Below are positions 1 to 64,000 of a DNA stretch of 64,000 bases, piece by piece. This DNA is from Microcoleus sp. AS-A8. Its GTDB lineage: Bacteria; Cyanobacteriota; Cyanobacteriia; Cyanobacteriales; Coleofasciculaceae. The translations under genes were made by a program, and so were the position numbers. The first letter of the stretch is position 1; each line of letters begins with the position of its first letter. The notes below the pieces were generated by a model. That model searched no databases. It was not told the origin of the DNA and saw only the letters and a list, made by a program, of their open reading frames with translations. The stretch lies in contig JAMPKV010000012.1 in NCBI GenBank assembly GCA_039962225.1, forward strand, positions 1-64,000, read 5' to 3'.

Positions 1-2
1 GC

Positions 3-149
3 ATCCTGATGAGACGCTTGCTCAAGCGCTCCAGTTTCACTTCAACTAAAGATTTAAGCGATCGCATTTTGGTATTTATTGAATATTTCAACCGAACCCT
101 GGCTAAACCATTTGAGTGGAAGTACGAAGGCTACCCAAAGACGGTTTAG
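3..149 (+). mobile_element. IS630-family transposase, C-terminal fragment (cut by window edge)
   Basis: The frame ending at the TAG at 147-149 is open to the left edge of the window. It reads ILMRRLLKRSSFTS, then IEYFNRTLAKPFEWKYEG. This is the usual C-terminal end of cyanobacterial IS630/Tc1-mariner DDE transposases (the family end resembles RRLLKRGSF...YFN...KPFxWxYxG). The enzyme would catalyse cut-and-paste transposition, but the catalytic DDE residues lie outside the window, so intactness cannot be judged. No terminal inverted repeat is obvious just after the stop, and the next bases already read as a fragment of another gene, so the element end lies close to 150. Family assignment rests on this C-terminal motif alone. 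Confidence 0.7.
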
Positions 150-384
150 ACTGGTGGGTTATTTCTGCCAGCCTGCACTAGCTTATATGTTGGCTAGTCC
201 GCAGAGCGAACGTCCGGTATTCGGCATGGCAACAAACGGTGATGAGTTTGTGTTTTTGAAGCTAAGTCAAGGAAATGCTCCACAATATGACGCATCGCGG
301 ACATTTTCACTGTTTCCTCGGCGGCATGAGTTAGGCGGGGTTTTACGGATTTTGAAACGGTTGGGACGGGTAGTGGTGGAGTGA
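150..384 (+). pseudogene. 3' remnant of an HsdR_N-like (restriction subunit R-like) gene cut by the IS630 element
   Basis: The frame ending at 384 reads ASPQSERPVFGMATNGDEF, then FLKLSQ, then LRILKRLGRVVVE. This resembles the C-terminal half of short cyanobacterial proteins annotated as 'restriction endonuclease subunit R', which keep an HsdR_N-like nuclease fold and the pattern 'RPxFGxxTNGxxFxFxKL'. No proper start lies in this frame downstream of the transposase end. The in-frame TTG at 79 is inside the transposase gene. I infer a gene whose 5' part was separated by the insertion. Bases 385-534 after it hold no gene I can support. Confidence 0.5.
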
Positions 385-534
385 AAGAGAGCCTGTACTG
401 GATAAGGCAACTAGAGAAACGAATTTTCACTACGTTCACTAACACGACAGACGTAGAGTGCATTGCATTGCAATGCAGCAGATGATTACGGTGAACGCTG
501 CGTTACGCTAGTACTCATGTACCGTCACTACTTT

Positions 535-1929
535 ATGATCTGGCTTAAAAGTCTAGAGATTCATAGTTACCGTGGATTTGCCGAGGCAGAGATTGTAAAC
601 TTTGCACTTCCGAACAATGAACGTGGTAGTGGTCTAACAATCCTAGTTGGACCCAACAATGCTGGAAAATCTACGATTATCGAAGCCCTTCACGCTATAT
701 CGCGTCCTCCCCACACTCCTCCGAGCTTTGCTGAGGGTAAGCGAAATAAGCGTGCTGGCGATCGGGTCAGGTTTACAGTTCAAAACTCGGAAGGGCAGTA
801 TAAAGAGCTCGCAACCGTGCCTAGAGGTGGCAGTGAGACTCAGTGGAACTCGCCAGATATCGAGCCACTTCATTCTCGAATATTTGTCCTACCGTCTCGG
901 CGAACTTTCAACCCATATTTTGGAAAAGAAGTAATTTTTAAGAAGAGAGAACAATACATAGATAGTTTTCAGCTACCTGCAACACGGGGGTCTGCACTTA
1001 ACTTTCACTACCGTTTATTTCAGATTCAAGACAACAGGGAAGGCTTCAACAAAATCTTGGAACAAATAATAAATCCTGTACCAGATTGGTACATAGACCA
1101 AAGTAATACAGGACAGTACTACTTAAAGTTCCGCACTGGTAGCGAATTCCACACGAGCGACGGAATGGGAGAGGGTCTCGTAAGTCTCTTCTTCATTGTT
1201 GATGCACTATATGATTCAAAGCCAGGAAATATCATTGTTATTGACGAACCAGAATTATCTCTCCACCCCTATTTTCAGAAAAGGCTTCGTAAAGTTCTAT
1301 GTGATTTGGCAAAGGACAGACAGATTATCTTTGCGACACATTCACCTCAACTAATAGACGGGAAGGCAATTGCATCTGGTGCCTCTATTATTAGAGTACG
1401 AAAGCGTGAAGATCGCTCTGTCGTCTTTGAACTGACCAATGAAACCAAAAAGAAAATAGGCAACTTTCTTCGAGATCTCAACAATCCCCATGTACTAGGC
1501 TTAGATGCAAGTGAAGTTTTCTTCTTAGAAGATGGTGTGATACTGGTTGAAGGTCAGGAGGATGTTATATTCTTTCCGAAAGTCCTTGAGCAACTGGAGA
1601 TAACAATATCTGGTGATTTTTATGGCTGGGGCGTTGGCGGAGCGCCTAAGATGCCTGTTATTGCCTCTATGTTGCAAGAGTTAGGTTTTGAGCGTGTTGT
1701 TGGTATTCTGGATAAAAATATGACTTATATGCAAACTTCACTTGAGCAACAATTCCCACATTATTCATTCGAGGTTATTCCTGCTGATGATGTACGTACA
1801 AAGCCTGCTCGGAGTGAGCGTGCTGAGGTGGTAGGACTTCTAGATAAAAATGGCTTGATTCGAGACGACTTTAAACAAAACACAATCAGTATTTTTGAAA
1901 GGATAAAACGCGCTTTAAGAACTCCATGA
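535..1929 (+). CDS. OLD-family ATPase/TOPRIM endonuclease
   Basis: Predicted 464-residue protein from the ATG at 535 (MIWLKSLEIHSYRGF). The frame stays open back to 463, but homology to SMC/RecF-like N-termini begins at 'LKSLEIHSYRGF'. Walker A is GPNNAGKST at about 39-47, Walker B is IIVIDEPELSLHP at about 233-245, and the ABC-type His switch is FATHSPQLI near 265. A TOPRIM-like half follows, with LVEGQED (Glu339, Asp343) and GILDKN. OLD nucleases couple ATP binding to nicking or cleavage of DNA, and many act in phage defence. No UvrD-like GajB partner follows, so this looks like a stand-alone class 1 OLD protein rather than Gabija. It sits between a broken restriction-like gene and a Uma2 gene. 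Confidence 0.8.
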   Translation: MIWLKSLEIHSYRGFAEAEIVNFALPNNERGSGLTILVGPNNAGKSTIIEALHAISRPPHTPPSFAEGKRNKRAGDRVRFTVQNSEGQYKELATVPRGGSETQWNSPDIEPLHSRIFVLPSRRTFNPYFGKEVIFKKREQYIDSFQLPATRGSALNFHYRLFQIQDNREGFNKILEQIINPVPDWYIDQSNTGQYYLKFRTGSEFHTSDGMGEGLVSLFFIVDALYDSKPGNIIVIDEPELSLHPYFQKRLRKVLCDLAKDRQIIFATHSPQLIDGKAIASGASIIRVRKREDRSVVFELTNETKKKIGNFLRDLNNPHVLGLDASEVFFLEDGVILVEGQEDVIFFPKVLEQLEITISGDFYGWGVGGAPKMPVIASMLQELGFERVVGILDKNMTYMQTSLEQQFPHYSFEVIPADDVRTKPARSERAEVVGLLDKNGLIRDDFKQNTISIFERIKRALRTP

Positions 1930-1959
1930 GAAAATTAGAGTAACAACCGCCAAACAGCT

Positions 1960-2523
1960 ATGACGCCTGCATCGGTTAAACCCCTCACCCTTGAAGACTT
2001 TCTCAAGCTTCCTGATATCGAGGAATCCCCGGCATGGAAGTACATTAATGGGAATGCGATTCAGAAGCCGATGCCAAAAACGAGGTACTCTCTGTTACAA
2101 AAGCGGCTACTGGCTGTCATTGATAGCCACACGGAAGACTATACGGCACTTCCTGAACTTCGTTGTACCTTTGGCGGGCGTTCTGTTGTACCTGATGTTG
2201 CAGTGGTGGCATGGAACCGGATTCAGCTGGATGAGGAAGGAGAGCCAGAAGACAACTTTGTCGAACCCCCAGATTGGACAATTGAGATTCTCTCACCCGA
2301 ACAGAAGGCTAACCGGGTGATTGACAACATTCTGCATTGTCTGCGACATGGCTGTCAGTTAGGGTGGCTCATCGATCCGGACGATCACTCTATCCTCACG
2401 TTTAAACCCAAGCAAGAACCTGAAGTATATAGAGCGAGCGCTCGCTTGCAAGTTCTTGAAAGCACTAAGTTAAAGTTAACGGCAGAGCAGGTTTTTGGTT
2501 GGTTGAAAATTGTTAACAGGTAA
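1960..2523 (+). CDS. Uma2-family putative endonuclease
   Basis: This 187-residue protein has the usual size and shape of the cyanobacterial Uma2 (DUF820) family, a PD-(D/E)XK-like fold. Visible family hallmarks are an N-terminal LTLEDFLKLPDIEESPAWKY segment, YINGNAIQKPMP, PDVAVV, PDWTIEILSPEQ with the probable catalytic Asp/Glu, and a C-terminal GWLIDPDD. It starts 30 bases after the OLD gene on the same strand and could be co-transcribed with it. Uma2 genes occur in dozens of copies in such genomes; their role is unsettled, and nuclease activity is inferred from the fold. A close relative lies at 39291-39848 on the other strand. Confidence 0.85.
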   Translation: MTPASVKPLTLEDFLKLPDIEESPAWKYINGNAIQKPMPKTRYSLLQKRLLAVIDSHTEDYTALPELRCTFGGRSVVPDVAVVAWNRIQLDEEGEPEDNFVEPPDWTIEILSPEQKANRVIDNILHCLRHGCQLGWLIDPDDHSILTFKPKQEPEVYRASARLQVLESTKLKLTAEQVFGWLKIVNR

Positions 2524-2545
2524 CGGCTATCTGAGAAAACGAGGA

Positions 2546-3889
2546 TTAGGGCGCAGCCGTTATAGCTGTTGGATCGACAAATTGAATCACACCCCATTGC
2601 CCATTGGTTAACCACTCTGAGTCTTCCTGATTGAGTGCTGCGATCTGCTCTAATCCTAAACCCACTACCAGTTCTGACTTGAGAGTGCGTAGAGCTACCA
2701 AGGGTGCTGGAAAGTAGCAGACGATATCTGCAAAAGCCGTTGTAAAAGGCCAGGTGCGATTGCCTAAGCATCGGCGATAATTCGCATCTCCCTTGATTAA
2801 AATTAGCGTCGATTGAGCTAACTCTTGCCTTAGGGGTTCGGGCATTTCCCAGAATACTAAGGGAGATGTCCAAAAAGTATCCTCACGGCAGAGCAAACGA
2901 CCTTGATCCAGATAATCTTGCAATCGTTGCGCCAGGGATTGGACATCCGGATCACGGGTAGTGGCGAGAAACTCGATCGTGTCTTGCACATCTTGAATCA
3001 TCGCATCCGATACGAACATGGGATGGGATTTCAGGTGCAAGTAAATCACTTCAGCCGCGTGACTTGTGAGCAGAAAGTCCACCACGCATAAATCACAGAC
3101 GAGTTCCAACCCTGCATTATCCACGATCACATCCATCCGTACCCCCTCAAAGCGAGCCACTCGCTCAGCAATCAGTGCCGTATCATCGACCAAGATGTGA
3201 TTTTGTTCCAAGTGAATTTCTTGGCTGCTATCCAATTCTCCGGCATCAATCGGCCACAGACTCATATCAGCCCGATTACCCCACAAAACCGAATAGAGTA
3301 GAGCAATCAAACTTTTTGGCTCTAGGTTGCCCTGATCATGTTTTGCTTGCTCTATCCAGTGATTGACTCGTGTACTCAGTTCCCGAATGGAAACCAGGGT
3401 TGTCTCCAAACCCCTGCGTTTTTGTAGAGCAAATGGATCGACGTCTTGAGTGCTTCCAGCTTGGAAGTAATGGGTTGCCTCAAGGATACGACGGAAGAAG
3501 TATGCCTCTGCAAAAAACCAGGGAATGTCTAACCAGCGCTGTCCGATATAGGGTTGAAGATATTGATTCCACTCGCTCAAATCTGGCGCTTCGTCGTCGA
3601 GGGAACGCACAATTCCATTGGGCAAAGATTGAATCAGGCTTGCCAAGTTGTTCACAATGGATGTGGGAAAATCGTTTTCATCGATCACCCGTTGGACAAT
3701 CGCTGGCATTCGCTGAGTTAATGTGAAGTAGGCGAAAGAGCCTTCCTCAGACATCATCATCGGTGGGGGAAGGGGTAATCGGGGCTGCCGAAATGGTGAG
3801 CCAAGCAAATTTTCCTGTTCAGTCACGGGTTTACCAGTTTTGACAGATGAGAATGATTTTACAGGTGTATCGAAATCCGATTTACTCAC
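2546..3889 (-). CDS. DUF89/ARMT1-like damage-control phosphatase
   Basis: 447 residues from a GTG start, close to the size of human ARMT1. Visible signatures are IPWFFAEAYFFRRILEATHYF early on, the metal-site-like DVIVDNAGLELVCDL, and LIKGDANYRRCLGNRTWP near the C-terminus. These match the DUF89 fold, a metal-dependent phosphatase that hydrolyses phosphorylated sugars and damaged phosphometabolites; the substrate here is unknown. The first 35 residues are poorly conserved in type, and translation may start further in, before PPPMMMSEEGSFAYF. The gene is divergent from the XRE gene at 3911, only 21 bases away, so the two must share a promoter region. Confidence 0.8.
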   Translation of the reverse strand: MSKSDFDTPVKSFSSVKTGKPVTEQENLLGSPFRQPRLPLPPPMMMSEEGSFAYFTLTQRMPAIVQRVIDENDFPTSIVNNLASLIQSLPNGIVRSLDDEAPDLSEWNQYLQPYIGQRWLDIPWFFAEAYFFRRILEATHYFQAGSTQDVDPFALQKRRGLETTLVSIRELSTRVNHWIEQAKHDQGNLEPKSLIALLYSVLWGNRADMSLWPIDAGELDSSQEIHLEQNHILVDDTALIAERVARFEGVRMDVIVDNAGLELVCDLCVVDFLLTSHAAEVIYLHLKSHPMFVSDAMIQDVQDTIEFLATTRDPDVQSLAQRLQDYLDQGRLLCREDTFWTSPLVFWEMPEPLRQELAQSTLILIKGDANYRRCLGNRTWPFTTAFADIVCYFPAPLVALRTLKSELVVGLGLEQIAALNQEDSEWLTNGQWGVIQFVDPTAITAAP

Positions 3890-3910
3890 CCCTAATCCAA
3901 CTGTGCAATC

Positions 3911-4180
3911 ATGTCACAAGCACCACTCAATCCAGAGGAGCCGATATCACCCTTAAAAAGGCTACGGATTCAGGCCGGTCTAACTCAATCTGAACTCGCT
4001 CAGCAAATTCCTGACAAAACGGGAACTAAACCCATCTCTCAAAGAGCTGTGAGTGCTTGGGAGAGGGGTGAATATCAACCGGAACTAACAATTCCCCAAA
4101 TGAAGGCGTTTTGTAGAGCGTTGGGTGTTACTCTCGATGCGTTGCCGGACGATTGCGGTCCGCCAAAGCGTTCATCCTAG
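3911..4180 (+). CDS. XRE-family helix-turn-helix transcriptional regulator
   Basis: 89 residues forming essentially one Cro/C1-type HTH: LKRLRIQAGLTQSELAQQI for helices 1-2, ISQRAVSAWERGEYQPEL for the recognition helix region, and IPQMKAFCRALGVTLDAL at the end. It should bind DNA as a dimer. It begins 21 bases from the divergent DUF89 start and ends 7 bases before a GNAT gene on the same strand, so autoregulation or control of these neighbours is plausible but not shown. No extra sensory domain is present. Confidence 0.85.
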   Translation: MSQAPLNPEEPISPLKRLRIQAGLTQSELAQQIPDKTGTKPISQRAVSAWERGEYQPELTIPQMKAFCRALGVTLDALPDDCGPPKRSS

Positions 4181-4187
4181 AGGCCAA

Positions 4188-4661
4188 ATGACTGAGCAGC
4201 CTTTTATTTTACCAATTGGGTGTATTCTGCGTCGAGCTTGTGCCCAGGATATCTGGGCGATTCGCAAATTAGTGCTGAGTGCCAAACTCGATCCGACTCA
4301 GGTGCGCTGGTCAAAGTTTTGGGTGATTGAATGTGAGGGGAGTGTTGTTGCTTGTGGACAGTTGCGTAGCTTTGCTCAGGCACAAGAATTGGGGAGTTTA
4401 GTGGTTGCATCGGCTTGGCGAAATCGAGGTTTGGGGAACTTTTTAGTTAAGCATTTGATTCAGGAGGCAACCGAACCACTGTATCTGGAATGTTTGGGCA
4501 GTCGGTTGGCAACGTTTTATACTCACTTTGGTTTTGTGCCCATTGCTTGGCAAGAGTTACCCCAATCCCTAAAGTGGAAGTTTGGCCTATCTCAATTGGT
4601 GTCTAAATTATTGCCGATGATTTCTGTGACCCTCATGCAGTATCAAGGGTTTGGTGAGTGA
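4188..4661 (+). CDS. GNAT-family N-acetyltransferase
   Basis: 157 residues from the ATG at 4188 (MTEQPFILPIGCILRRA). The open frame extends back to 4125, but that part overlaps the XRE gene and lacks GNAT similarity. The acetyl-CoA site is the LGSLVVASAWRNRGLGNFLVKHLI stretch, carrying the R/Q-x-x-G-x-G/A type loop as RNRGLG. A typical C-terminal strand follows at YLECLGSRLATFYTHFGF. It would transfer an acetyl group to an unknown amine. The short gap to the XRE gene suggests one transcript. Sequence style is that of chromosomal cyanobacterial GNATs rather than TacT-like toxins. Confidence 0.85.
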   Translation: MTEQPFILPIGCILRRACAQDIWAIRKLVLSAKLDPTQVRWSKFWVIECEGSVVACGQLRSFAQAQELGSLVVASAWRNRGLGNFLVKHLIQEATEPLYLECLGSRLATFYTHFGFVPIAWQELPQSLKWKFGLSQLVSKLLPMISVTLMQYQGFGE

Positions 4662-4742
4662 GTGGGAGTGCGATCGCTAACTTGTAAATCCTACTTGCGA
4701 TCGCGCTTTCTCCTGACGCATCGCACCCAACTATCCCCATTC

Positions 4743-7700
4743 TCAAATCTCAACCGCCCCCAGAGTTTTCAACATCGCTTTCTGTGCTTCCGCCAAGCCT
4801 GTAACTCCCGTGATATTCATACCTTCATAGGGTCTAGCAGCTATCAGCGTCTTCAGGCACTCACCCGTCTTGACATTCCAAATCTTAACGGTCTCATCTT
4901 GGCTTCCACTAACCAGGGTTTGACCATCGGAGCTGAAAGCAACAGACCAAACCTTATCAGTGTGCCCTCGTAGAGTTTGCAGGCATTGCCCAGTGCGAAC
5001 CTCCCACAATTTCACTGTTTGGTCATCACCGCTACCAACTAAGATTTGACCGTCAGGATTAAAGGTGGCGGACTCTCCCCAACTGCTTTGTCCTTGCAGA
5101 GTTTGCAGGCATTGCCCAGTGCCAACTGTCCACAACCTTACCGTTTGGTCGAGACTGCTACTAGCAAGCAGTTGACCATCGAGGCTGAAGGTGATGGACT
5201 CTACCCAACCGCTATGACCCTGTAGAGTTTGCAGGCATTGCCCAGTACTAACCTCCCACAGCCGTACCGTTCCGTCACGACTGCCACTAGCCAGCAATTG
5301 ACCATCAGGACTGAAGGCAACGCACCGCACCTCACTGCTATGATCTTGCCAAACATGGAGGCAATGACCTGTAGTGACTTCCCACAGCCGCACTGTTTGA
5401 TCGCCACTGCCACTAGCAAGCAGTTGACCATCGGGACTGAAGGCAACGCACTGTACCCAACTGTGATGACCGGGCAAAACATGGAGGCTATGACCCGTAG
5501 TAACGTCCCACAACCGCACTGTTTGGTCACCACTGCTAGCTAGAGTTTGACCATTGGGGCTGAAGGCAACGGACTGTACCCCGCCGCTATGACCCTGTAA
5601 AGTTTTCAAGCATTGCCCAGTACTAACCTCCCACAACCGCACCTGTTGGTCACCACTGCCACTAGCGATCAGTCGGTCATCCGCGCTTAAGGCAACCGAC
5701 CGTACCCTATTGGTATAACCCTGCAAAATTCGGAGACATTGCCCAGTGCTGACCTCCCATAGCCTCACGCTTGAGTCATCACTGCTACTCGCTAACGTTT
5801 GACCATCGGGACTGAAAGCAATCGATCGCACCTTATTAGTATGACCCTGTAAAATTCGGAGACATTGCCCAGTGCTGACCTCCCAGAACCTCACTGTTGA
5901 GTCATCACTGCCACTAGCTAGAATTTGACCATTGGGACTGAAAGCAATTCTACTGATGTCATTATTTTCCTGTAGAGATTTCAGACAATTTCCAGTACTC
6001 ACCTCCCACAGCTTCACGGTTGAGTCATTACTGCTACTAGCCAAGGTTTGACCGTCGGGACTGAAGGCAAGCGATCGTACCTTTTGAGTATGAGCCTGCA
6101 AAATTTGTAGACAATTTCCAGTACTCACCTCCCACAGCCTGACTATTGAATCATCACTGCCACTAGCTAGAATTTGACCATTGGGACTGAAGGCAAGCGA
6201 TCGCACTTTATCCCTATGACCCTGCAAAATTTGTAGACAATTCCCAGTGTTCACCTCCCACAGCCTCACTGTTTGGTCATCACTGCCACTAGCTAGAATT
6301 TGACCACCGGGACTGAACGCAACCCACGTTACCCAATTGCTATGCCCCTGCAAAGTTTGGAGACACTGCCCAGTGTTAATCTCCCACAGCTTCACGGTTG
6401 GGTCGCTACTGCCACTAACGGCAAGCAGTTGACCATTGGGACTGAAAGCGATCGATGATATCCAATTGGTATGTCCCTGAAAGGTCAGAATTTGCTGACC
6501 ATCCCCAACGTGCCAAATCCGAACCTGACCAACGACATCACTTGTGGCTAAAAGTTTTCCATCGGGGCTAAATTCCACTGCTGTAATTTTGTCGAAGGCT
6601 TGAGTAAAAACAGATTTGGATAAGTCAGAGTGAGCGAAATTAACATGTTGTAAAGTCATGCCCTGTAGGTAGGCTTGCCAAATTCTCAAATTAGAAAAAT
6701 CTAAGCCGCTCAAATCTGTTTGGAGTTGGGAAAGTAGATTGAGAATATTTCCACCCGTATACCCAGGTTGATGTGGAGATTGCTCCCGTAGGGTTGTGAT
6801 AATTTCTCGTAGAGGCACAGAAGCCTTAGCCCCTAAGGTAGTGAGCAACCTTTCTGCAATGGGTTTAAGAATGAGGCGAACTTGAGTTTCCCTTACGTAA
6901 TCTTTCGCCGTTGCCTTAATCAGAGCCTGACTATTAAAAAGGTCTATTTTCCCTGTTTGAATCTCTGCACAGACTTGCTCAATCAAGCGGTCACTCAGAT
7001 ACTCCATGACAACAGGTTGCAGCGTGAAGAGGGCACTGCTTTTTTCGATGAGCGATCGCCTAACCAAAGACTGCACCGCTTCAATCAACTTTGGCGGCGA
7101 TGCCAGCGAGACAATATCTTCTCGCAATTCTGATAGTGAAACTGGCTCCCGATTAATTGCCAGCCAGTACATCACCTCCCGCTCCAAATCTGACAGCCGA
7201 TTAAACTGCTGCTCTAGAAGGTCACGCACTTGCCCAAAAACTACAGAACCTTGCGCTAAAAATTCAGCAATATTGCCATCAAATAATTCTTTAATCGTTG
7301 TTGAAATAATCTTTAAGGCAAGAGGGCTACCTTTATAGAATTCAATCAGTTTTATCTGTTCCTCTTCTGAGCCAGAAAGACCTTTGACTTTAAAGATTTC
7401 TTCTCCCTCTACCGCTTTCAAACCTTTTAGCTGCAAGGAACGAACTGAGGGTGTTTCGCCTTCAGAGGAAGCAACTTCTTTCGGTTTTTCTCGGCTCGTC
7501 AGGACTAAGCAGCTTTGATGGGATGTTCCTCCGACTCGCCTGATTAGCTCACCATAATCCTCATAGCCTTCTCGATACTCTCCTGCATGGTCGCTTCCTT
7601 GTAAAATCGATTCGGCATTATCCAGTACGATGAGACAACGTTTCGAGCGTAAATAATCAAGCGATCGCGATATCCTACCGCCTACGGTTTCGGGTAAATC

Positions 7701-8183
7701 AGTGTCTTGCTGGTTGGACAGAAACTTGATAATGTCTGCCAGGATTTCTTGTATGGGTGGAGCATTGCGGAGACTGCGCCAAATGACATACTCAAACTCA
7801 TCCTGAATCTGTTGTGCCACCTTGATCGATAGAGTTGTCTTACCGATTCCTCCCATGCCTAACAGTGCCACCAATCGGCAGCGTTCCTGCACAATCCACT
7901 GTTCTAACTTGGCAAGTTCTTCGGTGCGTCCATAGAAAACCGAGATATCAACCGCCTCTCCCCAATCTTGACGCAGTTTTGCAGTTCCCCCCTCAGGCGT
8001 AGCAACAACAGGAATCGAACTTGAAGGATTCTGAGCCTGCGGTAATTCAGCTGCCTGTTGGGTTACACTCTTTTTCTCACGTTGCTTTTGGATATAGTCG
8101 AGCATTTGCACTACGGCAGCAGGAATGCCTACAAGACCAGCAATGATGCCCACTATACCTGCGGCAATTGTTAGGGGATCCAT
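4743..8183 (-). CDS. STAND (NB-ARC) NTPase with 14 WD40 repeats
   Basis: 1146 residues. An N-terminal hydrophobic helix (about 5-27) is followed by a linker and an NB-ARC domain with Walker [10 protein letters not shown] (109-117) and Walker B LIVLDNA (184-190). A winged-helix-like region ([17 protein letters not shown]) and a pentapeptide-like bridge ([24 protein letters not shown]) come next. I count 14 WD40 units from about residue 530 to 1115, enough for two seven-bladed propellers. STAND proteins act as ATP-switched signalling platforms in which the repeats sense a ligand; some prokaryotic members act in antiviral defence. The effector here would be the small N-terminal hydrophobic domain, function unknown. 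The WD40 units are very similar at DNA level, which points to recent duplication. Confidence 0.9.
4840..6600 (-). repeat. Tandem ~126-bp WD40-coding repeats (14 units)
   Basis: The C-terminal part of the STAND gene is built of units of roughly 120-129 bases. They share near-constant blocks for [23 protein letters not shown] and LQGH. Several neighbouring units differ by only a few bases, for example those around 5710-5760 and 5840-5890. Such arrays are prone to gain, loss and gene conversion of units. Confidence 0.85.
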
Positions 8184-8409
8184 TTTTTAGTAGCCATAGG
8201 GACTAGAAGATTAGACAGAATCCTAGCACTTCCCAAAATTGGCGACAGTACCCTCTTGGAGCAAGAATTTATGCTCTCCTACGTTCCGTCGGATTGAAGC
8301 GGAGCCAAGTTTACTTTACTTGCTAAACAAGTACCTTGGAGCCAAGACGTTTCTGTTGTGAAGTTGGCAATCCACCACCATACCCAGAAAGGGTTGGTGG
8401 TAGAGATTA

Positions 8410-9078
8410 TTACAAAACGCCCTTAGAACTGGGAATCATCCCAGCGCGACGCGGATCGATTTCCACTGCCATCCGGACTGCCCGTGCAAATGCCTTAAAT
8501 GTTGCCTCAATGATGTGGTGCGAATTAATCCCATCGAGTTGGCGGATGTGCAGCGTCATCTGAGAGTGATTTACCACTGCCACAAAGAACTCTCGCACCA
8601 ACTGAGTGTCGTAGGTTCCCACACGCTGCGTCGGAATCTCCAAGCCGTAGCTTAAGTGAGGACGCCCGGAAAAGTCGAGGGTAACCTGAACCAACGCCTC
8701 ATCGAGGGGGGCAAGGAAATGACCAAAGCGAACAATCCCTTTGCGATCGCCGAGTGCCTTCCCTAACGCCATCCCCAGTGTAATCCCCACATCTTCATTG
8801 GTGTGGTGGTCATCAATTTCAATGTCCCCCTTGGCCTGCACGTCCAGATCGATCAGCCCATGCGAAGAAATCTGATGCAACATGTGGTCTAAAAATGGGA
8901 TGCCTGTAGCGGCAGTGCAAGCGCCTGTACCATCCAAATTCAAACTAACCTGCACATCCGTTTCACCCGTGGTACGGCTAACGGTTGCCATCCGTGTGGG
9001 GAACCGAGTCTCCTGGTTTTGACTATTGAAACCTGTGTGTTGTGTCAAATTCCCCTTAGGGTTATCGCTGATCTGCAT
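8410..9078 (-). CDS. hisB: Imidazoleglycerol-phosphate dehydratase
   Basis: 222 residues, the monofunctional bacterial type. The enzyme dehydrates imidazoleglycerol phosphate to imidazoleacetol phosphate in histidine synthesis, in the cytosol as a 24-mer. The two Mn-binding His clusters are plain: [14 protein letters not shown] with [14 protein letters not shown], and later NSHHIIEA. The C-terminal [14 protein letters not shown] tail is the family ending. The first 30 residues are a loosely conserved extension seen in cyanobacterial HisB, and the ATG at 9078 is kept for that reason. It lies 105 bases downstream of fabI on the same strand. Confidence 0.97.
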
Positions 9079-9182
9079 AAAACCTGAGTTCCTGTGCCTT
9101 TAACGGAGAGTGGGGTCGAAACTTGGTTAGGTTAACAAGTTGAACGTTTCAACCTTCAACTTTCAACCTTCAACCCTATAAT

Positions 9183-9959
9183 CTACATCCCCATTATTTC
9201 GTAACCGGCGTCTACATATAAAACTTGACCCGTCACGCCACTGGATAAATCACTGCACAAGAAAGCCGCCGCATTGCCCACTTCCAGTTGAGTCACCGTC
9301 CGCCGCAGGGGTGCCACTTCCTCCACATGATGAATCATATCGAGGATACCTCCAACGGCTGACGAGGCTAAGGTGCGGATCGGGCCTGCTGAAATCGCAT
9401 TCACCCGAATATTGTTCGGCCCCAGTTCAGCCGCTAGATAACGCACACTCATTTCCAGTCCCGCCTTGGCAATTCCCATCACGTTGTAATTGGGAATCAC
9501 CTTAACACCCCCCAAGTAGGTGAGGGTGACAATACTACCGCCTTCTGTCATTAAGGGTTTAGCCGCCCCTGCCAATTGAGTCAGCGAGTACGTGCTAATT
9601 TCCAAAGCTTGGGTAAAATCAGCCCTGGAAACATTACTAAAGTCTCCCGATAACGCATCCTTACCGGCAAAAGCAAGGCAATGAATCAGAATGTCCAATT
9701 TACCCCATTGCTGACCGATCGCCTCGAAGGTTGCGGCGATTTGGGCATCGTCCTGAACGTTACAGGGCAAAAAAATACTAGGGGCGAGGGGTTCTACTAA
9801 CTCTTTGACCTTTTTCTCAAAGCGTCCTTTTTCATCGGGTAGATATGTGACACCCAAATTTGCACCTGCTTTGTGTAGTTGCTGGGCAATGCCCCAAGCG
9901 ATGGAGCGATTGTTGGCAATACCAGTGACAAGAGCGTTTTTTCCAGCCAAATTAAGCAT
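9183..9959 (-). CDS. fabI: Enoyl-[acyl-carrier-protein] reductase (NADH)
   Basis: 258 residues, full length for FabI. It reduces trans-2-enoyl-ACP to acyl-ACP in the last step of each fatty acid elongation round. The divergent SDR cofactor loop GIANNRSIAWGIA is at the N-terminus. The catalytic Tyr-x6-Lys appears as YNVMGIAK, preceded by TYLGG. SAGPIRTLAS and the C-terminal LYVDAGYEIMGM are standard. It is followed at 105 bases by hisB on the same strand; this order is often seen in cyanobacteria. Confidence 0.97.
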   Translation of the reverse strand: MLNLAGKNALVTGIANNRSIAWGIAQQLHKAGANLGVTYLPDEKGRFEKKVKELVEPLAPSIFLPCNVQDDAQIAATFEAIGQQWGKLDILIHCLAFAGKDALSGDFSNVSRADFTQALEISTYSLTQLAGAAKPLMTEGGSIVTLTYLGGVKVIPNYNVMGIAKAGLEMSVRYLAAELGPNNIRVNAISAGPIRTLASSAVGGILDMIHHVEEVAPLRRTVTQLEVGNAAAFLCSDLSSGVTGQVLYVDAGYEIMGM

Positions 9960-10383
9960 AATATTTTATCCTAAAGCTAATTGGATGATTACTTAATCCC
10001 TAGTTATCAAATGCGATTATACAGGGTAAGACGGTGTATTATGACTCCAATCCAATGCAGTCACAGAGAGTATGACCGTGTATGATGACCCCACGCTCGG
10101 CTTTCGACTTGACAGGTCAATTGGTTCACCTGAAAAGGCAAACCGGAGATCATACGAGGACAGAAGGCAGACCGGAGATCATACGAGGACAGAAGGAAGC
10201 ATAAGAGAAGTTGGCCCACAACCGAAGGAGTAAGGGGGTGAAGCCTATAAACAAATCTTTGATTTGGTGGCGTCCTCTTGGGAAGGGTCACAATCCCCTT
10301 CCAATTAGTACCTTCTGTCTTCCTTCTTTTGCCTTCTGCCTTCTTAAATGACACTTCCACTTCACCAATCTTCCCTAGATTAT
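9960..10383. other. fabI-ntcA intergenic region with low-complexity repeats
   Basis: This part of the fabI-ntcA gap holds no gene I can support. It carries a two-copy 29-bp tandem repeat (10143-10196) and purine/pyrimidine-biased 'CTTCTGCCTTC' style sequence around 10310-10340. A possible reading frame on the minus strand (10061-10390) encodes such repeat junk (KKAEGKRRKTEG) and is not credible. Confidence 0.6.
10143..10196. repeat. 29-bp direct repeat, two copies
   Basis: The unit starting CCGGAGATCATACGAGGA occurs at 10143-10171 and again from 10172 to about 10196 with no bases between. The core TCATACGAGGA followed by a GGCAGAAGG-like stretch reappears once at 13908-13933, so the core is dispersed in this genome. 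Confidence 0.7.
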
Positions 10384-10397
10384 GTAGCAATTAGTAC
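10384..10397 (+). promoter_or_regulatory. Candidate NtcA-binding site upstream of ntcA
   Basis: GTA-GCAATTAG-TAC is an exact GTA-N8-TAC NtcA consensus, inside TGT-N10-ACA. A TAN3T-type -10 box (TATTCT, 10425-10430) lies 27 bases after it, slightly further than the usual 22-23. It sits about 143 bases before the ntcA ATG. NtcA is known to activate its own gene in several cyanobacteria. Site seen in sequence; function inferred. Confidence 0.6.
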
Positions 10398-10539
10398 AAA
10401 AAACTAGCTTGGACTCAGATTAAGTATTCTTGGATACATTCAGGAGATTTCACCGATTCGGTTCCAGAGTCTCAATCTTTCCCGGCAATTATTCATAGAC
10501 ACTAAGTCGCCAGGGCGTTGGCAAGAGAGCATATAAATT

Positions 10540-11211
10540 ATGGTCGTTACGCAAAATAGACCGTTAGCAGCAGTGTTCCGTCAGATGGGCGGTGGAGCAT
10601 TTCCACCGGTGGTTGAAACGTTCGAGCGAGGCAAAACGATTTTTTTCCCAGGAGACCCAGCAGAAAGGGTTTACTTCTTGCTCAAAGGTGCCGTAAAGCT
10701 GTCTAGAGTTTACGAAGCTGGGGAAGAAATTACCGTAGCGCTGTTACGAGAAAATAGTGTTTTCGGTGTTCTGTCGCTGATTACAGGTCACCGCTCTGAT
10801 CGGTTTTATCACGCCGTTGCCTTTACACCCGTGGAATTGCTCTCTGCGCCCATTGACCAAGTGGAGCAATCGCTCAAAGACAACCCAGACCTATCCATGT
10901 TGATGTTACGGGGTCTATCCTCACGGATTTTGCAAACAGAAATGATGATCGAGACACTCGCTCATCGGGACATGGGTTCGCGCTTGGTCAGTTTTCTATT
11001 GATTCTGTGCCGTGACTTCGGAGTCCCCTCAGCCGAGGGGATCACAATCGACCTGAAGCTGTCTCATCAAGCGATCGCAGAAGCCATTGGCTCAACCCGT
11101 GTTACCGTGACTCGTTTACTAGGAGACTTGCGCTCAGAACAAATGATTTCGATTCATAAGAAAAAAATCACCGTTCACAACCCAGTGGTGTTGAGCCAGC
11201 AGTTTACCTAA
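10540..11211 (+). CDS. ntcA: Global nitrogen regulator NtcA (CRP family)
   Basis: 223 residues, standard NtcA length. The N-terminal cyclic-nucleotide-like beta barrel (about 30-115) binds 2-oxoglutarate in this family, a long dimer helix follows ([20 protein letters not shown]), and the C-terminal winged helix holds the recognition helix [20 protein letters not shown], which is near-invariant in NtcA. It activates nitrogen-assimilation promoters when nitrogen is limiting. An exact GTA-N8-TAC site upstream suggests autoregulation. The DUF3084 gene follows on the same strand after 109 bases, an arrangement common in cyanobacteria. Confidence 0.98.
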
Positions 11212-11320
11212 CCAGCTTGAGCCATCAATGACCGCATGGGCGCAGTGCTTGGTCAAAAAAAAGAACATGAAGCCCTACAGCCATGAGATAGGCTGTATCT
11301 GGACAGACTAAGCGTAGGCG

Positions 11321-12895
11321 ATGACCAGCGGTTATATCCTAATTGTGGCAATTTTGTTGTTGGGGGGGGTAATCGCCACCTTAGGCGATCGCATTGGCAC
11401 GAAAGTAGGCAAGGCGCGGTTAAGCTTATTTAATTTACGCCCTCGCAAGACCGCCACTTTGGTGACCGTAATTACCGGTAGCCTAATTTCTGCAACAACT
11501 TTAGGGATTTTGTTTGCGACAAGCGGCTCAATCAGAGATGGGCTTTTACGACTCGACGAAATCAAAAAAAATCTGAGAATTGCTCGTGGTGAAATCCAGA
11601 TTATTAATCAGCAGAAGCAGCAGGTCGAGAGTGAATTAACTCAAGCCAGAACCCAGCAATCTCAGGCTCAAAAGCGTCTAGATATCATTAATCAAAATTT
11701 CCAGAAAGCTCAAACTCAATTGAAAAATATCTCTGGGCAGGCTACAGTGCTGCGCTCAGAAATTAAGTCACTCTTAGCAGAACGCCAGCAGTTGTTGCAG
11801 CAGCGAGATCAACTCACTGAGCAAATTACTCAACTTCAAACTCAAGTTGCTCAATTAAGAGAATCAGTGACTCAGCGAGACGAGGAACTCCTCAAACGAG
11901 GTCAAACCATTGAGGAGCGCAATCAGGAACTTACCCGGAAGAATCAAACAATCAAAGAACGCAATCAGGAACTGCAAGAGAAAGCCAGAGCGATTACTGA
12001 AAGTGAAGAACGCCTCAAAGAACTGGAACAAGAATTTAAACAAGTGATCGTCCAGCGCGAAGCTCGCTACAAAGAACGGGAAGAAAAATTAAGAGCAGCG
12101 ATTACCCAGCGCGAAGCTCGTCTCCAAGAACTGGAACAAGAACTCACGCAACAAGAAAACCAACTGGTTGGCCAAGAAAAACAACTTGGCGAACGAGAAA
12201 AACAACTCGCTTTTTTACGACAGGAAGTAGAAACACTAGAACAGTACTATCAGAACTATCAAGTGTTGCGTCAGGGGAATGTCGCTCTGGTTCGCGGTCA
12301 AGTTTTGGCCTTTGGTGTCGTGCGCGTGGTTGACCCAAAGGCTGCTCCTCAAGCCATTGAACAGCTATTGCGGGAAGCGAATCGCAAAGCCGTTGAAATC
12401 ACCCACCCCAATAGAACAGATGCCGATGAGCCTCTCGTCAAAATTCCTAAATCACAGGTTGAGTCGTTAATTAATCAGATTAAAGACGGGAAAGACTATG
12501 TGGTGCGAATTCTCTCTGTTGGTAACTACGTGGAGGGCGAAAAGGACATACAAGTCTTTGCAGATGCAGTCGCTAATCAAGTCGTCTTTCCGGCAGGCGA
12601 ACTCTTAGCTACCATTTCTGTCGATGCTTCAACGATGACCAATGAAGAAATCAGGCAGCGGCTCGATCAGTTGCTAGCTGCCGCTCAGTTCCGTGCGCGT
12701 CGTGCTGGGATACTGGGTAGTATTCAGATTGGAGATGGTCGCATCATTACGGTGATTAATTTTATTGAACAGCTAGAAAAGTATGGTCAATCGGTAGATA
12801 TTAAAGCGATCACCCAAGAAACAACCCCTACGGCTGGCCCCTTGAAATTACAGTTGGTCGCGATGCACAATGGACAAGTGATTTTTAAAACATGA
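11321..12895 (+). CDS. DUF3084 membrane-anchored coiled-coil protein
   Basis: 524 residues. Two N-terminal membrane segments flank a short loop with DRIGTKVGKARLSLFNLRPRKTATLVTVITG; this stretch is the hallmark of the cyanobacterial DUF3084 family. A long coiled coil with repeated EERNQEL / QLQTQVAQL heptads runs from about 85 to 310. A conserved globular C-terminal domain (from LRQGNVALVRGQVLAFGVV) follows. The function is unknown; the layout suggests an inner-membrane protein projecting a rod into the cytoplasm. It ends 24 bases before the YqgF-like gene, and the pair is probably co-transcribed. Confidence 0.9.
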   Translation: MTSGYILIVAILLLGGVIATLGDRIGTKVGKARLSLFNLRPRKTATLVTVITGSLISATTLGILFATSGSIRDGLLRLDEIKKNLRIARGEIQIINQQKQQVESELTQARTQQSQAQKRLDIINQNFQKAQTQLKNISGQATVLRSEIKSLLAERQQLLQQRDQLTEQITQLQTQVAQLRESVTQRDEELLKRGQTIEERNQELTRKNQTIKERNQELQEKARAITESEERLKELEQEFKQVIVQREARYKEREEKLRAAITQREARLQELEQELTQQENQLVGQEKQLGEREKQLAFLRQEVETLEQYYQNYQVLRQGNVALVRGQVLAFGVVRVVDPKAAPQAIEQLLREANRKAVEITHPNRTDADEPLVKIPKSQVESLINQIKDGKDYVVRILSVGNYVEGEKDIQVFADAVANQVVFPAGELLATISVDASTMTNEEIRQRLDQLLAAAQFRARRAGILGSIQIGDGRIITVINFIEQLEKYGQSVDIKAITQETTPTAGPLKLQLVAMHNGQVIFKT

Positions 12896-12919
12896 ATTGT
12901 TTAGTAGAGAAGAAATTCC

Positions 12920-13336
12920 TTGCTTTTAGGCTTCGATCCAGGACGCGATAAATGTGGTTTAGCCGTAATGGGTAAGCAGCAACAGCTCCTTTACCATCAG
13001 GTTGTGCCGTCTGCTGATGCGATCGCAACCCTTCAACAGTTGTGTCAGCAATTCTCCATTGCCACCCTAGTGATGGGCGATCAAACGACGGCAAAAAAGT
13101 GGAAACAGAAACTTGAGCGCGAGTTATCAGCATCCTTGCCGATTGTTTTGGTCGATGAGCGTTACAGCAGTTTAGAAGCACGCGATCGCTATTGGCAAAT
13201 GTACCCCCCCACAGGACTGCAACGCCTCATCCCTCAAGGAATGCGCGAACCCCCTCGCCCCATTGATGACATTGTTGCCATCTTGTTAATCGAACGCTAT
13301 CTGAAGGAATTGGGGATGGAGTCAACTGAAGGCTGA
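12920..13336 (+). CDS. YqgF/RuvX-like RNase H-fold nuclease
   Basis: 138 residues from a TTG start preceded by the purine-rich AGAGAAGAAA. No ATG exists in frame before the conserved first strand. The RNase H-like fold opens with LLGFDPGRDKCGLAV, carrying the catalytic Asp. VMGDQTT, VDERYSSLEARDRY and PIDDIVAILLIERYL supply the remaining acidic residues. YqgF/RuvX proteins act in 16S rRNA 5' maturation or as Holliday-junction-type resolvases. This cyanobacterial branch sits regularly beside DUF3084. It is distinct in sequence from canonical YqgF, so the substrate is uncertain. Confidence 0.75.
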   Translation: MLLGFDPGRDKCGLAVMGKQQQLLYHQVVPSADAIATLQQLCQQFSIATLVMGDQTTAKKWKQKLERELSASLPIVLVDERYSSLEARDRYWQMYPPTGLQRLIPQGMREPPRPIDDIVAILLIERYLKELGMESTEG

Positions 13337-13358
13337 AGCATGAACGGATAGCCTCTAA

Positions 13359-13613
13359 TCACAGTTCGGCTCGAATCGTAAAGGCATAATCTCCTCCTGG
13401 CTCCAATTGGTAATCGCAGCGCTCCAAAAAACGACCAAGTGGCTCTTGAATCAGAGCACGTCCTAGAGAGGGTTTGACAGATAACTGTCCCTTCCGGAAA
13501 CACCACTGAAACTGCCACTTATATTCTGCCGCTTGAACTTCTCCTTCCATCTTGCCCTGTTGCCAGGAGTGCTGCGTAATCCTGACATAGGCAGTCGTTT
13601 CCGGCAGATTCAT
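13359..13613 (-). CDS. DUF3146 family protein
   Basis: 84 residues from the ATG at 13613; a GTG at 13622 would add three. The protein (MNLPETTAYVRITQHSW, then GEVQAAEYKWQFQWCFRKG and a C-terminal YQLEPGGDYAFTIRAEL) matches in length and pattern the small DUF3146 family found only in cyanobacteria. It is predicted to be a soluble beta-rich protein; no function is known. It is convergent with the YqgF-like gene, 22 bases away. Confidence 0.75.
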   Translation of the reverse strand: MNLPETTAYVRITQHSWQQGKMEGEVQAAEYKWQFQWCFRKGQLSVKPSLGRALIQEPLGRFLERCDYQLEPGGDYAFTIRAEL

Positions 13614-14008
13614 GGAACTCACAATAACTACAAGGCTTCACGCGTTTAAAAACTTAGGGTAGCAGATTCGTAGAGAACTACTCCTTTCTCACTCGGTAGA
13701 TTTTGGGCAAAGAGGAAACCGGATTTTGCCCCTACAATCATCTTGTCCTGGGAAAGGAGTCAGTCACAATCAAGTGCTGCTGCCTCAATCGGAGCTGAAT
13801 CAAACCCATCCCCCATTCCCTGTGGCCAATTCTCAACAAACGATGATTTTTCTGAGCTATAGCAAAAGGCACCGGAGCTTTAGTGAGAATGAGGAGGTAC
13901 CGCAGCTCATACGAGGAGGCTTCAAGGCAGAAGGGATGCATATTGACGGCTCAAGGTTTCAGTATTTGGCGAGAGTCAAGAGTTGCCTTGGCGACTGCTA
14001 TATAACGG
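13614..14008. other. Intergenic region without a supported gene
   Basis: About 395 bases lie between the DUF3146 start and the end of the minus-strand glycosyltransferase gene. Small frames exist on both strands (13726-14058 plus, 13738-13941 minus) but show no family pattern or credible ribosome site. A single copy of the TCATACGAGGA core seen at 10150 and 10179 lies at 13908-13918. Confidence 0.5.
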
Positions 14009-14968
14009 TTATTTTTGAGTCAATATCCTTTGACGCTGTTGAGATAATTTGCGAATGATTTTGTTCTTATAAACGTTCACAAGGCTGGAATAATCTTCTA
14101 ATTTCAGCCATAAATTAGCAGTTGTTCCAGTATATCCACGCTCATTGTGGAGAAACTGCCGCCGACAAAAACTCATGGGTTCTGGGTAGACTTGAGACGT
14201 TGATAATCTTGGCTTTGGCCCACACCAGTGAATCACCATCGCCTCTTCATTCTGTACCACTGGCCCCGTTTCCTCCACAGGAAAGCGTTTTTGTAGTGCC
14301 TCTCGTTCAAAATCGGGGACAATGAGTTGCATCGGCACTTGCCCCAAGCGAATTTTTCCCTTATCTGCCGCCCGGAAGAGCATGAAGTTCAAGAAACCCA
14401 TCTCACCATATTTAAAGATTCCTGGATGCTTTTCCGTGAAATCTAAAATCTCAATGTACTCCTCCAAACTAAAGATATCTCGTGTTCCAAAGAAGGTTCC
14501 TGTACAAAAATAATCATTGCGGTGAGCTTGCCAGTTAAAATCGGGGAAATACTTCTCAAGTTCTGAAATTTCAAAGAAAAATTCACAAACCTTGTCGTCG
14601 GGATAGCCATAAAGGGGCTTGTCAATTACTGCATCATACTTTTTAAAGTCGGCATACTTGAGGACATTCCCCCACACATTCGTATCCGCATCTAAAACGA
14701 GAAAATGTTTCCAGGGGCTTTCCCAAAATGCAATCATCTTCGTTTTCCCCCAACCAAAGCTTCTTTTTCTGAGAAGCTCATGGGTCACATTATGGTGATT
14801 GAGGATACGAACGTTGTATGCCTTTTCCAATGAACTGACCGAGAACGTTCCATCAACAATCAGACAGATCGGAACATTGCCCAAAAAATGTCTAATACTG
14901 GCACAACAGCCCTTGGCAAATAAGTAATCTTGGTAACAACAGGCAACAATGATGCCAAAATCTTCCAT
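14009..14968 (-). CDS. Putative GT-A fold glycosyltransferase
   Basis: About 319 residues from the ATG at 14968 (MEDFGIIVACCYQDYLFAKG); a GTG at 14983 is an alternative. The likely nucleotide-sugar site is FLVLDADTNVWG, a DxD-type motif after a beta strand, and GDP/UDP-sugar enzymes of the GT8-like type show a similar layout. Later VIHWCGPKPR resembles the HxxGxxKP metal-site motif of GT8 enzymes. Donor and acceptor are unknown. It faces away from the glycosylation genes that start at 15224 and may share their regulatory region. Confidence 0.65.
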   Translation of the reverse strand: MEDFGIIVACCYQDYLFAKGCCASIRHFLGNVPICLIVDGTFSVSSLEKAYNVRILNHHNVTHELLRKRSFGWGKTKMIAFWESPWKHFLVLDADTNVWGNVLKYADFKKYDAVIDKPLYGYPDDKVCEFFFEISELEKYFPDFNWQAHRNDYFCTGTFFGTRDIFSLEEYIEILDFTEKHPGIFKYGEMGFLNFMLFRAADKGKIRLGQVPMQLIVPDFEREALQKRFPVEETGPVVQNEEAMVIHWCGPKPRLSTSQVYPEPMSFCRRQFLHNERGYTGTTANLWLKLEDYSSLVNVYKNKIIRKLSQQRQRILTQK

Positions 14969-15223
14969 AATGACTTGTCTCACTTTCGAGGAGTGATAAT
15001 TGAGGGGTTGATCGTAAGTTACGGTAAAATTCTATCGATACAAGGCATAAACTTGTCATCTTTTGTGCCGTTAGTCAGGGATTGGCTCCATGAGAGCTAA
15101 CCCGATCCGTTGGATTAGAGATATGGGATGTAAATTTCAAGCCAGAAAAATTTCTAGGTTCTTTCCCTATGCGGATTAAGCAGACTGTAACTCATTGCAA
15201 CCAGAGGCAACACGTTTGAACCG

Positions 15224-16120
15224 ATGAACTGCGATCGCCTAGCTGCACTGCTCACTTGCCATAACCGCAAGCTACTGACTTTGGCTTGTCTTCAGGCTCT
15301 ATTCAATCAGGAAATCAAGCGTGAAATCACAATTGATGTTTATTTAGTCGATGATGCCAGTACGGATGGTACCGCAGAGGCTGTAGCCCAGTCCTATCCC
15401 CAGGTGAAGATTCTCAAAGGAGATGGCAGCTTATTTTGGAATGGTGGAACCCGCCTTGCCTTTGCTGAAGCCATCAAGGACGACTACGACTACTACCTGT
15501 GGCTGAACAATGACACCCTGCTTTACCCCAACGCCTTAAGCCACCTCTTAGAAACATTTGAGCATTTGCGGACTCAAGGTGAGCCTCGACCTCTTGTTGC
15601 CGGCTCGACTTGCGATCCCCAAACCCAAGTCCCAACTTATGGGGGGGTAATGCGCCGTAGCCGTTGGCGACCCCTTAAATTTGACCTCCTAGAACCTAGG
15701 GAGTCCGCACAGCGCTGTGACACGATTAACGGCAACTGTGTTCTGATCCCCAGAGAAGTGGTTCAAGTCGTGGGGAATCTAGAGCCTGCTTTTACCCACT
15801 ATGCCGGTGACTGGGACTACGGTTTACGCGCCCAGCGACAGGGATGTACCGTTTGGGTCGCGCCTGGATATGTCGGGACTTGTTCCCAGAACTACAAGCC
15901 AGGGAGTGAGGCGGATTTATCCGTAGCGTTCGGTGAGGGACTCAAAAAAATTGGACAACCCAAGGGTTTACCCGTAAAAGAACAAGTCCTTCACCCTTTT
16001 TGGGAGTGGAAAGTATTTGCCCAGAGGCATGGCGGCTTGCTTTGGCCCATTTACTGGTTGATTCCCTATCGCAGATTATTGGGAATTTCACCTCTCGGTG
16101 GTTCTGAAAAAAACGGCTGA
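15224..16120 (+). CDS. Family 2 glycosyltransferase
   Basis: 298 residues. The GT2 signatures are LLTCHNRKLLTLACLQAL at the start, VDDASTDGT for nucleotide binding, LWLNNDTLL with the metal-binding NDT (DxD equivalent), and a GDWDYGLRAQRQG acceptor-side acidic motif. GDGSLFWNGG and GNCVLIPR place it near rhamnosyltransferase-like cyanobacterial enzymes. It probably adds a sugar to a surface glycan at the cytoplasmic membrane face. First gene of a plus-strand cluster continuing to 19459. Confidence 0.88.
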   Translation: MNCDRLAALLTCHNRKLLTLACLQALFNQEIKREITIDVYLVDDASTDGTAEAVAQSYPQVKILKGDGSLFWNGGTRLAFAEAIKDDYDYYLWLNNDTLLYPNALSHLLETFEHLRTQGEPRPLVAGSTCDPQTQVPTYGGVMRRSRWRPLKFDLLEPRESAQRCDTINGNCVLIPREVVQVVGNLEPAFTHYAGDWDYGLRAQRQGCTVWVAPGYVGTCSQNYKPGSEADLSVAFGEGLKKIGQPKGLPVKEQVLHPFWEWKVFAQRHGGLLWPIYWLIPYRRLLGISPLGGSEKNG

Positions 16121-16294
16121 ATGAGTAAAAATACTAGTGGGATTGTAGCGCCGCTAGCCGCTATGTGGTGGTCAGAAAGCGGATAATCTCATGTTATTGA
16201 TTCAGGCAAATTTTTGCTGGAACGCCTATGATTCATCCCCATGTTGTGAGAAAGTGGCTAGATAGCCGGGTCTGTATAACTCAGGGTCAACCCG

Positions 16295-17455
16295 ATGGAC
16301 GACATTAAAGATATCCGTATTGCTTGGTTAGTACCTTCGGTAGAACTGGGAGCTTACTGGCAACCTGTATTGAGAGAATTCACAAAGGTATTTAAAAATA
16401 CAATTTTTTACACCGGTTTGGTTTGGCCCGGATTCGCTCCTGAAGTTCCCGGCGCAAATGTAATCAAAATTGTTGGGGAGATGAAATCTCTAGAGATGAC
16501 TCAGACGAAAGGTTACAGCCGTCGTCTGATGATACTCTCTCCCGGTATCATCGGTCACTTAATACAATTTAAGCCACAAGTTATCTTGGCTCAAGCTTAT
16601 TCGTTGTGGACTCTGTTAGCGCTGCTTTTAAAACCTTGGGGAAAGTGGCGATTTATCATTATTTATGATGGCAGCTCTCCCAACTCAGATTTTCGAGATT
16701 CATCCCTGCGTTCGCTGTTTCGACGAGTGATGTCTCGCTATGCGGATGCCTTTGTGGCTAATAGTTACGGAGCTAAAGATTATCTGATTGAGGGGGTGGG
16801 GGCAAAGCCCGAAATTGTGTTTACCAAAACGTATTTAGTGCCGGATGCAACCACTTTACAGCAAAGTTTTGAGAACGCTGAACGCGTGGATGAAACGCTC
16901 AAGCATCCAATTTTTCTGTATGTGGGACGTATTACACCCAGAAAAGGGATTAAGTCCCTTTTAGAAGCCTGCTCTATCCTACGCTCTCAGGGATATCTAG
17001 ATTATTCGCTGCTCATTGTTGGCACAGGTGAGCAACGAGAGGAACTAGAAATCTTTATTAAAAATCAACATTTAGAAGATCAGGTCAGGTGGGTCGGCTG
17101 GGTAGAATATGGGCGTCTAGGTAAATACTTCCAACAGGCAGATGTTTTTGTATTTCCTACCCTAGAAGATATATGGGGAATGGTGGCGCTTGAAGCGATG
17201 GTTTTTGGTAAACCTGTTTTATGTTCTAAATGGGCAGGAGCCGCAGAAATGGTGAGTGAGGGCAAGAATGGTTATATTTTTGACCCGTTTGCACCTGAGG
17301 AATTAGCGATCGCCATGCGCCGTTTTCTAGAACATCCAGAACTAATTGAGTCAATGAGCCAGCAATCTCAGAAACTCATTAGTGCGAAAAATCCATCTTC
17401 AGCCGCCCAATCTTTTGTGGAGATTATTTCTTTAGTTTTGGAGAAAGAGTCATAA
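16295..17455 (+). CDS. Family 4 glycosyltransferase
   Basis: 386 residues with the GT-B fold. The C-terminal half shows IFLYVGRITPRKGIKSLLEA and LLIVGTGEQREELE. It also shows FVFPTLEDIWGMVALEAMVFGKPVLCS, the donor-binding loop where the usual first Glu of E-x7-E is Asp or shifted by one, as in many bacterial EDIWG-type enzymes. It is a retaining transferase for surface polysaccharide; the sugar is unknown. It lies between the GT2 gene and the SDR gene, 46 bases before the latter. Confidence 0.88.
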   Translation: MDDIKDIRIAWLVPSVELGAYWQPVLREFTKVFKNTIFYTGLVWPGFAPEVPGANVIKIVGEMKSLEMTQTKGYSRRLMILSPGIIGHLIQFKPQVILAQAYSLWTLLALLLKPWGKWRFIIIYDGSSPNSDFRDSSLRSLFRRVMSRYADAFVANSYGAKDYLIEGVGAKPEIVFTKTYLVPDATTLQQSFENAERVDETLKHPIFLYVGRITPRKGIKSLLEACSILRSQGYLDYSLLIVGTGEQREELEIFIKNQHLEDQVRWVGWVEYGRLGKYFQQADVFVFPTLEDIWGMVALEAMVFGKPVLCSKWAGAAEMVSEGKNGYIFDPFAPEELAIAMRRFLEHPELIESMSQQSQKLISAKNPSSAAQSFVEIISLVLEKES

Positions 17456-17501
17456 AACCTCCATTGTCTAGCTTGTTCTATCTGTATTTTGGGAGTAAAA
17501 C

Positions 17502-18578
17502 GTGAGTGTCGCTATCATTACTGGCTCAGCCGGGTTAATTGGCTCTGAAGCTACAACGTTTTTTGCCGAGCAAGGTTTGGACGTGGTAGGAATTGACAAT
17601 GATATGCGTCGCGTATTTTTTGGCGAGGACGCCTCTACAACTTGGAATCGACAACGCCTGGAAAAAACTCTGGGAACACAATATACTCACCTAGAGGCCG
17701 ATATTCGAGACCACGAAACCATTACCCAAATTTTTAGGAAATATGCTCCTAATATCGTCCTGATTATTCATACTGCCGCTCAACCTTCTCACGATTGGGC
17801 TGCACGCGACCCGATGATGGATTTTTCGGTGAATGCGAATGGGACTCTCAATCTGTTAGAGGCAACTCGTCAATACTGTCCAGAGGCTCCTTTTATATTC
17901 ACTTCAACCAATAAAGTATACGGGGATACACCGAATCGCTTGCCTCTTGTTGAACTCGAAACTCGTTGGGAAATTGACCCCAATCATACGTACACATCGG
18001 GGATACAAGAGGATATGTCGCTGGATCAAACTCTCCATAGTTTATTTGGTGCCTCTAAAGTTGCAGCAGATGTTTTGGTTCAAGAATATGGGCGCTATTT
18101 TGGGCTGCGTACTGCCTGCTTTCGAGGTGGATGTCTCACTGGACCCAATCATTCCGGGACTCAATTACACGGCTTTTTGGCTTATTTGATGAAATGTGCG
18201 GTGATCGGCACGCCTTATACGGTTTATGGTTATAGAGGGAAACAAGTCCGCGATAATATTCATAGCGCTGACCTCATTCAAGCCTTCTATGAATTTTTTA
18301 AAGCACCTCGAGTAGCAGAGGTGTATAACACTGGTGGTGGTCGCTACAGCAACTGCTCCATGTTAGAAGCGATTGAAATCTGTCAAAGGATAGTCGCACG
18401 GGAAATGAAGTGGACTTACTCTGAACAAAATCGCATTGGCGATCATATCTGGTGGATTAGCAATAATCAAAAATTTTCTCAACATTATCCAAACTGGAAA
18501 TTAAAGTACAATGTCCCGCAGATCTTGCAGGAAATCTACGAATGTAACTACGAGCGATGGACGAAAGGGGCACTATGA
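17502..18578 (+). CDS. SDR-family NAD-dependent epimerase (CDP-paratose 2-epimerase-like)
   Basis: 358 residues from a GTG start. The Rossmann motif is TGSAGLIGS at the N-terminus, followed by IDND, a [11 protein letters not shown] substrate-side motif, [13 protein letters not shown] and FRGGCLTGP. These match extended SDRs close to CDP-tyvelose/paratose 2-epimerase. The usual catalytic Tyr-x3-Lys appears as Phe-Gly-Ala-Ser-Lys (SLFGASK), so the tyrosine is missing. Chemistry may therefore differ from normal epimerases. The stop overlaps the next gene's ATG by 4 bases (ATGA), so the two are translationally coupled. Confidence 0.82.
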
Positions 18579-19459
18579 TGACCGATGCAGGTAATCCGAA
18601 TATTCTGGTCAATGAACAAGAATCTACCCAGTTAGACGCAAAAACAATTGCAGAGCTTGATGAAGGCAAACGCAATGTTTTAGGCGTTCGAGTAGATGCG
18701 GTAAATTACGAGGCTGCCGTCCATAAAATCATTGCCGCAGCCCGTCAGGGAAAAAAGCTATCGGTTTCAGCCCTAGCGGTTCATGGCGTGATGACGGGAG
18801 TTCTTGATGAAACCCATCGTTATCGTCTCAATCGTTTAGATCTCGTCTGTCCGGATGGGCAACCCGTGCGTTGGGCGGTCAATTTGTTATATAAACTGAA
18901 ACTTCCCGATCGCGTTTGTGGCCCTGTCTTGATGCTAAAAATTTGTGAACGTGCCGCTCAAGAAGGATTGCCGATTTACCTGTATGGCAGTCGTCCGGAA
19001 ATCCTCGAAGCTCTGAGCAAGAATCTTTGCGATCGCTTCCCCAAATTAATCATTGCCGGTTCTCAGCCCTCTCGCTTCCGCCAAGTCTCGATCCAAGAAA
19101 AACAGCAAATCGTGGAACAGATTCGTCAAAGTGGTGCTGCGATGGTGTTTGCGGGTTTGGGGTGCCCCAGGCAAGAAGTATGGGTGTACGAATATAGCCA
19201 GGATTTAGCCATGCCCGTGATGGCGGTAGGTGCTGCTTTTGATTTCCACGCGGGTCGAATATCACAAGCACCAGTCTTTATGCAGCGCTGGGGCTTGGAA
19301 TGGTTTTATCGGCTGATGCAAGAACCGACTCGTTTGTGGCGGCGCTATGTTTTCTTAAATCCTCTCTATATCTCGCTATTTATTTTGCAGTTCTTTAAAG
19401 TCGTCTATTTCAATCCGGCCAACGCCAAGCCTCCCAGAGAAGACATGCGATATGGATAG
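18575..19459 (+). CDS. WecG/TagA/CpsF family glycosyltransferase
   Basis: 294 residues from the ATG at 18575, which overlaps the upstream TGA. The GT26 signatures are [25 protein letters not shown] (catalytic-type Asp), [27 protein letters not shown] and [19 protein letters not shown]-terminal amphipathic or membrane-associated tail ends it. Family members add N-acetylmannosamine or related sugars to lipid-linked precursors of surface polymers. With the two glycosyltransferases and the SDR protein upstream it forms a plausible exopolysaccharide unit. Confidence 0.9.
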
Positions 19460-19497
19460 GTTGGGAGAATCCTATAGCTATCAAATGTCAAACAAGA

Positions 19498-19917
19498 TTA
19501 GCTGCCTGTGATGTGAACTACCACTTCACGGTGATGGTTTTGTTGCCGATGTTCCCAAAGATAAATTCCCTGCCAGGTTCCTAAGACCAATCTGCCACGA
19601 GCAATGGGAATTTGTTCGGATGTCTTGGTGAGAGCTGTGCGGATGTGAGCCGGCATATCATCAGGCCCTTCGGCATCATGGATATAGCTTTTACCATCCT
19701 CTGGCACTAATTTGGCAAAAAAATTTGATAAATCTTTAAGAACATCGGGGTCTGCATTTTCTTGAATCACCAGGCTGGCAGAAGTATGGCGTAAGAAAAT
19801 TGTACACAGTCCAGTGTCGATACCTGACTCGGCAACAAGGGATTGCACTTTCGAGGTAATTGGGGAGAACGATTTACCGGTGGTTTGAATTCTTAGAAAT
19901 TGTTGGTATTGCCTCAT
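19498..19917 (-). CDS. YjbQ/UPF0047 family protein (secondary thiamine-phosphate synthase-like)
   Basis: 139 residues from the ATG at 19917 (MRQYQQFLRIQTTGKSF); the open frame extends 10 codons further up without similarity. Conserved UPF0047 features are TIFLRHTSASLVIQENADPDVLKDL, SYIHDAEGPDDMPAHIRTAL, LGTWQGIYLWEHR and the final VVVHITG. The E. coli YjbQ protein shows weak thiamine-phosphate synthase activity; the real role is unsettled. It lies 53 bases downstream of the acidic repeat gene on the same strand. Confidence 0.9.
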   Translation of the reverse strand: MRQYQQFLRIQTTGKSFSPITSKVQSLVAESGIDTGLCTIFLRHTSASLVIQENADPDVLKDLSNFFAKLVPEDGKSYIHDAEGPDDMPAHIRTALTKTSEQIPIARGRLVLGTWQGIYLWEHRQQNHHREVVVHITGS

Positions 19918-19970
19918 AAATAAATGGAGATGGATCAGATCAATCATTACCCGATCAGATTAAAAGCGTC

Positions 19971-20573
19971 CTAGCCAGTGAGTTCATCGGTTGCGGTTTC
20001 CTCTGGTAGATCGAGCAAGGCAATTAATCGCTGAGCATTAAACTCACCCTCAACAGTAACGTTGCTGGTTATGGGTGCCGGAGCTAACTCACCCTCAGCC
20101 GTAACCTTGCTGGTTATTTGTGTCGGCTCTAACTCACCCTCAAGTTCAGTAACCTCGCTAGTTATGGGTGCCGACTGTAACTCACCCTCAGCCGTAACCT
20201 CGCTGGTTATTTGTGCCGGAGCTAACTCACCCTCAGGTTCAGTAACCTCGGTAGTTATGGGTACCGACTCTAACTCACCCTCAGCCGTAACAACAGGGGT
20301 GATTGCCTCAGCCTGAGCGGCTTCCTCCAGAGTTTCAGCGTTTGGCTCCAGGTTTTGTGTGTCTTGCTCAGAGTTATTAGCTTCTGGCTCAGTTGTCTCA
20401 GCTTCTGGTTCACTCCAAGGAGAATCGTAATGATTCCAAGGAAGAATAGGCGTGTTAGGCAGGTTGCGCGTTAAAACCGTTATATTGTCTGGATCGGGTT
20501 CCGGTAGCGTTAAATGTTCACCGGAGCCTATAGTGTCAACAGGTTTGGAATCCATAAATTTGAGTTTAGCCAA
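19971..20573 (-). CDS. Acidic repeat protein of unknown function
   Basis: 200 residues, very rich in Glu, Thr, Pro and Ala. The core is about six tandem units of the pattern VTAEGEL-x5-PITSE, alternating 15- and 16-residue versions. No signal peptide, membrane segment or known domain is visible, and it should be largely disordered. A less repetitive N-terminus (MAKLKFMDSKPVDTIG) and a C-terminal FNAQRLIALLDLPEET tail flank the repeats. The start is 6 bases after the membrane protein gene, so both are probably in one operon with the glycosyltransferase at 21215. Unknown family. Confidence 0.65.
   Translation of the reverse strand: MAKLKFMDSKPVDTIGSGEHLTLPEPDPDNITVLTRNLPNTPILPWNHYDSPWSEPEAETTEPEANNSEQDTQNLEPNAETLEEAAQAEAITPVVTAEGELESVPITTEVTEPEGELAPAQITSEVTAEGELQSAPITSEVTELEGELEPTQITSKVTAEGELAPAPITSNVTVEGEFNAQRLIALLDLPEETATDELTG
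20038..20295 (-). repeat. Tandem 45/48-bp repeats in the acidic repeat gene
   Basis: Blocks such as AACTCACCCTCAGCCGTAAC and the GTTATGGGTGCCG/GTTATTTGTGCCG stretches recur about every 45-48 bases. Units alternate between a 15- and a 16-codon form, so the larger duplicated block is 93 bases. High DNA identity between units suggests recent expansion. Confidence 0.8.
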
Positions 20574-20579
20574 CTCTAC

Positions 20580-21218
20580 TCAGCTCAATTGCACAAAATA
20601 TGATGCTACTACATGCATTAACAGAATGATTGCAATCCCCCAAGTCACAAAGGCCGAATACTTCAATGATAAAGAAACATCCTCCAATCGTTGCCTGTTT
20701 GCATTATAGGTCTCGGCTAGATTAACGAGCATTTGCAATTGATACTCTTCAGGTGACAAAACTAAATAGCGTTCTAAGAATTTTTTATCTTCTAAGTTCG
20801 GGCTGACAGCCACCTGCCTTGGCAGAAAAGCGCTAATTAATAAAGTGAAATTTAGCAGAAATCCTAGGATTTCTGCAATGCTGAAGGGACTCGGAAAAAA
20901 CAGTAGCCGAGAAATTATTAGACTCGTCAAAAGAGCGCCGTTGGTGACAAACAAGATATTAAGCTTTGTGGTTAGGGTTTGACTCCGTTCCCTTTGTTGC
21001 TCGATAACCATACGGACATCTTTAGCGGCTAGCTCTAGGGTTGAAATAGTCCGGTTTTCTCGTATTTCAGGGATTTTGCTATCTTGTGTTTCTGATGCCT
21101 TGTTTTGTCGGGCTTCTCCTCCTGTTTCTAGCGTTTGGTTCTCTTTGGCTTCTGCTGTCTTGGGCGTATCAGGGAGCTTGTGCGGCGTTTCGGGCAGGAA
21201 ATTGACGGCGGCTGTCAT
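20580..21218 (-). CDS. Predicted membrane protein, SLATT/PycTM-like layout
   Basis: 212 residues from the ATG at 21218, which overlaps the upstream stop as ATGA; longer starts would lie inside the glycosyltransferase gene. A charged, likely flexible first 70 residues precede STLELAAKDVRMVIEQQRERSQTL. Two close hydrophobic segments follow (LNILFVTNGALLTSLIISRLLF and ILGFLLNFTLLISAFL), then a long helical stretch with LVNLAETYNANRQRLEDVSL and a last membrane helix (FVTWGIAIILLMHVVASYF). The order, helix - two membrane helices - helix - membrane helix, recalls effector-type SLATT/PycTM proteins, but no cyclase lies beside it. Family not firmly recognised. Confidence 0.6.
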   Translation of the reverse strand: MTAAVNFLPETPHKLPDTPKTAEAKENQTLETGGEARQNKASETQDSKIPEIRENRTISTLELAAKDVRMVIEQQRERSQTLTTKLNILFVTNGALLTSLIISRLLFFPSPFSIAEILGFLLNFTLLISAFLPRQVAVSPNLEDKKFLERYLVLSPEEYQLQMLVNLAETYNANRQRLEDVSLSLKYSAFVTWGIAIILLMHVVASYFVQLS

Positions 21219-22315
21219 TGCAGGGAGATGTATCCGTGAGTCTGGTAATAATGGATGACGGATTGGGCGATCGCTTCTGTTCCATTTTTCGCCACCTGTT
21301 GAGATTGCCTCGGTGGCTGGGGCGAATCGGATAAAAAGTCCCATTTGCCCTGGAAAAAGTCTTCGGGTGTTATTACTTGATGATAAGCATAATTTTTGAT
21401 ACCTTCCAGCAGCAAGGGAGCTTCTGCAAAGCCCTCGCGCATGAGAGACGCGATCGGTATTCCGATGCGTACAGCTTCGGCAAAGGTACTATACCCCGGT
21501 TTAGAAACGACTCGCCCACACAAGGGCATAAATTCAACCGGGCGATAGTCTTTTCCGGAAACCTTTAATAAATTAGGTAAGTCAGGGGCTTGCTGATCGA
21601 AGGTAATGAATTGCCAGTCCGGAAACTGAGTTAGAGTCTGGTAAGGAATTTCCTGGAGATTGAGTCCACCAAAAGTGAGTAAAATTGTTTTTTCTGATGG
21701 CAGCGTCAGGTTAAATTTGTTTCGTAACTCGTCTACCGTGTAGCGTGGCGTTCCACCGGTTAACCCTACATCAGTGATGTTGCCAAAGGCATTCATAGGT
21801 TCATGGAAGGGCAGGCGAAATAAGCGATCGCACATTCCATAACACTCCCCAATCCAATCCGCCATCTCCACAAATTCTCCTCCCCAAGCGCGGTAGATAA
21901 AGTCCCAACCAAAATTACTCAGCATCCAACAGGGAATCCCCGCCGCTTTGGCAATACTCGCCGCCAAGGGGGGGATATCCGCTAAAATCAGCCCTACCCG
22001 GTTGGTGCGGATAAAATTCACCTCACCTGCAACAATGGAACCTGCCGACTTGCGAATCTGGCGTAATTTTTCCAAGGTGGCGTCTTGATCCATATTTAAG
22101 CTATCCGACTGAATCACACCCACATCCAAAGCCCGTGGACGCTGGATAAAATCACCTGGAATATAAGTTTCTAACAACCAACGCGGTGCGGTTGTGACGA
22201 GAACCAGTAAGATTTCTGGACACAGTTGTTGAATTGCCTCCGCTACGCAGGAGGCACGTACAGCATGACCAAAGCCGTGGTTGGTGATGGCAATGTAAAG
22301 AACAGGGCGAGACAT
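21215..22315 (-). CDS. Glycosyltransferase of GT-B fold (MurG/UGT-like)
   Basis: 366 residues. The N-terminal ITNHGFGHAVRASCVAEAI is the Gly-rich acceptor-side loop of GT1/GT28-like enzymes. The C-terminal domain shows LLTFGGLNL, then GRVVSKPGYSTFAEAVRIGIP, the donor nucleotide-sugar site with the PGYSTxxE pattern. It would move a sugar from a nucleotide donor to an unknown acceptor at the membrane. It is first in a tight minus-strand operon with the membrane protein (4-base overlap) and the acidic repeat protein. Confidence 0.78.
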   Translation of the reverse strand: MSRPVLYIAITNHGFGHAVRASCVAEAIQQLCPEILLVLVTTAPRWLLETYIPGDFIQRPRALDVGVIQSDSLNMDQDATLEKLRQIRKSAGSIVAGEVNFIRTNRVGLILADIPPLAASIAKAAGIPCWMLSNFGWDFIYRAWGGEFVEMADWIGECYGMCDRLFRLPFHEPMNAFGNITDVGLTGGTPRYTVDELRNKFNLTLPSEKTILLTFGGLNLQEIPYQTLTQFPDWQFITFDQQAPDLPNLLKVSGKDYRPVEFMPLCGRVVSKPGYSTFAEAVRIGIPIASLMREGFAEAPLLLEGIKNYAYHQVITPEDFFQGKWDFLSDSPQPPRQSQQVAKNGTEAIAQSVIHYYQTHGYISLQ

Positions 22316-22474
22316 GTTAGGGCGTCGGTAAGGGTTAACGTTAAGGCTTGTAACGCGTCAATGATACCCTTTAGCCAGACGGATAGCCTCGACTGGGAGA
22401 GGTTTAACAACGACAAAATAAGGGCACGATATATCGTGCCCCTACTCACTCAATTCACCACGCAGACGCCTGTT

Positions 22475-23350
22475 TTAGCGCCGCCTAGGACTGCCGAAGG
22501 CTCCTCCTGATCTGCGCGCAGGACTCCGTGTACCGCTGCCAAATCGACTAGGACTGTTGGTACGGCTGGGACGCGATTGGTTAGAAGGGCGTAACCGACT
22601 AGTACCGTAACCTGATCCGGACGAGCGATTCGCGTTGTTGGGTGCTGGGCGAACCACACTCGGTCGATTAGCTGAGGGTCTCCTTAAGCCTCCAGTTGTA
22701 CGGAAGGTTTGACGATTTCTCACCGCTGGGGGTGGCGTTTGGTAGCGAGTTTGGTATCGATTGACAGCCTCGTTGTAGCTGCTGCCGTATCCACCATAGC
22801 CTCTCATAATTCCCCCAGGCTGATACACAGGGGGTACGTAGTAAGTCGGTCTAAATAGCAGACTGCCCAAAGCTTGACCCGCCAACGCGCCTGCAAAAGG
22901 TGCCCAGAAGCCAGATTGCTGACGCACGATCACCGTTTCTTGTTGACCCGTTTGGGGATTAGTCTGTGTTTCCGTTACGTTGTGGACATATTCAATCTTG
23001 AAGTCGGGTGTCAGGTGCATCGCGGCCTGACCCCCATTAATCTCCAGATAAGTCTGCTTTCCTTCCGCAACTTCAGCATCAGTCAGACGCGCCATCTGTA
23101 AATTTTCCGTGCGGTAAACCGGGGGAGTGCCCGCTGGTGTATTGAGCAACATGACGGAGTATTCTCCATTGGCATCGTTGTAAGTTGCCTGTTGCACCGC
23201 ATATTGCCCCTGACTCAACTGGTTACGAGGGGCTGAGGTATTGTTGCTCTGATTGGGGTAAGACTGGGTTGAGTTGGGAGAACTACAGGCTAAGGTAGTC
23301 CAACACAAACTTAGGGATAATAGAACAATTGTGAGTTTACGCCACATCAT
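22475..23350 (-). CDS. Probable secreted or lipo-protein with Ser/Arg/Pro-rich tail
   Basis: 291 residues. A Lys/Arg plus hydrophobic signal sequence (MMWRKLTIVLLSLSLCWTTLACSS) ends in a partial lipobox, T-L-A-C. The middle part (PVYRTENLQMARLTDAEVAEGKQ) looks like a small conserved domain followed by WAPFAGALAGQALGSLLF, a glycine-rich hydrophobic stretch. The last 110 residues are low complexity (YQTRYQTPPPAVRNRQTFR, then many Ser, Arg and Pro) and very basic. Similar 'hypothetical proteins' are common in cyanobacteria. No function is known. Confidence 0.65.
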   Translation of the reverse strand: MMWRKLTIVLLSLSLCWTTLACSSPNSTQSYPNQSNNTSAPRNQLSQGQYAVQQATYNDANGEYSVMLLNTPAGTPPVYRTENLQMARLTDAEVAEGKQTYLEINGGQAAMHLTPDFKIEYVHNVTETQTNPQTGQQETVIVRQQSGFWAPFAGALAGQALGSLLFRPTYYVPPVYQPGGIMRGYGGYGSSYNEAVNRYQTRYQTPPPAVRNRQTFRTTGGLRRPSANRPSVVRPAPNNANRSSGSGYGTSRLRPSNQSRPSRTNSPSRFGSGTRSPARRSGGAFGSPRRR

Positions 23351-23482
23351 AAGTCAAAAGTTAAGGCAATCCAATTCGGTTATTGCGATCAGAGAGAGGA
23401 AGGACATCAAGAGGCTCAGGATAAGGTGATAGGGAAAGTGAAACCTTCTGGGTGTATCTTCTCTCCTTATTCCCCCTCTTCT

Positions 23483-24085
23483 TTACAAGGGAATCAGTTC
23501 AGGAAAATTGACGATGAGTTGATCATTCGTCAGTTCATCTCCAAACTGGGCTGGGGAAAAATGAACCTGAATCGCTTCGAGTCTTTCCTGATAGTGGAGA
23601 TTAATCAAGGCTTTCAGACCTGCTTTGAGCGTTTCCATACTGGCTAAATTGGTTTCCAGTTCCGGGACTTCTCCGGTACAGGCAACGGCAATCATCACCA
23701 CCAAGTTACGCGTAACCGGCAAGGATAGTTGGTCATTCGGCCCAAGGGGTTGATGGTAGTCAGGTTCACTCAGGTACCGCTCGGCTGAGTCTGTAAATAA
23801 CTCATTGATATAGTCTCCGGCTTCACCCTCACTCCAGAACACATCGCCTTCATTCGCCGCTGATTGCCAATAGACGTCGTATTGTAATAAGCTCTGGCAA
23901 AGTTCTACTAATCCTTGTCCTAAAACGTCAAGGTCTCCATCTGCGTCAACAGCTTCCCGTGCACTGCGGTTGAGAACTCCCAATAGCGGTGCCACTTCTT
24001 CACCCGCTAAATGGATAAATACACGACATACCATATATCGAGTTCGACCACCAAGTTTATTGAGGCGATCGCGCCAAGAATTCAT
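23483..24085 (-). CDS. DUF1517 family protein
   Basis: 200 residues. The C-terminal half (RNLVVMIAVACTGEVPEL, then LEAIQVHFSPAQFGDELTNDQLIVNFPEL) follows the DUF1517 pattern, in which a 'TLIVAAQGE' strand precedes 'LLAVEVLWTPQ..GDTLSSDE'. Most DUF1517 proteins carry a signal peptide and membrane helix; this one begins directly with MNSWRDRLNKLGGRTRYM and looks soluble. Function is unknown. It is upstream of nothing obvious on its strand, with the lipoprotein gene about 130 bases further down. Confidence 0.7.
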   Translation of the reverse strand: MNSWRDRLNKLGGRTRYMVCRVFIHLAGEEVAPLLGVLNRSAREAVDADGDLDVLGQGLVELCQSLLQYDVYWQSAANEGDVFWSEGEAGDYINELFTDSAERYLSEPDYHQPLGPNDQLSLPVTRNLVVMIAVACTGEVPELETNLASMETLKAGLKALINLHYQERLEAIQVHFSPAQFGDELTNDQLIVNFPELIPL

Positions 24086-24319
24086 TCACTTCCTCTACTA
24101 TTAATGCAAACAATTATTAATGTAAATTAAGCTCTATATCTTACTGTAGTCAATGTCTTGTGCAGCACCCTCTACCCTCAGATTGACCTCAGTGTCAACG
24201 GCTCCCGCTCAAACCGATACTCATGGGAGGCTGGGTAAATCAAGCGCAGAGAATTGCAAACACGAAGCTTTGTGCCTGGAATAGAAACTTCCTGGCCTAT
24301 AATGTTGATCTAGTACAGA

Positions 24320-24685
24320 TTAGGGTTCTAGGCGATTAGAGATTGCCGTTAAAAATATATCCACATTAAACGGTTTGAGAATATAATCATTCATTCCCAT
24401 CTCTCTAATTTTCTGGAGATTGCTGCGATCCGCACTAGCCGTGAGGAATAGGAAGGGAATCGTGGCAGTGCCAGTATCTTCGCGCAGTGCATTTAAGACA
24501 CCATAACCATCAAGTTCTGGCATCATGACATCGCATAAAATCAAATCGGGTTGATATTCTTTCGCTAGCCGCACACCCGCGAAACCATTTTCAGCTCCTA
24601 AAGCATCGAATCCTTCAATTTCCAGGAGTTCGATCAGATTTTCGCGAATAAAAACTTCGTCCTCAATCACCAGAATCTTTTTCAT
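24320..24685 (-). CDS. Single-domain response regulator (CheY-like)
   Basis: 121 residues from the ATG at 24685 (MKKILVIEDEVFIREN). It is a bare receiver domain: acidic pair ED near residue 9, phosphoacceptor Asp in LILCDVMMPELDGYG at about 52, conserved Thr in FLFLTASAD and Lys in YILKPFNVD. With no output domain it should act by protein interaction. No kinase gene lies next to it on the same strand; the hybrid kinase at 26879 and the kinase at 49700 are possible but unproven partners. Confidence 0.93.
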   Translation of the reverse strand: MKKILVIEDEVFIRENLIELLEIEGFDALGAENGFAGVRLAKEYQPDLILCDVMMPELDGYGVLNALREDTGTATIPFLFLTASADRSNLQKIREMGMNDYILKPFNVDIFLTAISNRLEP

Positions 24686-24932
24686 AATCCGTTCGGCTCT
24701 CACTATCTAGAGGAAGCAGAGTTCTAAACCTGACCCCAGAGCTAAGTCCACTATGGAGAGGAAGCAACATCTGTCTAACTCTGTATTTGGCGGCTCATTG
24801 CGATTGTCAGGTAAAGACTATCGCTTTAGCAAGGTGCAAGGGAAGAGTAAAAACACCCTAATGGAGTGATTTCCAACACCAATGAGCAGAAAATAATATG
24901 TGTTATCTCAGTCTCAAAGAGCGAGCCAACCG

Positions 24933-25715
24933 ATGAAACGATACTTACGGGTATTAAATCTGTTCTGGAGTACTGCGATCGCGGCTGAACTTGAATATCG
25001 CCTAAACTTTCTGATTGCCACAACAAGCAGCTTAGGCAACCTGATCGGCAGCTTATTCGGACTCTTTCTATTTTACCGTACAGGTTATACCTTTGAAGGC
25101 TGGAGCTGGGAGCAAGCTCTCATCATCCTGGGCGTCTTTACCTTACTTCAGGGCTGTTCAGCTACCTTTCTCGTCCCCAACCTCAACCGCATTGTCGAGC
25201 AAGTCCAACAGGGAACACTGGATTTTGTCTTGCTTAAACCCATCAGCAGTCAGTTTTGGCTGTCTACCCGCACGATTTCCCCCTGGGGAATGCCGGATTT
25301 AATCTTCGCCGGCGTGCTGATTGCCTATGCTGGCGGACGCCTGGGTTTAGCGACCGAGAATTACCTGTTCAGTGTGATTCCCCTGATTTGTGGCATCATC
25401 AGCCTTTATAGCCTATGGTTTATGTTAGGAGCAACTAGTATTTGGTTTGTCAAAATTTATAACGTCACAGAAGTACTGCGAGGTTTGCTGGAAGCCGGTC
25501 GTTACCCCATGGTTGCCTATCCGGCTACGTATCGATTCTTCTTTACGTTTGTGGTTCCCGTCGCCTTCCTGACGACGGTACCCGCCGAAGTCATGCTGGG
25601 TCGAAGTCAGGTAAGTTGGGTTGTGGGTGCTGCGGCTTTGGCACTGGGGTTACTTTTGGCTTCTCGTATCTTTTGGCGCTTTGCCCTGCGTTTTTATACG
25701 AGTGCTTCTAGCTAA
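24933..25715 (+). CDS. ABC-2 family (DUF990) transporter permease
   Basis: 260 residues from the ATG at 24933 (MKRYLRVLNLFWSTAIAAELEYRLNFLI). Six membrane helices can be drawn. The motif VEQVQQGTLDFVLLKPISSQF is the cytoplasmic coupling loop typical of DUF990 permeases, which normally work as a pair with a second permease and one ATPase. Neither partner lies next to it here, so they must be encoded elsewhere. Substrate unknown; homologues are linked to export. Confidence 0.85.
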   Translation: MKRYLRVLNLFWSTAIAAELEYRLNFLIATTSSLGNLIGSLFGLFLFYRTGYTFEGWSWEQALIILGVFTLLQGCSATFLVPNLNRIVEQVQQGTLDFVLLKPISSQFWLSTRTISPWGMPDLIFAGVLIAYAGGRLGLATENYLFSVIPLICGIISLYSLWFMLGATSIWFVKIYNVTEVLRGLLEAGRYPMVAYPATYRFFFTFVVPVAFLTTVPAEVMLGRSQVSWVVGAAALALGLLLASRIFWRFALRFYTSASS

Positions 25716-25813
25716 ACTGGGTGAGGTAGTTGGCTGGGGTTGTCTGCATCGAACCACTCCAAGGACAGATGAGGCGGAGGAAAGACAGGAAGATAGCTAT
25801 CGAGATTACACAC

Positions 25814-26680
25814 ATGGAAACAAAACAACTTGGTAATACGGGTGTAAACATCAGCGCCATTGGCCTAGGTGGTATGCCCCTATCCTTGAGTAGTAGACCT
25901 CCGGAAGCACAAGGGATTGAGGTGATTCATCGGGCACTCGATTTAGGCGTCACACTGATCGATACGGCTGACTCTTATTGTCAAGATGAGTCCGACAAGC
26001 ACCACAATGAGCGACTGATCCACAAAGCCCTGCAAAGTTATGGGGGTGATAGCAGTCAAGTGATAGTGGCAACCAAAGGGGGCTTAATGCGACCCAATGG
26101 CAGTTGGACACGCAACGGCAACCCTTCTCACCTGCGGGAAACTATCCGGATTAGCTTTGAAGCACTAGGTGGGTCAAAACCCATTGATGTTTGGCAATAT
26201 CACGCCCCTGACCCAGACTACACGATTGAGGAAGCTCTCCAACCAGCGAAGGAAGCTGTAGAGGGCGGTATGATTCGATTCGTGGGTGTTTCTAATTTCT
26301 CGGTTGAGCAAATCCAACGGGCGCGTGACGTGGTGGATGTGGTTTCTGTGCAGAATCAATACAACCCCTGGCATCGACAGCCAGAAACCGATGGCGTTCT
26401 GGAATATTGCGAAGCGGAAGGGTTGACATTTTTCCCGTGGAGTCCATTGGGGGGTAGCCGTCGGGTGAGTAGTTTGCAAGGAATTTCTGCGATCGCTCAA
26501 TTAGCCCAGGAAAAACGAGTCTCTGTTTATCAGATTGTCATAGCGTGGCTGCGTGCGAAGTCATCCTGCATTGTACCCATCCCAGGAGCCAGTAAGATAT
26601 CGAGTATCGATGACTCGGTTGCTGCTGTTGAGGTTAAGTTATCTCAATCAGAAGTCACACGCATCGACGCAGGAGTCTGA
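25814..26680 (+). CDS. Aldo/keto reductase
   Basis: 288 residues from the ATG at 25814 (METKQLGNTGVNISAIGLGGMPL). The frame runs further up but loses similarity. The AKR catalytic set is present: LIDTADSY (Asp, Tyr), IVATKGG (Lys), and a His in DVWQYHAPDP. The NADPH region includes RFVGVSNFSVEQI, FFPWSPLGG and IPGASKISSIDDSVAA. It would reduce aldehydes or ketones with NADPH. Natural substrate is unknown. Confidence 0.93.
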   Translation: METKQLGNTGVNISAIGLGGMPLSLSSRPPEAQGIEVIHRALDLGVTLIDTADSYCQDESDKHHNERLIHKALQSYGGDSSQVIVATKGGLMRPNGSWTRNGNPSHLRETIRISFEALGGSKPIDVWQYHAPDPDYTIEEALQPAKEAVEGGMIRFVGVSNFSVEQIQRARDVVDVVSVQNQYNPWHRQPETDGVLEYCEAEGLTFFPWSPLGGSRRVSSLQGISAIAQLAQEKRVSVYQIVIAWLRAKSSCIVPIPGASKISSIDDSVAAVEVKLSQSEVTRIDAGV

Positions 26681-26878
26681 ACGAAAGATTTAAGTATGAA
26701 CCCAGGTAGCGTTTGCGTCCACTGTATCCTTCCGACTGCATTGTGATTGGTGCTCAACCTCAGACTGATTCCGCCTTGCTAGGCTAGTGGGTGAACACCA
26801 CGAGCGTTGCAAATTATTTCGCAATCGGATGGCGAATGGTTACCGATCAAGCCTTGGGCAGGGCACCAGAAAAATTAT

Positions 26879-29800
26879 ATGTTGGCACTGTTAGCGAACT
26901 TGCTTTTAGAACGGTTTATTCCTCATGGACATTGCTACCTGTGGAAGCCAGGACTAGTAGGACTCCATTTAGTCTCCGATGTTCTCATTGCTCTGGCTTA
27001 CTATTCCATTCCCCTGACGCTGATCTATTTTGTTCGCAAGCGACATGACCTGCCTTTTAGCTGGATCTTCCTCTTATTTGGAGCCTTCATCGTCGCTTGT
27101 GGCACAACCCACGTTATGGAAGTGTGGACACTGTGGCACCCCCAATATTGGTTGAGTGGATTGATCAAAGCGATGACGGCGGCTGTGTCTGTCACTACAG
27201 CCGTGCTATTGGTGCCGTTAATTCCTAAAGCCTTGGCGTTGCCGAGTCCCGCCGAGTTAGAAGTGGCTAATCGTCATTTAGAAACGGAAATTCGAGAACA
27301 TGCGGCGACAACCACTCAATTGCAACAGGCACTCCAGCGGTTGACCTTTCATGTAGAAAACTCACCCCTAGCGGTGATTGAGTTGAACCATGAGTTTCGA
27401 GTCCAGCGTTGGTCGAAACAGGCCGAAAAACTCTTTGGTTGGCAGGCAGAGGAGGTGTTGAACCATCGCCTAGAGGAAGGGCAATTTGTGTTTGAGGAAG
27501 ACTTGCCTTCAGTCCAACAAGACATGAGCCTTTTACTCGATGGAAGTTTACCCCATATTGTGGGGAAAAATCGTAACTATACCAAAGATGGCTCGGTTAT
27601 TTATTGTCAGTGGTACAACTCGGCACTGTGGGACTCTTCGGGTGAACTCGTATCCATCCTGTCACTTGCTTTAGATGTCACAGAACGTACCCGTGCCGAA
27701 CAGGCACTCAAAGAAAGTGAAGCCCGCTATCGAACTTTGGTAGAAACCTCGCCCGATGCGATTTCGGTTAGTGAGTTGAACGGTAAACTCCTCTTCTGTA
27801 ACCGCCAAGTGGCTGTATTACATGGGTATGAAAGTGAGACAGAAATCCTGGGACGATTTGCCTGTGAATTAATTGCGCCGGAAAACCGCAGCATTGCCGA
27901 TCTATGTCTTGAGAAGGTTCTCCAGCACGGCAGTATCCGAGATGTGGAGTACACCATGCTCAGGAGAAATGGTAGCCGTTTCCCGGCGGAAGTGAGTGCC
28001 TCCTTAATTCGAGATGCACAGGGACAGCCTCAAGCCATTATCGGCCTTGTTCGAGACATCACCGACCGCAAATCCGCCCAAGATGCCCTGAAAAAAGGCA
28101 AACAAGATTTAGAGGTGCAAGTCGAAGAGCGAACGACACAGTTAAAGCAGGTGAATGACCATCTCTTGGTGGAAATTCAAGAGCGTGCTCTCGCCGAAGA
28201 AGCGCTCCGCAAAAGTGAGGCAAGGCTGAATCAAGCGCTTTGTGCAGCTCAGATGGGTGCTTGGGACTGGGATCTGATGAGCGATCGCATGACCTGGTCG
28301 GAAGGCACAGAAACCTTGTTTGGTCTGATGCCTGGAGCCTTGGAAGGTAGCTACGATGCTTGTTTAAAGTATCTGCATCCCGATGACCGACCCACCGTGA
28401 TTCAATCCCTAAGGCGTACCGTCGAGACAGGCACAAATTATGATGTGGAAGCTCGCTTGATTGACCTCAATGGGGCAACTCGCTGGATTGCCAGTAAAGG
28501 AGCGGTGATCCGCAACTCGAATGGTACAGCCGTTCGTATGACGGGTACCCTGATGGACATCACCAAGCGCAAGCAGATTGAGTTGGCTTTAGAACGAGAG
28601 CGTCAACAACTGCGGCAAATCATCGCCTGTGCCCCCCTTGCCGTGGCGATGTTTGATACTCAAATGCGCTATCTGGCCTACTCTCAAACTTGGATCACGG
28701 AGCAAGGCTTGGAGGAACAATCCATTCTAGGTTGTAGCCACTACGACATCTTTCCAGACCTTCCAGAGCGTTGGCAAGCTGAACACCAGCGAGCTTTGCA
28801 AGGAGAAGTCATCTCTATCAGTGAAGATGTCTGGGAGCGCAGCGATGGGACAAAAATTTACCTGCGTTGGGCGATTCATCCTTGGTACACTCCCGACGGT
28901 GAAGTCGGCGGCATTGTGATTGCCACAGATCGGATTAACGAATTGGTGGAGGCACGAGAAGCCGCTCTAGAAGCAACGCGGCTCAAGTCCCAGTTTCTCG
29001 CCAACATGAGTCACGAAATTCGCACCCCCATGAACGGTGTATTGGGGATGGCGGGGTTATTGTTGCAGACGCCGCTTACGCCTCAACAGTTGGAATATGC
29101 CAGTACCATCTGTAGCAGTGCAGAACACCTGCTGACGGTGATTAACGATATTCTTGACTTTTCCAAACTGGAAGCGGGTGAAATGCAGCTAGAAAACATC
29201 GATTTTGAGTTAGATAGCTGCATCGACTCAGTGGTGGATGTCTTAGCCGCACAGGCTCATGAAAAAGGGCTGGAGTTGGCGATGTGGATTTCGAGTGACG
29301 TTCCTAGACTGTTAAAAGGAGACCCCAATCGCCTGCGTCAGATTCTCCTCAACTTGGTGGGGAATGCCGTTAAGTTTACCGATGTGGGTCAAGTCTTGGT
29401 GAAAGTGTCGCTGAGTCGGGGACTGGCAACAGAGGAAGACGCCGCTGAAACGCAATTACCCATCACCCATCACCCATTACCGACTCCCATCCGATTTGAA
29501 GTCATCGATACAGGAATTGGTATTAGCGCTGAAAACCAAGAAAAACTATTCCAATCCTTTTCCCAAGTCGATGCCTCGACAACCCGGCAATATGGTGGGA
29601 CTGGATTGGGATTGGTTATTTGCAAGCAATTGGTGGAGTTGATGGAGGGTGAAATTGGTATCGAGAGTGTGTTAAATCAGGGTTCTAAGTTCTGGTTTAC
29701 AGCGTCGTTTGACCCTCCGACGGTAGTGGAGGCAATGGCTTGTCCCCTGGTTTTGCATCAGCTCAAACTATTAGTCGTCTCTGCTCAGACAACGACACGC

Positions 29801-31045
29801 CAAGCCTTGTGCGCCGCAATTCGCCGCAGTATTCGGTTGAATGAGTCTACTTCGCCAGCCGGGTTACTCACCGATAGTTGGGAGATGCAAGTGGATGAAG
29901 CCGTAGACACTCTCACAACTCTCAAGGCCTTGCGATCGAGTGTGGCTCAAGGAAATCCCTATGATGTGGCAATTCTAGACTTGCAACTGCCCAAGCCTCA
30001 GGGGGCGCTACTAGTACCGATGATTCGCTCCGATCCCACGCTAGCTCAGACGAAGCTGATTGTGATGACAACTAGCGATCGCTTGGATACGGTACAAGAT
30101 TTAGAGGGAATGGCTATTTCTGGCTACCTGATTAAGCCAGTCAGAGCTTCGCGGCTGTTGGATTGTTTGGTGAGTGCCTTAGCTCCTCAAGAACAGGAGA
30201 ATGAAGGTCAAGTATTGTGTGAGCTAGAAGAGGCGACGGCCCAAAACCCGAAACCGCCCCAGTCTTCTTTGAAAATTCTGCTGGTAGAAGACCATGAAGT
30301 CAATCAAATGGTGACGTTGAACCAGTTAGCAATGCTGGGGTTTGAAGCCGACTGTGTGGGGAATGGCGAGGAAGCGATCGCTCAATTAGCGCAACAGAAC
30401 TATGACTTGGTTTTAATGGATTGTCAGATGCCCATCCTCGATGGCTATGATACAACACAAGAGATCCGACGTCGCGAAGGCTCAGAGCGCCATACGACTA
30501 TAATTGCTCTGACGGCCCACGCTCTCCACAATGATCGCGAGAAGTGTTTAGCTGCAGGCATGGATGATTACCTCAGTAAACCGATCGCACAAGAAGCCTT
30601 AGGGGCGATGATCGAACGATGGACAAAACATACGGTAAAGCCTACAGTGGCGGATACAAACTCTGAAATTAAACACCATCCTGAACGTTCAACACTGAGT
30701 GTAGATGAAATCCCCCTGGATTTGGAACGCCTCAAGGCTATTTCTCGTGGCAAACTGAAATTTCAACAGCAACTGGTACAAGCTTTCATTAACAATGCTC
30801 AACCGGGATTAGAACAGATACGCCTTGCTATCCCAGTGAATAATTTTGAAATCATTGTGCAGCAAGCTCACCGACTCAAGGGGGCTAGTGCGAATGTGGG
30901 TGTGCGTTTGATGCCAGAGGTAGCCGCTCAATTGGAGCAACAGGCGCGAGACGAAAACTTGACAGGAGCGGCAGAAAAACTTGAAGCTTTGCAAAGCCAG
31001 TTGGAGCGGGTTAAGGCTTTTGTTGAAAATGGGTGGATTGACTAA
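26879..31045 (+). CDS. Hybrid histidine kinase with ethylene-receptor-like N-terminus, multiple PAS, two REC and HPt
   Basis: 1388 residues from the ATG at 26879 ([25 protein letters not shown]); an upstream TTG adds 24 unlikely residues. Three membrane helices (about 30-115) carry the ETR1 ethylene-site residues: Asp34, Tyr41, Ile44, Pro45, Cys74 and His78, with the same spacing as ETR1 Asp25, Tyr32, Cys65 and His69. Four PAS-type domains follow (about 155-270, 280-400, 450-565, 575-690). HisKA has His712 in MSHEIRTP; HATPase runs about 815-945. REC1 (Asp1034, degenerate N-terminal acidic residues), REC2 (Asp1181) and an HPt domain (His1331 in AHRLKG) complete an internal phosphorelay. Heptanucleotide repeats encode an insertion at about 861-869 in the HATPase domain. 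Confidence 0.92.
29456..29481 (+). repeat. Heptanucleotide repeat inside the hybrid kinase gene
   Basis: CATCACC, CATCACC and CATTACC follow one another after TTACC. They encode PITHHPLP within the ATPase domain in frame. The same heptamer family (reverse complement TAATGGG) occurs at 55795-55832 in an intergenic region. Confidence 0.8.
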
Positions 31046-31064
31046 GGCATGGGTGCTTTCAACT

Positions 31065-32171
31065 TCAAGCGGGATGATAGTAAAAAGCCACTCCCAGAAT
31101 CAGGTAAGTTGCCAACAACAGAGTGCCATCCAACCAGTTTGACCGTCCCCCAAAGCAGATAATATTGGTAACCATCACAGCGATCGCTAAAGCAATTACT
31201 TCAAAGGAATTGAAGTTGAGGTCAATGGGTTGACCCGTCGCTTGACCCACAAAAATTAATACAGGAGCAACAAATAAAGCCACCAATAGACTATCACCCG
31301 TTGCCGTCGAAACGGTTAAATCCATTTGATTTTTCAGCGCCAGTCTCACAACGATGACATACCCTGCCACATCACTAATCAACGGTAGTAAAATCACACC
31401 TGTAAACAAGGGAGTCAGTCCAAAACGCTGGGTTTGAGACTCGATGACACCGACAAACATTTCGGATTCAAACGCAACCGCAACAGTGGAAGCTAGCAGA
31501 ACAACAATCCACAGCCATAATTTAGAGCGACTCTTCTTTTGGGATGATTCCGATTCGGGAAAAGTGGCATTCTCCTCCATCTCTTCTTCGGCTAATCCGA
31601 CATCATAGAGGTAGCTGTGAGTTTTGAGGGAAAACAGCAGCGTCAAACCATAGACTACAATCAGTATCCCCGAAACCACGAGAGAGAGATTGCGAATCGC
31701 TGTGGCATCAACAATATTGGAGGTATCAATCACCATCGTCGGCAGGGCAATTGCGATCGCTGCCAGTGTCATGGATGAACCATTCACCTTTGCCAAAATC
31801 GGCTTAAACTCCTGCTCTTTGTAGCGCAAACCCCCCGTAAGCATCCCTAAACCTAACAGCAAGAGCAGCGCACTGAGAATACTACCGGTGATACTTGCTT
31901 CGACAATATCCACTAGTCCTTTACGCAGCGCCATGAGGGCAATAATCAGTGCCGTTGCGTTGCCAAACAGGGCATTCACTAAGCCTCCCACGGACGGCCC
32001 CGTCACCACCGCCACCTTCTCCGTCGCCGTGGACAGCCAAATCGACAGGGGAATGATAGCGAGTACGGAAGTTAGAAAAACAGCTTCTTCGCCCCAATGC
32101 AATCGCTCAGCCGCGATGGAAATGGGTACAAAGATCAAAAGAACGAGTGGAATAAGGGTTTTGAGTGCCAT
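31065..32171 (-). CDS. CaCA-superfamily (Cax-like) membrane protein lacking both exchange-site glutamates
   Basis: 368 residues from the ATG at 32171 (MALKTLIPLVLLIF). About eleven membrane helices with two alpha-repeats of the Ca2+/H+ antiporter fold. In the first repeat the canonical GNATELI reads GNATALI (Glu to Ala). In the second, where GNAAEH is expected, the sequence is SDVAGY. An acidic loop (LAEEEMEENATFPESES) lies between the halves. The framework motifs SVGGLVNALFG, VEASITGSILS, NQMDLTVSTATGDS and VALFVAP are otherwise well kept, so the gene is not decaying. Transport specificity is therefore doubtful; a changed substrate or a regulatory role is inferred. Confidence 0.8.
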   Translation of the reverse strand: MALKTLIPLVLLIFVPISIAAERLHWGEEAVFLTSVLAIIPLSIWLSTATEKVAVVTGPSVGGLVNALFGNATALIIALMALRKGLVDIVEASITGSILSALLLLLGLGMLTGGLRYKEQEFKPILAKVNGSSMTLAAIAIALPTMVIDTSNIVDATAIRNLSLVVSGILIVVYGLTLLFSLKTHSYLYDVGLAEEEMEENATFPESESSQKKSRSKLWLWIVVLLASTVAVAFESEMFVGVIESQTQRFGLTPLFTGVILLPLISDVAGYVIVVRLALKNQMDLTVSTATGDSLLVALFVAPVLIFVGQATGQPIDLNFNSFEVIALAIAVMVTNIICFGGRSNWLDGTLLLATYLILGVAFYYHPA

Positions 32172-32396
32172 AGTCTTCTGCGAGAATAGATTTACCTTAC
32201 CCTGACCGTGGGTTAGTGAACCATCCAGTATGAAGTTTGGCATCATTAATGATTGCTTCCACATTTGATGAATTTTGTCAATTCATCAGTTCTAACTTTG
32301 CTAGGGGTTCCCGCTTGACTCTTCATGATCTATCCTGCTGCTGTTCCAACAGACTGATATGCAGAACAATAAACTAAAGTCTGTCTGCAAACTTCT

Positions 32397-33350
32397 TCAA
32401 CGGAGTTGCTCTTCCCGCTTCCTGAGCTCCTCCAAAAATTGGATGGTCAACCCTTCTAGCTGCCTAGCTTTAATAGGTTCAAGGAATTTATCCAAGGGAT
32501 TGAGGTCAACTACATAATCTCCAATTTTGATCCCAACAGGCTCTAAATGCTTGCCTGAAATTTCTTTGTGAAGCAGGCTAAATTTACCCTGCTTTAAATG
32601 CTCAATTAGCCAAAGCACGTCACTATTCTCTCTTTCTTCAGGGGGCTTCACTCTGTCGTTCTCACTTCCTGCGATTGTGTCCCTATCGAAAGAAATAAGT
32701 GCTGTTAAATTAAATAATTGACTGTTATTAATGTAACATAACGTTTGTTTTCTGGTCGGAAGTACCCCAAGGTTGTATTTGTCAAGGAAATGGGCGATGA
32801 ACGCTAGAGGTTTAGGGATGGCACTTTGCGTATCACTAATATCAGGTGCAATCAGTAAAGACGGTTGACCTTTGATAGTGCGTCGTGGGTCAGGAATACT
32901 TTTTATACCCTCTTCCACTTGTTGAATTTGACTTTTGCCATCTTGATTACATTCTGCTAAAAGTTTCCGCCATATATCGCCACTCATAAATTCTAGAAGG
33001 GCGATATATTTACATCCTAAACTATGACCAATCCAAAAATATTTTTTAGGATCGGCATAGATATCAGTTGAGTAATTTAATCGTTTGGCTATTTGGGAAA
33101 TTTCATCGGCGAGCACAGCCTGTTCCTTTAACAAACTAATAGCGATTGGCCAATGGCGAAATGTAAATCTGAATGGTAGAGCAATGATGGTGTAACCTTC
33201 TTCAAATAAGTTCTCTAGAAAATATCGATAAAAAACTGTCGGAAAAGTTCCAAAAAAAGCACCTCCTATAAATTGCACAACACCTTTAGGATTAGGATGA
33301 ATAGCAACCCAACTGAATGAAAGCGGCTGAAACCTGAATTTTGTTTTCAT
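32397..33350 (-). CDS. DUF1350 family alpha/beta-hydrolase-like protein
   Basis: 317 residues. GVVQFIGGAFFGTFPTVFYRYFLENLFEEGYTI is the signature start of DUF1350, a family of cyanobacteria and plastids. WIGHSLGCKY gives a Gly-x-Ser-x-Gly nucleophile elbow, so the fold is probably that of an alpha/beta hydrolase. ALPFRFTFRHWPIA and LLIAPDISDTQSAIP are further family blocks. The substrate is unknown. It is followed on its strand by a 226-base gap and the Cax-like gene. Confidence 0.85.
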   Translation of the reverse strand: MKTKFRFQPLSFSWVAIHPNPKGVVQFIGGAFFGTFPTVFYRYFLENLFEEGYTIIALPFRFTFRHWPIAISLLKEQAVLADEISQIAKRLNYSTDIYADPKKYFWIGHSLGCKYIALLEFMSGDIWRKLLAECNQDGKSQIQQVEEGIKSIPDPRRTIKGQPSLLIAPDISDTQSAIPKPLAFIAHFLDKYNLGVLPTRKQTLCYINNSQLFNLTALISFDRDTIAGSENDRVKPPEERENSDVLWLIEHLKQGKFSLLHKEISGKHLEPVGIKIGDYVVDLNPLDKFLEPIKARQLEGLTIQFLEELRKREEQLR

Positions 33351-33710
33351 AAAAATGAACCTCTGCTTTGTATGAAAAGGAATAAAAGAGCATATTTAGC
33401 GCACCTTCTGAGCAGTAAGTAAGGGAAAGCTGATGAGAGTAGCTGATCGGTGGTGTTCGCCCATCACATTCTCAGTGAATTTCTATAGCGATTCTCGGTT
33501 GAGTGCAGTACAACTTTGTCCCCAACTAGAACCCGTGTGTTTCATGCTCGTGAGAATCGCTATAATCCACTGACCAGCGTCAAGTCTTGCGCCGTCCTCG
33601 TCTGGGAAGATCGAGTTTTTGTCGTGCGCTACACCTAGGGAACAACCAGGTGCTAGCTAGTTGTTGTGTAACCCTAGGCTGTTACTGAAATGAAGGGATT
33701 GCTTACCCTA
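33351..33710. other. Intergenic region holding an inverted-repeat element
   Basis: 360 bases between two minus-strand genes hold no credible reading frame. The main feature is an inverted-repeat element at 33484-33564. The remaining sequence shows nothing I recognise. Confidence 0.6.
33484..33564. repeat. MITE-like inverted-repeat element (13-bp arms)
   Basis: TATAGCGATTCTC at 33484-33496 is the exact reverse complement of GAGAATCGCTATA at 33552-33564. The 55-base centre has no coding sense. The size and the TA-bounded ends resemble small non-autonomous elements common in cyanobacterial intergenic DNA. Confidence 0.65.
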
Positions 33711-34496
33711 CTAAGCTCTGACGGGTTGAACGTTTCCCAGACGGTTTTCTATAGCCTCAAGACGTTGGAGCATTGAGTTTAAAACTGGTTGCAAGCCATT
33801 GGTTTGGGCTGTGATAGCCGTATTTGAAAGGCTCTGGGAATCGCCATTGACTAGTACATTGGGATTGTCTTGGATAAGTTGAGCTAACCCAGGGTCAAGG
33901 TTAACGATTTCAGAAGGCAGTTCAGCTATAGGGAAAGGTCGGAATTGAATCTGGGCGAGGGTAACTCGCGCACCACCCGTAGCAGTGGGAAGACCATAGG
34001 CAAGTTGGTCAAAGTCTAACTTGTTGTTAGGGAAATCTTTGGGTAAGAATGTTCCCCGCTGCTGAGGTGTTAGCAACAAGTCAAAGGAATTAGAACCAAA
34101 GGGAGCTGCTAGGGAGAGAGTTACATATCCACGTAGCTCGGTATTGGCATTGGTAACAACCGCCTGGTTGGTGACATCTGGTTGGAAAAGAAACAATCCT
34201 GTATCTCCCGCGCCAACTGTTATCGAATAGGTTTGGCTCGTTGGGGTGCTGATTGGAGTTAAGGGACTATTCACATTTAATATGTCAAAAAATGCGAGTA
34301 GAGGTTGGGTGTTTAAGTTTGGAGACTTAGCGGTAAAATTTAATCTCAATTGGACGGGGGTAGTGGTATTGAGATTGGAGATGGTCAAAAAGTAGCCCTG
34401 GATAATAGTACGACCAGCTCCTAATATGTCAGCACTAGGTTGCACAAGTGGCTTAACCAAAAGCTCAAAGCTAGAAACAACTGTGGATACAGCCAT
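33711..34496 (-). CDS. Hypothetical protein with predicted beta-rich domain
   Basis: 261 residues from the ATG at 34496 (MAVSTVVSSFELLVKPLVQPS); the frame extends 16 codons further without a ribosome site. The body (GRTIIQGYFLTISNLNTTTP, VQLRLNFTA, TYSITVGAGDTGLFLFQPDV, NTELRGYVTLSLAAP) alternates hydrophobic and Thr/Asn residues as in a beta-sandwich. The C-terminus forms a short coiled coil (LNSMLQRLEAIENRLGNVQP). No signal peptide from the chosen start. I do not recognise the family; similar 'hypothetical' proteins occur in filamentous cyanobacteria. Confidence 0.6.
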   Translation of the reverse strand: MAVSTVVSSFELLVKPLVQPSADILGAGRTIIQGYFLTISNLNTTTPVQLRLNFTAKSPNLNTQPLLAFFDILNVNSPLTPISTPTSQTYSITVGAGDTGLFLFQPDVTNQAVVTNANTELRGYVTLSLAAPFGSNSFDLLLTPQQRGTFLPKDFPNNKLDFDQLAYGLPTATGGARVTLAQIQFRPFPIAELPSEIVNLDPGLAQLIQDNPNVLVNGDSQSLSNTAITAQTNGLQPVLNSMLQRLEAIENRLGNVQPVRA

Positions 34497-34969
34497 GAGA
34501 ATCGAACTCCAAAATTTGATGGGAATAAGTGAGTTGAAGAACAAAACGCTGATGAAGTATTGATTAGGACTTACATCCTGAAAGAGTGCAAACGCTATAT
34601 GTGGGTGTTAACGAATAGCTGTTTGCTTTATAGAGTGTGAGTGCTTACGTCCTATCTATCTCTTCAAATTCAGGTTTCTTCAACAAAACATTTACAACTC
34701 AAGATTGCCCTAGGCTTCTTAGCTTTGACAGTACCCTCGAAGGGTACTTTCACTGTAGATAACCCTCGCTTCGTTATCTGCTACCGGAGAGCAATCACTT
34801 GAGCAGCTGATTGGCAAGCCTTCTGCCAAGCGAATCGCACAATACGATTACAGTATTAGAAAAAACCCTAAATCGGGTGCTTGGTACTTTACAGAAGGCT
34901 GTTACGCTGGCGACTGGAGCGATCGCAGGTTCCTGATGCTCTAATGCTCAATGCGCTTCTCAACTGTGC
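34497..34969. other. Intergenic leader region with hairpins
   Basis: 473 bases upstream of the minus-strand hypothetical gene and after the kinase gene. A perfect 8-bp hairpin AGTACCCT-CGA-AGGGTACT lies near 34731-34750, and a GATAAC...GTTATC stem near 34759-34780. No U-tract follows on either strand, so these are not clear terminators. No gene is supported. Confidence 0.45.
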
Positions 34970-36292
34970 CTATCTGAGTCCTAACCAATCTTTAATTTCT
35001 TGAACCAGCCACTCACGTTCTAGTTCAGCCAGAGGTGGAGCAATGGCACCAAATTTGTATTCTTGCACACCTGCTTGAAGAACAACTGTAGCCAGGGGAT
35101 TACCATTAATGGTTATCGATTCATCACTTTTGCGAACACGGTGGATTGCTGACGTTTTTCCCTGGATTTGTCGATAGCATAGACCCAATAATTTCCACTT
35201 CATGACAAAGGAATCACGGTAGAAACGGATGTCAATTTCCCCGAAAGCTGGCAATAGCACCATACCCAGTGGCAATAAACCAGCTATCCAAAATAGCAAT
35301 ATAATTACATTGAAACCCAACAATCCTATTGGGAAAGTTCCACCGTACCACACGAGTACCCAAAAGAGTAAGAATGTGTCTGATGCTTTGATTCCTCGCC
35401 CTGGAATTTTTATATCGAGCTGATTCGGAGATTTTTGGCATAGAATTCGGCTCCCATAGGGTTGGTGGACGGGGAGAAAAGAATTAGGAATACGGCGACT
35501 GTTGAGAGCTTCTAAGGCTTGGTGAGCTGTAGTAAATCGTTGCTCAACATCGGGTTCTGTTAGTCCTCCAATCCAGCGCACAAAATCAAGCCTTAGACTG
35601 ACTTTATCGCTAAACTGAATTCGCATATTTCGCTGTGGGAGATCAGCAGGTGGAGTTCCTGTGAGTAGATGAATTAAAGTTGCTCCCAAGGCATAAAGAT
35701 CAGAGGCAGGAACAGATCGACCTCCGAACTGTTCCATTGGAGCATAGCCATAAGTGCCAACGACGGTAAACGTCGCCCCCTCAACGGCGGCTCGGTCTTG
35801 CACGGCACCAAAATCCACTAAATAAATCGTCTCATCCTCTCCCAAAATTAAGTTGCTGGGTTTGATGTCGCGGTGGAGGACAGTGGGACTAAGTTGGTGC
35901 AGATACATCAAAATTTGCAATACATCTGTAGCAATGTTTCGCACCTCTTGTTCCGAAAATCTTCGCCCCTGAATCAGCAATTCTTTGAGGGAAGAACCGG
36001 GAATATAATTTTGGACTAAACCAAACCAAAGGATGCGGTCATCGATCGAAAAATAATCGCGGTACTTGGGAATTTTGGGATGGTTAAGTTGTTTTAAAAT
36101 ATGGGCTTCTCGCTCAAACAGTTTGAGGTTATCCCACTGAACTTGGTCACCAAAGGCCAGGAGCTTGACAATGACTGGCTCAGGTGGTTGTTGCGCTAAA
36201 TCGTCTGCTAACCAAGTCTGACGACCGGCATTCTGTCCTAATTGCTCTTTGAGTTGATAGCGATCGCGCAGTACCTGTCCTACTTGTAGCAT
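34970..36292 (-). CDS. Serine/threonine protein kinase with C-terminal membrane segment
   Basis: 440 residues. The kinase domain covers about 10-275: Gly-rich LGQNAGRQTW, Lys43 in VIVKLLAFG, catalytic Asp142 in VLHRDIKPSNLIL, Asp160 in LVDFGAVQD, and YGYAPMEQF as the activation-loop end. The C-terminal third has a double membrane span (FLLFWVLVWYGGTFPIGLLGFNVIILLFWIAGLLPLGM) and a final soluble beta-rich piece. This is a common cyanobacterial Pkn2-type layout in which the kinase is cytoplasmic. Targets unknown. Confidence 0.93.
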   Translation of the reverse strand: MLQVGQVLRDRYQLKEQLGQNAGRQTWLADDLAQQPPEPVIVKLLAFGDQVQWDNLKLFEREAHILKQLNHPKIPKYRDYFSIDDRILWFGLVQNYIPGSSLKELLIQGRRFSEQEVRNIATDVLQILMYLHQLSPTVLHRDIKPSNLILGEDETIYLVDFGAVQDRAAVEGATFTVVGTYGYAPMEQFGGRSVPASDLYALGATLIHLLTGTPPADLPQRNMRIQFSDKVSLRLDFVRWIGGLTEPDVEQRFTTAHQALEALNSRRIPNSFLPVHQPYGSRILCQKSPNQLDIKIPGRGIKASDTFLLFWVLVWYGGTFPIGLLGFNVIILLFWIAGLLPLGMVLLPAFGEIDIRFYRDSFVMKWKLLGLCYRQIQGKTSAIHRVRKSDESITINGNPLATVVLQAGVQEYKFGAIAPPLAELEREWLVQEIKDWLGLR

Positions 36293-36473
36293 CTTGGAGC
36301 TACTCCAGCGAAAAGTTAAAACGATAAGCTGTTGTACCTGTAACTTGCATGACTCGGACAGGCAGGATGCCCATCCTACAAGAACTCTCTACTCTTGAAA
36401 TCTGCAATTTAGATGATTGTTATCTTAACACTTGAAGTATAGACGTTCCTGAATACAGCTACGCCATTGGTGT

Positions 36474-36899
36474 TCAGTTTTGCTGGTGTCTTAGGCGATC
36501 GCGTTTTTTTGTTTGCTCAATGGGTATTGCATCTATTTGTGATTTTGTAGAAATAGCTTCTTGACATTTTGCCCTAATTCTTGTCAGGAATGGGAGGAAA
36601 GAATCGGCGTATTGTTGTTGATGTTTAGTGTGGTCAAATTCAACGGCATTCCATACCTGTTGTAACTGTTCTTGAGTCAAGCATTTTTGGAGTTGGCAGG
36701 CAACGGCATTTTTCCAGTGTTCAATCTGGCGGTAACTGATAAATTGTCCTCCTTTGTCGAGGCGGTGGACAAACACGACATAGAGCCAGGATTGGATTTT
36801 TACAATGAGTGATTCGGGAATCCTCAATAATTTGGCAATTTGATGTTTGGTGATGCGGAATTTTTGGGCGGGGTTGATGCGGCGAAATAATCGGGTCAT
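36474..36899 (-). CDS. Hypothetical protein
   Basis: 141 residues, basic and mostly helical. It starts MTRLFRRINPAQKFRITKHQIAKLL, which resembles a helix-turn-helix entry (ITKHQIAKLLRIPESLIVKI), followed by SYRQIEHWKNAVACQLQKCL. DNA binding is possible but not established. The stop lies in front of a GCGATCGC-rich gap. Unrecognised family; similar short genes occur in accessory regions of filamentous cyanobacteria. Confidence 0.5.
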   Translation of the reverse strand: MTRLFRRINPAQKFRITKHQIAKLLRIPESLIVKIQSWLYVVFVHRLDKGGQFISYRQIEHWKNAVACQLQKCLTQEQLQQVWNAVEFDHTKHQQQYADSFLPFLTRIRAKCQEAISTKSQIDAIPIEQTKKRDRLRHQQN

Positions 36900-36954
36900 G
36901 GGTGTTTTATTTGGTGTTTAATATAGCCCTTCTCGATGCAATGAGATACAGTCT

Positions 36955-37095
36955 GACCTCTCTCCAAACCTCTCTCCACCTCTCCCTAACCCTCTCCTTG
37001 TAGGAGAGGGAAGCGGATAATTTTTTTTAGCCCAGAGAGGCTTTGATTCTTGCTCCCTCCCCTTAGTAAGGGGAGGGTTGGGGAGGGGTATAGCA
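36955..37095. repeat. Dispersed CT/GA palindromic repeats
   Basis: Two hairpin-forming repeats occur in tandem: CCCTCTCCTTGTAGGAGAGGG near 37000 and CTCCCCTTAGTAAGGGGAG near 37060, each flanked by CTAACC / GGTTGGGGAGGGG-type sequence. They belong to the short palindromic intergenic repeats abundant in cyanobacterial genomes. They could act as bidirectional transcription terminators or mRNA-end structures for the minus-strand gene at 37110. Confidence 0.6.
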
Positions 37096-37109
37096 TTTGG
37101 GCAAGAAGC

Positions 37110-37610
37110 TTAATCTTCTTGTTGGTAAGTTGCTTGTTGCAGTTGTTCGTTGGGAACATCAAAGAGGATTTCAAATTTAGCCGCCGGGATGAAGCGGTTG
37201 AGAAATCGTCGATGATCTTCTGCATCTTGACGATTGGCAAACCGCGCAACTGTATACCGTCGGGCATTGGGTAGAAGTCGGATAATTGCCCAAGGACGGG
37301 AGTAGTCTTCAATTTGTAAACTACGTTCTTGGGGCGTTTTCATAAGTTCTCCCCTGATGTTGGTTAAGGTGCGCTCAATCAGTTGCCAAAGCTGTTGCCG
37401 TTCTGGGTTGGTATTGTTGGGGATTAAAGTCCAATCGCTGACGGGTGCTGGTGCGAATGTGAGAATGTAATCGTCCTGATCCTCTTTGCAAAGCTTCCAG
37501 GATAGGCGTCGAGTCTGTTTTTGGCATTTGTATCCCTGTTGGCGCATGGTTGCACAGATTCTGTCGCCCTCTGTTTGAAGGCGAAGCCAGTCGGAGTGTT
37601 TCATTGTCAA
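37110..37610 (-). CDS. Hypothetical protein
   Basis: 166 residues (or 164 from the second Met). Sequence blocks are WLRLQTEGDRICATMRQQGY, LSWKLCKEDQDDYILTFAPAPVSDW, and a C-terminal half with YTVARFANRQDAEDHRRFLNRFIP. That last part looks like a small ferredoxin-like or SPOR-like alpha/beta unit. No signal peptide or membrane helix. It is transcribed away from the frameshift gene pair that starts at 37799. Family not recognised. Confidence 0.55.
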   Translation of the reverse strand: MTMKHSDWLRLQTEGDRICATMRQQGYKCQKQTRRLSWKLCKEDQDDYILTFAPAPVSDWTLIPNNTNPERQQLWQLIERTLTNIRGELMKTPQERSLQIEDYSRPWAIIRLLPNARRYTVARFANRQDAEDHRRFLNRFIPAAKFEILFDVPNEQLQQATYQQED

Positions 37611-37740
37611 AATCTGGGTAGTGTCTTCAAAAAGAGCGATCGCTGCGCTCTGATTAGCGATCGCCTGTAAGGAACTTTATTGACTGACATATGTGAAAAT
37701 CAGCTATTTGTATTTTATGTATGCAATAATCAAAAGTCAA

Positions 37741-37764
37741 TATCACATTTACATATATGAGATA
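37741..37764 (+). promoter_or_regulatory. Candidate operator (inverted repeat) upstream of the tandem gene pair
   Basis: TATCACAT (37741-37748) and ATGAGATA (37757-37764) form an inverted repeat with 7 of 8 matching positions and an 8-base spacer. It lies 34 bases before the ATG at 37799. Another palindrome, ACATATGT, lies at 37687-37694. Small DNA-binding regulators often bind such repeats in their own promoters. Seen in sequence; function inferred. Confidence 0.3.
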
Positions 37765-37798
37765 ATTTAGGGATAGTTTATGGCAGAGCCAAAAAAGA

Positions 37799-38175
37799 AT
37801 GACGAGCAAGCGCGGCAGACCGAAGTCAGCCAGGGAAAACGCGAAAAACGTATCGCTGATGATCACTCCGTTGGGGTGGACGCTTCTGCAATCTCAAGCG
37901 CAGCAACTGGGAATGACGAGATCAGAACTGGTGGAGCGATTCGCCAGAGGGGAGATTCAGGGGAACCTTTCAGAACTAGCAGAAGAACGATTTCTGGGGG
38001 AATCCTTCGCCAACTGATTGAGGAGAACGGCATTCAGTTGGCTCATTACAAGTCTGAAGTAGAAAGGCTGGAAAGAAGGCAGCGCCAGCTTGAAGAACTG
38101 TTTGAAGAGTTAAGGGTAAAGACTGGCGAAGACCTCGACGATGAAGATGAGGTTGAAGACGAGGAAGGGGAATGA
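37799..38175 (+). CDS. Small regulator-like protein, copy 1, expressed by predicted -1 frameshift
   Basis: Proposed product is 125 residues, read as 37799-37999 joined to 37999-38175. The first frame gives MTSKRGRPKSAR, then GWTLLQSQAQQLGMTRSELVERFARG, a ribbon-helix-helix/HTH-like module with an AT-hook-like RGRPK. It would stop alone at 38017 (72 residues). The -1 frame supplies GGILRQLIEENGIQLAHYKS and a coiled coil ending in TGEDLDDEDEVEDEEGE. The switch is at CTG-GGG-GAA (37994-38002). A perfect 9-bp stem follows. Its stop overlaps copy 2's ATG (ATGA), which argues that the -1 frame is translated. Without slippage a short DNA-binding form is made. The -1 frame alone is open from 37780, but upstream of the slip it is poorly conserved between copies. 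Confidence 0.7.
37994..38042 (+). promoter_or_regulatory. Predicted -1 frameshift signal, copy 1
   Basis: The G5 run is 37996-38000 in CTG-GGG-GAA. GCCAACTGA (38009-38017) pairs perfectly with TCAGTTGGC (38034-38042), 9 bp with a 16-base loop. The stem begins 8 bases after the last G, or 6 after the A-site codon. This is the geometry of a stimulatory hairpin. Confidence 0.65.
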
Positions 38176-38563
38176 CGAACAAGCGCGGCAGACCAAAATC
38201 AGACAGGAACACGAAGACAGTGACCTTGCGCGTCGAGCCGAGGGACTGGGAACTATTCCGTCAGAAAGCCAAAGCTCTAGGGATGTCCAGATCTCAGTTA
38301 GTGCAGAGGTTAGCCAGGGGAGAGATACGGATCGATTCAGCGATACTCACAGAGGAACTACTGCTGGGGGAATTATCCGCGAACTGCTTGATGAAAATGA
38401 TGAGTTAACGGCATATCACAGTTCGCAAATAGAGTTTCATAACAACCGACTCAAGCAGCTAAGCACCAGAAGGGCGAGGCTTGAACGTCTCTATGGCGAG
38501 TTGCAAGCTAAGACTGGCGAAGAGCTCGACGATGAAAATGAAGTTGACGACGAGGAAGAGTAG
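38172..38563 (+). CDS. Small regulator-like protein, copy 2, expressed by predicted -1 frameshift
   Basis: Proposed product is 130 residues, read as 38172-38369 joined to 38369-38563. A strong ribosome site GAGGAAGGGGA precedes the ATG, which overlaps copy 1's stop. The first frame gives MTNKRGRPKSDRNTKTVTLRVEPRD, then ALGMSRSQLVQRLARGEI, about half identical to copy 1. Read straight, it stops at 38408 (78 residues). The -1 frame gives GGIIRELLDENDELTAYHSS and a coiled coil ending TGEELDDENEVDDEEE, again matching copy 1's tail. The switch is at CTG-GGG-GAA (38364-38372), as in copy 1. Likely a DNA-binding regulator that makes short and long forms. Confidence 0.7.
38364..38426 (+). promoter_or_regulatory. 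Predicted -1 frameshift signal, copy 2
   Basis: The G5 run is 38366-38370 in CTG-GGG-GAA. GCGAACTG (38379-38386) pairs perfectly with CAGTTCGC (38419-38426), 8 bp with a 32-base loop, starting 8 bases after the last G. An SD-like AGAGGAA lies at 38351-38357, about 8 bases before the slip codons. The third pair is G-C here and C-G in copy 1. Confidence 0.65.
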
Positions 38564-38615
38564 GGCGGAATATTGTTTAATCCACAGTGACCTAGCATTA
38601 CTTAGTTCACAGTAA

Positions 38616-39068
38616 CTATTCGTCACTTTCGTAGATCCACAAGTACCCTTCTTCTTCTTTTATCTGTAGGTAATTGCGAACTGCCTCATAATCCTGGTTA
38701 GGCTCAACTACAAAACCATAACACTTGAAATAGAATTTCTCGTTATCAATTCCTTTGCGACGAAGTTCCCAAATAATGTCAACACAGTTTTCTTCAGATG
38801 TTTCCTCGCAAAAGATAACCCGCAATGTTTTACATCCGCTGGCTTGAATTAACTCAGTGACAACAGGCATATCATCGTCTGATTCGTGACAACGGACAAT
38901 GTCATGTAAACTCAAGTCAAAAGGATAGAACGGAACATTTTCCAAACGGTAGAGTTGCTTACCTAAAGGAATTGCCAACACCGTTTCTTTGTTTAGTTGA
39001 TAACGATCTTCTTGGCTGGGCGTTTCAATCCGAACCTTAGTAAGCCGTGAGGATTCATCATTGCTCAT
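38616..39068 (-). CDS. DUF4265-like protein
   Basis: 150 residues. LYRLENVPFYPFDLSLHDIVRCHESDD matches the DUF4265 pattern, where 'NVPFYxYGLSxGDIV' precedes an acidic turn. It is followed by VTELIQASGCKTLRVIFCEETSE and a C-terminal LQIKEEEGYLWIYESDE. These are small acidic proteins of unknown role, scattered in accessory DNA and sometimes linked to polymorphic toxin loci as immunity-like proteins. No toxin gene is adjacent. It is convergent with the frameshift pair, 52 bases away. Confidence 0.6.
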   Translation of the reverse strand: MSNDESSRLTKVRIETPSQEDRYQLNKETVLAIPLGKQLYRLENVPFYPFDLSLHDIVRCHESDDDMPVVTELIQASGCKTLRVIFCEETSEENCVDIIWELRRKGIDNEKFYFKCYGFVVEPNQDYEAVRNYLQIKEEEGYLWIYESDE

Positions 39069-39290
39069 GGAGAGAAGTTTGCGATCACATAAGTCAGCTA
39101 CCTAAACTAGCCTAACAATTTACTGAGTGCGATCGTCCATCGCCGTAGGTTAGGATGACGCTCTTGTTACCCAACATCTCCTCCCGTCCAACATCAACGC
39201 CAAATGCAGCATTCACACTTCAACGTTAACGAGGATAGCGTTAGCGAAGCGGGACGTAGTCCAGTGCTGCTGCTTTGGGCAGATCGCACT

Positions 39291-39848
39291 TCAACCCAGC
39301 GTCAACCAGCCAAAAACCTGCTCCACAGTAAGTTCTAACTCAACTCCATTTAGAATTGGCAAAGGTGTAGCTCCTGTTAACAATTCCACTCGCTGACCGG
39401 GAAAGATGACCAGGATGCTTACTTCTTCTGGATCGATTAACCATCCTAGCTCAGTGCCGTGACGCGAACAATGAAGCAGCTTGCCGAGGACTTTGGTTTG
39501 TCTTTGGTCTGGGGAAAGAATTTCTATCGCCCAATCAGGATGTGTTTCAAAGCGGTTCGCAATTTGACCCGATGGCTCTATAGGGATTCTTTTCCACCGA
39601 AATACGGCAATATCGGGAACCGTTGAATCACCCCCAAAAGTGCAGCGTAGTTCTGGGAATGCTAAAGCAATTTTTTGGGGTTTAGCAACTTTATTGATTG
39701 CCTCGCACAATTCAAACTGAATTAAACTGTGCTTACCTTGAGGCATTGGCTTCTGAATGATTTCCCCATTAATAAATTCTGATGCTGGTTGGGTTTCTGG
39801 GAGTTTGAGGAACTCCTCTAAGCTCAGGGTTTGAGCAGCAGTAGTCAT
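39291..39848 (-). CDS. Uma2-family putative endonuclease
   Basis: 185 residues, close in sequence to the Uma2 gene at 1960. Shared blocks are LSLEEFLKLPETQPASEFINGEIIQKPMPQG, ALAFPELRCTFGG, VPDIAVFRWKRIP, PDWAIEILSPDQ (probable Asp and Glu ligands) and GWLIDPEE. A start at 39848 fits the family N-terminus. The family has a PD-(D/E)XK-like fold and nuclease activity is inferred. No partner gene is adjacent. Confidence 0.88.
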   Translation of the reverse strand: MTTAAQTLSLEEFLKLPETQPASEFINGEIIQKPMPQGKHSLIQFELCEAINKVAKPQKIALAFPELRCTFGGDSTVPDIAVFRWKRIPIEPSGQIANRFETHPDWAIEILSPDQRQTKVLGKLLHCSRHGTELGWLIDPEEVSILVIFPGQRVELLTGATPLPILNGVELELTVEQVFGWLTLG

Positions 39849-40031
39849 AGTGTGCCTCGCGCCTAGGGTTAGCGGCGATCGCTACCTTTCTTTAGACTAT
39901 ATCCCCACAACATGAGCTTAAACCAACCGTATTCTATTCTGTGTTTTAGCTTAGCGGCTGGAGTAGGAGCATTGCTTCCCTACGACAAATGGTGCGATGC
40001 CGAAGGCGGTTCGCTTCGCGACTATGGCATT

Positions 40032-40667
40032 TCAAAGTTGACGAGGAAAGCGATCGCTCAATTTATCAATCGCGCCCGATCCAAATTGATATGCATCAGC
40101 GATGCACTCAGAAAAGATGTCATTCAGGTCAAATCCACCGAAAAACTGACTCTGCTCAACGAGAATGTAGCGCTCATCCTGGAACTGGTAGATTTCAATC
40201 CTTTGTCGGCGAACGATCCAAAGTTCCCTAACTCGATAAGGCAAATAATCATTAACGCTGGTGAATGAGGTTACATCACACTCAATCGCCAAGTCCGGTG
40301 GAGCATCGGTACTCCAGTCAATCCGACGTTTTCCCACCACAGGTAGCTCACCAATATAGAAAAAATGGTCAGGAATGACACCACTATGCTCTGGCAAATC
40401 CATCGTGGTTTCATGGTAAGAGTCGAACCTCAGTCCTCTATGACGTAGCAACACTTTTACCATGTCCACGATAATATCCAGTTGCTTGCCATGTTCGGGC
40501 AAAGGAACCATCAGCAGCAGTTCTCCATTGCAGTACTTTACACGGGGGGAAGTGCGATCGCCTAAATGTTCAAGCAAAGTTTGATAGTCCTGCCAGGTTC
40601 CAGGGACTCTTACCACTGCTCCTGCTGGCAACTCAATGGTATTAGGTTTGACGATCACGTTAATCAT
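40032..40667 (-). CDS. Uma2-family putative endonuclease, divergent
   Basis: 211 residues. A different Uma2 branch from the two others here: TWQDYQTLLEHLGDRTSPRVKYCNGELLLMVPLPEHG, then SGVIPDHFFYIGE, PPDLAIECDVTSFT (expected catalytic Asp/Glu region; the usual lysine-equivalent is unclear), and LPYRVRELWIVRRQRIEIYQF. A frame on the other strand (39912-40268) is its shadow. Role unknown. Confidence 0.82.
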   Translation of the reverse strand: MINVIVKPNTIELPAGAVVRVPGTWQDYQTLLEHLGDRTSPRVKYCNGELLLMVPLPEHGKQLDIIVDMVKVLLRHRGLRFDSYHETTMDLPEHSGVIPDHFFYIGELPVVGKRRIDWSTDAPPDLAIECDVTSFTSVNDYLPYRVRELWIVRRQRIEIYQFQDERYILVEQSQFFGGFDLNDIFSECIADAYQFGSGAIDKLSDRFPRQL

Positions 40668-40738
40668 CGGCAGCCTTGTTTATCAGCTAAGAACAATTAT
40701 GGATCTTTACTAAATGTTCGGTTTCGCAACGCTCAACT

Positions 40739-42361
40739 TCAACAAGGTTGCCGCATCCCCCTTCCCTCCACATAATCCGCATAAATCATCTGCGAAACCT
40801 TCGGCGGCGTATCCCCCACATGAAACGCACGCGCACGATCTTCAATTACCCGATCTGCATTCGTCACCCGCTCAAATTGCCGTTTGTGTTCCGCCCAAGA
40901 TTCCACAACCATCGTTTCCACAAACCGACCAGGGTCAGATAAATCTTGGTACAATCCCCATTGAATCGCCCCATCTCGACGACGAATTAAACTCAGTGCC
41001 TGCATCGCCTTGGTAAACTCCTCAGCATTAGCGGCATCAATGCGATACTCCAGTGTAACCATGACCGGCCCGTCATTGGGGCAAGGCTCAAAAACCTGAA
41101 CCGGCTGATTCCAGTGTAGCGAGGCTGATAAGTCGAATTTCTCTACACACCGCAGACGATAGCGAGTCGTCAGTGCCACACACACCATCAATCCTACGGC
41201 AGCGGCAGTGAGGGCAGTGGAGATTCCAGTCCGTTGCGCGATCGCACCCCACAATAAACTCCCCACTGCCATACATCCCTGGAACACCAACATCTGAGTT
41301 GCGATCGCTCTGGCACGTACCCAAGTCGGAACAGCCGTTTGAGCCGACACACTCAAACTCACCATCACAGATAGGGACGCAATCCCCACCACGAACATTA
41401 CCCCACATATCAGGTAGACATTGCGGACAGAGGCTAACACGAGCATCATCGCACCCATCAACACTGATGCCCCGGCAACCAAATGGTCAATGGACGTTTT
41501 TTGCCGCACTTTGGGGATAATAAACGCTCCCGTTAACCCACCGATTCCCCAAAAGCCTAGTATTATACCATATCCTAATGCATCCAGACCTAATTCTCGG
41601 CGTCCTAAAAGGGGTAATAGGGCAAACAATGCACTTGCAAACATAATGTAAGCGGCTGTACGAATGTACACCGTCTGAAGCAGGGGAGCGAAGCGTGCAT
41701 AACGAATCCCTGCTTGGATCGCTCCCACAAACCGTTCGGCGGGTAAGGCACTGGTTTGGGTGGTTCTTTGCCAACGATAAAGCACCAGCATTACCGCCAC
41801 AAATGAAGCCGCATTTAACAGAAAAACAACACCCGTGCTTGTCGCCGCAATCACTATCCCCGCTACAGCCGGGCCAATGGAACGTGATAAATTAATCACA
41901 ATCCCACTTAAGGTGACGGCGGAGGAAAGTTCCTCTTTCGCCACCAATTCCGGGACAATCGCTTGCCAGACGGGCATGTTCATCGCACTCCCGACACTGA
42001 GGGCAAACGTGAGTACTAGCAGTATCCAAGGAGTAGTGATACCTGTAACTGTTAATACTCCAAGCAATGCGGCTACAACCAGCATCCAACCTTGGGTGAA
42101 TAACAGCATCTTGCGCCGATCCACCACATCTGCGATCGCACCAGCGGGTAATGCGAGTAGAAAAAACGGCAAACTTGATGCCGCCTGCATCAGTGCCACT
42201 AAAAAGGGTGAAGGCGAGAGAGAAGTCATCAGCCATGCAGCCCCCACATCATGCATCCAAGTGCCAATGCTGGACACCGCAGATGCCATCCAAAGGGCAC
42301 GAAACACAGGCTGACGTAAAGGACTCCAGGTAGATGTAGGCGTAATTGTTGATGCGTTCAT
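40739..42361 (-). CDS. MFS exporter (MFS_3 type) with C-terminal ABM-like domain
   Basis: 540 residues. Twelve membrane helices cover about 20-400. STWSPLRQPVFRALWMASAVSSIGTWMHDVGAAWLMTSLS is the signature N-terminus of the MFS_3/enterobactin-exporter-like group. A soluble C-terminal domain of about 100 residues follows (PVMVTLEYRIDAANAEEFTKAMQAL, then RFVETMVVESWAEHKRQFERVTNADR), which has the pattern of antibiotic-biosynthesis-monooxygenase-like dimeric folds. Such fusions recur in this MFS group. It would export small molecules with proton coupling; the substrate is unknown. It reads away from hppD, which lies upstream on the same strand. Confidence 0.87.
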   Translation of the reverse strand: MNASTITPTSTWSPLRQPVFRALWMASAVSSIGTWMHDVGAAWLMTSLSPSPFLVALMQAASSLPFFLLALPAGAIADVVDRRKMLLFTQGWMLVVAALLGVLTVTGITTPWILLVLTFALSVGSAMNMPVWQAIVPELVAKEELSSAVTLSGIVINLSRSIGPAVAGIVIAATSTGVVFLLNAASFVAVMLVLYRWQRTTQTSALPAERFVGAIQAGIRYARFAPLLQTVYIRTAAYIMFASALFALLPLLGRRELGLDALGYGIILGFWGIGGLTGAFIIPKVRQKTSIDHLVAGASVLMGAMMLVLASVRNVYLICGVMFVVGIASLSVMVSLSVSAQTAVPTWVRARAIATQMLVFQGCMAVGSLLWGAIAQRTGISTALTAAAVGLMVCVALTTRYRLRCVEKFDLSASLHWNQPVQVFEPCPNDGPVMVTLEYRIDAANAEEFTKAMQALSLIRRRDGAIQWGLYQDLSDPGRFVETMVVESWAEHKRQFERVTNADRVIEDRARAFHVGDTPPKVSQMIYADYVEGRGMRQPC

Positions 42362-42508
42362 GAAACCTTGGGAGTGAAGGACGTGAACAACTGCGGCACT
42401 CCTATGGAGGGGCGATCGCTAACGAAGGTTTCAATTAGAATAACTGCTTATCTGGCTCCTTGTTGAGAGGCGACTGAGTCGTTTGAGGTAATGCAGTCAC
42501 TCAAAATT

Positions 42509-43633
42509 TCAAAAATTTCCCCGCATGGCTTGTTCCCGTTCAATCGCTTCAAACAAAGATTTGAAGTTTCCCTCACCAAAGCCTTCCGCCCCATGCCGTT
42601 CAATTATCTCAAAAAACAGAGTCGGGCGGTCTTGCACGGGTTGGGTAAAAATTTGCAGTAAATATCCGTCTTCATCCCGATCCACCAAGATTCCCAGTTC
42701 CGCTAACTTATTAATTGGCTCATCAATTTTTCCTAGCCGTGCTTCCAAGTCGTCGTAATAATTTCTCGGTATGCGAAGAAATTCGATTCCCGCTGCCTGC
42801 ATCTGAGAAACGGTTTCGATAATGTTATTTGTTCGGCAAGCAATGTGCTGCACTCCTGGGCCGTGGTTATATTCTAGGTACTCTTCAATTTGCGATTTCC
42901 GTTTGCTTTTGGCTGGTTCGTTAATGGGTATTTTGATCTTGCCAGTCTCATCTTGCATGACGATGGATATCAAAGCCGAGTACTCAGTAGAAATGGTCTG
43001 GTCATCAAAATGTTTCAAGAGGCGGAAATCCATCGTGTCCGCAAAAAATTGCACCCATCGCTCCATTTCTCCCAACTCGACATTGCCAACAACATGGTCA
43101 ATGTTGAGCAGTCCGACTCCGTTGTTATAGCGTATCCCTGAAGATAGACTAGCGCTGGATGGCTTATTACTATATCTAGGTACAAAACCAGGAGCAAATA
43201 TCCCTTGGTAATCGCTTCGTTCGACAAATTTGATTAATGTATCTCCAAAACCTTGAATCGCAGCGTAGCAAAATAGTCCGTATCCGTCCTCTTCTTCTGT
43301 AGGCGCGATCGCACTGACTGCCCCCCTAGCCGTCGTTTCCTTATAAGCACTGACTGCATTTGGCACTTCCAATGCGATAATGGCAACTCCATCGCCGTGC
43401 TTCAGCGCACTTTGGCAAATTGGGTGTTCGGGACTCAATCCCGTGCTTAAAACAAATCGAATATCTCCTTGTTCTACTACATAAGAAGCGACTTCCCGGC
43501 TACCTGTTTCTAACCCTCGGTATGCCGTAATGGTGAAACCCAAAAACTGGGAATAAAACAGCGCTGCCTGTCTAGCGTTTCCCACATAGAATTCTATGTG
43601 ATCAAATCGCTTTATAGGGCAAAAATTATTCAT
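42509..43633 (-). CDS. hppD: 4-hydroxyphenylpyruvate dioxygenase
   Basis: 374 residues, usual length. The enzyme converts 4-hydroxyphenylpyruvate to homogentisate, the head group for tocopherol and, in plants, plastoquinone. The three iron ligands are visible: His in LLNIDHVVGNV, His in GPGVQHIACRT and Glu in LFFEIIERHGAEGFGEGNF. Two glyoxalase-type halves are present (IKRFDHIEFYVGNARQAA opens the first). GEGNFKSLFEAIE is the standard C-terminal helix that closes the active site. MFS exporter gene follows on the same strand. Confidence 0.95.
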   Translation of the reverse strand: MNNFCPIKRFDHIEFYVGNARQAALFYSQFLGFTITAYRGLETGSREVASYVVEQGDIRFVLSTGLSPEHPICQSALKHGDGVAIIALEVPNAVSAYKETTARGAVSAIAPTEEEDGYGLFCYAAIQGFGDTLIKFVERSDYQGIFAPGFVPRYSNKPSSASLSSGIRYNNGVGLLNIDHVVGNVELGEMERWVQFFADTMDFRLLKHFDDQTISTEYSALISIVMQDETGKIKIPINEPAKSKRKSQIEEYLEYNHGPGVQHIACRTNNIIETVSQMQAAGIEFLRIPRNYYDDLEARLGKIDEPINKLAELGILVDRDEDGYLLQIFTQPVQDRPTLFFEIIERHGAEGFGEGNFKSLFEAIEREQAMRGNF

Positions 43634-43749
43634 GGTAACTATTCATGAGATAAGATGGCGATAGCAGAAGAATAATAATTGCAACCCCTAAAAAAATATA
43701 CCTTGATATAGATGTTTTTAGTTGACACATTATTTTATATTTTTTCTTT

Positions 43750-45240
43750 TTATAGCTGACTTTTTCTGCCTTTAAGCAAATACGTGGTCATCTCGCCTTT
43801 GCCTTTGACTGGGATGATACCTCGCTCTTCAAAAATAAATTGGTCTCGTAATCGTTCATAGGTTTGTGCCGTAACTTGGATGGTACCAGGAATGCCGAGA
43901 GATTCCATCCGACTCGCAGTATTGACGGTATCACCCCACAAATCGTAACTGAATTTTTTGAGTCCAATCACGCCCGCGACAACTGAACCCGAATTGATGC
44001 CAATTCGCATACTAAAGGATTCACCCGTTTTAGCATTGACCTGAATCAGTGATTGTTGCATATCGAGAGCCATATGGGCGATCGCACTGGTATGATCCGG
44101 TCGGGGCATGGGGAGACCTGCGACTACCATATAGGCATCACCAATGGTTTTAATTTTCTCTAAACCATGTTTGTCGGCGAGTTGATCGAACCCTGAGAAA
44201 ATCACATTCAAAACCTCAACCAATTCTTTTGCCGAGCGCCGATTTGAGAACTCAGTAAAGCCAACAAGGTCAGCAAATAGAACACTAACTTCTTCAAAAC
44301 TATCAGCGATCGTGATTGGCTCCAGTTTCAACCGTTCGGCAATTGGCTTAGGCAAAATATTGAGCAACAAATTCTCTGTTTGTTCCTGTTGGTAGTGCAG
44401 TGCTTCTTGCGCTACCTTGCGCTCAGTAATATCCGATTGAATCCCTACAAAATGAGTGAGGTTGCCCTCTGTATCATAGATCGGTGAAACACTTAATTCA
44501 TTCCAGAAAAGGGTCTTATCTTTGCGATAATTGGATAATATAACCTTGCAGCCCCTCCCTTCTCGGATTGCCTCGCGGAGTTCATTGAGGGCCGGTTGAT
44601 CGGTGTCATTGCCTTGCAGAAAACGACAGTTTCGTCCTATCACCTCTTCAGCTTGGTAGCCGGTTAGTCGTTCAAATGCCGGATTGACATAGGTGATGGG
44701 CATGTCAGGTTTTCTGGCATCAGCGATGACAATACCATCACTACTCGCGGCGATCGCTTGGTTCGAGAGTCGCAGTTCCTCTTCTTTTTTCTGACGTTCC
44801 CTAATCTCCGCTTGCAGTCTTTTATTCTGCTCAACCAGGCTACGATTTAGGTTCCGGATCGTTAAGTGAGTCGTAATCCGCGCTTTCAGGACTTCTTCCT
44901 GAATTGGCTTAGTGATATAGTCTACTGCCCCGACACCAAAACCTTTGACCTTATCTTCTGTATCGGAAAGCGCTGTCATAAAAATGACTGGAATGTCTTG
45001 GCTTGACTCATTCGCTTTCAGACGGCGGCAGATTTCAAACCCATCAATTCCCGGCATCATCACATCTAAAAGAATCAGATCGGGATGAGCCTCTTCGACG
45101 GTCTGGAGAGCAATTTTGCCATTATTCGCTAATAAGACGGTAAAATCAGAATCACTCAAAACAAAGAATAGCAAATCCAAAGTATCTGGGTTGTCGTCAA
45201 CAATTAAAATGACGCCTTTTTCGTCACTACCAAGGCTCAT
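43750..45240 (-). CDS. REC-LOV-class III adenylate cyclase
   Basis: 496 residues. A receiver domain (Asp59 in LILLDVMMPG) is followed by a short linker and a LOV-type PAS domain (about 160-275). It holds the flavin-adduct motif GRNCRFLQ with Cys205, NYRKDKTLFWN and Gln268 in FVGIQSD. A helical linker with LLLNILPKPIAERL, the cyclase coupling segment, leads to the class III cyclase (about 315-490). Metal ligands are Asp324 and Asp368. Base-selecting Lys364 and Asp433 indicate ATP rather than GTP; Asn440 and Arg444 are the transition-state pair. Predicted to make cAMP under blue light, with input also from phosphorylation. Confidence 0.92.
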   Translation of the reverse strand: MSLGSDEKGVILIVDDNPDTLDLLFFVLSDSDFTVLLANNGKIALQTVEEAHPDLILLDVMMPGIDGFEICRRLKANESSQDIPVIFMTALSDTEDKVKGFGVGAVDYITKPIQEEVLKARITTHLTIRNLNRSLVEQNKRLQAEIRERQKKEEELRLSNQAIAASSDGIVIADARKPDMPITYVNPAFERLTGYQAEEVIGRNCRFLQGNDTDQPALNELREAIREGRGCKVILSNYRKDKTLFWNELSVSPIYDTEGNLTHFVGIQSDITERKVAQEALHYQQEQTENLLLNILPKPIAERLKLEPITIADSFEEVSVLFADLVGFTEFSNRRSAKELVEVLNVIFSGFDQLADKHGLEKIKTIGDAYMVVAGLPMPRPDHTSAIAHMALDMQQSLIQVNAKTGESFSMRIGINSGSVVAGVIGLKKFSYDLWGDTVNTASRMESLGIPGTIQVTAQTYERLRDQFIFEERGIIPVKGKGEMTTYLLKGRKSQL

Positions 45241-45548
45241 TTATCAGTTCCTCTATAATCTTTGGACAACCTAACAGATTCTTGTTTCCTGAGACGCTGA
45301 CACTCGCAACAGCGTACTCCAGAACCAAAGGCATAAATCTTGTATCCAACTGCACTCGGAAAGCGACAGGTTCAAGAAAAGCTCCCTGATAGGATCTATG
45401 ATAGCTAGCTCAACCTGAGGGGAGGTAAACCCCCACCCCCTATTTATGGTTGCCAGTTTTGTCAAAATTACTTTCAGCCAACTGCTGACGCTGGCGTTTC
45501 CCCTTGAGACAAGTCTCCCAAGCGACAGATAATGAGTCAATTGACAAC

Positions 45549-45582
45549 AAAAAAAGGCAGAAGATTCTGGATCTTCTGCCTT
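45549..45582 (-). terminator. Rho-independent terminator after tRNA-Arg
   Basis: AAGGCAGAAGAT (45554-45565) pairs fully with ATCTTCTGCCTT (45571-45582) around a 5-base loop. On the minus strand the stem is followed by a run of U (A-run at 45549-45555). It lies just past the tRNA 3' end. Confidence 0.75.
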
Positions 45583-45588
45583 CTGGGA

Positions 45589-45663
45589 CGGGCTAGGAGG
45601 GATTCGAACCCCCGACACCGTGGTCCGTAGCCACGTGCTCTAGTCCACTGAGCTACAAGCCCC
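45589..45663 (-). tRNA. tRNA-Arg (anticodon ACG)
   Basis: On the minus strand the sequence begins GGGCTTGTAGCTCAGTGG, with U8, A9 and the D-arm in place. The anticodon stem CGTGG/CCACG encloses CTACGGA, so the anticodon is ACG, read as ICG after deamination. A TTCGAAT T-loop follows. The acceptor stem has one apparent U-U mismatch. CCA is not encoded. A terminator follows directly. Confidence 0.92.
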
Positions 45664-45722
45664 TGATGGAGTCACTTGTTTAAGTCACCCACCGATTAAT
45701 AACAATAACACACCTAACTCAA

Positions 45723-46235
45723 ATGCAGCAAGAAAATTTTTCAACTCAACCCCTGACTCATTTAGATCCTCAGGGTCAAGCCCAGATGGTGGATGTTTCC
45801 AGCAAGGTAGCTACCCGACGTCAGGCGATCGCCGCCGCCCAAGTTAGGATGCAAACCGCTACGTTTGAGGCGATTGAAGCGGGTAATGCTCCCAAAGGAG
45901 ATGTATTGGGAACAGCAAGACTGGCGGGTATTATGGCGGCTAAACAAACCTCCCAGTTGATTCCCCTGTGCCATCCCTTGCCCCTGCACAAAGTAGAAGT
46001 GCAACTCACTCCCGATCCTCAGTTACCCGGATATCAGATTCAGGCGTCTGTCACCACCAAAGCCGAAACCGGTGTGGAAATGGAAGCGCTGACAGCCGTT
46101 TCTGTTGCAGCCCTCACTCTCTATGACATGGCCAAAGCCCTGGAAAAGTCTATCCAGATTGAATCGATTCGCCTATTGAGCAAGACAGGCGGCAAGTCAG
46201 GGGATTACCTCCTTGAGGAGGATGTTGTCAATTAG
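45723..46235 (+). CDS. moaC: Cyclic pyranopterin monophosphate synthase
   Basis: 170 residues. MoaC converts the 3',8-cyclo-GTP made by MoaA into cyclic pyranopterin phosphate in molybdenum cofactor synthesis. The family blocks are [42 protein letters not shown] with the active-site His, [27 protein letters not shown], and [12 protein letters not shown] with the catalytic Lys. No other moa gene is nearby. The start is the ATG at 45723. Confidence 0.97.
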
Positions 46236-46298
46236 AGGCTTAGAATTAAGCTAGTGGCTAGAAATGACCACTGAACCCTGACCACTGACAGCTATACT

Positions 46299-46571
46299 AT
46301 GCCTCCTCGTTGGCCTCGCAAACCCGATCGCAATGACCCAGACTATCGCCGCTTAGATGACCGGATGAACTTTGCCGTACATGTGGCTCTTTTTGCGGCT
46401 TTTAACTCTGGGATTTGGTTTTTTAGAACCCTATATCATACCAACTGGAGTTGGGCGGCCTGGGTGACTGGAACCTGGGCATTGATTTTGCTAGCACATG
46501 CAATTTATATCTTTGCGATCGCCAATTATTCCCTCGTACCGTCCAAGGATAGCCCCACAAAATCTTCCTAA
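46299..46571 (+). CDS. 2TM domain-containing small membrane protein
   Basis: 90 residues. A charged head (MPPRWPRKPDRNDPDYRRLDDRM) precedes two membrane helices, FAVHVALFAAFNSGIWFFR and WAAWVTGTWALILLAHAIYIF, followed by a short polar tail. This is the '2TM domain' pattern, whose members are often described with sensor kinases or alone. Function unknown. It is 63 bases after moaC on the same strand. Confidence 0.75.
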   Translation: MPPRWPRKPDRNDPDYRRLDDRMNFAVHVALFAAFNSGIWFFRTLYHTNWSWAAWVTGTWALILLAHAIYIFAIANYSLVPSKDSPTKSS

Positions 46572-46648
46572 AGTTCAACCAACCTCGCCAAATGCCCCAT
46601 TAATATGGATCACACAGGCATCGACACCCGTAAAATTGGTTAATTCCT

Positions 46649-46957
46649 ATGCGTCGAACCAACACCACAGAATCCATCGAAGCCCTCGCGGCTGAGATTG
46701 GGGAAAACATTTACATCGACATTGCCAAATGGCACCTTTACTTGAGGGATGCCCATCTGCATACCACTGTGGCAGAACGAGTCTATCCCCTGCTAACCAA
46801 TAACACACTAGAAGAAAGGGAAGTCGTCCGCATTCTAGAAGATATTCATGTTCAGTTGGGTGGTGGTAAGCGACAAGTTTCGTTACTTGACCTACTCCCT
46901 ACCAGTTGCCAGGTTAATTTGATGGATTTACTCGAAGAGTATCAGCGTAACCTTTAA
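46649..46957 (+). CDS. DUF3181 family protein
   Basis: 102 residues. ESIEALAAEIGENIYIDIAKWHLYLRDAHLHTTVAERVYPLL and ILEDIHVQLGGGKRQVSLLDLLP are the conserved blocks of DUF3181, restricted to cyanobacteria. All-helical and soluble; role unknown. A hairpin terminator lies 137 bases downstream. Confidence 0.85.
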   Translation: MRRTNTTESIEALAAEIGENIYIDIAKWHLYLRDAHLHTTVAERVYPLLTNNTLEEREVVRILEDIHVQLGGGKRQVSLLDLLPTSCQVNLMDLLEEYQRNL

Positions 46958-47093
46958 CCTCCAATGGATGAGGGGTTAGGCAAACGACACTAATCGCCTA
47001 GACTGACATCGGCCGGGAAAGTCAAAAGGTAAAAGGCAAGAAGCAACCCTCAACAACAATAACTTTCATTGTTTGTTACAACCTACAACTCAC

Positions 47094-47116
47094 AGAGGCT
47101 TTAGCCTCTATTTTTT
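47094..47116 (+). terminator. Rho-independent terminator
   Basis: AGAGGC (47094-47099) and GCCTCT (47104-47109) form a stem around TTTA, followed by A and six T. It probably ends the moaC-2TM-DUF3181 transcript. Confidence 0.7.
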
Positions 47117-47171
47117 AGTTGTCTTTTATCGTGTTTGGTTCAAAACTTTTTAACAAGCCGCTTAGAGAAAA

Positions 47172-47606
47172 TTAGCCTAACTCTTTAAGTACATTTTCCC
47201 CCCACCAAGCATTCTCCCAGGAGGGCATATTCTTGGGACAAGCCACTAAAACCGTTTGAGCTTCCAGCAAATACTGCGCTACACTCGCTAGTTCATCAGC
47301 TAACTGCTCGTCATCCAATATTTCATCTCTAATGAACAGTTGCGCGAGCTCATCGGCTAGGTGTTCGTCATCCAACCAACTTTTATCCCCTGTTCGACTC
47401 TCGGAAGACCAATTCGGAAATATTCTAAAATCGGGTTGATTTAATAAGTATTTTTTTGTGCCGAAATTTTTTTTGTCTAAGGTTTCAGGAGAGATTTGTG
47501 AGTTATAAAAATTGCTGGAATCAAAAGCTGCCATGGCGTTAACCGGGATTGCTTGACTGTTTAAATCTACAATTTTTAGCCCTAGACATGCTTTGAAATA
47601 GGTCAT
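47172..47606 (-). CDS. Hypothetical protein with duplicated DDE-LADELA motif
   Basis: 144 residues. No signal peptide or known domain. A short internal duplication is visible, SWLDDEHLADELAQ followed 14 residues later by EILDDEQLADELAS. The C-terminus is WENAWWGENVLKELG. It starts MTYFKACLGLKIVDLNSQAIPVNA. Composition is like neighbouring genes. Unrecognised; possibly one of the short orphan families of filamentous cyanobacteria. Confidence 0.45.
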   Translation of the reverse strand: MTYFKACLGLKIVDLNSQAIPVNAMAAFDSSNFYNSQISPETLDKKNFGTKKYLLNQPDFRIFPNWSSESRTGDKSWLDDEHLADELAQLFIRDEILDDEQLADELASVAQYLLEAQTVLVACPKNMPSWENAWWGENVLKELG

Positions 47607-47787
47607 AAAACTAGGTGATATTTAAAACCTAAACAGGTGATTTCCAGGACAAGCTAGGGCGCACCCGATCAACCCTTAGATGTGATTTGAATCACGAATG
47701 GGACAGGCGTCAATTCCGCTCCCCCGTCTTCGTATGAGTTCCGGCTCCGCTCCCCTGCGACCTTAACAGCTAAAAGAAATACATCAC

Positions 47788-47898
47788 AGCTTCAGGACTT
47801 ACGCATTTTCTGGGTTAATACACCATCTTCTAGGGGCGCGGCATTGCCGTGCCCCTACATGTAGCGGATAGCGTAGCCAGTTGCGTAAGTCCTGAGCT
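47788..47898. repeat. MITE-like inverted-repeat element
   Basis: The left arm AGCTTCAGGACTTACGCA (47788-47805) is the reverse complement of TGCGTAAGTCCTGAGCT (47882-47898) apart from one extra base. A second inner palindrome, TAGGGGC...GCCCCTA, lies at about 47831-47860. The element fills the gap between murJ's end and the upstream gene. The GGACTTAC end motif recurs at 56965 and 34565. Confidence 0.7.
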
Positions 47899-47900
47899 TA

Positions 47901-49499
47901 TCACCTCCCTAACTTGCGGCGGATACGAGAGGCAAACATATCCACTTCTGGTAAGTTGAGCCGTGTGGCAATCAGAGCAAAGATGCCTAAGCCCACGCTA
48001 CCAGATAGACTTAATTGCACCAGTCCAACCAGCAATCCTTCAGCACTCCAAACTTGCTGAATACCCCAATTGACTCCCCAGCTAGCCAACCCCGCCAAAA
48101 CACTGCCAGCGATTAAACTTAGGAGCGGTAAGCTCCATTCTCGCAACGGTAACCCTCGGAGTTTGCGATTCAATAGCCAAAGTAGCGCGATTGTCGAAGT
48201 AAAATTCACTGTCACCGTTGCCAAAATCAAACCCGGAGCACCGAAACGTTTCACGAGAACGTAATCTAGCACGGCATTGAGCAAGATATTGACGATACTG
48301 ATGCGAAAAGGTGTGTCACCATCACCCAAAGCATAAAACACTCGCACTAAGACATCGCGTGCCAAGTAGACAAACATCCCAACCCCGTAGGCTACCAGCA
48401 AGGAAGCAACGAGTTCTGAAGCTTGGCTTTGGAAGGCTCCACGTTGATAAACCACTTGTACGATGGGAACCGCCAACGTCATCATCAAGGCACCCAAAGG
48501 CAACATGGTAATGGCGGTAAGGAGTAATCCCTGACGAATGCGCTGCTTGAGTTCAGGCCAATTTTCGGGAGCGGCAAGTCGGGAAAATGTTGGCATCAAC
48601 GGCACTAAAATCATATTGGAAATAATTCCCAGTGGCGTTTGCACTAATAAGCCTGCATAGCTGATAGCCGCCGCTGCGCCGGGGATGGTAGAGGCGAAAA
48701 ACAAATCGGTGTAAAGGTTAATCTGCAACATCCCGGAGGAAAGGGTGGCTGGCCCCATGATTTTGAGAACGTCAGTCACTCCGGGTTGCTTCCAATTAAA
48801 CCGCAGGCGTAACGTCCCTAAACCCGCCCGCCACTGAGCCACCACTTGGACTAACCACTGTAAGATGGCTCCACTGAGTGTCCCCCATGCCAAAACCATG
48901 CCGCCTAGCATGACGTATTTGGGGGCGGTAATTTGACTGCCTAGTTGCAGAGCTAAAATCCCGATTCCCCCAATCACGGTGATACTGGAAAATAAAGGAC
49001 TGACTGAAGGGAGCCAGTACATGTCAGCCGCGTTGAGGGTGCCGAAGCCAATCCCGATGAGTCCGGCAAGGACAGCCATCGGAGCCATAATTTGCAGTTG
49101 TTGAATGGCGATCGCACGCACTTGGGGTGTTAACCCTGGCCCGATCAAGTCGATGAAGACGCCGGAAAATAGAACCAGAACCAGGACGACGAGCAGTAAA
49201 ATCGCTCCCACAAAGGTTGTGATCGTTTCTACGATGGGAGCGGCTTCCGAGCGATCGCGTTTAGCCAGGACACTGATGATCGCGCTGTGAAATGGGCCAT
49301 TGATCCCACCCAGTAAAATCAACAAAAAGCCCGGAATCACGTAGGCGTAGCTATAAGCATCAACCGCTGGCCCGACCCCAAAAGCCGCCGCGATCGCCTG
49401 CTGACGCACCAATCCAAAAACTTTACTAATCAGTGTGGCAACCGCCACGATGCCGGCAATTCCGGATAGGGAACGAGCGGTTTTCTGGGTTTTCGACAC
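47901..49499 (-). CDS. murJ: Lipid II flippase MurJ
   Basis: 532 residues with about 14 membrane helices (MOP superfamily). The start motif TLISKVFGLVRQQAIAAAFGVG contains the conserved Arg-containing segment. AYVIPGFLLILLGGINGPFHSAII and the helix pairs down to LVRVFYALGDGDTPFRIS are standard. It flips lipid-linked peptidoglycan precursor across the cytoplasmic membrane. The end of the gene abuts the inverted-repeat element at 47788. Confidence 0.93.
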   Translation of the reverse strand: MSKTQKTARSLSGIAGIVAVATLISKVFGLVRQQAIAAAFGVGPAVDAYSYAYVIPGFLLILLGGINGPFHSAIISVLAKRDRSEAAPIVETITTFVGAILLLVVLVLVLFSGVFIDLIGPGLTPQVRAIAIQQLQIMAPMAVLAGLIGIGFGTLNAADMYWLPSVSPLFSSITVIGGIGILALQLGSQITAPKYVMLGGMVLAWGTLSGAILQWLVQVVAQWRAGLGTLRLRFNWKQPGVTDVLKIMGPATLSSGMLQINLYTDLFFASTIPGAAAAISYAGLLVQTPLGIISNMILVPLMPTFSRLAAPENWPELKQRIRQGLLLTAITMLPLGALMMTLAVPIVQVVYQRGAFQSQASELVASLLVAYGVGMFVYLARDVLVRVFYALGDGDTPFRISIVNILLNAVLDYVLVKRFGAPGLILATVTVNFTSTIALLWLLNRKLRGLPLREWSLPLLSLIAGSVLAGLASWGVNWGIQQVWSAEGLLVGLVQLSLSGSVGLGIFALIATRLNLPEVDMFASRIRRKLGR

Positions 49500-49699
49500 A
49501 AATAATTATTAATTACTTCAGGAATCATAATATTCAATTCTGAATTTTATCCAACAATCTGGAGTCTTTTTTCCTGGGGCTTATTGGCGCATTGCGCTCC
49601 CATGCAGGCACTACTTAGCTGCAAATGGATACTGATCACAATCCAAGCGACTAACTATGATCAATAGCAAGCGGTAGCCCTAGTTAAAAACGCAATCAG

Positions 49700-52600
49700 A
49701 TGACTAGCTTAAACCTGGACGACTTCGCCAAGCAAATACAGGATTGGTGCCAACGCCTAGCCCAACTGCAACAACTGACGGATGAATCATCTTTAACGCC
49801 ACAACAGCAGGAAATTATCGTAACAGCCGTTGAAGGACTTAGTACCGCCTTTGCAGAACTGCAAGTCGCTAACGAAGAACTGTATCAGCAACATGAGGAG
49901 TTATTAGTTACTCAACAGGCTTTAATCGCAGAACGCCGGCGCTATCAACAACTGTTTGAGTTTGCGCCTGATGCTTACCTAGTGACCGATGTCAATGGGG
50001 TGATTCAAGAAGCCAACCGTGCTGCCGCCACACTACTCAAGTGTGGGCAACAGTTCTTGGTCGGCAATCCGTTAGCCTGTCACGTTGCTGAGGAAGAGCG
50101 TCGAGCCTTTCGTTATCAACTCAATCAACTGCGTCAGGTGGAGGGGGTGCAGGAGTGGGAGGTGAGCCTGCGATCGCCCAATCAAAAACCACTGATTGCT
50201 GCCGTGAGGGTGGCGGCTATCCACACTTGGGAAGGTCAGCTCATGGGTTTACGTTGGCTGATGCGCGACATTACAGAACGCAAGCGGCTAGAGTTAGAAC
50301 TGCGGCAAGCCAACGATCGCTTGCATCTGGCTGCCAACGCTTTAGATGGCATTATCTACGACTGGAACGTGGAAAATGGCATCGTTGACAGGACACAGGG
50401 TCTGGTAGAGGTTTTAGGTTATCCTCCGGAAGAAGCCCAACCGACCCTGGAGTGGTGGACTCAGTTCATCCATCCCGATGATCGACGACGCGTCCGTCGG
50501 GAGATTTCCAACGCCCTCGCCAACAGCAGGGATTTTGCCACTGAATATCGGATTCGCGACAAAAACCATCAGTACCTGCATATTTGGGATAGAGGACAGA
50601 TTATCAGAAATGCCAGTGGGCGGGCTGTGCGTGTAGTCGGCAGTACCTTGAATATTAGCGAGCGCAAACAAGCCGAAGAACAAGCCCAGCGAAATGCTGC
50701 CGAGATTCGTCAAATCTTTAATATGCTACCCAGTTTGGTCTGGAAGTTCTGCCCTAGCAGCTTCGAGTTTGTCTATGTCAGCGAGATGATGGCTGAACTC
50801 AGTGGCATTTCCACAAAGGCATTCTTGGAGAATCCTCAAATTTGGGATGATCGAGTTGATTTGGGGCATGAGTCGCAAGAGGCGCTCAGAATCGCTTGCC
50901 AAGCGATTACCCAAGGCGAACCCTACCGAGTTATTTATCGGTTTCACACTCTTCACCGAGGATCTCGATGGTTTGAAGTGATCGGGCGACCGATTGATGA
51001 GGAGGGCGTACTCTACTACTACGGCAACACCACAGACATCACGGAGCGCAAGCTAGCCGAAGAATCTTTGCACAGGCTGAACGAAGAATTAGAAAATCGA
51101 GTCAAAGAGCGCACATCTGAGTTAGAACAGCTTAATAATCAACTCTTTGGCGAGATTGCTGAACGCATATTGGCTCAGGCCACACTCCACCAACGCGAAC
51201 AGGAATATCGAGCCTTGGTGGAACACGCACCTGATATTATTGAGCGGTTTGACCCACAAGGACGTCATCTCTATGTCAACCCCGCCATTGAAAGCGTTAC
51301 AGGTAAATCACCCAATGAGTTTATTGGTAAAACCAATCGGGAACTCGGCATCTCAGAACCCAATTTATCGATTTGGGAGCAGGCGTTAAGCACGGTTTTT
51401 GAGACGGGACAGGAAGAACAACTGGAGTTTAGCTTAGTCACCAGCCAAGGACTAAAGTACTACCAAACCCGCTTAGTCCCCGAAATGGAGACGGATGGCA
51501 ATTTGATCTCTGTGTTGGGAATGACGCGGGACATCACCGACCATAAGCTGGCGATTGAGGCACTGCGGGAGAGTGAACAGCGGTTCCGCCAGTTGACCGA
51601 ACATATCAATGAAGTATTCTGGATGGTTACCCCCGATTTCAGCAAAAGATTATACGTTAGCCGTGCGTATGAGGAGATATGGGGTCGCTCTTGCCAGAGT
51701 TTGTATGACCAGTCTAATTCTTGGAGAGATGCGGTTCATCCTGAAGATCGAGAGATCCTGATAGGCAAGGTGGAGCAAGAGTCTCGTGGCGAATCTACGG
51801 ATGTGGAGTATCGGATTGTGCGACCGGATGGGTCAATTCGTTGGATACGCGATCGCGGCTTTCCGATCCGTGATGCACAAGGTCAAGTTTACCGCATCGC
51901 TGGAATTGCCGAGGATGTTACCTGCCGCAAACAAGCGGAAATAGAAAGTTATAAGGTACTCCAACGCGAGAGGGAACTAAGTATGCTCAAGTCCAGCTTT
52001 GTCGCTATGACTTCCCATGAGTTCCGCACTCCTCTAACGGCGATTTCCTCTTCTACTGACTTGTTGCAGCGTTACCGGAACCGATTGTCAGAAGAGAAAC
52101 AACAAGCTCATCTTCATCGCATTAAATCGGCTGTTCAACGCATGACTCAGATGTTGAATGATATCCTTCTGATGAGTGAAGCGGAAGCCGGGAAACTTCA
52201 ATTCAACCCTACACCGTTGAATTTAATACAATTTTGTCGCCATTTAGTAGAAGATGTGCAACCCACTGCCAAAGAACAGCAGGTGATTCATTTTACTTAT
52301 CGCAGCAATGGCACTCTTGCCGGACAAGATACCGATGAAATCGAGCAGAAAAGATTCGATTTTCTCTCTGGTTTGGCTGCATGGGATGAGAAACTGCTAC
52401 GGCAGATTCTGGGCAATTTGCTCTCGAATGCCCTGAAGTATTCTCCAGAAGGCAGTACGGTTCAGTTTGACCTCACGGCTAAGGATGACCGAGTAATCTT
52501 CCAAATTCAAGACCAAGGAATTGGCATTCCCCCTGCCGATCAATCCCGCTTGTTTGAAGCCTTTCATCGTGCAAATAATGTCGGTACAATTCAGGGAACC

Positions 52601-52714
52601 GGATTAGGATTGGCGATTGTTAAACAATGCGTGGATTTACATCGAGGTGAGATTACCTTTACCAGTGAAGTCGGCAAAGGGACAACATTTATCGTCATTT
52701 TACCGTTATCCTAA
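49700..52714 (+). CDS. PAS-multidomain sensor histidine kinase
   Basis: 1004 residues, no membrane helix. An N-terminal coiled coil (AFAELQVANEELYQQHEELLVTQQ) is followed by five PAS-type domains at about 78-195, 200-330, 335-455, 500-620 and 625-750. Several carry PAC ends such as DITERK. HisKA holds His773 in MTSHEFRTPL, with NDILLMSEAEAGKL; the HATPase domain has the N-box LLSNALKYSPEG, DQGIGIP and GTGLGLAIV. It lacks a receiver domain and should phosphorylate a separate regulator. Ligands unknown. It is divergent from murJ. Confidence 0.93.
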   Translation: MTSLNLDDFAKQIQDWCQRLAQLQQLTDESSLTPQQQEIIVTAVEGLSTAFAELQVANEELYQQHEELLVTQQALIAERRRYQQLFEFAPDAYLVTDVNGVIQEANRAAATLLKCGQQFLVGNPLACHVAEEERRAFRYQLNQLRQVEGVQEWEVSLRSPNQKPLIAAVRVAAIHTWEGQLMGLRWLMRDITERKRLELELRQANDRLHLAANALDGIIYDWNVENGIVDRTQGLVEVLGYPPEEAQPTLEWWTQFIHPDDRRRVRREISNALANSRDFATEYRIRDKNHQYLHIWDRGQIIRNASGRAVRVVGSTLNISERKQAEEQAQRNAAEIRQIFNMLPSLVWKFCPSSFEFVYVSEMMAELSGISTKAFLENPQIWDDRVDLGHESQEALRIACQAITQGEPYRVIYRFHTLHRGSRWFEVIGRPIDEEGVLYYYGNTTDITERKLAEESLHRLNEELENRVKERTSELEQLNNQLFGEIAERILAQATLHQREQEYRALVEHAPDIIERFDPQGRHLYVNPAIESVTGKSPNEFIGKTNRELGISEPNLSIWEQALSTVFETGQEEQLEFSLVTSQGLKYYQTRLVPEMETDGNLISVLGMTRDITDHKLAIEALRESEQRFRQLTEHINEVFWMVTPDFSKRLYVSRAYEEIWGRSCQSLYDQSNSWRDAVHPEDREILIGKVEQESRGESTDVEYRIVRPDGSIRWIRDRGFPIRDAQGQVYRIAGIAEDVTCRKQAEIESYKVLQRERELSMLKSSFVAMTSHEFRTPLTAISSSTDLLQRYRNRLSEEKQQAHLHRIKSAVQRMTQMLNDILLMSEAEAGKLQFNPTPLNLIQFCRHLVEDVQPTAKEQQVIHFTYRSNGTLAGQDTDEIEQKRFDFLSGLAAWDEKLLRQILGNLLSNALKYSPEGSTVQFDLTAKDDRVIFQIQDQGIGIPPADQSRLFEAFHRANNVGTIQGTGLGLAIVKQCVDLHRGEITFTSEVGKGTTFIVILPLS

Positions 52715-52826
52715 TTATTATCAATATTTGAAGCGCGCAGGGCTAATCCTAGCAAATTGCGTTCATATGTAGTATTTTCCCTCCCCCTTGTCTCCCCTAT
52801 CTACTATCTTTGACTACAACTTGATA

Positions 52827-53210
52827 TCAGTCTGCGAGCTTCCATTCCTCAAGAGTCGCAATGCCAACCTGGAGGTAGGACTTATCCAAAAACTCTCTCA
52901 TCGCTTCCTTCCATCCAGCTTGCAAAGCACTCAGAAACCGTTCTCGGCGTTTTAGCGGAATAGCAGCTGTGACAAACGCTTTTTGTTCTGCTTCGGTTGC
53001 AGTTGGGTGGGTTTCCTGCAATTGCTTAAGCAAATTCTGAATTTCCATTGCCGCTTCGGCGAGAGTTTGCTTTTGCCAGGATAGTGCATTGTGCAGTTCT
53101 TCCAGCAACAGCTTGCTGAAAATTTGGCTTTCCGTTTCTCTCAGGCTTTCTAGAGCGTGAAAGTGGCTAATAGAAGTTCCATGTGTAGACTTGTCTGATT
53201 TTACACTCAT
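52827..53210 (-). CDS. Hypothetical helical protein
   Basis: 127 residues from the ATG at 53210 (MSVKSDKSTHG); the frame begins 10 codons earlier without support. It is all-helical, with ETESQIFSKLLLEELHNALSWQKQTL then THPTATEAEQKAFVTAAIP and LSALQAGWKEAMREFLD near the end. Many filamentous cyanobacteria hold several copies of this 'ETHPTATEAEQ..FV' type, often next to pentapeptide or leucine-rich repeat proteins. Function unknown. Confidence 0.65.
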   Translation of the reverse strand: MSVKSDKSTHGTSISHFHALESLRETESQIFSKLLLEELHNALSWQKQTLAEAAMEIQNLLKQLQETHPTATEAEQKAFVTAAIPLKRRERFLSALQAGWKEAMREFLDKSYLQVGIATLEEWKLAD

Positions 53211-53941
53211 GGCAAAAGTTCCTTTAGACTGCCATTGCAAATTGCAATAAAACTTAGGAAGAGGAATATTGTGGAGGTTCTCTACAAGTTATATCCTCTG
53301 TTGTTGTCTTAGCTTCAAATTTAGACGAGTAGATGGAACCCTTATGGAGACTGTAGTAGGCTTTTGCGATTGCCACGCTCAGACTTCTCGATTAGCCCCA
53401 GCCGTTTAGGAGCAAATTCTAGCGCTTTCAACCTTTTTTGTGCCTGTATTTGAGTCCTTTAAATGACTCGTATAGCTTGAGATATTTTCAGCCTGTTTTA
53501 CAGGACAAATCACAAAGTGGCTGAATGGAAGCCCTATGTTTTGTAACTCCCTGCTCATCGTCTGTAGTCGGTCGTTTATTGCAGATCAGAGCAAGTTAGC
53601 ACCCTATGTAAGAGTATCACGATTATTGTCTTACTTGATAAATTTGTAATACGCATCCTAATAGTTGACAACCCAGAAGAAGGTTCTCCAATCTAGTAAT
53701 CTCAGAGGATGATTGGGATTGATTCATCGGGTTCACCCATCAGCAGGATGCGATCTCACAGTAATCTAGTTTCTGATGCGACGCCCATCATCTCATCAAC
53801 AATACGGCGGCTTGAAGCAACGTTAACACACCTCCCACCAAGACTCAGACCAAAAATGAAAAATGCGTCGCTCTGAATAACCATAGGCTTTGCGCGATCG
53901 CTCTTTGCCAACAACAGCGCCTTCGGTGGTAAATTATCCTC
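53211..53941. other. 730-base gap without a supported gene
   Basis: Short frames exist (such as 53756-53947 on minus) but show no family pattern. HIP1-like sites are rare until GCGATCGC near 53895. I see no tRNA, no clear terminator and no repeat apart from scattered short direct repeats. The sfsA promoter must lie in the final 100 bases. Confidence 0.5.
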
Positions 53942-54781
53942 ATGCAAAATTGGATTTATCGTTACCCGCCCCTAGAAACCGGAGTCTTACTCAAGCGCTA
54001 CAAACGCTTTTTTGCCGATATTCAACTGACCTCTGGGGAAGTCATAACCGCTCATTGCCCGAATACCGGCCCCATGACGGGTGTCTCCACTCCTGGAAGT
54101 TTAGTCAAAGTTTCCCGCAGCGATAGTCCTAAGCGGAAGTTACCCTATACCTGGGAAATGATTCAGGTTGAGGACAACGAACCAACTTGGGTTGGCGTTA
54201 ACACCGCACTCCCCAATCGAGTGATTAAGTTAGCTTTGCAACAACGCTTATTTCCAGAGTTAGTCAGCAGCTACAACGAAATTTGCTGCGAGGTTCCCTA
54301 TGGCAAAGAACTGAAAAGTCGGGTGGATTTTTTACTCAAAACTACTCCCACCCCCTTGAGGGCAGCCACCGAAGAACTCGCATTGTGCGATCGCATTGAA
54401 CCTCCTATCTATTTAGAAGTTAAGAGTGTCACCTTATCTCAGGGGCATGTGGCATTATTTCCCGATACAGTCACCACTCGCGGACAAAAGCACCTGCGAG
54501 AATTAATGGCACTTCTGCCCCAATCAAGGGCAGTAATGCTCTATTTTATTAATCGGGGTGACTGTCTTTCCTGTGTTCCGGCTGATAGTTATGACCCTGT
54601 CTACGGTCAACTGTTGCGAGAAGCCGTACTTCAGGGGGTTGAAGTGTTACCCTGCCGTTTTGCAATTACCCCTGAAGGAATTCGCTATTTGGGGTTGGCT
54701 GAATTTCTGCCCATGCAACCGCCAGTGATGGCGAAAGCTGATGTTCCTCTTAGGAGTTCTCAGACTAAAAATTTGGGATAG
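53942..54781 (+). CDS. sfsA: Sugar fermentation stimulation protein homologue SfsA
   Basis: 279 residues, with a longer C-terminus than E. coli SfsA. Blocks are LLKRYKRFFADIQL, TAHCPNTGPMTG, WVGVNTALPNRVI, RVDFLL, YLEVKSVTL with the nuclease-like Glu-x-Lys, FPDTVTTRGQKHLREL, and YFINRGDCLSCVPA. SfsA has an OB-like N-terminal part and a PD-(D/E)XK-like fold and was proposed to bind DNA. The real role is uncertain. Confidence 0.95.
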   Translation: MQNWIYRYPPLETGVLLKRYKRFFADIQLTSGEVITAHCPNTGPMTGVSTPGSLVKVSRSDSPKRKLPYTWEMIQVEDNEPTWVGVNTALPNRVIKLALQQRLFPELVSSYNEICCEVPYGKELKSRVDFLLKTTPTPLRAATEELALCDRIEPPIYLEVKSVTLSQGHVALFPDTVTTRGQKHLRELMALLPQSRAVMLYFINRGDCLSCVPADSYDPVYGQLLREAVLQGVEVLPCRFAITPEGIRYLGLAEFLPMQPPVMAKADVPLRSSQTKNLG

Positions 54782-54872
54782 GGGTTCACACCCGATTCTT
54801 AACGCGCTATTTCATAACTGAGTTGGCAGTCTAGAATGACGATCATCACACGGGCGAGAAGATGAGGTTAAC

Positions 54873-55799
54873 GTGCAGCTAAAGCAGGTGATCATTGCGT
54901 ATAAAGCCAAAGACTCCAACAGCCGCAGTTGGGCAGAAAAATGTGCTCGGCAATTGGAAAAACGCCAGTGCCATATTTTGATGGGCCCTAGTGGTGCACA
55001 GGATAATCCCTACCCTGTGTTTTTAGCCTCCGCCATGAGCCAGATCGATTTAGCTGTAGTACTGGGCGGCGACGGCACAGCCCTCGCTGCCGCGAGACAT
55101 CTTGCCTCAGAAGGAGTGCCGATTTTAGCCGTCAATGTGGGTGGACACTTAGGGTTTCTCACTGAACCGTTTGAGGAATTTAAAGAGACGGAGAAAATTT
55201 GGGATCGATTAAGTGAAGATCGCTACGCCATTCAGCGGCGGATGATGGTTCAAGCGACTGTATTTGAGGGAAGTCGCACCAACCTGGAACCCATGAGCGA
55301 TCGCTTTTTAGCACTGAATGAAATGTGCGTTAAACCCACCTCAGCGGATCGGATGATTACCTCTGTTCTAGAGATGGAAATAGACGGGGAAGTCGTCGAT
55401 CAGTACCAAGGTGACGGACTGATTGTTGCCACTCCCACTGGCTCAACTTGCTACACTCTTTCAGCCAATGGGCCAATTTTACACGATGGTATGGAAGCTC
55501 TTACGGTGACGCCAATTTGCCCCTTGAGTCTTTCTAGTCGTTCTATTGTTTTGCCCTCTGGTTCTGTGGTTAGCATTTGGCCTCTAGGGGATTACGAACT
55601 CAATACCAAACTCTGGACGGATGGTGTTTTAGGCACTTCCATTTGGCCTGGACAACGCGTAGATGTTCGCATGGCGGATTGTTACGCAAAATTTATTATT
55701 TTGCGAGAGAACTATTCCTATTACCAGACGTTACGAGAAAAGCTGCAATGGGCGGGTGCCAGAATTCCTTATAGTAACAATCATCGCAACGGGAAATAG
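54873..55799 (+). CDS. nadK: NAD(+) kinase
   Basis: 308 residues from a GTG start. The enzyme phosphorylates NAD to NADP. Conserved motifs are LAVVLGGDGTALAAAR (GGDGT), NVGGHLGFLTE, LNEMCVKP, and GDGLIVATPTGSTCYTLSANGP with the NADK nucleotide loop. Cyanobacteria often have two NADK paralogues; this one carries PICPLSLSSRSIVLPSGSVVSI near the end. A heptamer repeat follows the stop. Confidence 0.95.
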   Translation: MQLKQVIIAYKAKDSNSRSWAEKCARQLEKRQCHILMGPSGAQDNPYPVFLASAMSQIDLAVVLGGDGTALAAARHLASEGVPILAVNVGGHLGFLTEPFEEFKETEKIWDRLSEDRYAIQRRMMVQATVFEGSRTNLEPMSDRFLALNEMCVKPTSADRMITSVLEMEIDGEVVDQYQGDGLIVATPTGSTCYTLSANGPILHDGMEALTVTPICPLSLSSRSIVLPSGSVVSIWPLGDYELNTKLWTDGVLGTSIWPGQRVDVRMADCYAKFIILRENYSYYQTLREKLQWAGARIPYSNNHRNGK

Positions 55800-55832
55800 G
55801 TAATAGGTAATGGGTAATGGGTAATGGGTTAG
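55795..55832 (+). repeat. Heptanucleotide tandem repeat (TAATGGG-type)
   Basis: The units AATAGG, TAATAGG, TAATGGG, TAATGGG, TAATGGG and TTAGG follow one another at the end of nadK. They are of the same family as the CCCATTA units at 29456. Such short tandem repeats are typical of filamentous cyanobacteria. Confidence 0.8.
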
Positions 55833-55885
55833 GTCTATCTCAAAAGTCATTTGTTTTCCATCCCCCATTGCCCCATTGCCCAACT

Positions 55886-56818
55886 CTAGGATGCTGCGCC
55901 TCTGATATCGCCATAGTTATTAATGGCAAATTCAATCTGTAGCAGCAAGCGTTCTTTCTGGGTTGGAAGAGTCCCTTTGTGAAAACAAGTCGCATCTTCT
56001 GCAAATCCTAAACCCGCTGGGCCGCAGATCGTCACCAAATTCTCAGCGCCATAACAATCGACAATATCTTCATCCGGTTTACTGGCGCAGCGTACACCTA
56101 GAAGCTGATGGGACAACTTCTTGTTTTTGTGACTCCCGCGAATCAACACATGAGGGCCACTATAGAGGTCAACATCCGTCAAGTAAAAGAAGAATTTGAT
56201 GAATCGATAATCGTCTAGATCGTAGTGAAATACCTGAGCTGCTTTGAGTTGCTCCATGGGTGTTCCCCCAACCGGAAAACTCCACCAAAGCTCACTGGCT
56301 ACATGTACAGGAGGCGCTCCTAAATATTTAGCCGCGATCGCTAATATTGTTGGATCGTTTTCTAGCTTCCTTACCGCTGCACATCCCTGAGCATGGAAAT
56401 AGCTACCTAAGCGAATTTTTTTACCCAGTGAGGTTTCGGCTTGTTTTTTGTGTGAATAGTAGAAGCTAGCGGCTGAGTTTCTATCTGCATAACAGGGTGC
56501 CGATTGTGCATACTCCAGTATTTCTTGAATCACCGCTTGGGGAAGATTAATGCCTGGAGCATAGCTATCGCTTCTTATCCCTGAAACCAGGGTATCTACA
56601 TTGATGTTATCTAGGATAGAAGGCGTTTCCTGGCTCATCTCGTAAGATGGACGGCGGAACTGATACAAAGAGCTAACCCAGTTACGAATGACCTCAAGCC
56701 GAGCCAGTTTCCGCATCAGAAACAATTTAGGATTGTAGACCAGACACTGGTAACTTTTCTGGCAGTAGTCAAATAATTTGCCCCATAAATTTTGAGACGT
56801 TTGAGTTAGAGCTGTCAT
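55886..56818 (-). CDS. Phytanoyl-CoA dioxygenase-like Fe(II)/2-oxoglutarate protein
   Basis: 310 residues. The N-terminal third is helical and unmatched. The jelly-roll part shows FHYDLDDYRFIKFFFYLTDVD with an HxD iron site, SGPHVLIRGSH, then a distal His in DATCFHKGT and an Arg in QKERLLLQIEF that could bind 2-oxoglutarate. This fits PhyH-type dioxygenases that hydroxylate small molecules. The substrate is unknown. No biosynthetic cluster is obvious around it. Confidence 0.72.
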   Translation of the reverse strand: MTALTQTSQNLWGKLFDYCQKSYQCLVYNPKLFLMRKLARLEVIRNWVSSLYQFRRPSYEMSQETPSILDNINVDTLVSGIRSDSYAPGINLPQAVIQEILEYAQSAPCYADRNSAASFYYSHKKQAETSLGKKIRLGSYFHAQGCAAVRKLENDPTILAIAAKYLGAPPVHVASELWWSFPVGGTPMEQLKAAQVFHYDLDDYRFIKFFFYLTDVDLYSGPHVLIRGSHKNKKLSHQLLGVRCASKPDEDIVDCYGAENLVTICGPAGLGFAEDATCFHKGTLPTQKERLLLQIEFAINNYGDIRGAAS

Positions 56819-57609
56819 AATCCTAAATACTCCTGTTAGGGTAAGGGTTGACTGTTGCTAGACAACATGCCGCTACATTCTTACCAGCCATGAATTTCAG
56901 TGCTGGTTTAAAACCGGATTTGGTGAATTAAGCGCAAATAATCGTTGAGAAGAAAGAGTCAGGACTTACACCATTGGACTATTAGCCATACACTACCGAC
57001 AGAACTCATCTTTTCCAAACCTGTACTTGTTGTGCGTTGCCTGTAACCATTGGCTGGAAATCTTAATCTAATCCAACACACAACTGCCAAAAAGCAGAAT
57101 CAGGTCTTAAATATGCTTGACAAAGAGTTAGTTTTTCACAAGGTAGTAACATGCTTGGACAATCGACTGAACCCAAAAACCACAGCACCGAGTTGAACGA
57201 AAGAGTCGAAGGTAAGAAGGGTTAGTCAGTTGGTAGATACTTGAAACGAGTGTTCATGAGAGGATAAATTCTAGTTTGATTCCGAAAAACATTGGAGGTA
57301 TTTTCCTCTCTCCGACGCCACCCTTGGGGAAATTGTTTCGGAACTACTTCTAAAATTAGCAATTTATGGCGAGGTTGTTGCATTAGTTCGTTCTGTTGAA
57401 CCCTCCTATGCATATTAACTGAACTCAACGGTATCCGCATACCCCCAAATAGGTGATTACCCCTAGAAAAATTCGCGAGTTTCACGGTTTTTGCCAGATG
57501 GCATCAGGGATTTGGCTATTTAGCCTATCCACCAAAGCCAACACAATATAAGATTTTTTAATTTAAAATTAAATTACTCCGGATAAAGTAAATTTTATGA
57601 ATTTAAGGT
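56819..57609. other. 790-base gap, no convincing gene
   Basis: A possible frame on the minus strand (57222-57485) shows no family pattern. A GGACTTACACC motif like the MITE ends lies at 56965. A 24-codon frame with a good ribosome site sits at 57151-57225. The region just before the ABC gene is A/T-rich (57540-57600) and may hold its promoter. Confidence 0.5.
57151..57225 (+). CDS. Possible short peptide gene (24 residues)
   Basis: ATG at 57151 follows AAGG by about 7 bases. The reading is MLGQSTEPKNHSTELNE, then RVEGKKG and a stop. It is hydrophilic, with no leader-peptide cleavage site I recognise. It lies between a PhyH-like gene and an ABC exporter gene but this may be chance. Confidence 0.2.
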   Translation: MLGQSTEPKNHSTELNERVEGKKG

Positions 57610-59487
57610 TTGATTAAGGTGTCACGTTTGCAAAAACAAGCAGATGGCAAAAAGAAGCAAGCTGCTTTAGGTGCTACCCAGGCGCAATCGCATCGCTCTA
57701 AATCGAAGAGCAACCGCTCGTCTTCATCTCCTCCCCTATGGCGTCTGATTCATTACGGGCACAACTACCGGACTCAAATTTGGCAGGCGATCGCCTGTTC
57801 AATTGTGAATAAAATCTTTGACTTAGCACCCCCCGCCTTAATTGGTGCGGCAGTGGATGTGGTGGTGAAGCAACAGGATTCTCTGATTGCTCAATGGGGG
57901 GTAAAAGATATCTTTGAGCAACTCCTCATCCTGAGTTTCCTGAGCTTCATCATTTGGGGATTGGAATCCATTTTTGAATATGCCTATGCTCGACTGTGGC
58001 GTAATCTCGCCCAGGCTATACAGCATGACTTGCGCTTAGATGCTTATGGGCATTTGCAATCCCTGGAACTGGCGTATTTTGAGGACAGAAGTACTGGCCG
58101 GTTGATGTCAATCTTGAGTGATGACATTAATCAATTGGAGCGCTTTTTGGATGTAGGAGCCAATGATATTATCCAGGTCATCACAACAGCTCTGGTGATT
58201 GGTGGAGCTTTCTATATCCTGGCTCCCAATGTGGCTTGGATGACGATTTTGCCGATACCTTTTATCCTTTGGGGTTCGATCGCCTTTCAGCGTCGGCTGG
58301 CTCCTCGTTACGCGGATGTCAGAGAAAAGGTGAGTCTAATCAATGGGCAATTAGCCAATAATTTGACAGGCATCACCACCATTAAAAGCTTTACCGCCGA
58401 AGAGTATGAATTAGGGCGAATGGAAGCCCAAAGTGACGCCTATCGCGTCAGTAACAAGCGTGCGATCGCTCTTTCTGCGGCATTTATTCCCCTGATTCGG
58501 ATGCTCATCCTGTTGGGCTTTACAGGGATTCTGCTTTACGGCGGCATGGATGTTGTTGCCGGAAGGCTGGAAGTGGGTACTTATAGTGTGTTGGTCTTCC
58601 TCACCCAGCGCTTGCTTTGGCCGTTAACTCGATTAGGCGAAACCCTCGATCAGTATCAACGGGCGATGGCGTCCACCACGCGTGTGATGAATCTGCTGGA
58701 TACTCCCATCGAAATCCATTCTGGGGACACGCCCTTGCAGGTAGAGCAGGTGCGGGGTGAGGTGGTGTTGAAAGAGGTGACCTTTGCTTACCATGACCGT
58801 GCCCCTGTGATTCAAAATCTGTCCCTCTACATCGGAGCTGGTAAAACCATCGCCATTGTGGGTTCGACGGGTTCGGGTAAAAGTACCTTGGTTAAGTTAT
58901 TATTGAGGTTATATGAAGTACAAGGCGGTACTATAACCCTTGATGGTATTGACCTGCGGCAGTTACGGCTCAAGGATTTACGTGGGGCAATTGGCTTAGT
59001 GAGCCAAGATGTGTTTTTGTTTCATGGTACGGTGCGGGAGAATATCGCCTACGGCACGTTCGATGCCACTCACGGTTCGGTAATGGCAGCGGCAGAGATT
59101 GCCGAAGCCCATGAATTTATAAGCCAACTGCCCCAAGGGTATGACACGATTGTTGGGGAGCGGGGACAGAAACTGTCGGGAGGGCAACAGCAGCGGATTG
59201 CGATCGCGCGTGCCATTTTGAAGAATCCCCCCATTCTCATCTTGGATGAAGCCACATCAGCGGTGGATAATGAGACGGAGGCCGCGATTCAGCGCTCATT
59301 AGAGAAGATTACAAAAAATCGGACAACGATTGCGATCGCCCATCGCCTCTCCACCGTGCGTAATGCCGATTGCATCTACGTCATGGAACAGGGTCAATTA
59401 GTCGAACAAGGGCGACATGAACAACTACTGGAGCAACAAGGGATTTATGCCAGCCTCTGGCGCGTGCAGTCAGGTATAAAGGTATAA
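57610..59487 (+). CDS. ABC exporter, fused permease-ATPase
   Basis: 625 residues from the TTG at 57610; a GTG at 57619 is equally likely. A basic Ser/Lys-rich head of about 45 residues precedes six membrane helices, and the ATPase domain starts about 390. Its motifs are Walker [11 protein letters not shown]-loop LVSQDVFLF, signature [14 protein letters not shown], Walker [13 protein letters not shown] and switch IAHRLSTV. This is an MsbA/lipid- or peptide-exporter-like homodimer half. Substrate unknown. The linked DNA does not show a biosynthetic cluster. Confidence 0.92.
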
Positions 59488-59630
59488 AATAAAGGCTGAA
59501 GGATAAACAATTCATACTTCATCCGTCGAAACGAGTTCTAGGCTCCCACCCAGCTATCAGCCACCAACGGCAAAAATCGGCGGGAGTGACAGTTCAACAA
59601 GTATTCAACACTTATATTTCAGTACTTCTG

Positions 59631-60062
59631 ATGATCATGTTTGGTGCAAGTGAGCCGGAGAAGGCAGAAGAGCAGTGGAAACACCAGCTCACTCGGTTCG
59701 CTAAAGAGAATCAGCGAGAACTAGCGGCATTAGCTTGGGGGTTGTTTCTCGAACGCGGAAAAAGCGAGGATACGCTGGGTATTGACCTTAAACCCAGCCC
59801 CCATTTCGTCTATTGTCCCAAAAAGGCGCTGGCAGAACTCAATGAAAGAGTAGAAAACCACATTCAGGAAATCTTAGGAATTGTGGATGCTCATAAGCCG
59901 GAGCAGGAGGTTCTAATTATCGGGATTGGCAATGACCAAATCAAGCTCATTCAGTTTGAACCGGAACCCGCACCGCCTGCTTGTTTTGAGCAAGTGGGTC
60001 AGGATGTAGATGCACTACTAGGGCAACTAGAGCAGCGCTTGGGTCAGAGGTTGAAGTCCTAA
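59631..60062 (+). CDS. CcmS-like beta-carboxysome assembly chaperone homologue
   Basis: 143 residues from the ATG at 59631; the frame extends to a GTG at 59586, and an ATG at 59637 is also possible. The pattern FGASEPEKAEEQWKHQLTRF, ELAALAWGLFLERG, DTLGIDLKPSPHFVYCPKKALAELN, then KPEQEVLIIGIGNDQIKLIQFEPEP, agrees with my memory of the cyanobacterial family recently named CcmS, which binds the CcmK shell protein. No ccm genes lie nearby in the window. The name is not certain without a search. Confidence 0.55.
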   Translation: MIMFGASEPEKAEEQWKHQLTRFAKENQRELAALAWGLFLERGKSEDTLGIDLKPSPHFVYCPKKALAELNERVENHIQEILGIVDAHKPEQEVLIIGIGNDQIKLIQFEPEPAPPACFEQVGQDVDALLGQLEQRLGQRLKS

Positions 60063-60151
60063 GCCTATTTACCTTTAAAGCATTGGCTGGAAATTGGGAT
60101 TGTGCCATCAGTACCCTCTCTCTGGAGGGGGGGGCTTTACTATGGGATCTA

Positions 60152-60586
60152 TCATCGCTGATCATTATTTAGCGCACAAGAACTGTCATCGGGTAGTAAA
60201 TGAGAATTCCCAATGCAGTAGGTGTTGGCGGTTTCAGGTCGTTCTTTTGCTAATTCGGCTACCTGTTGTTCCAGTGCCGCAATTCGCTCTAGTGTCTGAT
60301 TTAGCAGACTCGGCGGGTTAATCAGAGTTGACGGTTTATCCTTAAAAAAGGCATTAATGATCAATGCGATCGCTTGCGCCTCGCTTAGATCGTTCACTTC
60401 CATGAATTTTAGGAGTTTGGCCTGGTCTTCAGGATAAATATAGTTAGTTTTTTCCAGCGTACAAGACTTAACTAGAGCCGACTCAAGCTGATCCGTAATC
60501 AGATTGAGTCTCTGCTTAACCATCTTAAAGTCAAGATTTTGCCAAACCGTTGTGTTTGTGAAATTTTCGTTCTCTTGATTAAACAT
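60152..60586 (-). CDS. Hypothetical protein with C-terminal coiled coil
   Basis: 144 residues. The sequence starts MFNQENENFTNTTVWQNLDFKMVKQRL. A helical core (YPEDQAKLLKFMEVNDLSEAQAIALIINAFF) looks like a ribbon-helix-helix or other small DNA-binding fold, followed by TLERIAALEQQVAELAKER coiled coil. DNA binding is inferred weakly. Transcribed away from the MGME1-like gene. Family unrecognised. Confidence 0.5.
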   Translation of the reverse strand: MFNQENENFTNTTVWQNLDFKMVKQRLNLITDQLESALVKSCTLEKTNYIYPEDQAKLLKFMEVNDLSEAQAIALIINAFFKDKPSTLINPPSLLNQTLERIAALEQQVAELAKERPETANTYCIGNSHLLPDDSSCALNNDQR

Positions 60587-60760
60587 AGCCTATACCAAAT
60601 GGCGTATATCCAAAGAAGTTTGATTCATTGCTTTCTTTAGATTCTTACGATTTATATACCTAAAGGCGTCTTTCTAAAAGAAGATGATCCAAGCTATTAG
60701 TTTATGGTTTAATAATTAGTTTTTTAAAATTACATAGATTCCCAGAAAATTCACACCTCA

Positions 60761-61444
60761 ATGTGTTCTAATTCTCAACTCCTCCCCCGCAACGCCGCTA
60801 AACAGGTGCGGGAAAATGGCAAACAATATTACATCGATGCTAAGGGTACATACCTGCCAAGCGTCACCACAATTCTTAACACTACTAAACCACAAGAGGA
60901 TAGAGAAAGGCTGTTCAATTGGCGGCAGCGAGTTGGAGTAGCCGAAGCCAATCAAATTTCAGGAGCAGCGTCCCGTCGCGGTACGGGAACCCATAAGCAA
61001 ATTCAGCGCTACTTAGAGGGAAAGAATACCCCTTGTCCTGATGCTATCCAACCCTACTGGCAGAGTATCGAGCCGATTTTGCAAGATGTCGGTAATGTCA
61101 GACTCGTAGAAGGAACAGTTTTCAACTATGAATTGGGCTATGCCGGAATAGTAGATTGTGTTGCCAGCTTTAGGGGTATTCCTTGTATTTGTGAGTGGAA
61201 AACCTCAGACAAACCTAAAGGTTCAATACAGCGTTTGTACGATTATCCACTGCAAATTGCTGCCTACTATAGTGCAGTGAATCAATATTACCAAGCTTAT
61301 AAACTGAATTTGGAACATTCTCTCCTGGCTGTGGCTATTCCGGGGATGCCTGCTGAGGTGTTTTGGTTTGAACCCGAAGTGATGCAGGGATACTTGCAGC
61401 AATGGGAGGAGCGAGTTGTGGCGTTTTGGAAGCGTAATCGCTAG
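60761..61444 (+). CDS. MGME1-like PD-(D/E)XK exonuclease
   Basis: 227 residues. YIDAKGTYLPSVTTIL and AASRRGTGTHKQIQRYL open the domain. The catalytic core is YAGIVDCVASF (Asp) followed by ICEWKTSDKPK (Glu-x-Lys), then YPLQIAAYYSAVNQYY. This matches the mitochondrial MGME1-type exonuclease branch (RecB-like fold) found in phages and bacteria. It would digest single-stranded DNA ends. A stand-alone gene; convergent with the SPFH-FHA gene 11 bases away. Confidence 0.7.
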   Translation: MCSNSQLLPRNAAKQVRENGKQYYIDAKGTYLPSVTTILNTTKPQEDRERLFNWRQRVGVAEANQISGAASRRGTGTHKQIQRYLEGKNTPCPDAIQPYWQSIEPILQDVGNVRLVEGTVFNYELGYAGIVDCVASFRGIPCICEWKTSDKPKGSIQRLYDYPLQIAAYYSAVNQYYQAYKLNLEHSLLAVAIPGMPAEVFWFEPEVMQGYLQQWEERVVAFWKRNR

Positions 61445-61455
61445 AAACTGCGTTC

Positions 61456-62574
61456 CTAAGCTTCAAACCTCCATTCCTGAGTACCAATCCTCATCACATT
61501 TCCCGGTGTCAGCCAGAAGGGTTGGTTGGGGGCAAGGCGTTGTCCACCCACAAAGGTGCCATTAGAACTCCCCACATCAATGAGTTGGTATCGGACGGTT
61601 CCTTGAGAGTCAGTCTGTTTAACGATTTGGGCATGATAGCGCGAACACAAGACATCTTCAAGGATTAGGGTGTTAGTCGGTTCGCGTCCAATCGTAAACG
61701 GTAGGGTTGATAAAATACTGATCGTACCGGTTGAGCGGTGTACCAAACGAGCGATCGCACCTTCCTCAATATCTTCAGCTAGTACAGTCGGAGCCAGCGT
61801 TGGTCTATCTTGAACGGGGGGCAAATTCGCTGGAATCGGGGCTTGTCCTCCAATCGCCACCGTAGTCGCTTCCAAGGTGGTACCGAGGGCCGGCTCGTTG
61901 GCATTGGGGTCACGACCTGAGACAATGTTGACCTGCTGTACAGGGGGGGGTTGTACCTCTGGGCGACCGGCTTGAGCAATCTGCATTTTAAGCGCCGCTT
62001 CGTGTTCAGCTTCTTGTCTTGCGCTCAACCCTTCGACTTGACGAATCACCCCACGAGTTTGAGGAAAGCTGACATCACTCACCCGCACATCTTCTAACGC
62101 AAAGCCTAAGCTATAAGACACTTCCGAATGGTCGAGGCTGTATTGGCGGATTTGTGCTCGTCCTTGAGTAGTCAACTGTTGCACCGTAAGCTGACCAATT
62201 GCCACTCCTAGATTATCTTTGATGGCACTGGTGAGAGCTGCGATTGGGTCAGATAATTCTAAAGCAACCCGTTTTGCATCCACCACCTGGTACATGACAT
62301 TCAGGGAAACATTAATCAAAAACTGGTCACGAGATAAAAAGTCCCCGTGAGAGACAATCTCCAGGTTCCGAACCTTACTATCGACTAGAATCAATTCGCA
62401 CTGTTCAAGCAGGGGTAAGGCAAAGCTAAAATGACGCCCCGGTTTTAAGGTTCGCACCAGCCGACCATTTTTGACCAATAAACCTGTATATCCTGCCCCG
62501 ATAAAGTCCATACTCAACCCAACCCAGCGCTCCGGGTTCAGCGTTTGGATCAGAGGGGAAGAGTGGCTAGACAT
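61456..62574 (-). CDS. SPFH/band-7 domain fused to FHA domain
   Basis: 372 residues. The N-terminal part (FIGAGYTGLLVKNGRLVRTLKPGRHFSF, then VNVMYQVVDAKRVALEL-type strands, LSDPIAALTSAIKD, and FALEDVRVSDVSFP) follows the SPFH/slipin pattern without a membrane anchor. A Glu/Ala helix follows (EGLSARQEAEHEAALKMQ), then a Pro-rich linker. The FHA domain begins FTIGREPTNTLIL and shows CSRYHAQIV and DVGSSNGTFVGGQRL, so phosphothreonine binding is expected. A scaffold that responds to Ser/Thr kinases is inferred. Confidence 0.78.
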   Translation of the reverse strand: MSSHSSPLIQTLNPERWVGLSMDFIGAGYTGLLVKNGRLVRTLKPGRHFSFALPLLEQCELILVDSKVRNLEIVSHGDFLSRDQFLINVSLNVMYQVVDAKRVALELSDPIAALTSAIKDNLGVAIGQLTVQQLTTQGRAQIRQYSLDHSEVSYSLGFALEDVRVSDVSFPQTRGVIRQVEGLSARQEAEHEAALKMQIAQAGRPEVQPPPVQQVNIVSGRDPNANEPALGTTLEATTVAIGGQAPIPANLPPVQDRPTLAPTVLAEDIEEGAIARLVHRSTGTISILSTLPFTIGREPTNTLILEDVLCSRYHAQIVKQTDSQGTVRYQLIDVGSSNGTFVGGQRLAPNQPFWLTPGNVMRIGTQEWRFEA

Positions 62575-62834
62575 TAGGGTATAGGAGGAGTAATAGGGGA
62601 AATGTCCTTCTTTAAGACTAACAAAGCTTTGTTCGGAGCGGCTTTGCTTTAGGCCAAGGGAATTTCATCTGTAATGTTATAGCTAGGTTGAGGAAGGCAG
62701 AAGGCTTTCATGTTTTGTGAAGAAGGGGATTCAAACCTTCAGTCGTCAGCAAAGGTCAAGGCATTCCTTCTGCCTTCTGTCCTCTGCCTTTTTTGGTCGA
62801 TGCTCTGGGTTAGGCCAATCAACACCTGAGTGGC

Positions 62835-64000
62835 TCAGGCTTTAAACCACCAAGGGTCAGAAACCACCTCGGTTTTAATCAAAAATGCTTTTTTTCGCAG
62901 AAACCGCTTCAGTGCCGCAGCGCCCATCCGTGAGCCGCCCATGCCGGAAAATTTGTAGGAGTTTTTCTCGGCTTCGTGTATCAGTGCGGTTAATCCTGCA
63001 TCGTTGATACTGATGCCACCGGCATCGATATGGCGTGCTACTGCCAGTGCTTCTTCTACCGAACCCGCAAACACCGCCGCACTCAGTCCATAGAGCGTAT
63101 CGTTGGCTAGTGCGATCGCTTCCTCCATCGTGGAAAATGACATGACAGGCATAATCGGGCCAAAGGTTTCTTCCGTCATCACCTGCATCGAATGGTTAAC
63201 CTGCCTCAGCACTGTAGGACGGCACCACATACCCCCATCCAATTCTTCAACAACGCCGCCACAGCAAACAACGGCTCCCTTCTCAACCGCATCCTGTAAG
63301 TGTTCGCTAATGATTGCCGCCTGTCTTTGTGCAATAATCGGGCCAATTTCTCCACTTTCAACTGAGGGATAAGCTAATTGAACACGTTGTGCCTTTTCGA
63401 CCAGTTGCTCGACAAACGCCTCAACAATGGATTGTGCCACATAAATCCGCTCAATCGAGAGGCATGATTGCCCTGTGTTAGCAACTGAACCCCACAAAAT
63501 TGCCGATGTCGCTAACTCTAAATCCGCTGATTCTAAGACGAGCGCAGGGTCTTTTCCTCCCAACTCTAAAAAAGCAGGAATAAACCGCTTAGCGGCTGCC
63601 TCTGCTACTTTTCGACCCGTCGCCACACTTCCCGTAAAGCAGACTAAATCCACGGATTCAATTAAAGCCGCACCTGTGTCGCCCGCCCCTTCGACATAAA
63701 CCAAAACATCCCGCAATTGGGGAACGGCGGCAATCGTTTCTACCAGGGGTTCAATGAAGCGAGGAGCGATTTCACTCGGCTTAATCACAACAGAACAGCC
63801 TGCTAACAAGGCGGGTATGGTATCAATATTGGAAAGCAACAACGGAAAATTCCACGGGCTGATGACACCAACTAAGGGGTAAGGAATGAGTTGGTTTTGC
63901 CGCCGGACAAATGGAATTGCAGTTGCTGTTTCATCCTCAATCAACAATTCCGGTGCTAATCGGCACCAGCGATCAATGCTGGAGATGAAGGAGTCAATTT
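62835..64000 (-). CDS. Aldehyde dehydrogenase family protein, 5' end beyond the window
   Basis: The frame is open to the right edge of the window, so the N-terminus is missing. The present part begins IDSFISSIDRWCRLAPEL. Visible motifs are VISPWNFPLLLS, AGCSVVIKPSEIAPRF, FTGSVATGR, LELGGKDPALV (general-base Glu), NTGQSCLSIERIYV (catalytic Cys) and ETFGPIMPV. These are an NAD(P)-dependent aldehyde dehydrogenase. The C-terminal FSGMGGSRMGAAAL and RFLRKKAFLIKTE resemble CoA-independent long-chain aldehyde types. Substrate unknown; the right boundary of the gene cannot be given. Confidence 0.9.
   Translation of the reverse strand, partial: IDSFISSIDRWCRLAPELLIEDETATAIPFVRRQNQLIPYPLVGVISPWNFPLLLSNIDTIPALLAGCSVVIKPSEIAPRFIEPLVETIAAVPQLRDVLVYVEGAGDTGAALIESVDLVCFTGSVATGRKVAEAAAKRFIPAFLELGGKDPALVLESADLELATSAILWGSVANTGQSCLSIERIYVAQSIVEAFVEQLVEKAQRVQLAYPSVESGEIGPIIAQRQAAIISEHLQDAVEKGAVVCCGGVVEELDGGMWCRPTVLRQVNHSMQVMTEETFGPIMPVMSFSTMEEAIALANDTLYGLSAAVFAGSVEEALAVARHIDAGGISINDAGLTALIHEAEKNSYKFSGMGGSRMGAAALKRFLRKKAFLIKTEVVSDPWWFKA

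Follow-up and report, generated by a model that had tools for sequence, protein, structure and literature searches.

The locus described here raises the question of how a protein can be made when its two parts are written in different reading frames. The window, the whole stretch of 64,000 nucleotides of Microcoleus sp. AS-A8 that was analysed, contains two tandem genes, each with an N-terminal module in one frame and a coiled coil with an acidic tail in the -1 frame, a layout which the original prediction had described and which is present in the sequence of both copies (Table 1). It was suggested that programmed -1 frameshifting produces a short and a long form from each gene, and this is the reading that our comparison of sequences supports, on the strength of a slippery heptamer kept in phase, an RNA stem peaking at a fixed distance from it, covariation within that stem and a change of the conserved frame at the site. 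We consider it very probable that programmed -1 ribosomal frameshifting adds a coiled coil to a ribbon-helix-helix-like (RHH-like) protein; the overlapping reading frame could supply the coil alone.

The sequence CTGGGGGAA was found at the switch site of both copies, at 37994 and 38364. The predicted switch at CTG-GGG-GAA yields, in the fused reading, L-G-G-I in copies 1 and 2, and the stems were found where they had been placed, each beginning 6 nt past the heptamer, or 8 bases past the G run, and their loops measure 16 and 32. The overlap between the -1-frame stop of copy 1 and the ATG of copy 2 was likewise seen. In copy 1 the 0-frame TGA of ORF A (38015-38017) lies at the end of the 5' stem arm, and the ORF B start of copy 2 sits within the tail of copy 1. 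The pair stands alone, the genes on either side being on the opposite strand. Diverged relatives show this switch again, with its heptamer and stem, so that the arrangement in the window is more than chance.

Table 1. Positions of the two tandem copies and their parts in the window.
Feature	Positions	Strand	Details
ORF A, copy 1, RHH-like N part	37799..38017	+	72 aa; RHH_4 12.3 bits, cut-off 25
Slippery heptamer GGGGGAA, copy 1	37996..38002	+	0-frame codons CTG GGG GAA; kept in relatives
RNA stem-loop, copy 1	38009..38042	+	GCCAACTG (38009-38016) with CAGTTGGC (38035-38042); z -3.2; family covariation
C part, copy 1, -1 frame: coiled coil and acidic tail	37996..38175	+	stop 38173-38175
ORF B, copy 1, -1 frame	37780..38175	+	131 aa; own ATG 19 nt before ORF A start; open through N part
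ATGA overlap, copy 1 -1-frame stop and copy 2 start	38172..38175	+	
ORF A, copy 2, RHH-like N part	38172..38408	+	78 aa; NikA-like 27.3 bits (cut-off 27); RHH_1 18 bits (cut-off 20.5)
Slippery heptamer GGGGGAA, copy 2	38366..38372	+	
RNA stem-loop, copy 2	38379..38426	+	GCGAACTG (38379-38386) with CAGTTCGC (38419-38426); z -2.0
C part, copy 2, -1 frame: coiled coil and acidic tail	38366..38563	+	stop 38561-38563
ORF B, copy 2, -1 frame	38141..38563	+	first ATG 31 nt, another 25 nt before ORF A start

Relatives were looked for by profile search, which gave matches in 43 of 386 genomes of the phylum and some match in 174 of 388 genomes of the order, many of these to the N part only. From among the matches listed in the 388-genome search, 59 regions were picked for short open frames and added to the search loci. 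An exact-pattern search of the 386 genomes, written with TTG rather than YTG, was too narrow and matched 2 genomes, one match (L051) being a site without the gene. Of the 109 distinct N-domain ORFs, 94 were short, with no more than 130 codons; the other 15, long proteins whose N part is similar, were set aside as a different kind. A similar N part joined in frame to another C part was observed in L021, L027, L028, L036, L038, L042, L044, L045, L080 and L081, proteins of 227-547 residues in total that end near LNKW or a close variant. Among the 94 short relatives, the -1 frame stayed open for at least 30 codons beyond the 0-frame stop in 83, and the +1 frame in 11; the same switch recurs in cyanobacterial relatives, for which the original prediction had proposed a search. 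The 76 genes with an in-phase heptamer come from 43 genomes, including that of the window, in seven family-level groups. Of the predicted protein layout, the acidic tail holds for the window copies and for some relatives but not as a general feature, the aligned members sharing a coiled-coil-like C part.

Two further genes of the same type were found in the window's own genome, on contigs C8 and C37, and one gene of the same type as the window copies in genome G007. An uncultured Coleofasciculus assembly (L020, on the same contig as G006:C427) has four tandem copies, all with the -1 switch at CTGGGGGAATC and with the stems GCCAACTG/CAGTTGGC, GCCAATT/AATTGGC (twice) and GCGAACTG/CAGTTCGC. Behind the fourth of these copies, at L020:2400-3420, lies an inserted recombinase-like gene, presumably resembling IS607-type elements, followed by a C-part remnant. 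Viral and plasmid origins were considered and rejected: there was no match in phages (one query) or in viral contigs (two protein scans and one pattern scan), and of the plasmid queries one gave none and two gave 3 and 1 weak N-part matches. Three of these four (L142, L143 and L144) have 5-8 stops in the -1 frame and are not of the type described here.

If the frame of translation changes at the heptamer, selection should be seen to change with it. In close pairs, changes in the N part fall mostly at 0-frame third positions: 22 of 22 when L105, L107 and L108 are compared in three overlapping pairs, and 12 of the 18 that separate window copy 1 from its L020 relative. C-part changes tend to occupy third positions of the -1 frame, as do 5 of 5 over the initial 100 bases of L030/L032. 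The tendency is weak for window copy 1 (13 of 25) and weaker still in the L067 pairs. Such comparisons support the view that the conserved frame changes at the heptamer and that the -1 frame is under protein-level selection past the site. In one relative, L070 (1486-1878), G7 replaces G5 and the N part, coil and acidic tail run in a single frame through FLGGILKQLI. This junction contains the L-G-G-I that frameshifting would produce, and the -1 frame is still stop-free through the N part, with an ATG 19 nt upstream; L070 may be a recently fixed fusion or an assembly difference. That the locus as a whole reflects sequencing errors, or decayed genes carrying frameshift mutations, is hardly credible. 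Remnants do exist, L006 being a C-part remnant only and L020 carrying the one behind the recombinase-like gene, but against decay stand the same -1 arrangement in 83 of the 94 relatives, the spread of the 76-gene set over so many genomes, and the selection visible on both sides of the switch.

A slippery heptamer in X_XXY_YYZ phase was present in 76 of the 83 relatives with an open -1 frame, to which the count was restricted, when taken from a fixed list of 22, compared with 5 and 9 in the other phases. This is the unconditioned figure; the 76-gene set demands a heptamer from a list of six, and its heptamer content, 34 GGGAAAA, 32 GGGGGAA, 4 GGGAAAC, 4 GGGAAAG, 1 AAAAAAC and 1 AAAAAAG, is in that sense by construction. 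Among the seven genes lacking an in-phase heptamer, L097 and L103 have GGGGGAG and L062 and L065 have, by eye, AAAG at the site, and in L079, L114 and L135 no slippery site could be recognised. Shine-Dalgarno-like (SD-like) 4-mers were found 8-20 nt before the heptamer in 27 of 76 genes, a modest enrichment over the 10-17 of four control windows. The original prediction had also raised transcriptional slippage, in which RNA polymerase inserts an extra G at the run and the lengthened mRNA is then translated. The G5 runs at 32 of the 76 sites would allow this and the same junction would be expected, but 42 of the 76 are GGGAAAA, GGGAAAC or GGGAAAG, with runs of only 3 and 3-4 bases, and a stem downstream of a slip site suits ribosomal better than transcriptional slippage; because of both, slippage by the polymerase is disfavoured and we regard it as very unlikely. 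For ribosomal frameshifting, GGGGGAA is not a standard X_XXY_YYZ heptamer, and we infer that slippage there would require either a single-tRNA slip on G_GGG or a mismatched A site. PMC4066793 reports positive results in E. coli for 61 of 64 X_XXZ_ZZN heptamers, obtained with a single set of conditions; GGGGGAA is not among these.

The stem was found to be a feature of the family as well. When the best stem was scored at each offset in the 76 genes, the position of the 5' arm peaked 6-7 nt past the heptamer, where 45% and 46% of the genes scored 17 or more, a share that does not exceed 8% at any offset before +3 or after +12. In a set thinned to 45 representatives, 30 have a strong stem 5-8 nt past the heptamer and 15 lack one in that interval; eight control windows gave 0-4. 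For the covariation test, sequences were selected solely by the first three bases of the 5' arm, which gave 33, of which 32 were tested (L118 was left out). The first eight pairs were 83.3% paired over all 33, and in the 32 tested sequences 83% of the stem cells were paired, as against 12-44% when the arms were slid. Cells changed on both sides numbered 24, compared with a shuffled mean of 9.1, and the covariation score was reached by 0 of 500 shuffles, in agreement with the claim that pairing is kept as RNA. Two measures of this test are unremarkable: the number of pairs with a double change (5), which 72 of 500 shuffles reached, and that of further pair types (12), which 301 of 500 reached. 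In the -1 reading, some stem changes alter no amino acid in either arm, for example CAA/CAG opposite TTG/CTG. Other members have a different stem sequence and a longer loop, as with GAGCCTCAA/TTGAGGCTC in L022. Six folds compared with shuffles gave z values of -2.0 to -5.5, and for L034 a different hairpin is predicted as the minimum-energy fold of 70 nt.

The -1 frame is open not only past the slip site, as frameshifting would demand, and in most members it extends back through the whole N part as an overlapping frame, ORF B. The N parts of the 76 genes contain 37 stops in the -1 frame, compared with 184 +- 13 in synonymous shuffles and 147 +- 9 when codons are permuted within genes, and 61 of the 76 are stop-free over the N part, a number that never exceeded 21 in 500 shuffles. 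Only TAA, TAG and TGA are depleted in this way (ratios 0.17-0.24; the next-lowest T-initial triplet, TAT, is at 0.80), and the +1 frame within the N part of the same genes shows none (447 against 439). Control genes show a mild -1 stop depletion, 444 against 514 +- 16, far weaker than in the present family, and of 112 such genes 4 lack stops over 65 codons. Among the 11 short relatives that lack the -1 extension, the one-frame fusion L070 has no stops and the others have 3-8 apiece. The result persists among the 45 representatives, with 30 stops against 118 +- 10 and 35 of 45 stop-free.

ORF B also tends to have a start of its own. Starts and SD-like motifs were counted in the 68 of the 76 genes having an N-part ATG and enough upstream sequence. 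In 56 of the 68 the -1 frame offers an ATG or GTG between 8 and 24 nt ahead of the N-part ATG, with -13 and -16 the commonest positions; the other frames do so in 7 and 9 genes, and of the control genes 7 of 110 have such a start. Among the representatives the figures are 32 of 42, with 6 and 4 in the other frames. Window copy 2, whose ORF B starts just beyond the counted range of -24 to -8, is not among the 56. SD-like 4-mers well spaced for the ORF B start occurred in 23 of 56, a test that could use any of several starts, compared with 6 of 68 for the N-part ATG and 5-12 of 68 at four control positions. A complete ORF B, with a start and open to the slip site, is found in 50 of 68 genes, and in 14 of 68 it is closed by stops within the N part, with the -1 C part and heptamer retained; it is closed in three of the four L020 copies. 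ORF B looks to be kept open rather than conserved in its amino acids, because the third-position changes of the N part alter them. The -1 reading of the N part has less K, R, Y and C and more D, Q, S and G, a composition bias that is suggestive and depends on the codon model.

These observations bring up the possibility of overlapping genes with no frameshifting at all, in which ORF A encodes the short protein and ORF B the coiled coil, the heptamer and stem being by-products or having some other role. The starts, the stop depletion and the better placing of SD-like motifs before ORF B than before ORF A would fit such genes. This explanation does not account for the in-phase heptamers in 76 of 83 relatives, including AAAAAAC and AAAAAAG, where both proteins differ, or for a covarying stem at the spacing of known signals, and both the closure of ORF B in some members and the one-frame fusion of L070 run against it, so that we judge it unlikely. 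Translation of ORF B alongside frameshifting is likely, and the locus could then make three proteins, namely a short binder, a binder with the coil and the coil without the binder.

As for what is bound, DNA is the probable target of the N part. The RHH_1 cut-off was passed by the N part in two of four relatives; in the window copy 2 passes the NikA-like profile only, and copy 1 passes no RHH profile. A model built from 48 N parts (mean pLDDT 79.5) has helices at 23-35, 40-48 and 56-64 and no strand assigned in the monomer, and its best matches among solved structures, at E 0.41 or worse, include Arc (entry 1myl), PutA, AmrZ and antitoxin DNA-binding domains. When ORF B of copy 1 was modelled with no alignment, confidence was low to about residue 70, after which comes a single long helix (73-115) that begins at the slip site. 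The fusion proteins that were compared gave no profile match above a transposase cut-off, IS701 transposase reaching 13.9 bits against 150. From fold and context, the members of the family are likely regulators.

The context in question consists of 12 twenty-kilobase neighbourhoods of relatives, taken from long contigs that were chosen, not random, three of them from one genome. An integrase-type gene was found nearby in each, and it is for this reason that the family may control mobile elements; 8 of the 12 have in common one integrase cluster together with another cluster, related to IS110 transposases, and the other 4 have a second integrase cluster, Pfam having confirmed one member per integrase cluster. 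Within the window no toxin gene was found in the same operon, as a type II antitoxin reading would have it, both flanking genes being on the opposite strand. The divergent neighbour at 37110-37610 (-) has relatives beside such genes on contig C8 of its own genome, in L020 and in at least two other genomes, its cluster comprising L001, L002, L005, L030 and L067. A gene carrying a DnaB-like helicase N-terminal domain is found close to some of the Nostocales-like relatives, and a KGK-domain gene close to others (flanks of L072 and L033). In genome G591 there were at least 10 near-identical N-part matches among the matches listed, and three of them (L154, L155 and L156) lie in repeated multi-gene islands with an integrase cluster, a multicopy mobile or prophage-like element.

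Programmed -1 frameshifting of bacterial cellular genes has been described for dnaX, csoS2 (carboxysomes) and copA, and to our knowledge conserved cases of it are known for few cellular gene families of bacteria. The present family resembles these three in its slippery heptamer, in a stem a few nucleotides on and in a short and a long product from one start, but it differs in belonging to another protein family, in adding a coil rather than removing one, in its tandem duplicated copies, and in a -1 frame that has its own upstream start and is open through the whole first domain. In IS1 and IS3 elements the second frame starts close to where the first gene ends, whereas here its start precedes the first gene and, as noted, transposase profiles are not matched; what is shared is that two overlapping frames are joined by a -1 shift at a slippery heptamer. 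CopG/Arc/NikA-like RHH proteins are alike in the profile matches of the N part and in the resemblance of its model to known DNA-binding domains, and differ in that the C part is here in another frame. The review PMC5009743 has a section on csoS2 and also treats the transposase genes of IS1 (InsA/InsB') and IS3 (OrfA/OrfB), whose two overlapping frames a -1 shift at such a heptamer brings together. We found no paper joining ribbon-helix-helix with frameshifting in such an arrangement, and no literature report of the present cyanobacterial RHH-like family, which may be contained in the cluster tables of PMC3711429, a source available to us in part.

On the preferred reading, a ribosome starting at ORF A would make the N part and meet the slippery heptamer and then, about 6-7 nt on, the RNA stem. 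With no slip it would come to the early stop and release the short protein; with a slip it would read on in the -1 frame, adding the coiled coil and in some members the acidic tail. A ribosome starting at the upstream -1 start, present in most members, would make the coiled coil without the DNA-binding part. All products would be made, and the forms would presumably pair via the coil to tune repression. In tandem arrays, ribosomes finishing the -1 frame would terminate at the next start, and since the stop overlaps that start, the copies may be coupled.

A more tentative proposal, which we regard as plausible without favouring it, is that a DNA-binding regulator and its own antagonist are both written into the locus, in overlapping frames, the coil-only protein, with its disordered leader, pairing with the fused form and disarming it. 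If this were true, the proportions of short binder, assembled repressor and antagonist would be set by frameshifting and start choice, each later copy of a tandem array would depend for its translation on ribosomes finishing the preceding one, and the second frame would be held open by selection across the full length of the binding domain, with its amino acids not conserved. The family as a whole would add likely regulators, found in 43 genomes and carrying a covarying signal, to the frameshifted cellular genes. The overlapping start is the more surprising part, as a whole domain would be readable in two frames, and an annotation that allows one frame per locus would miss the second.
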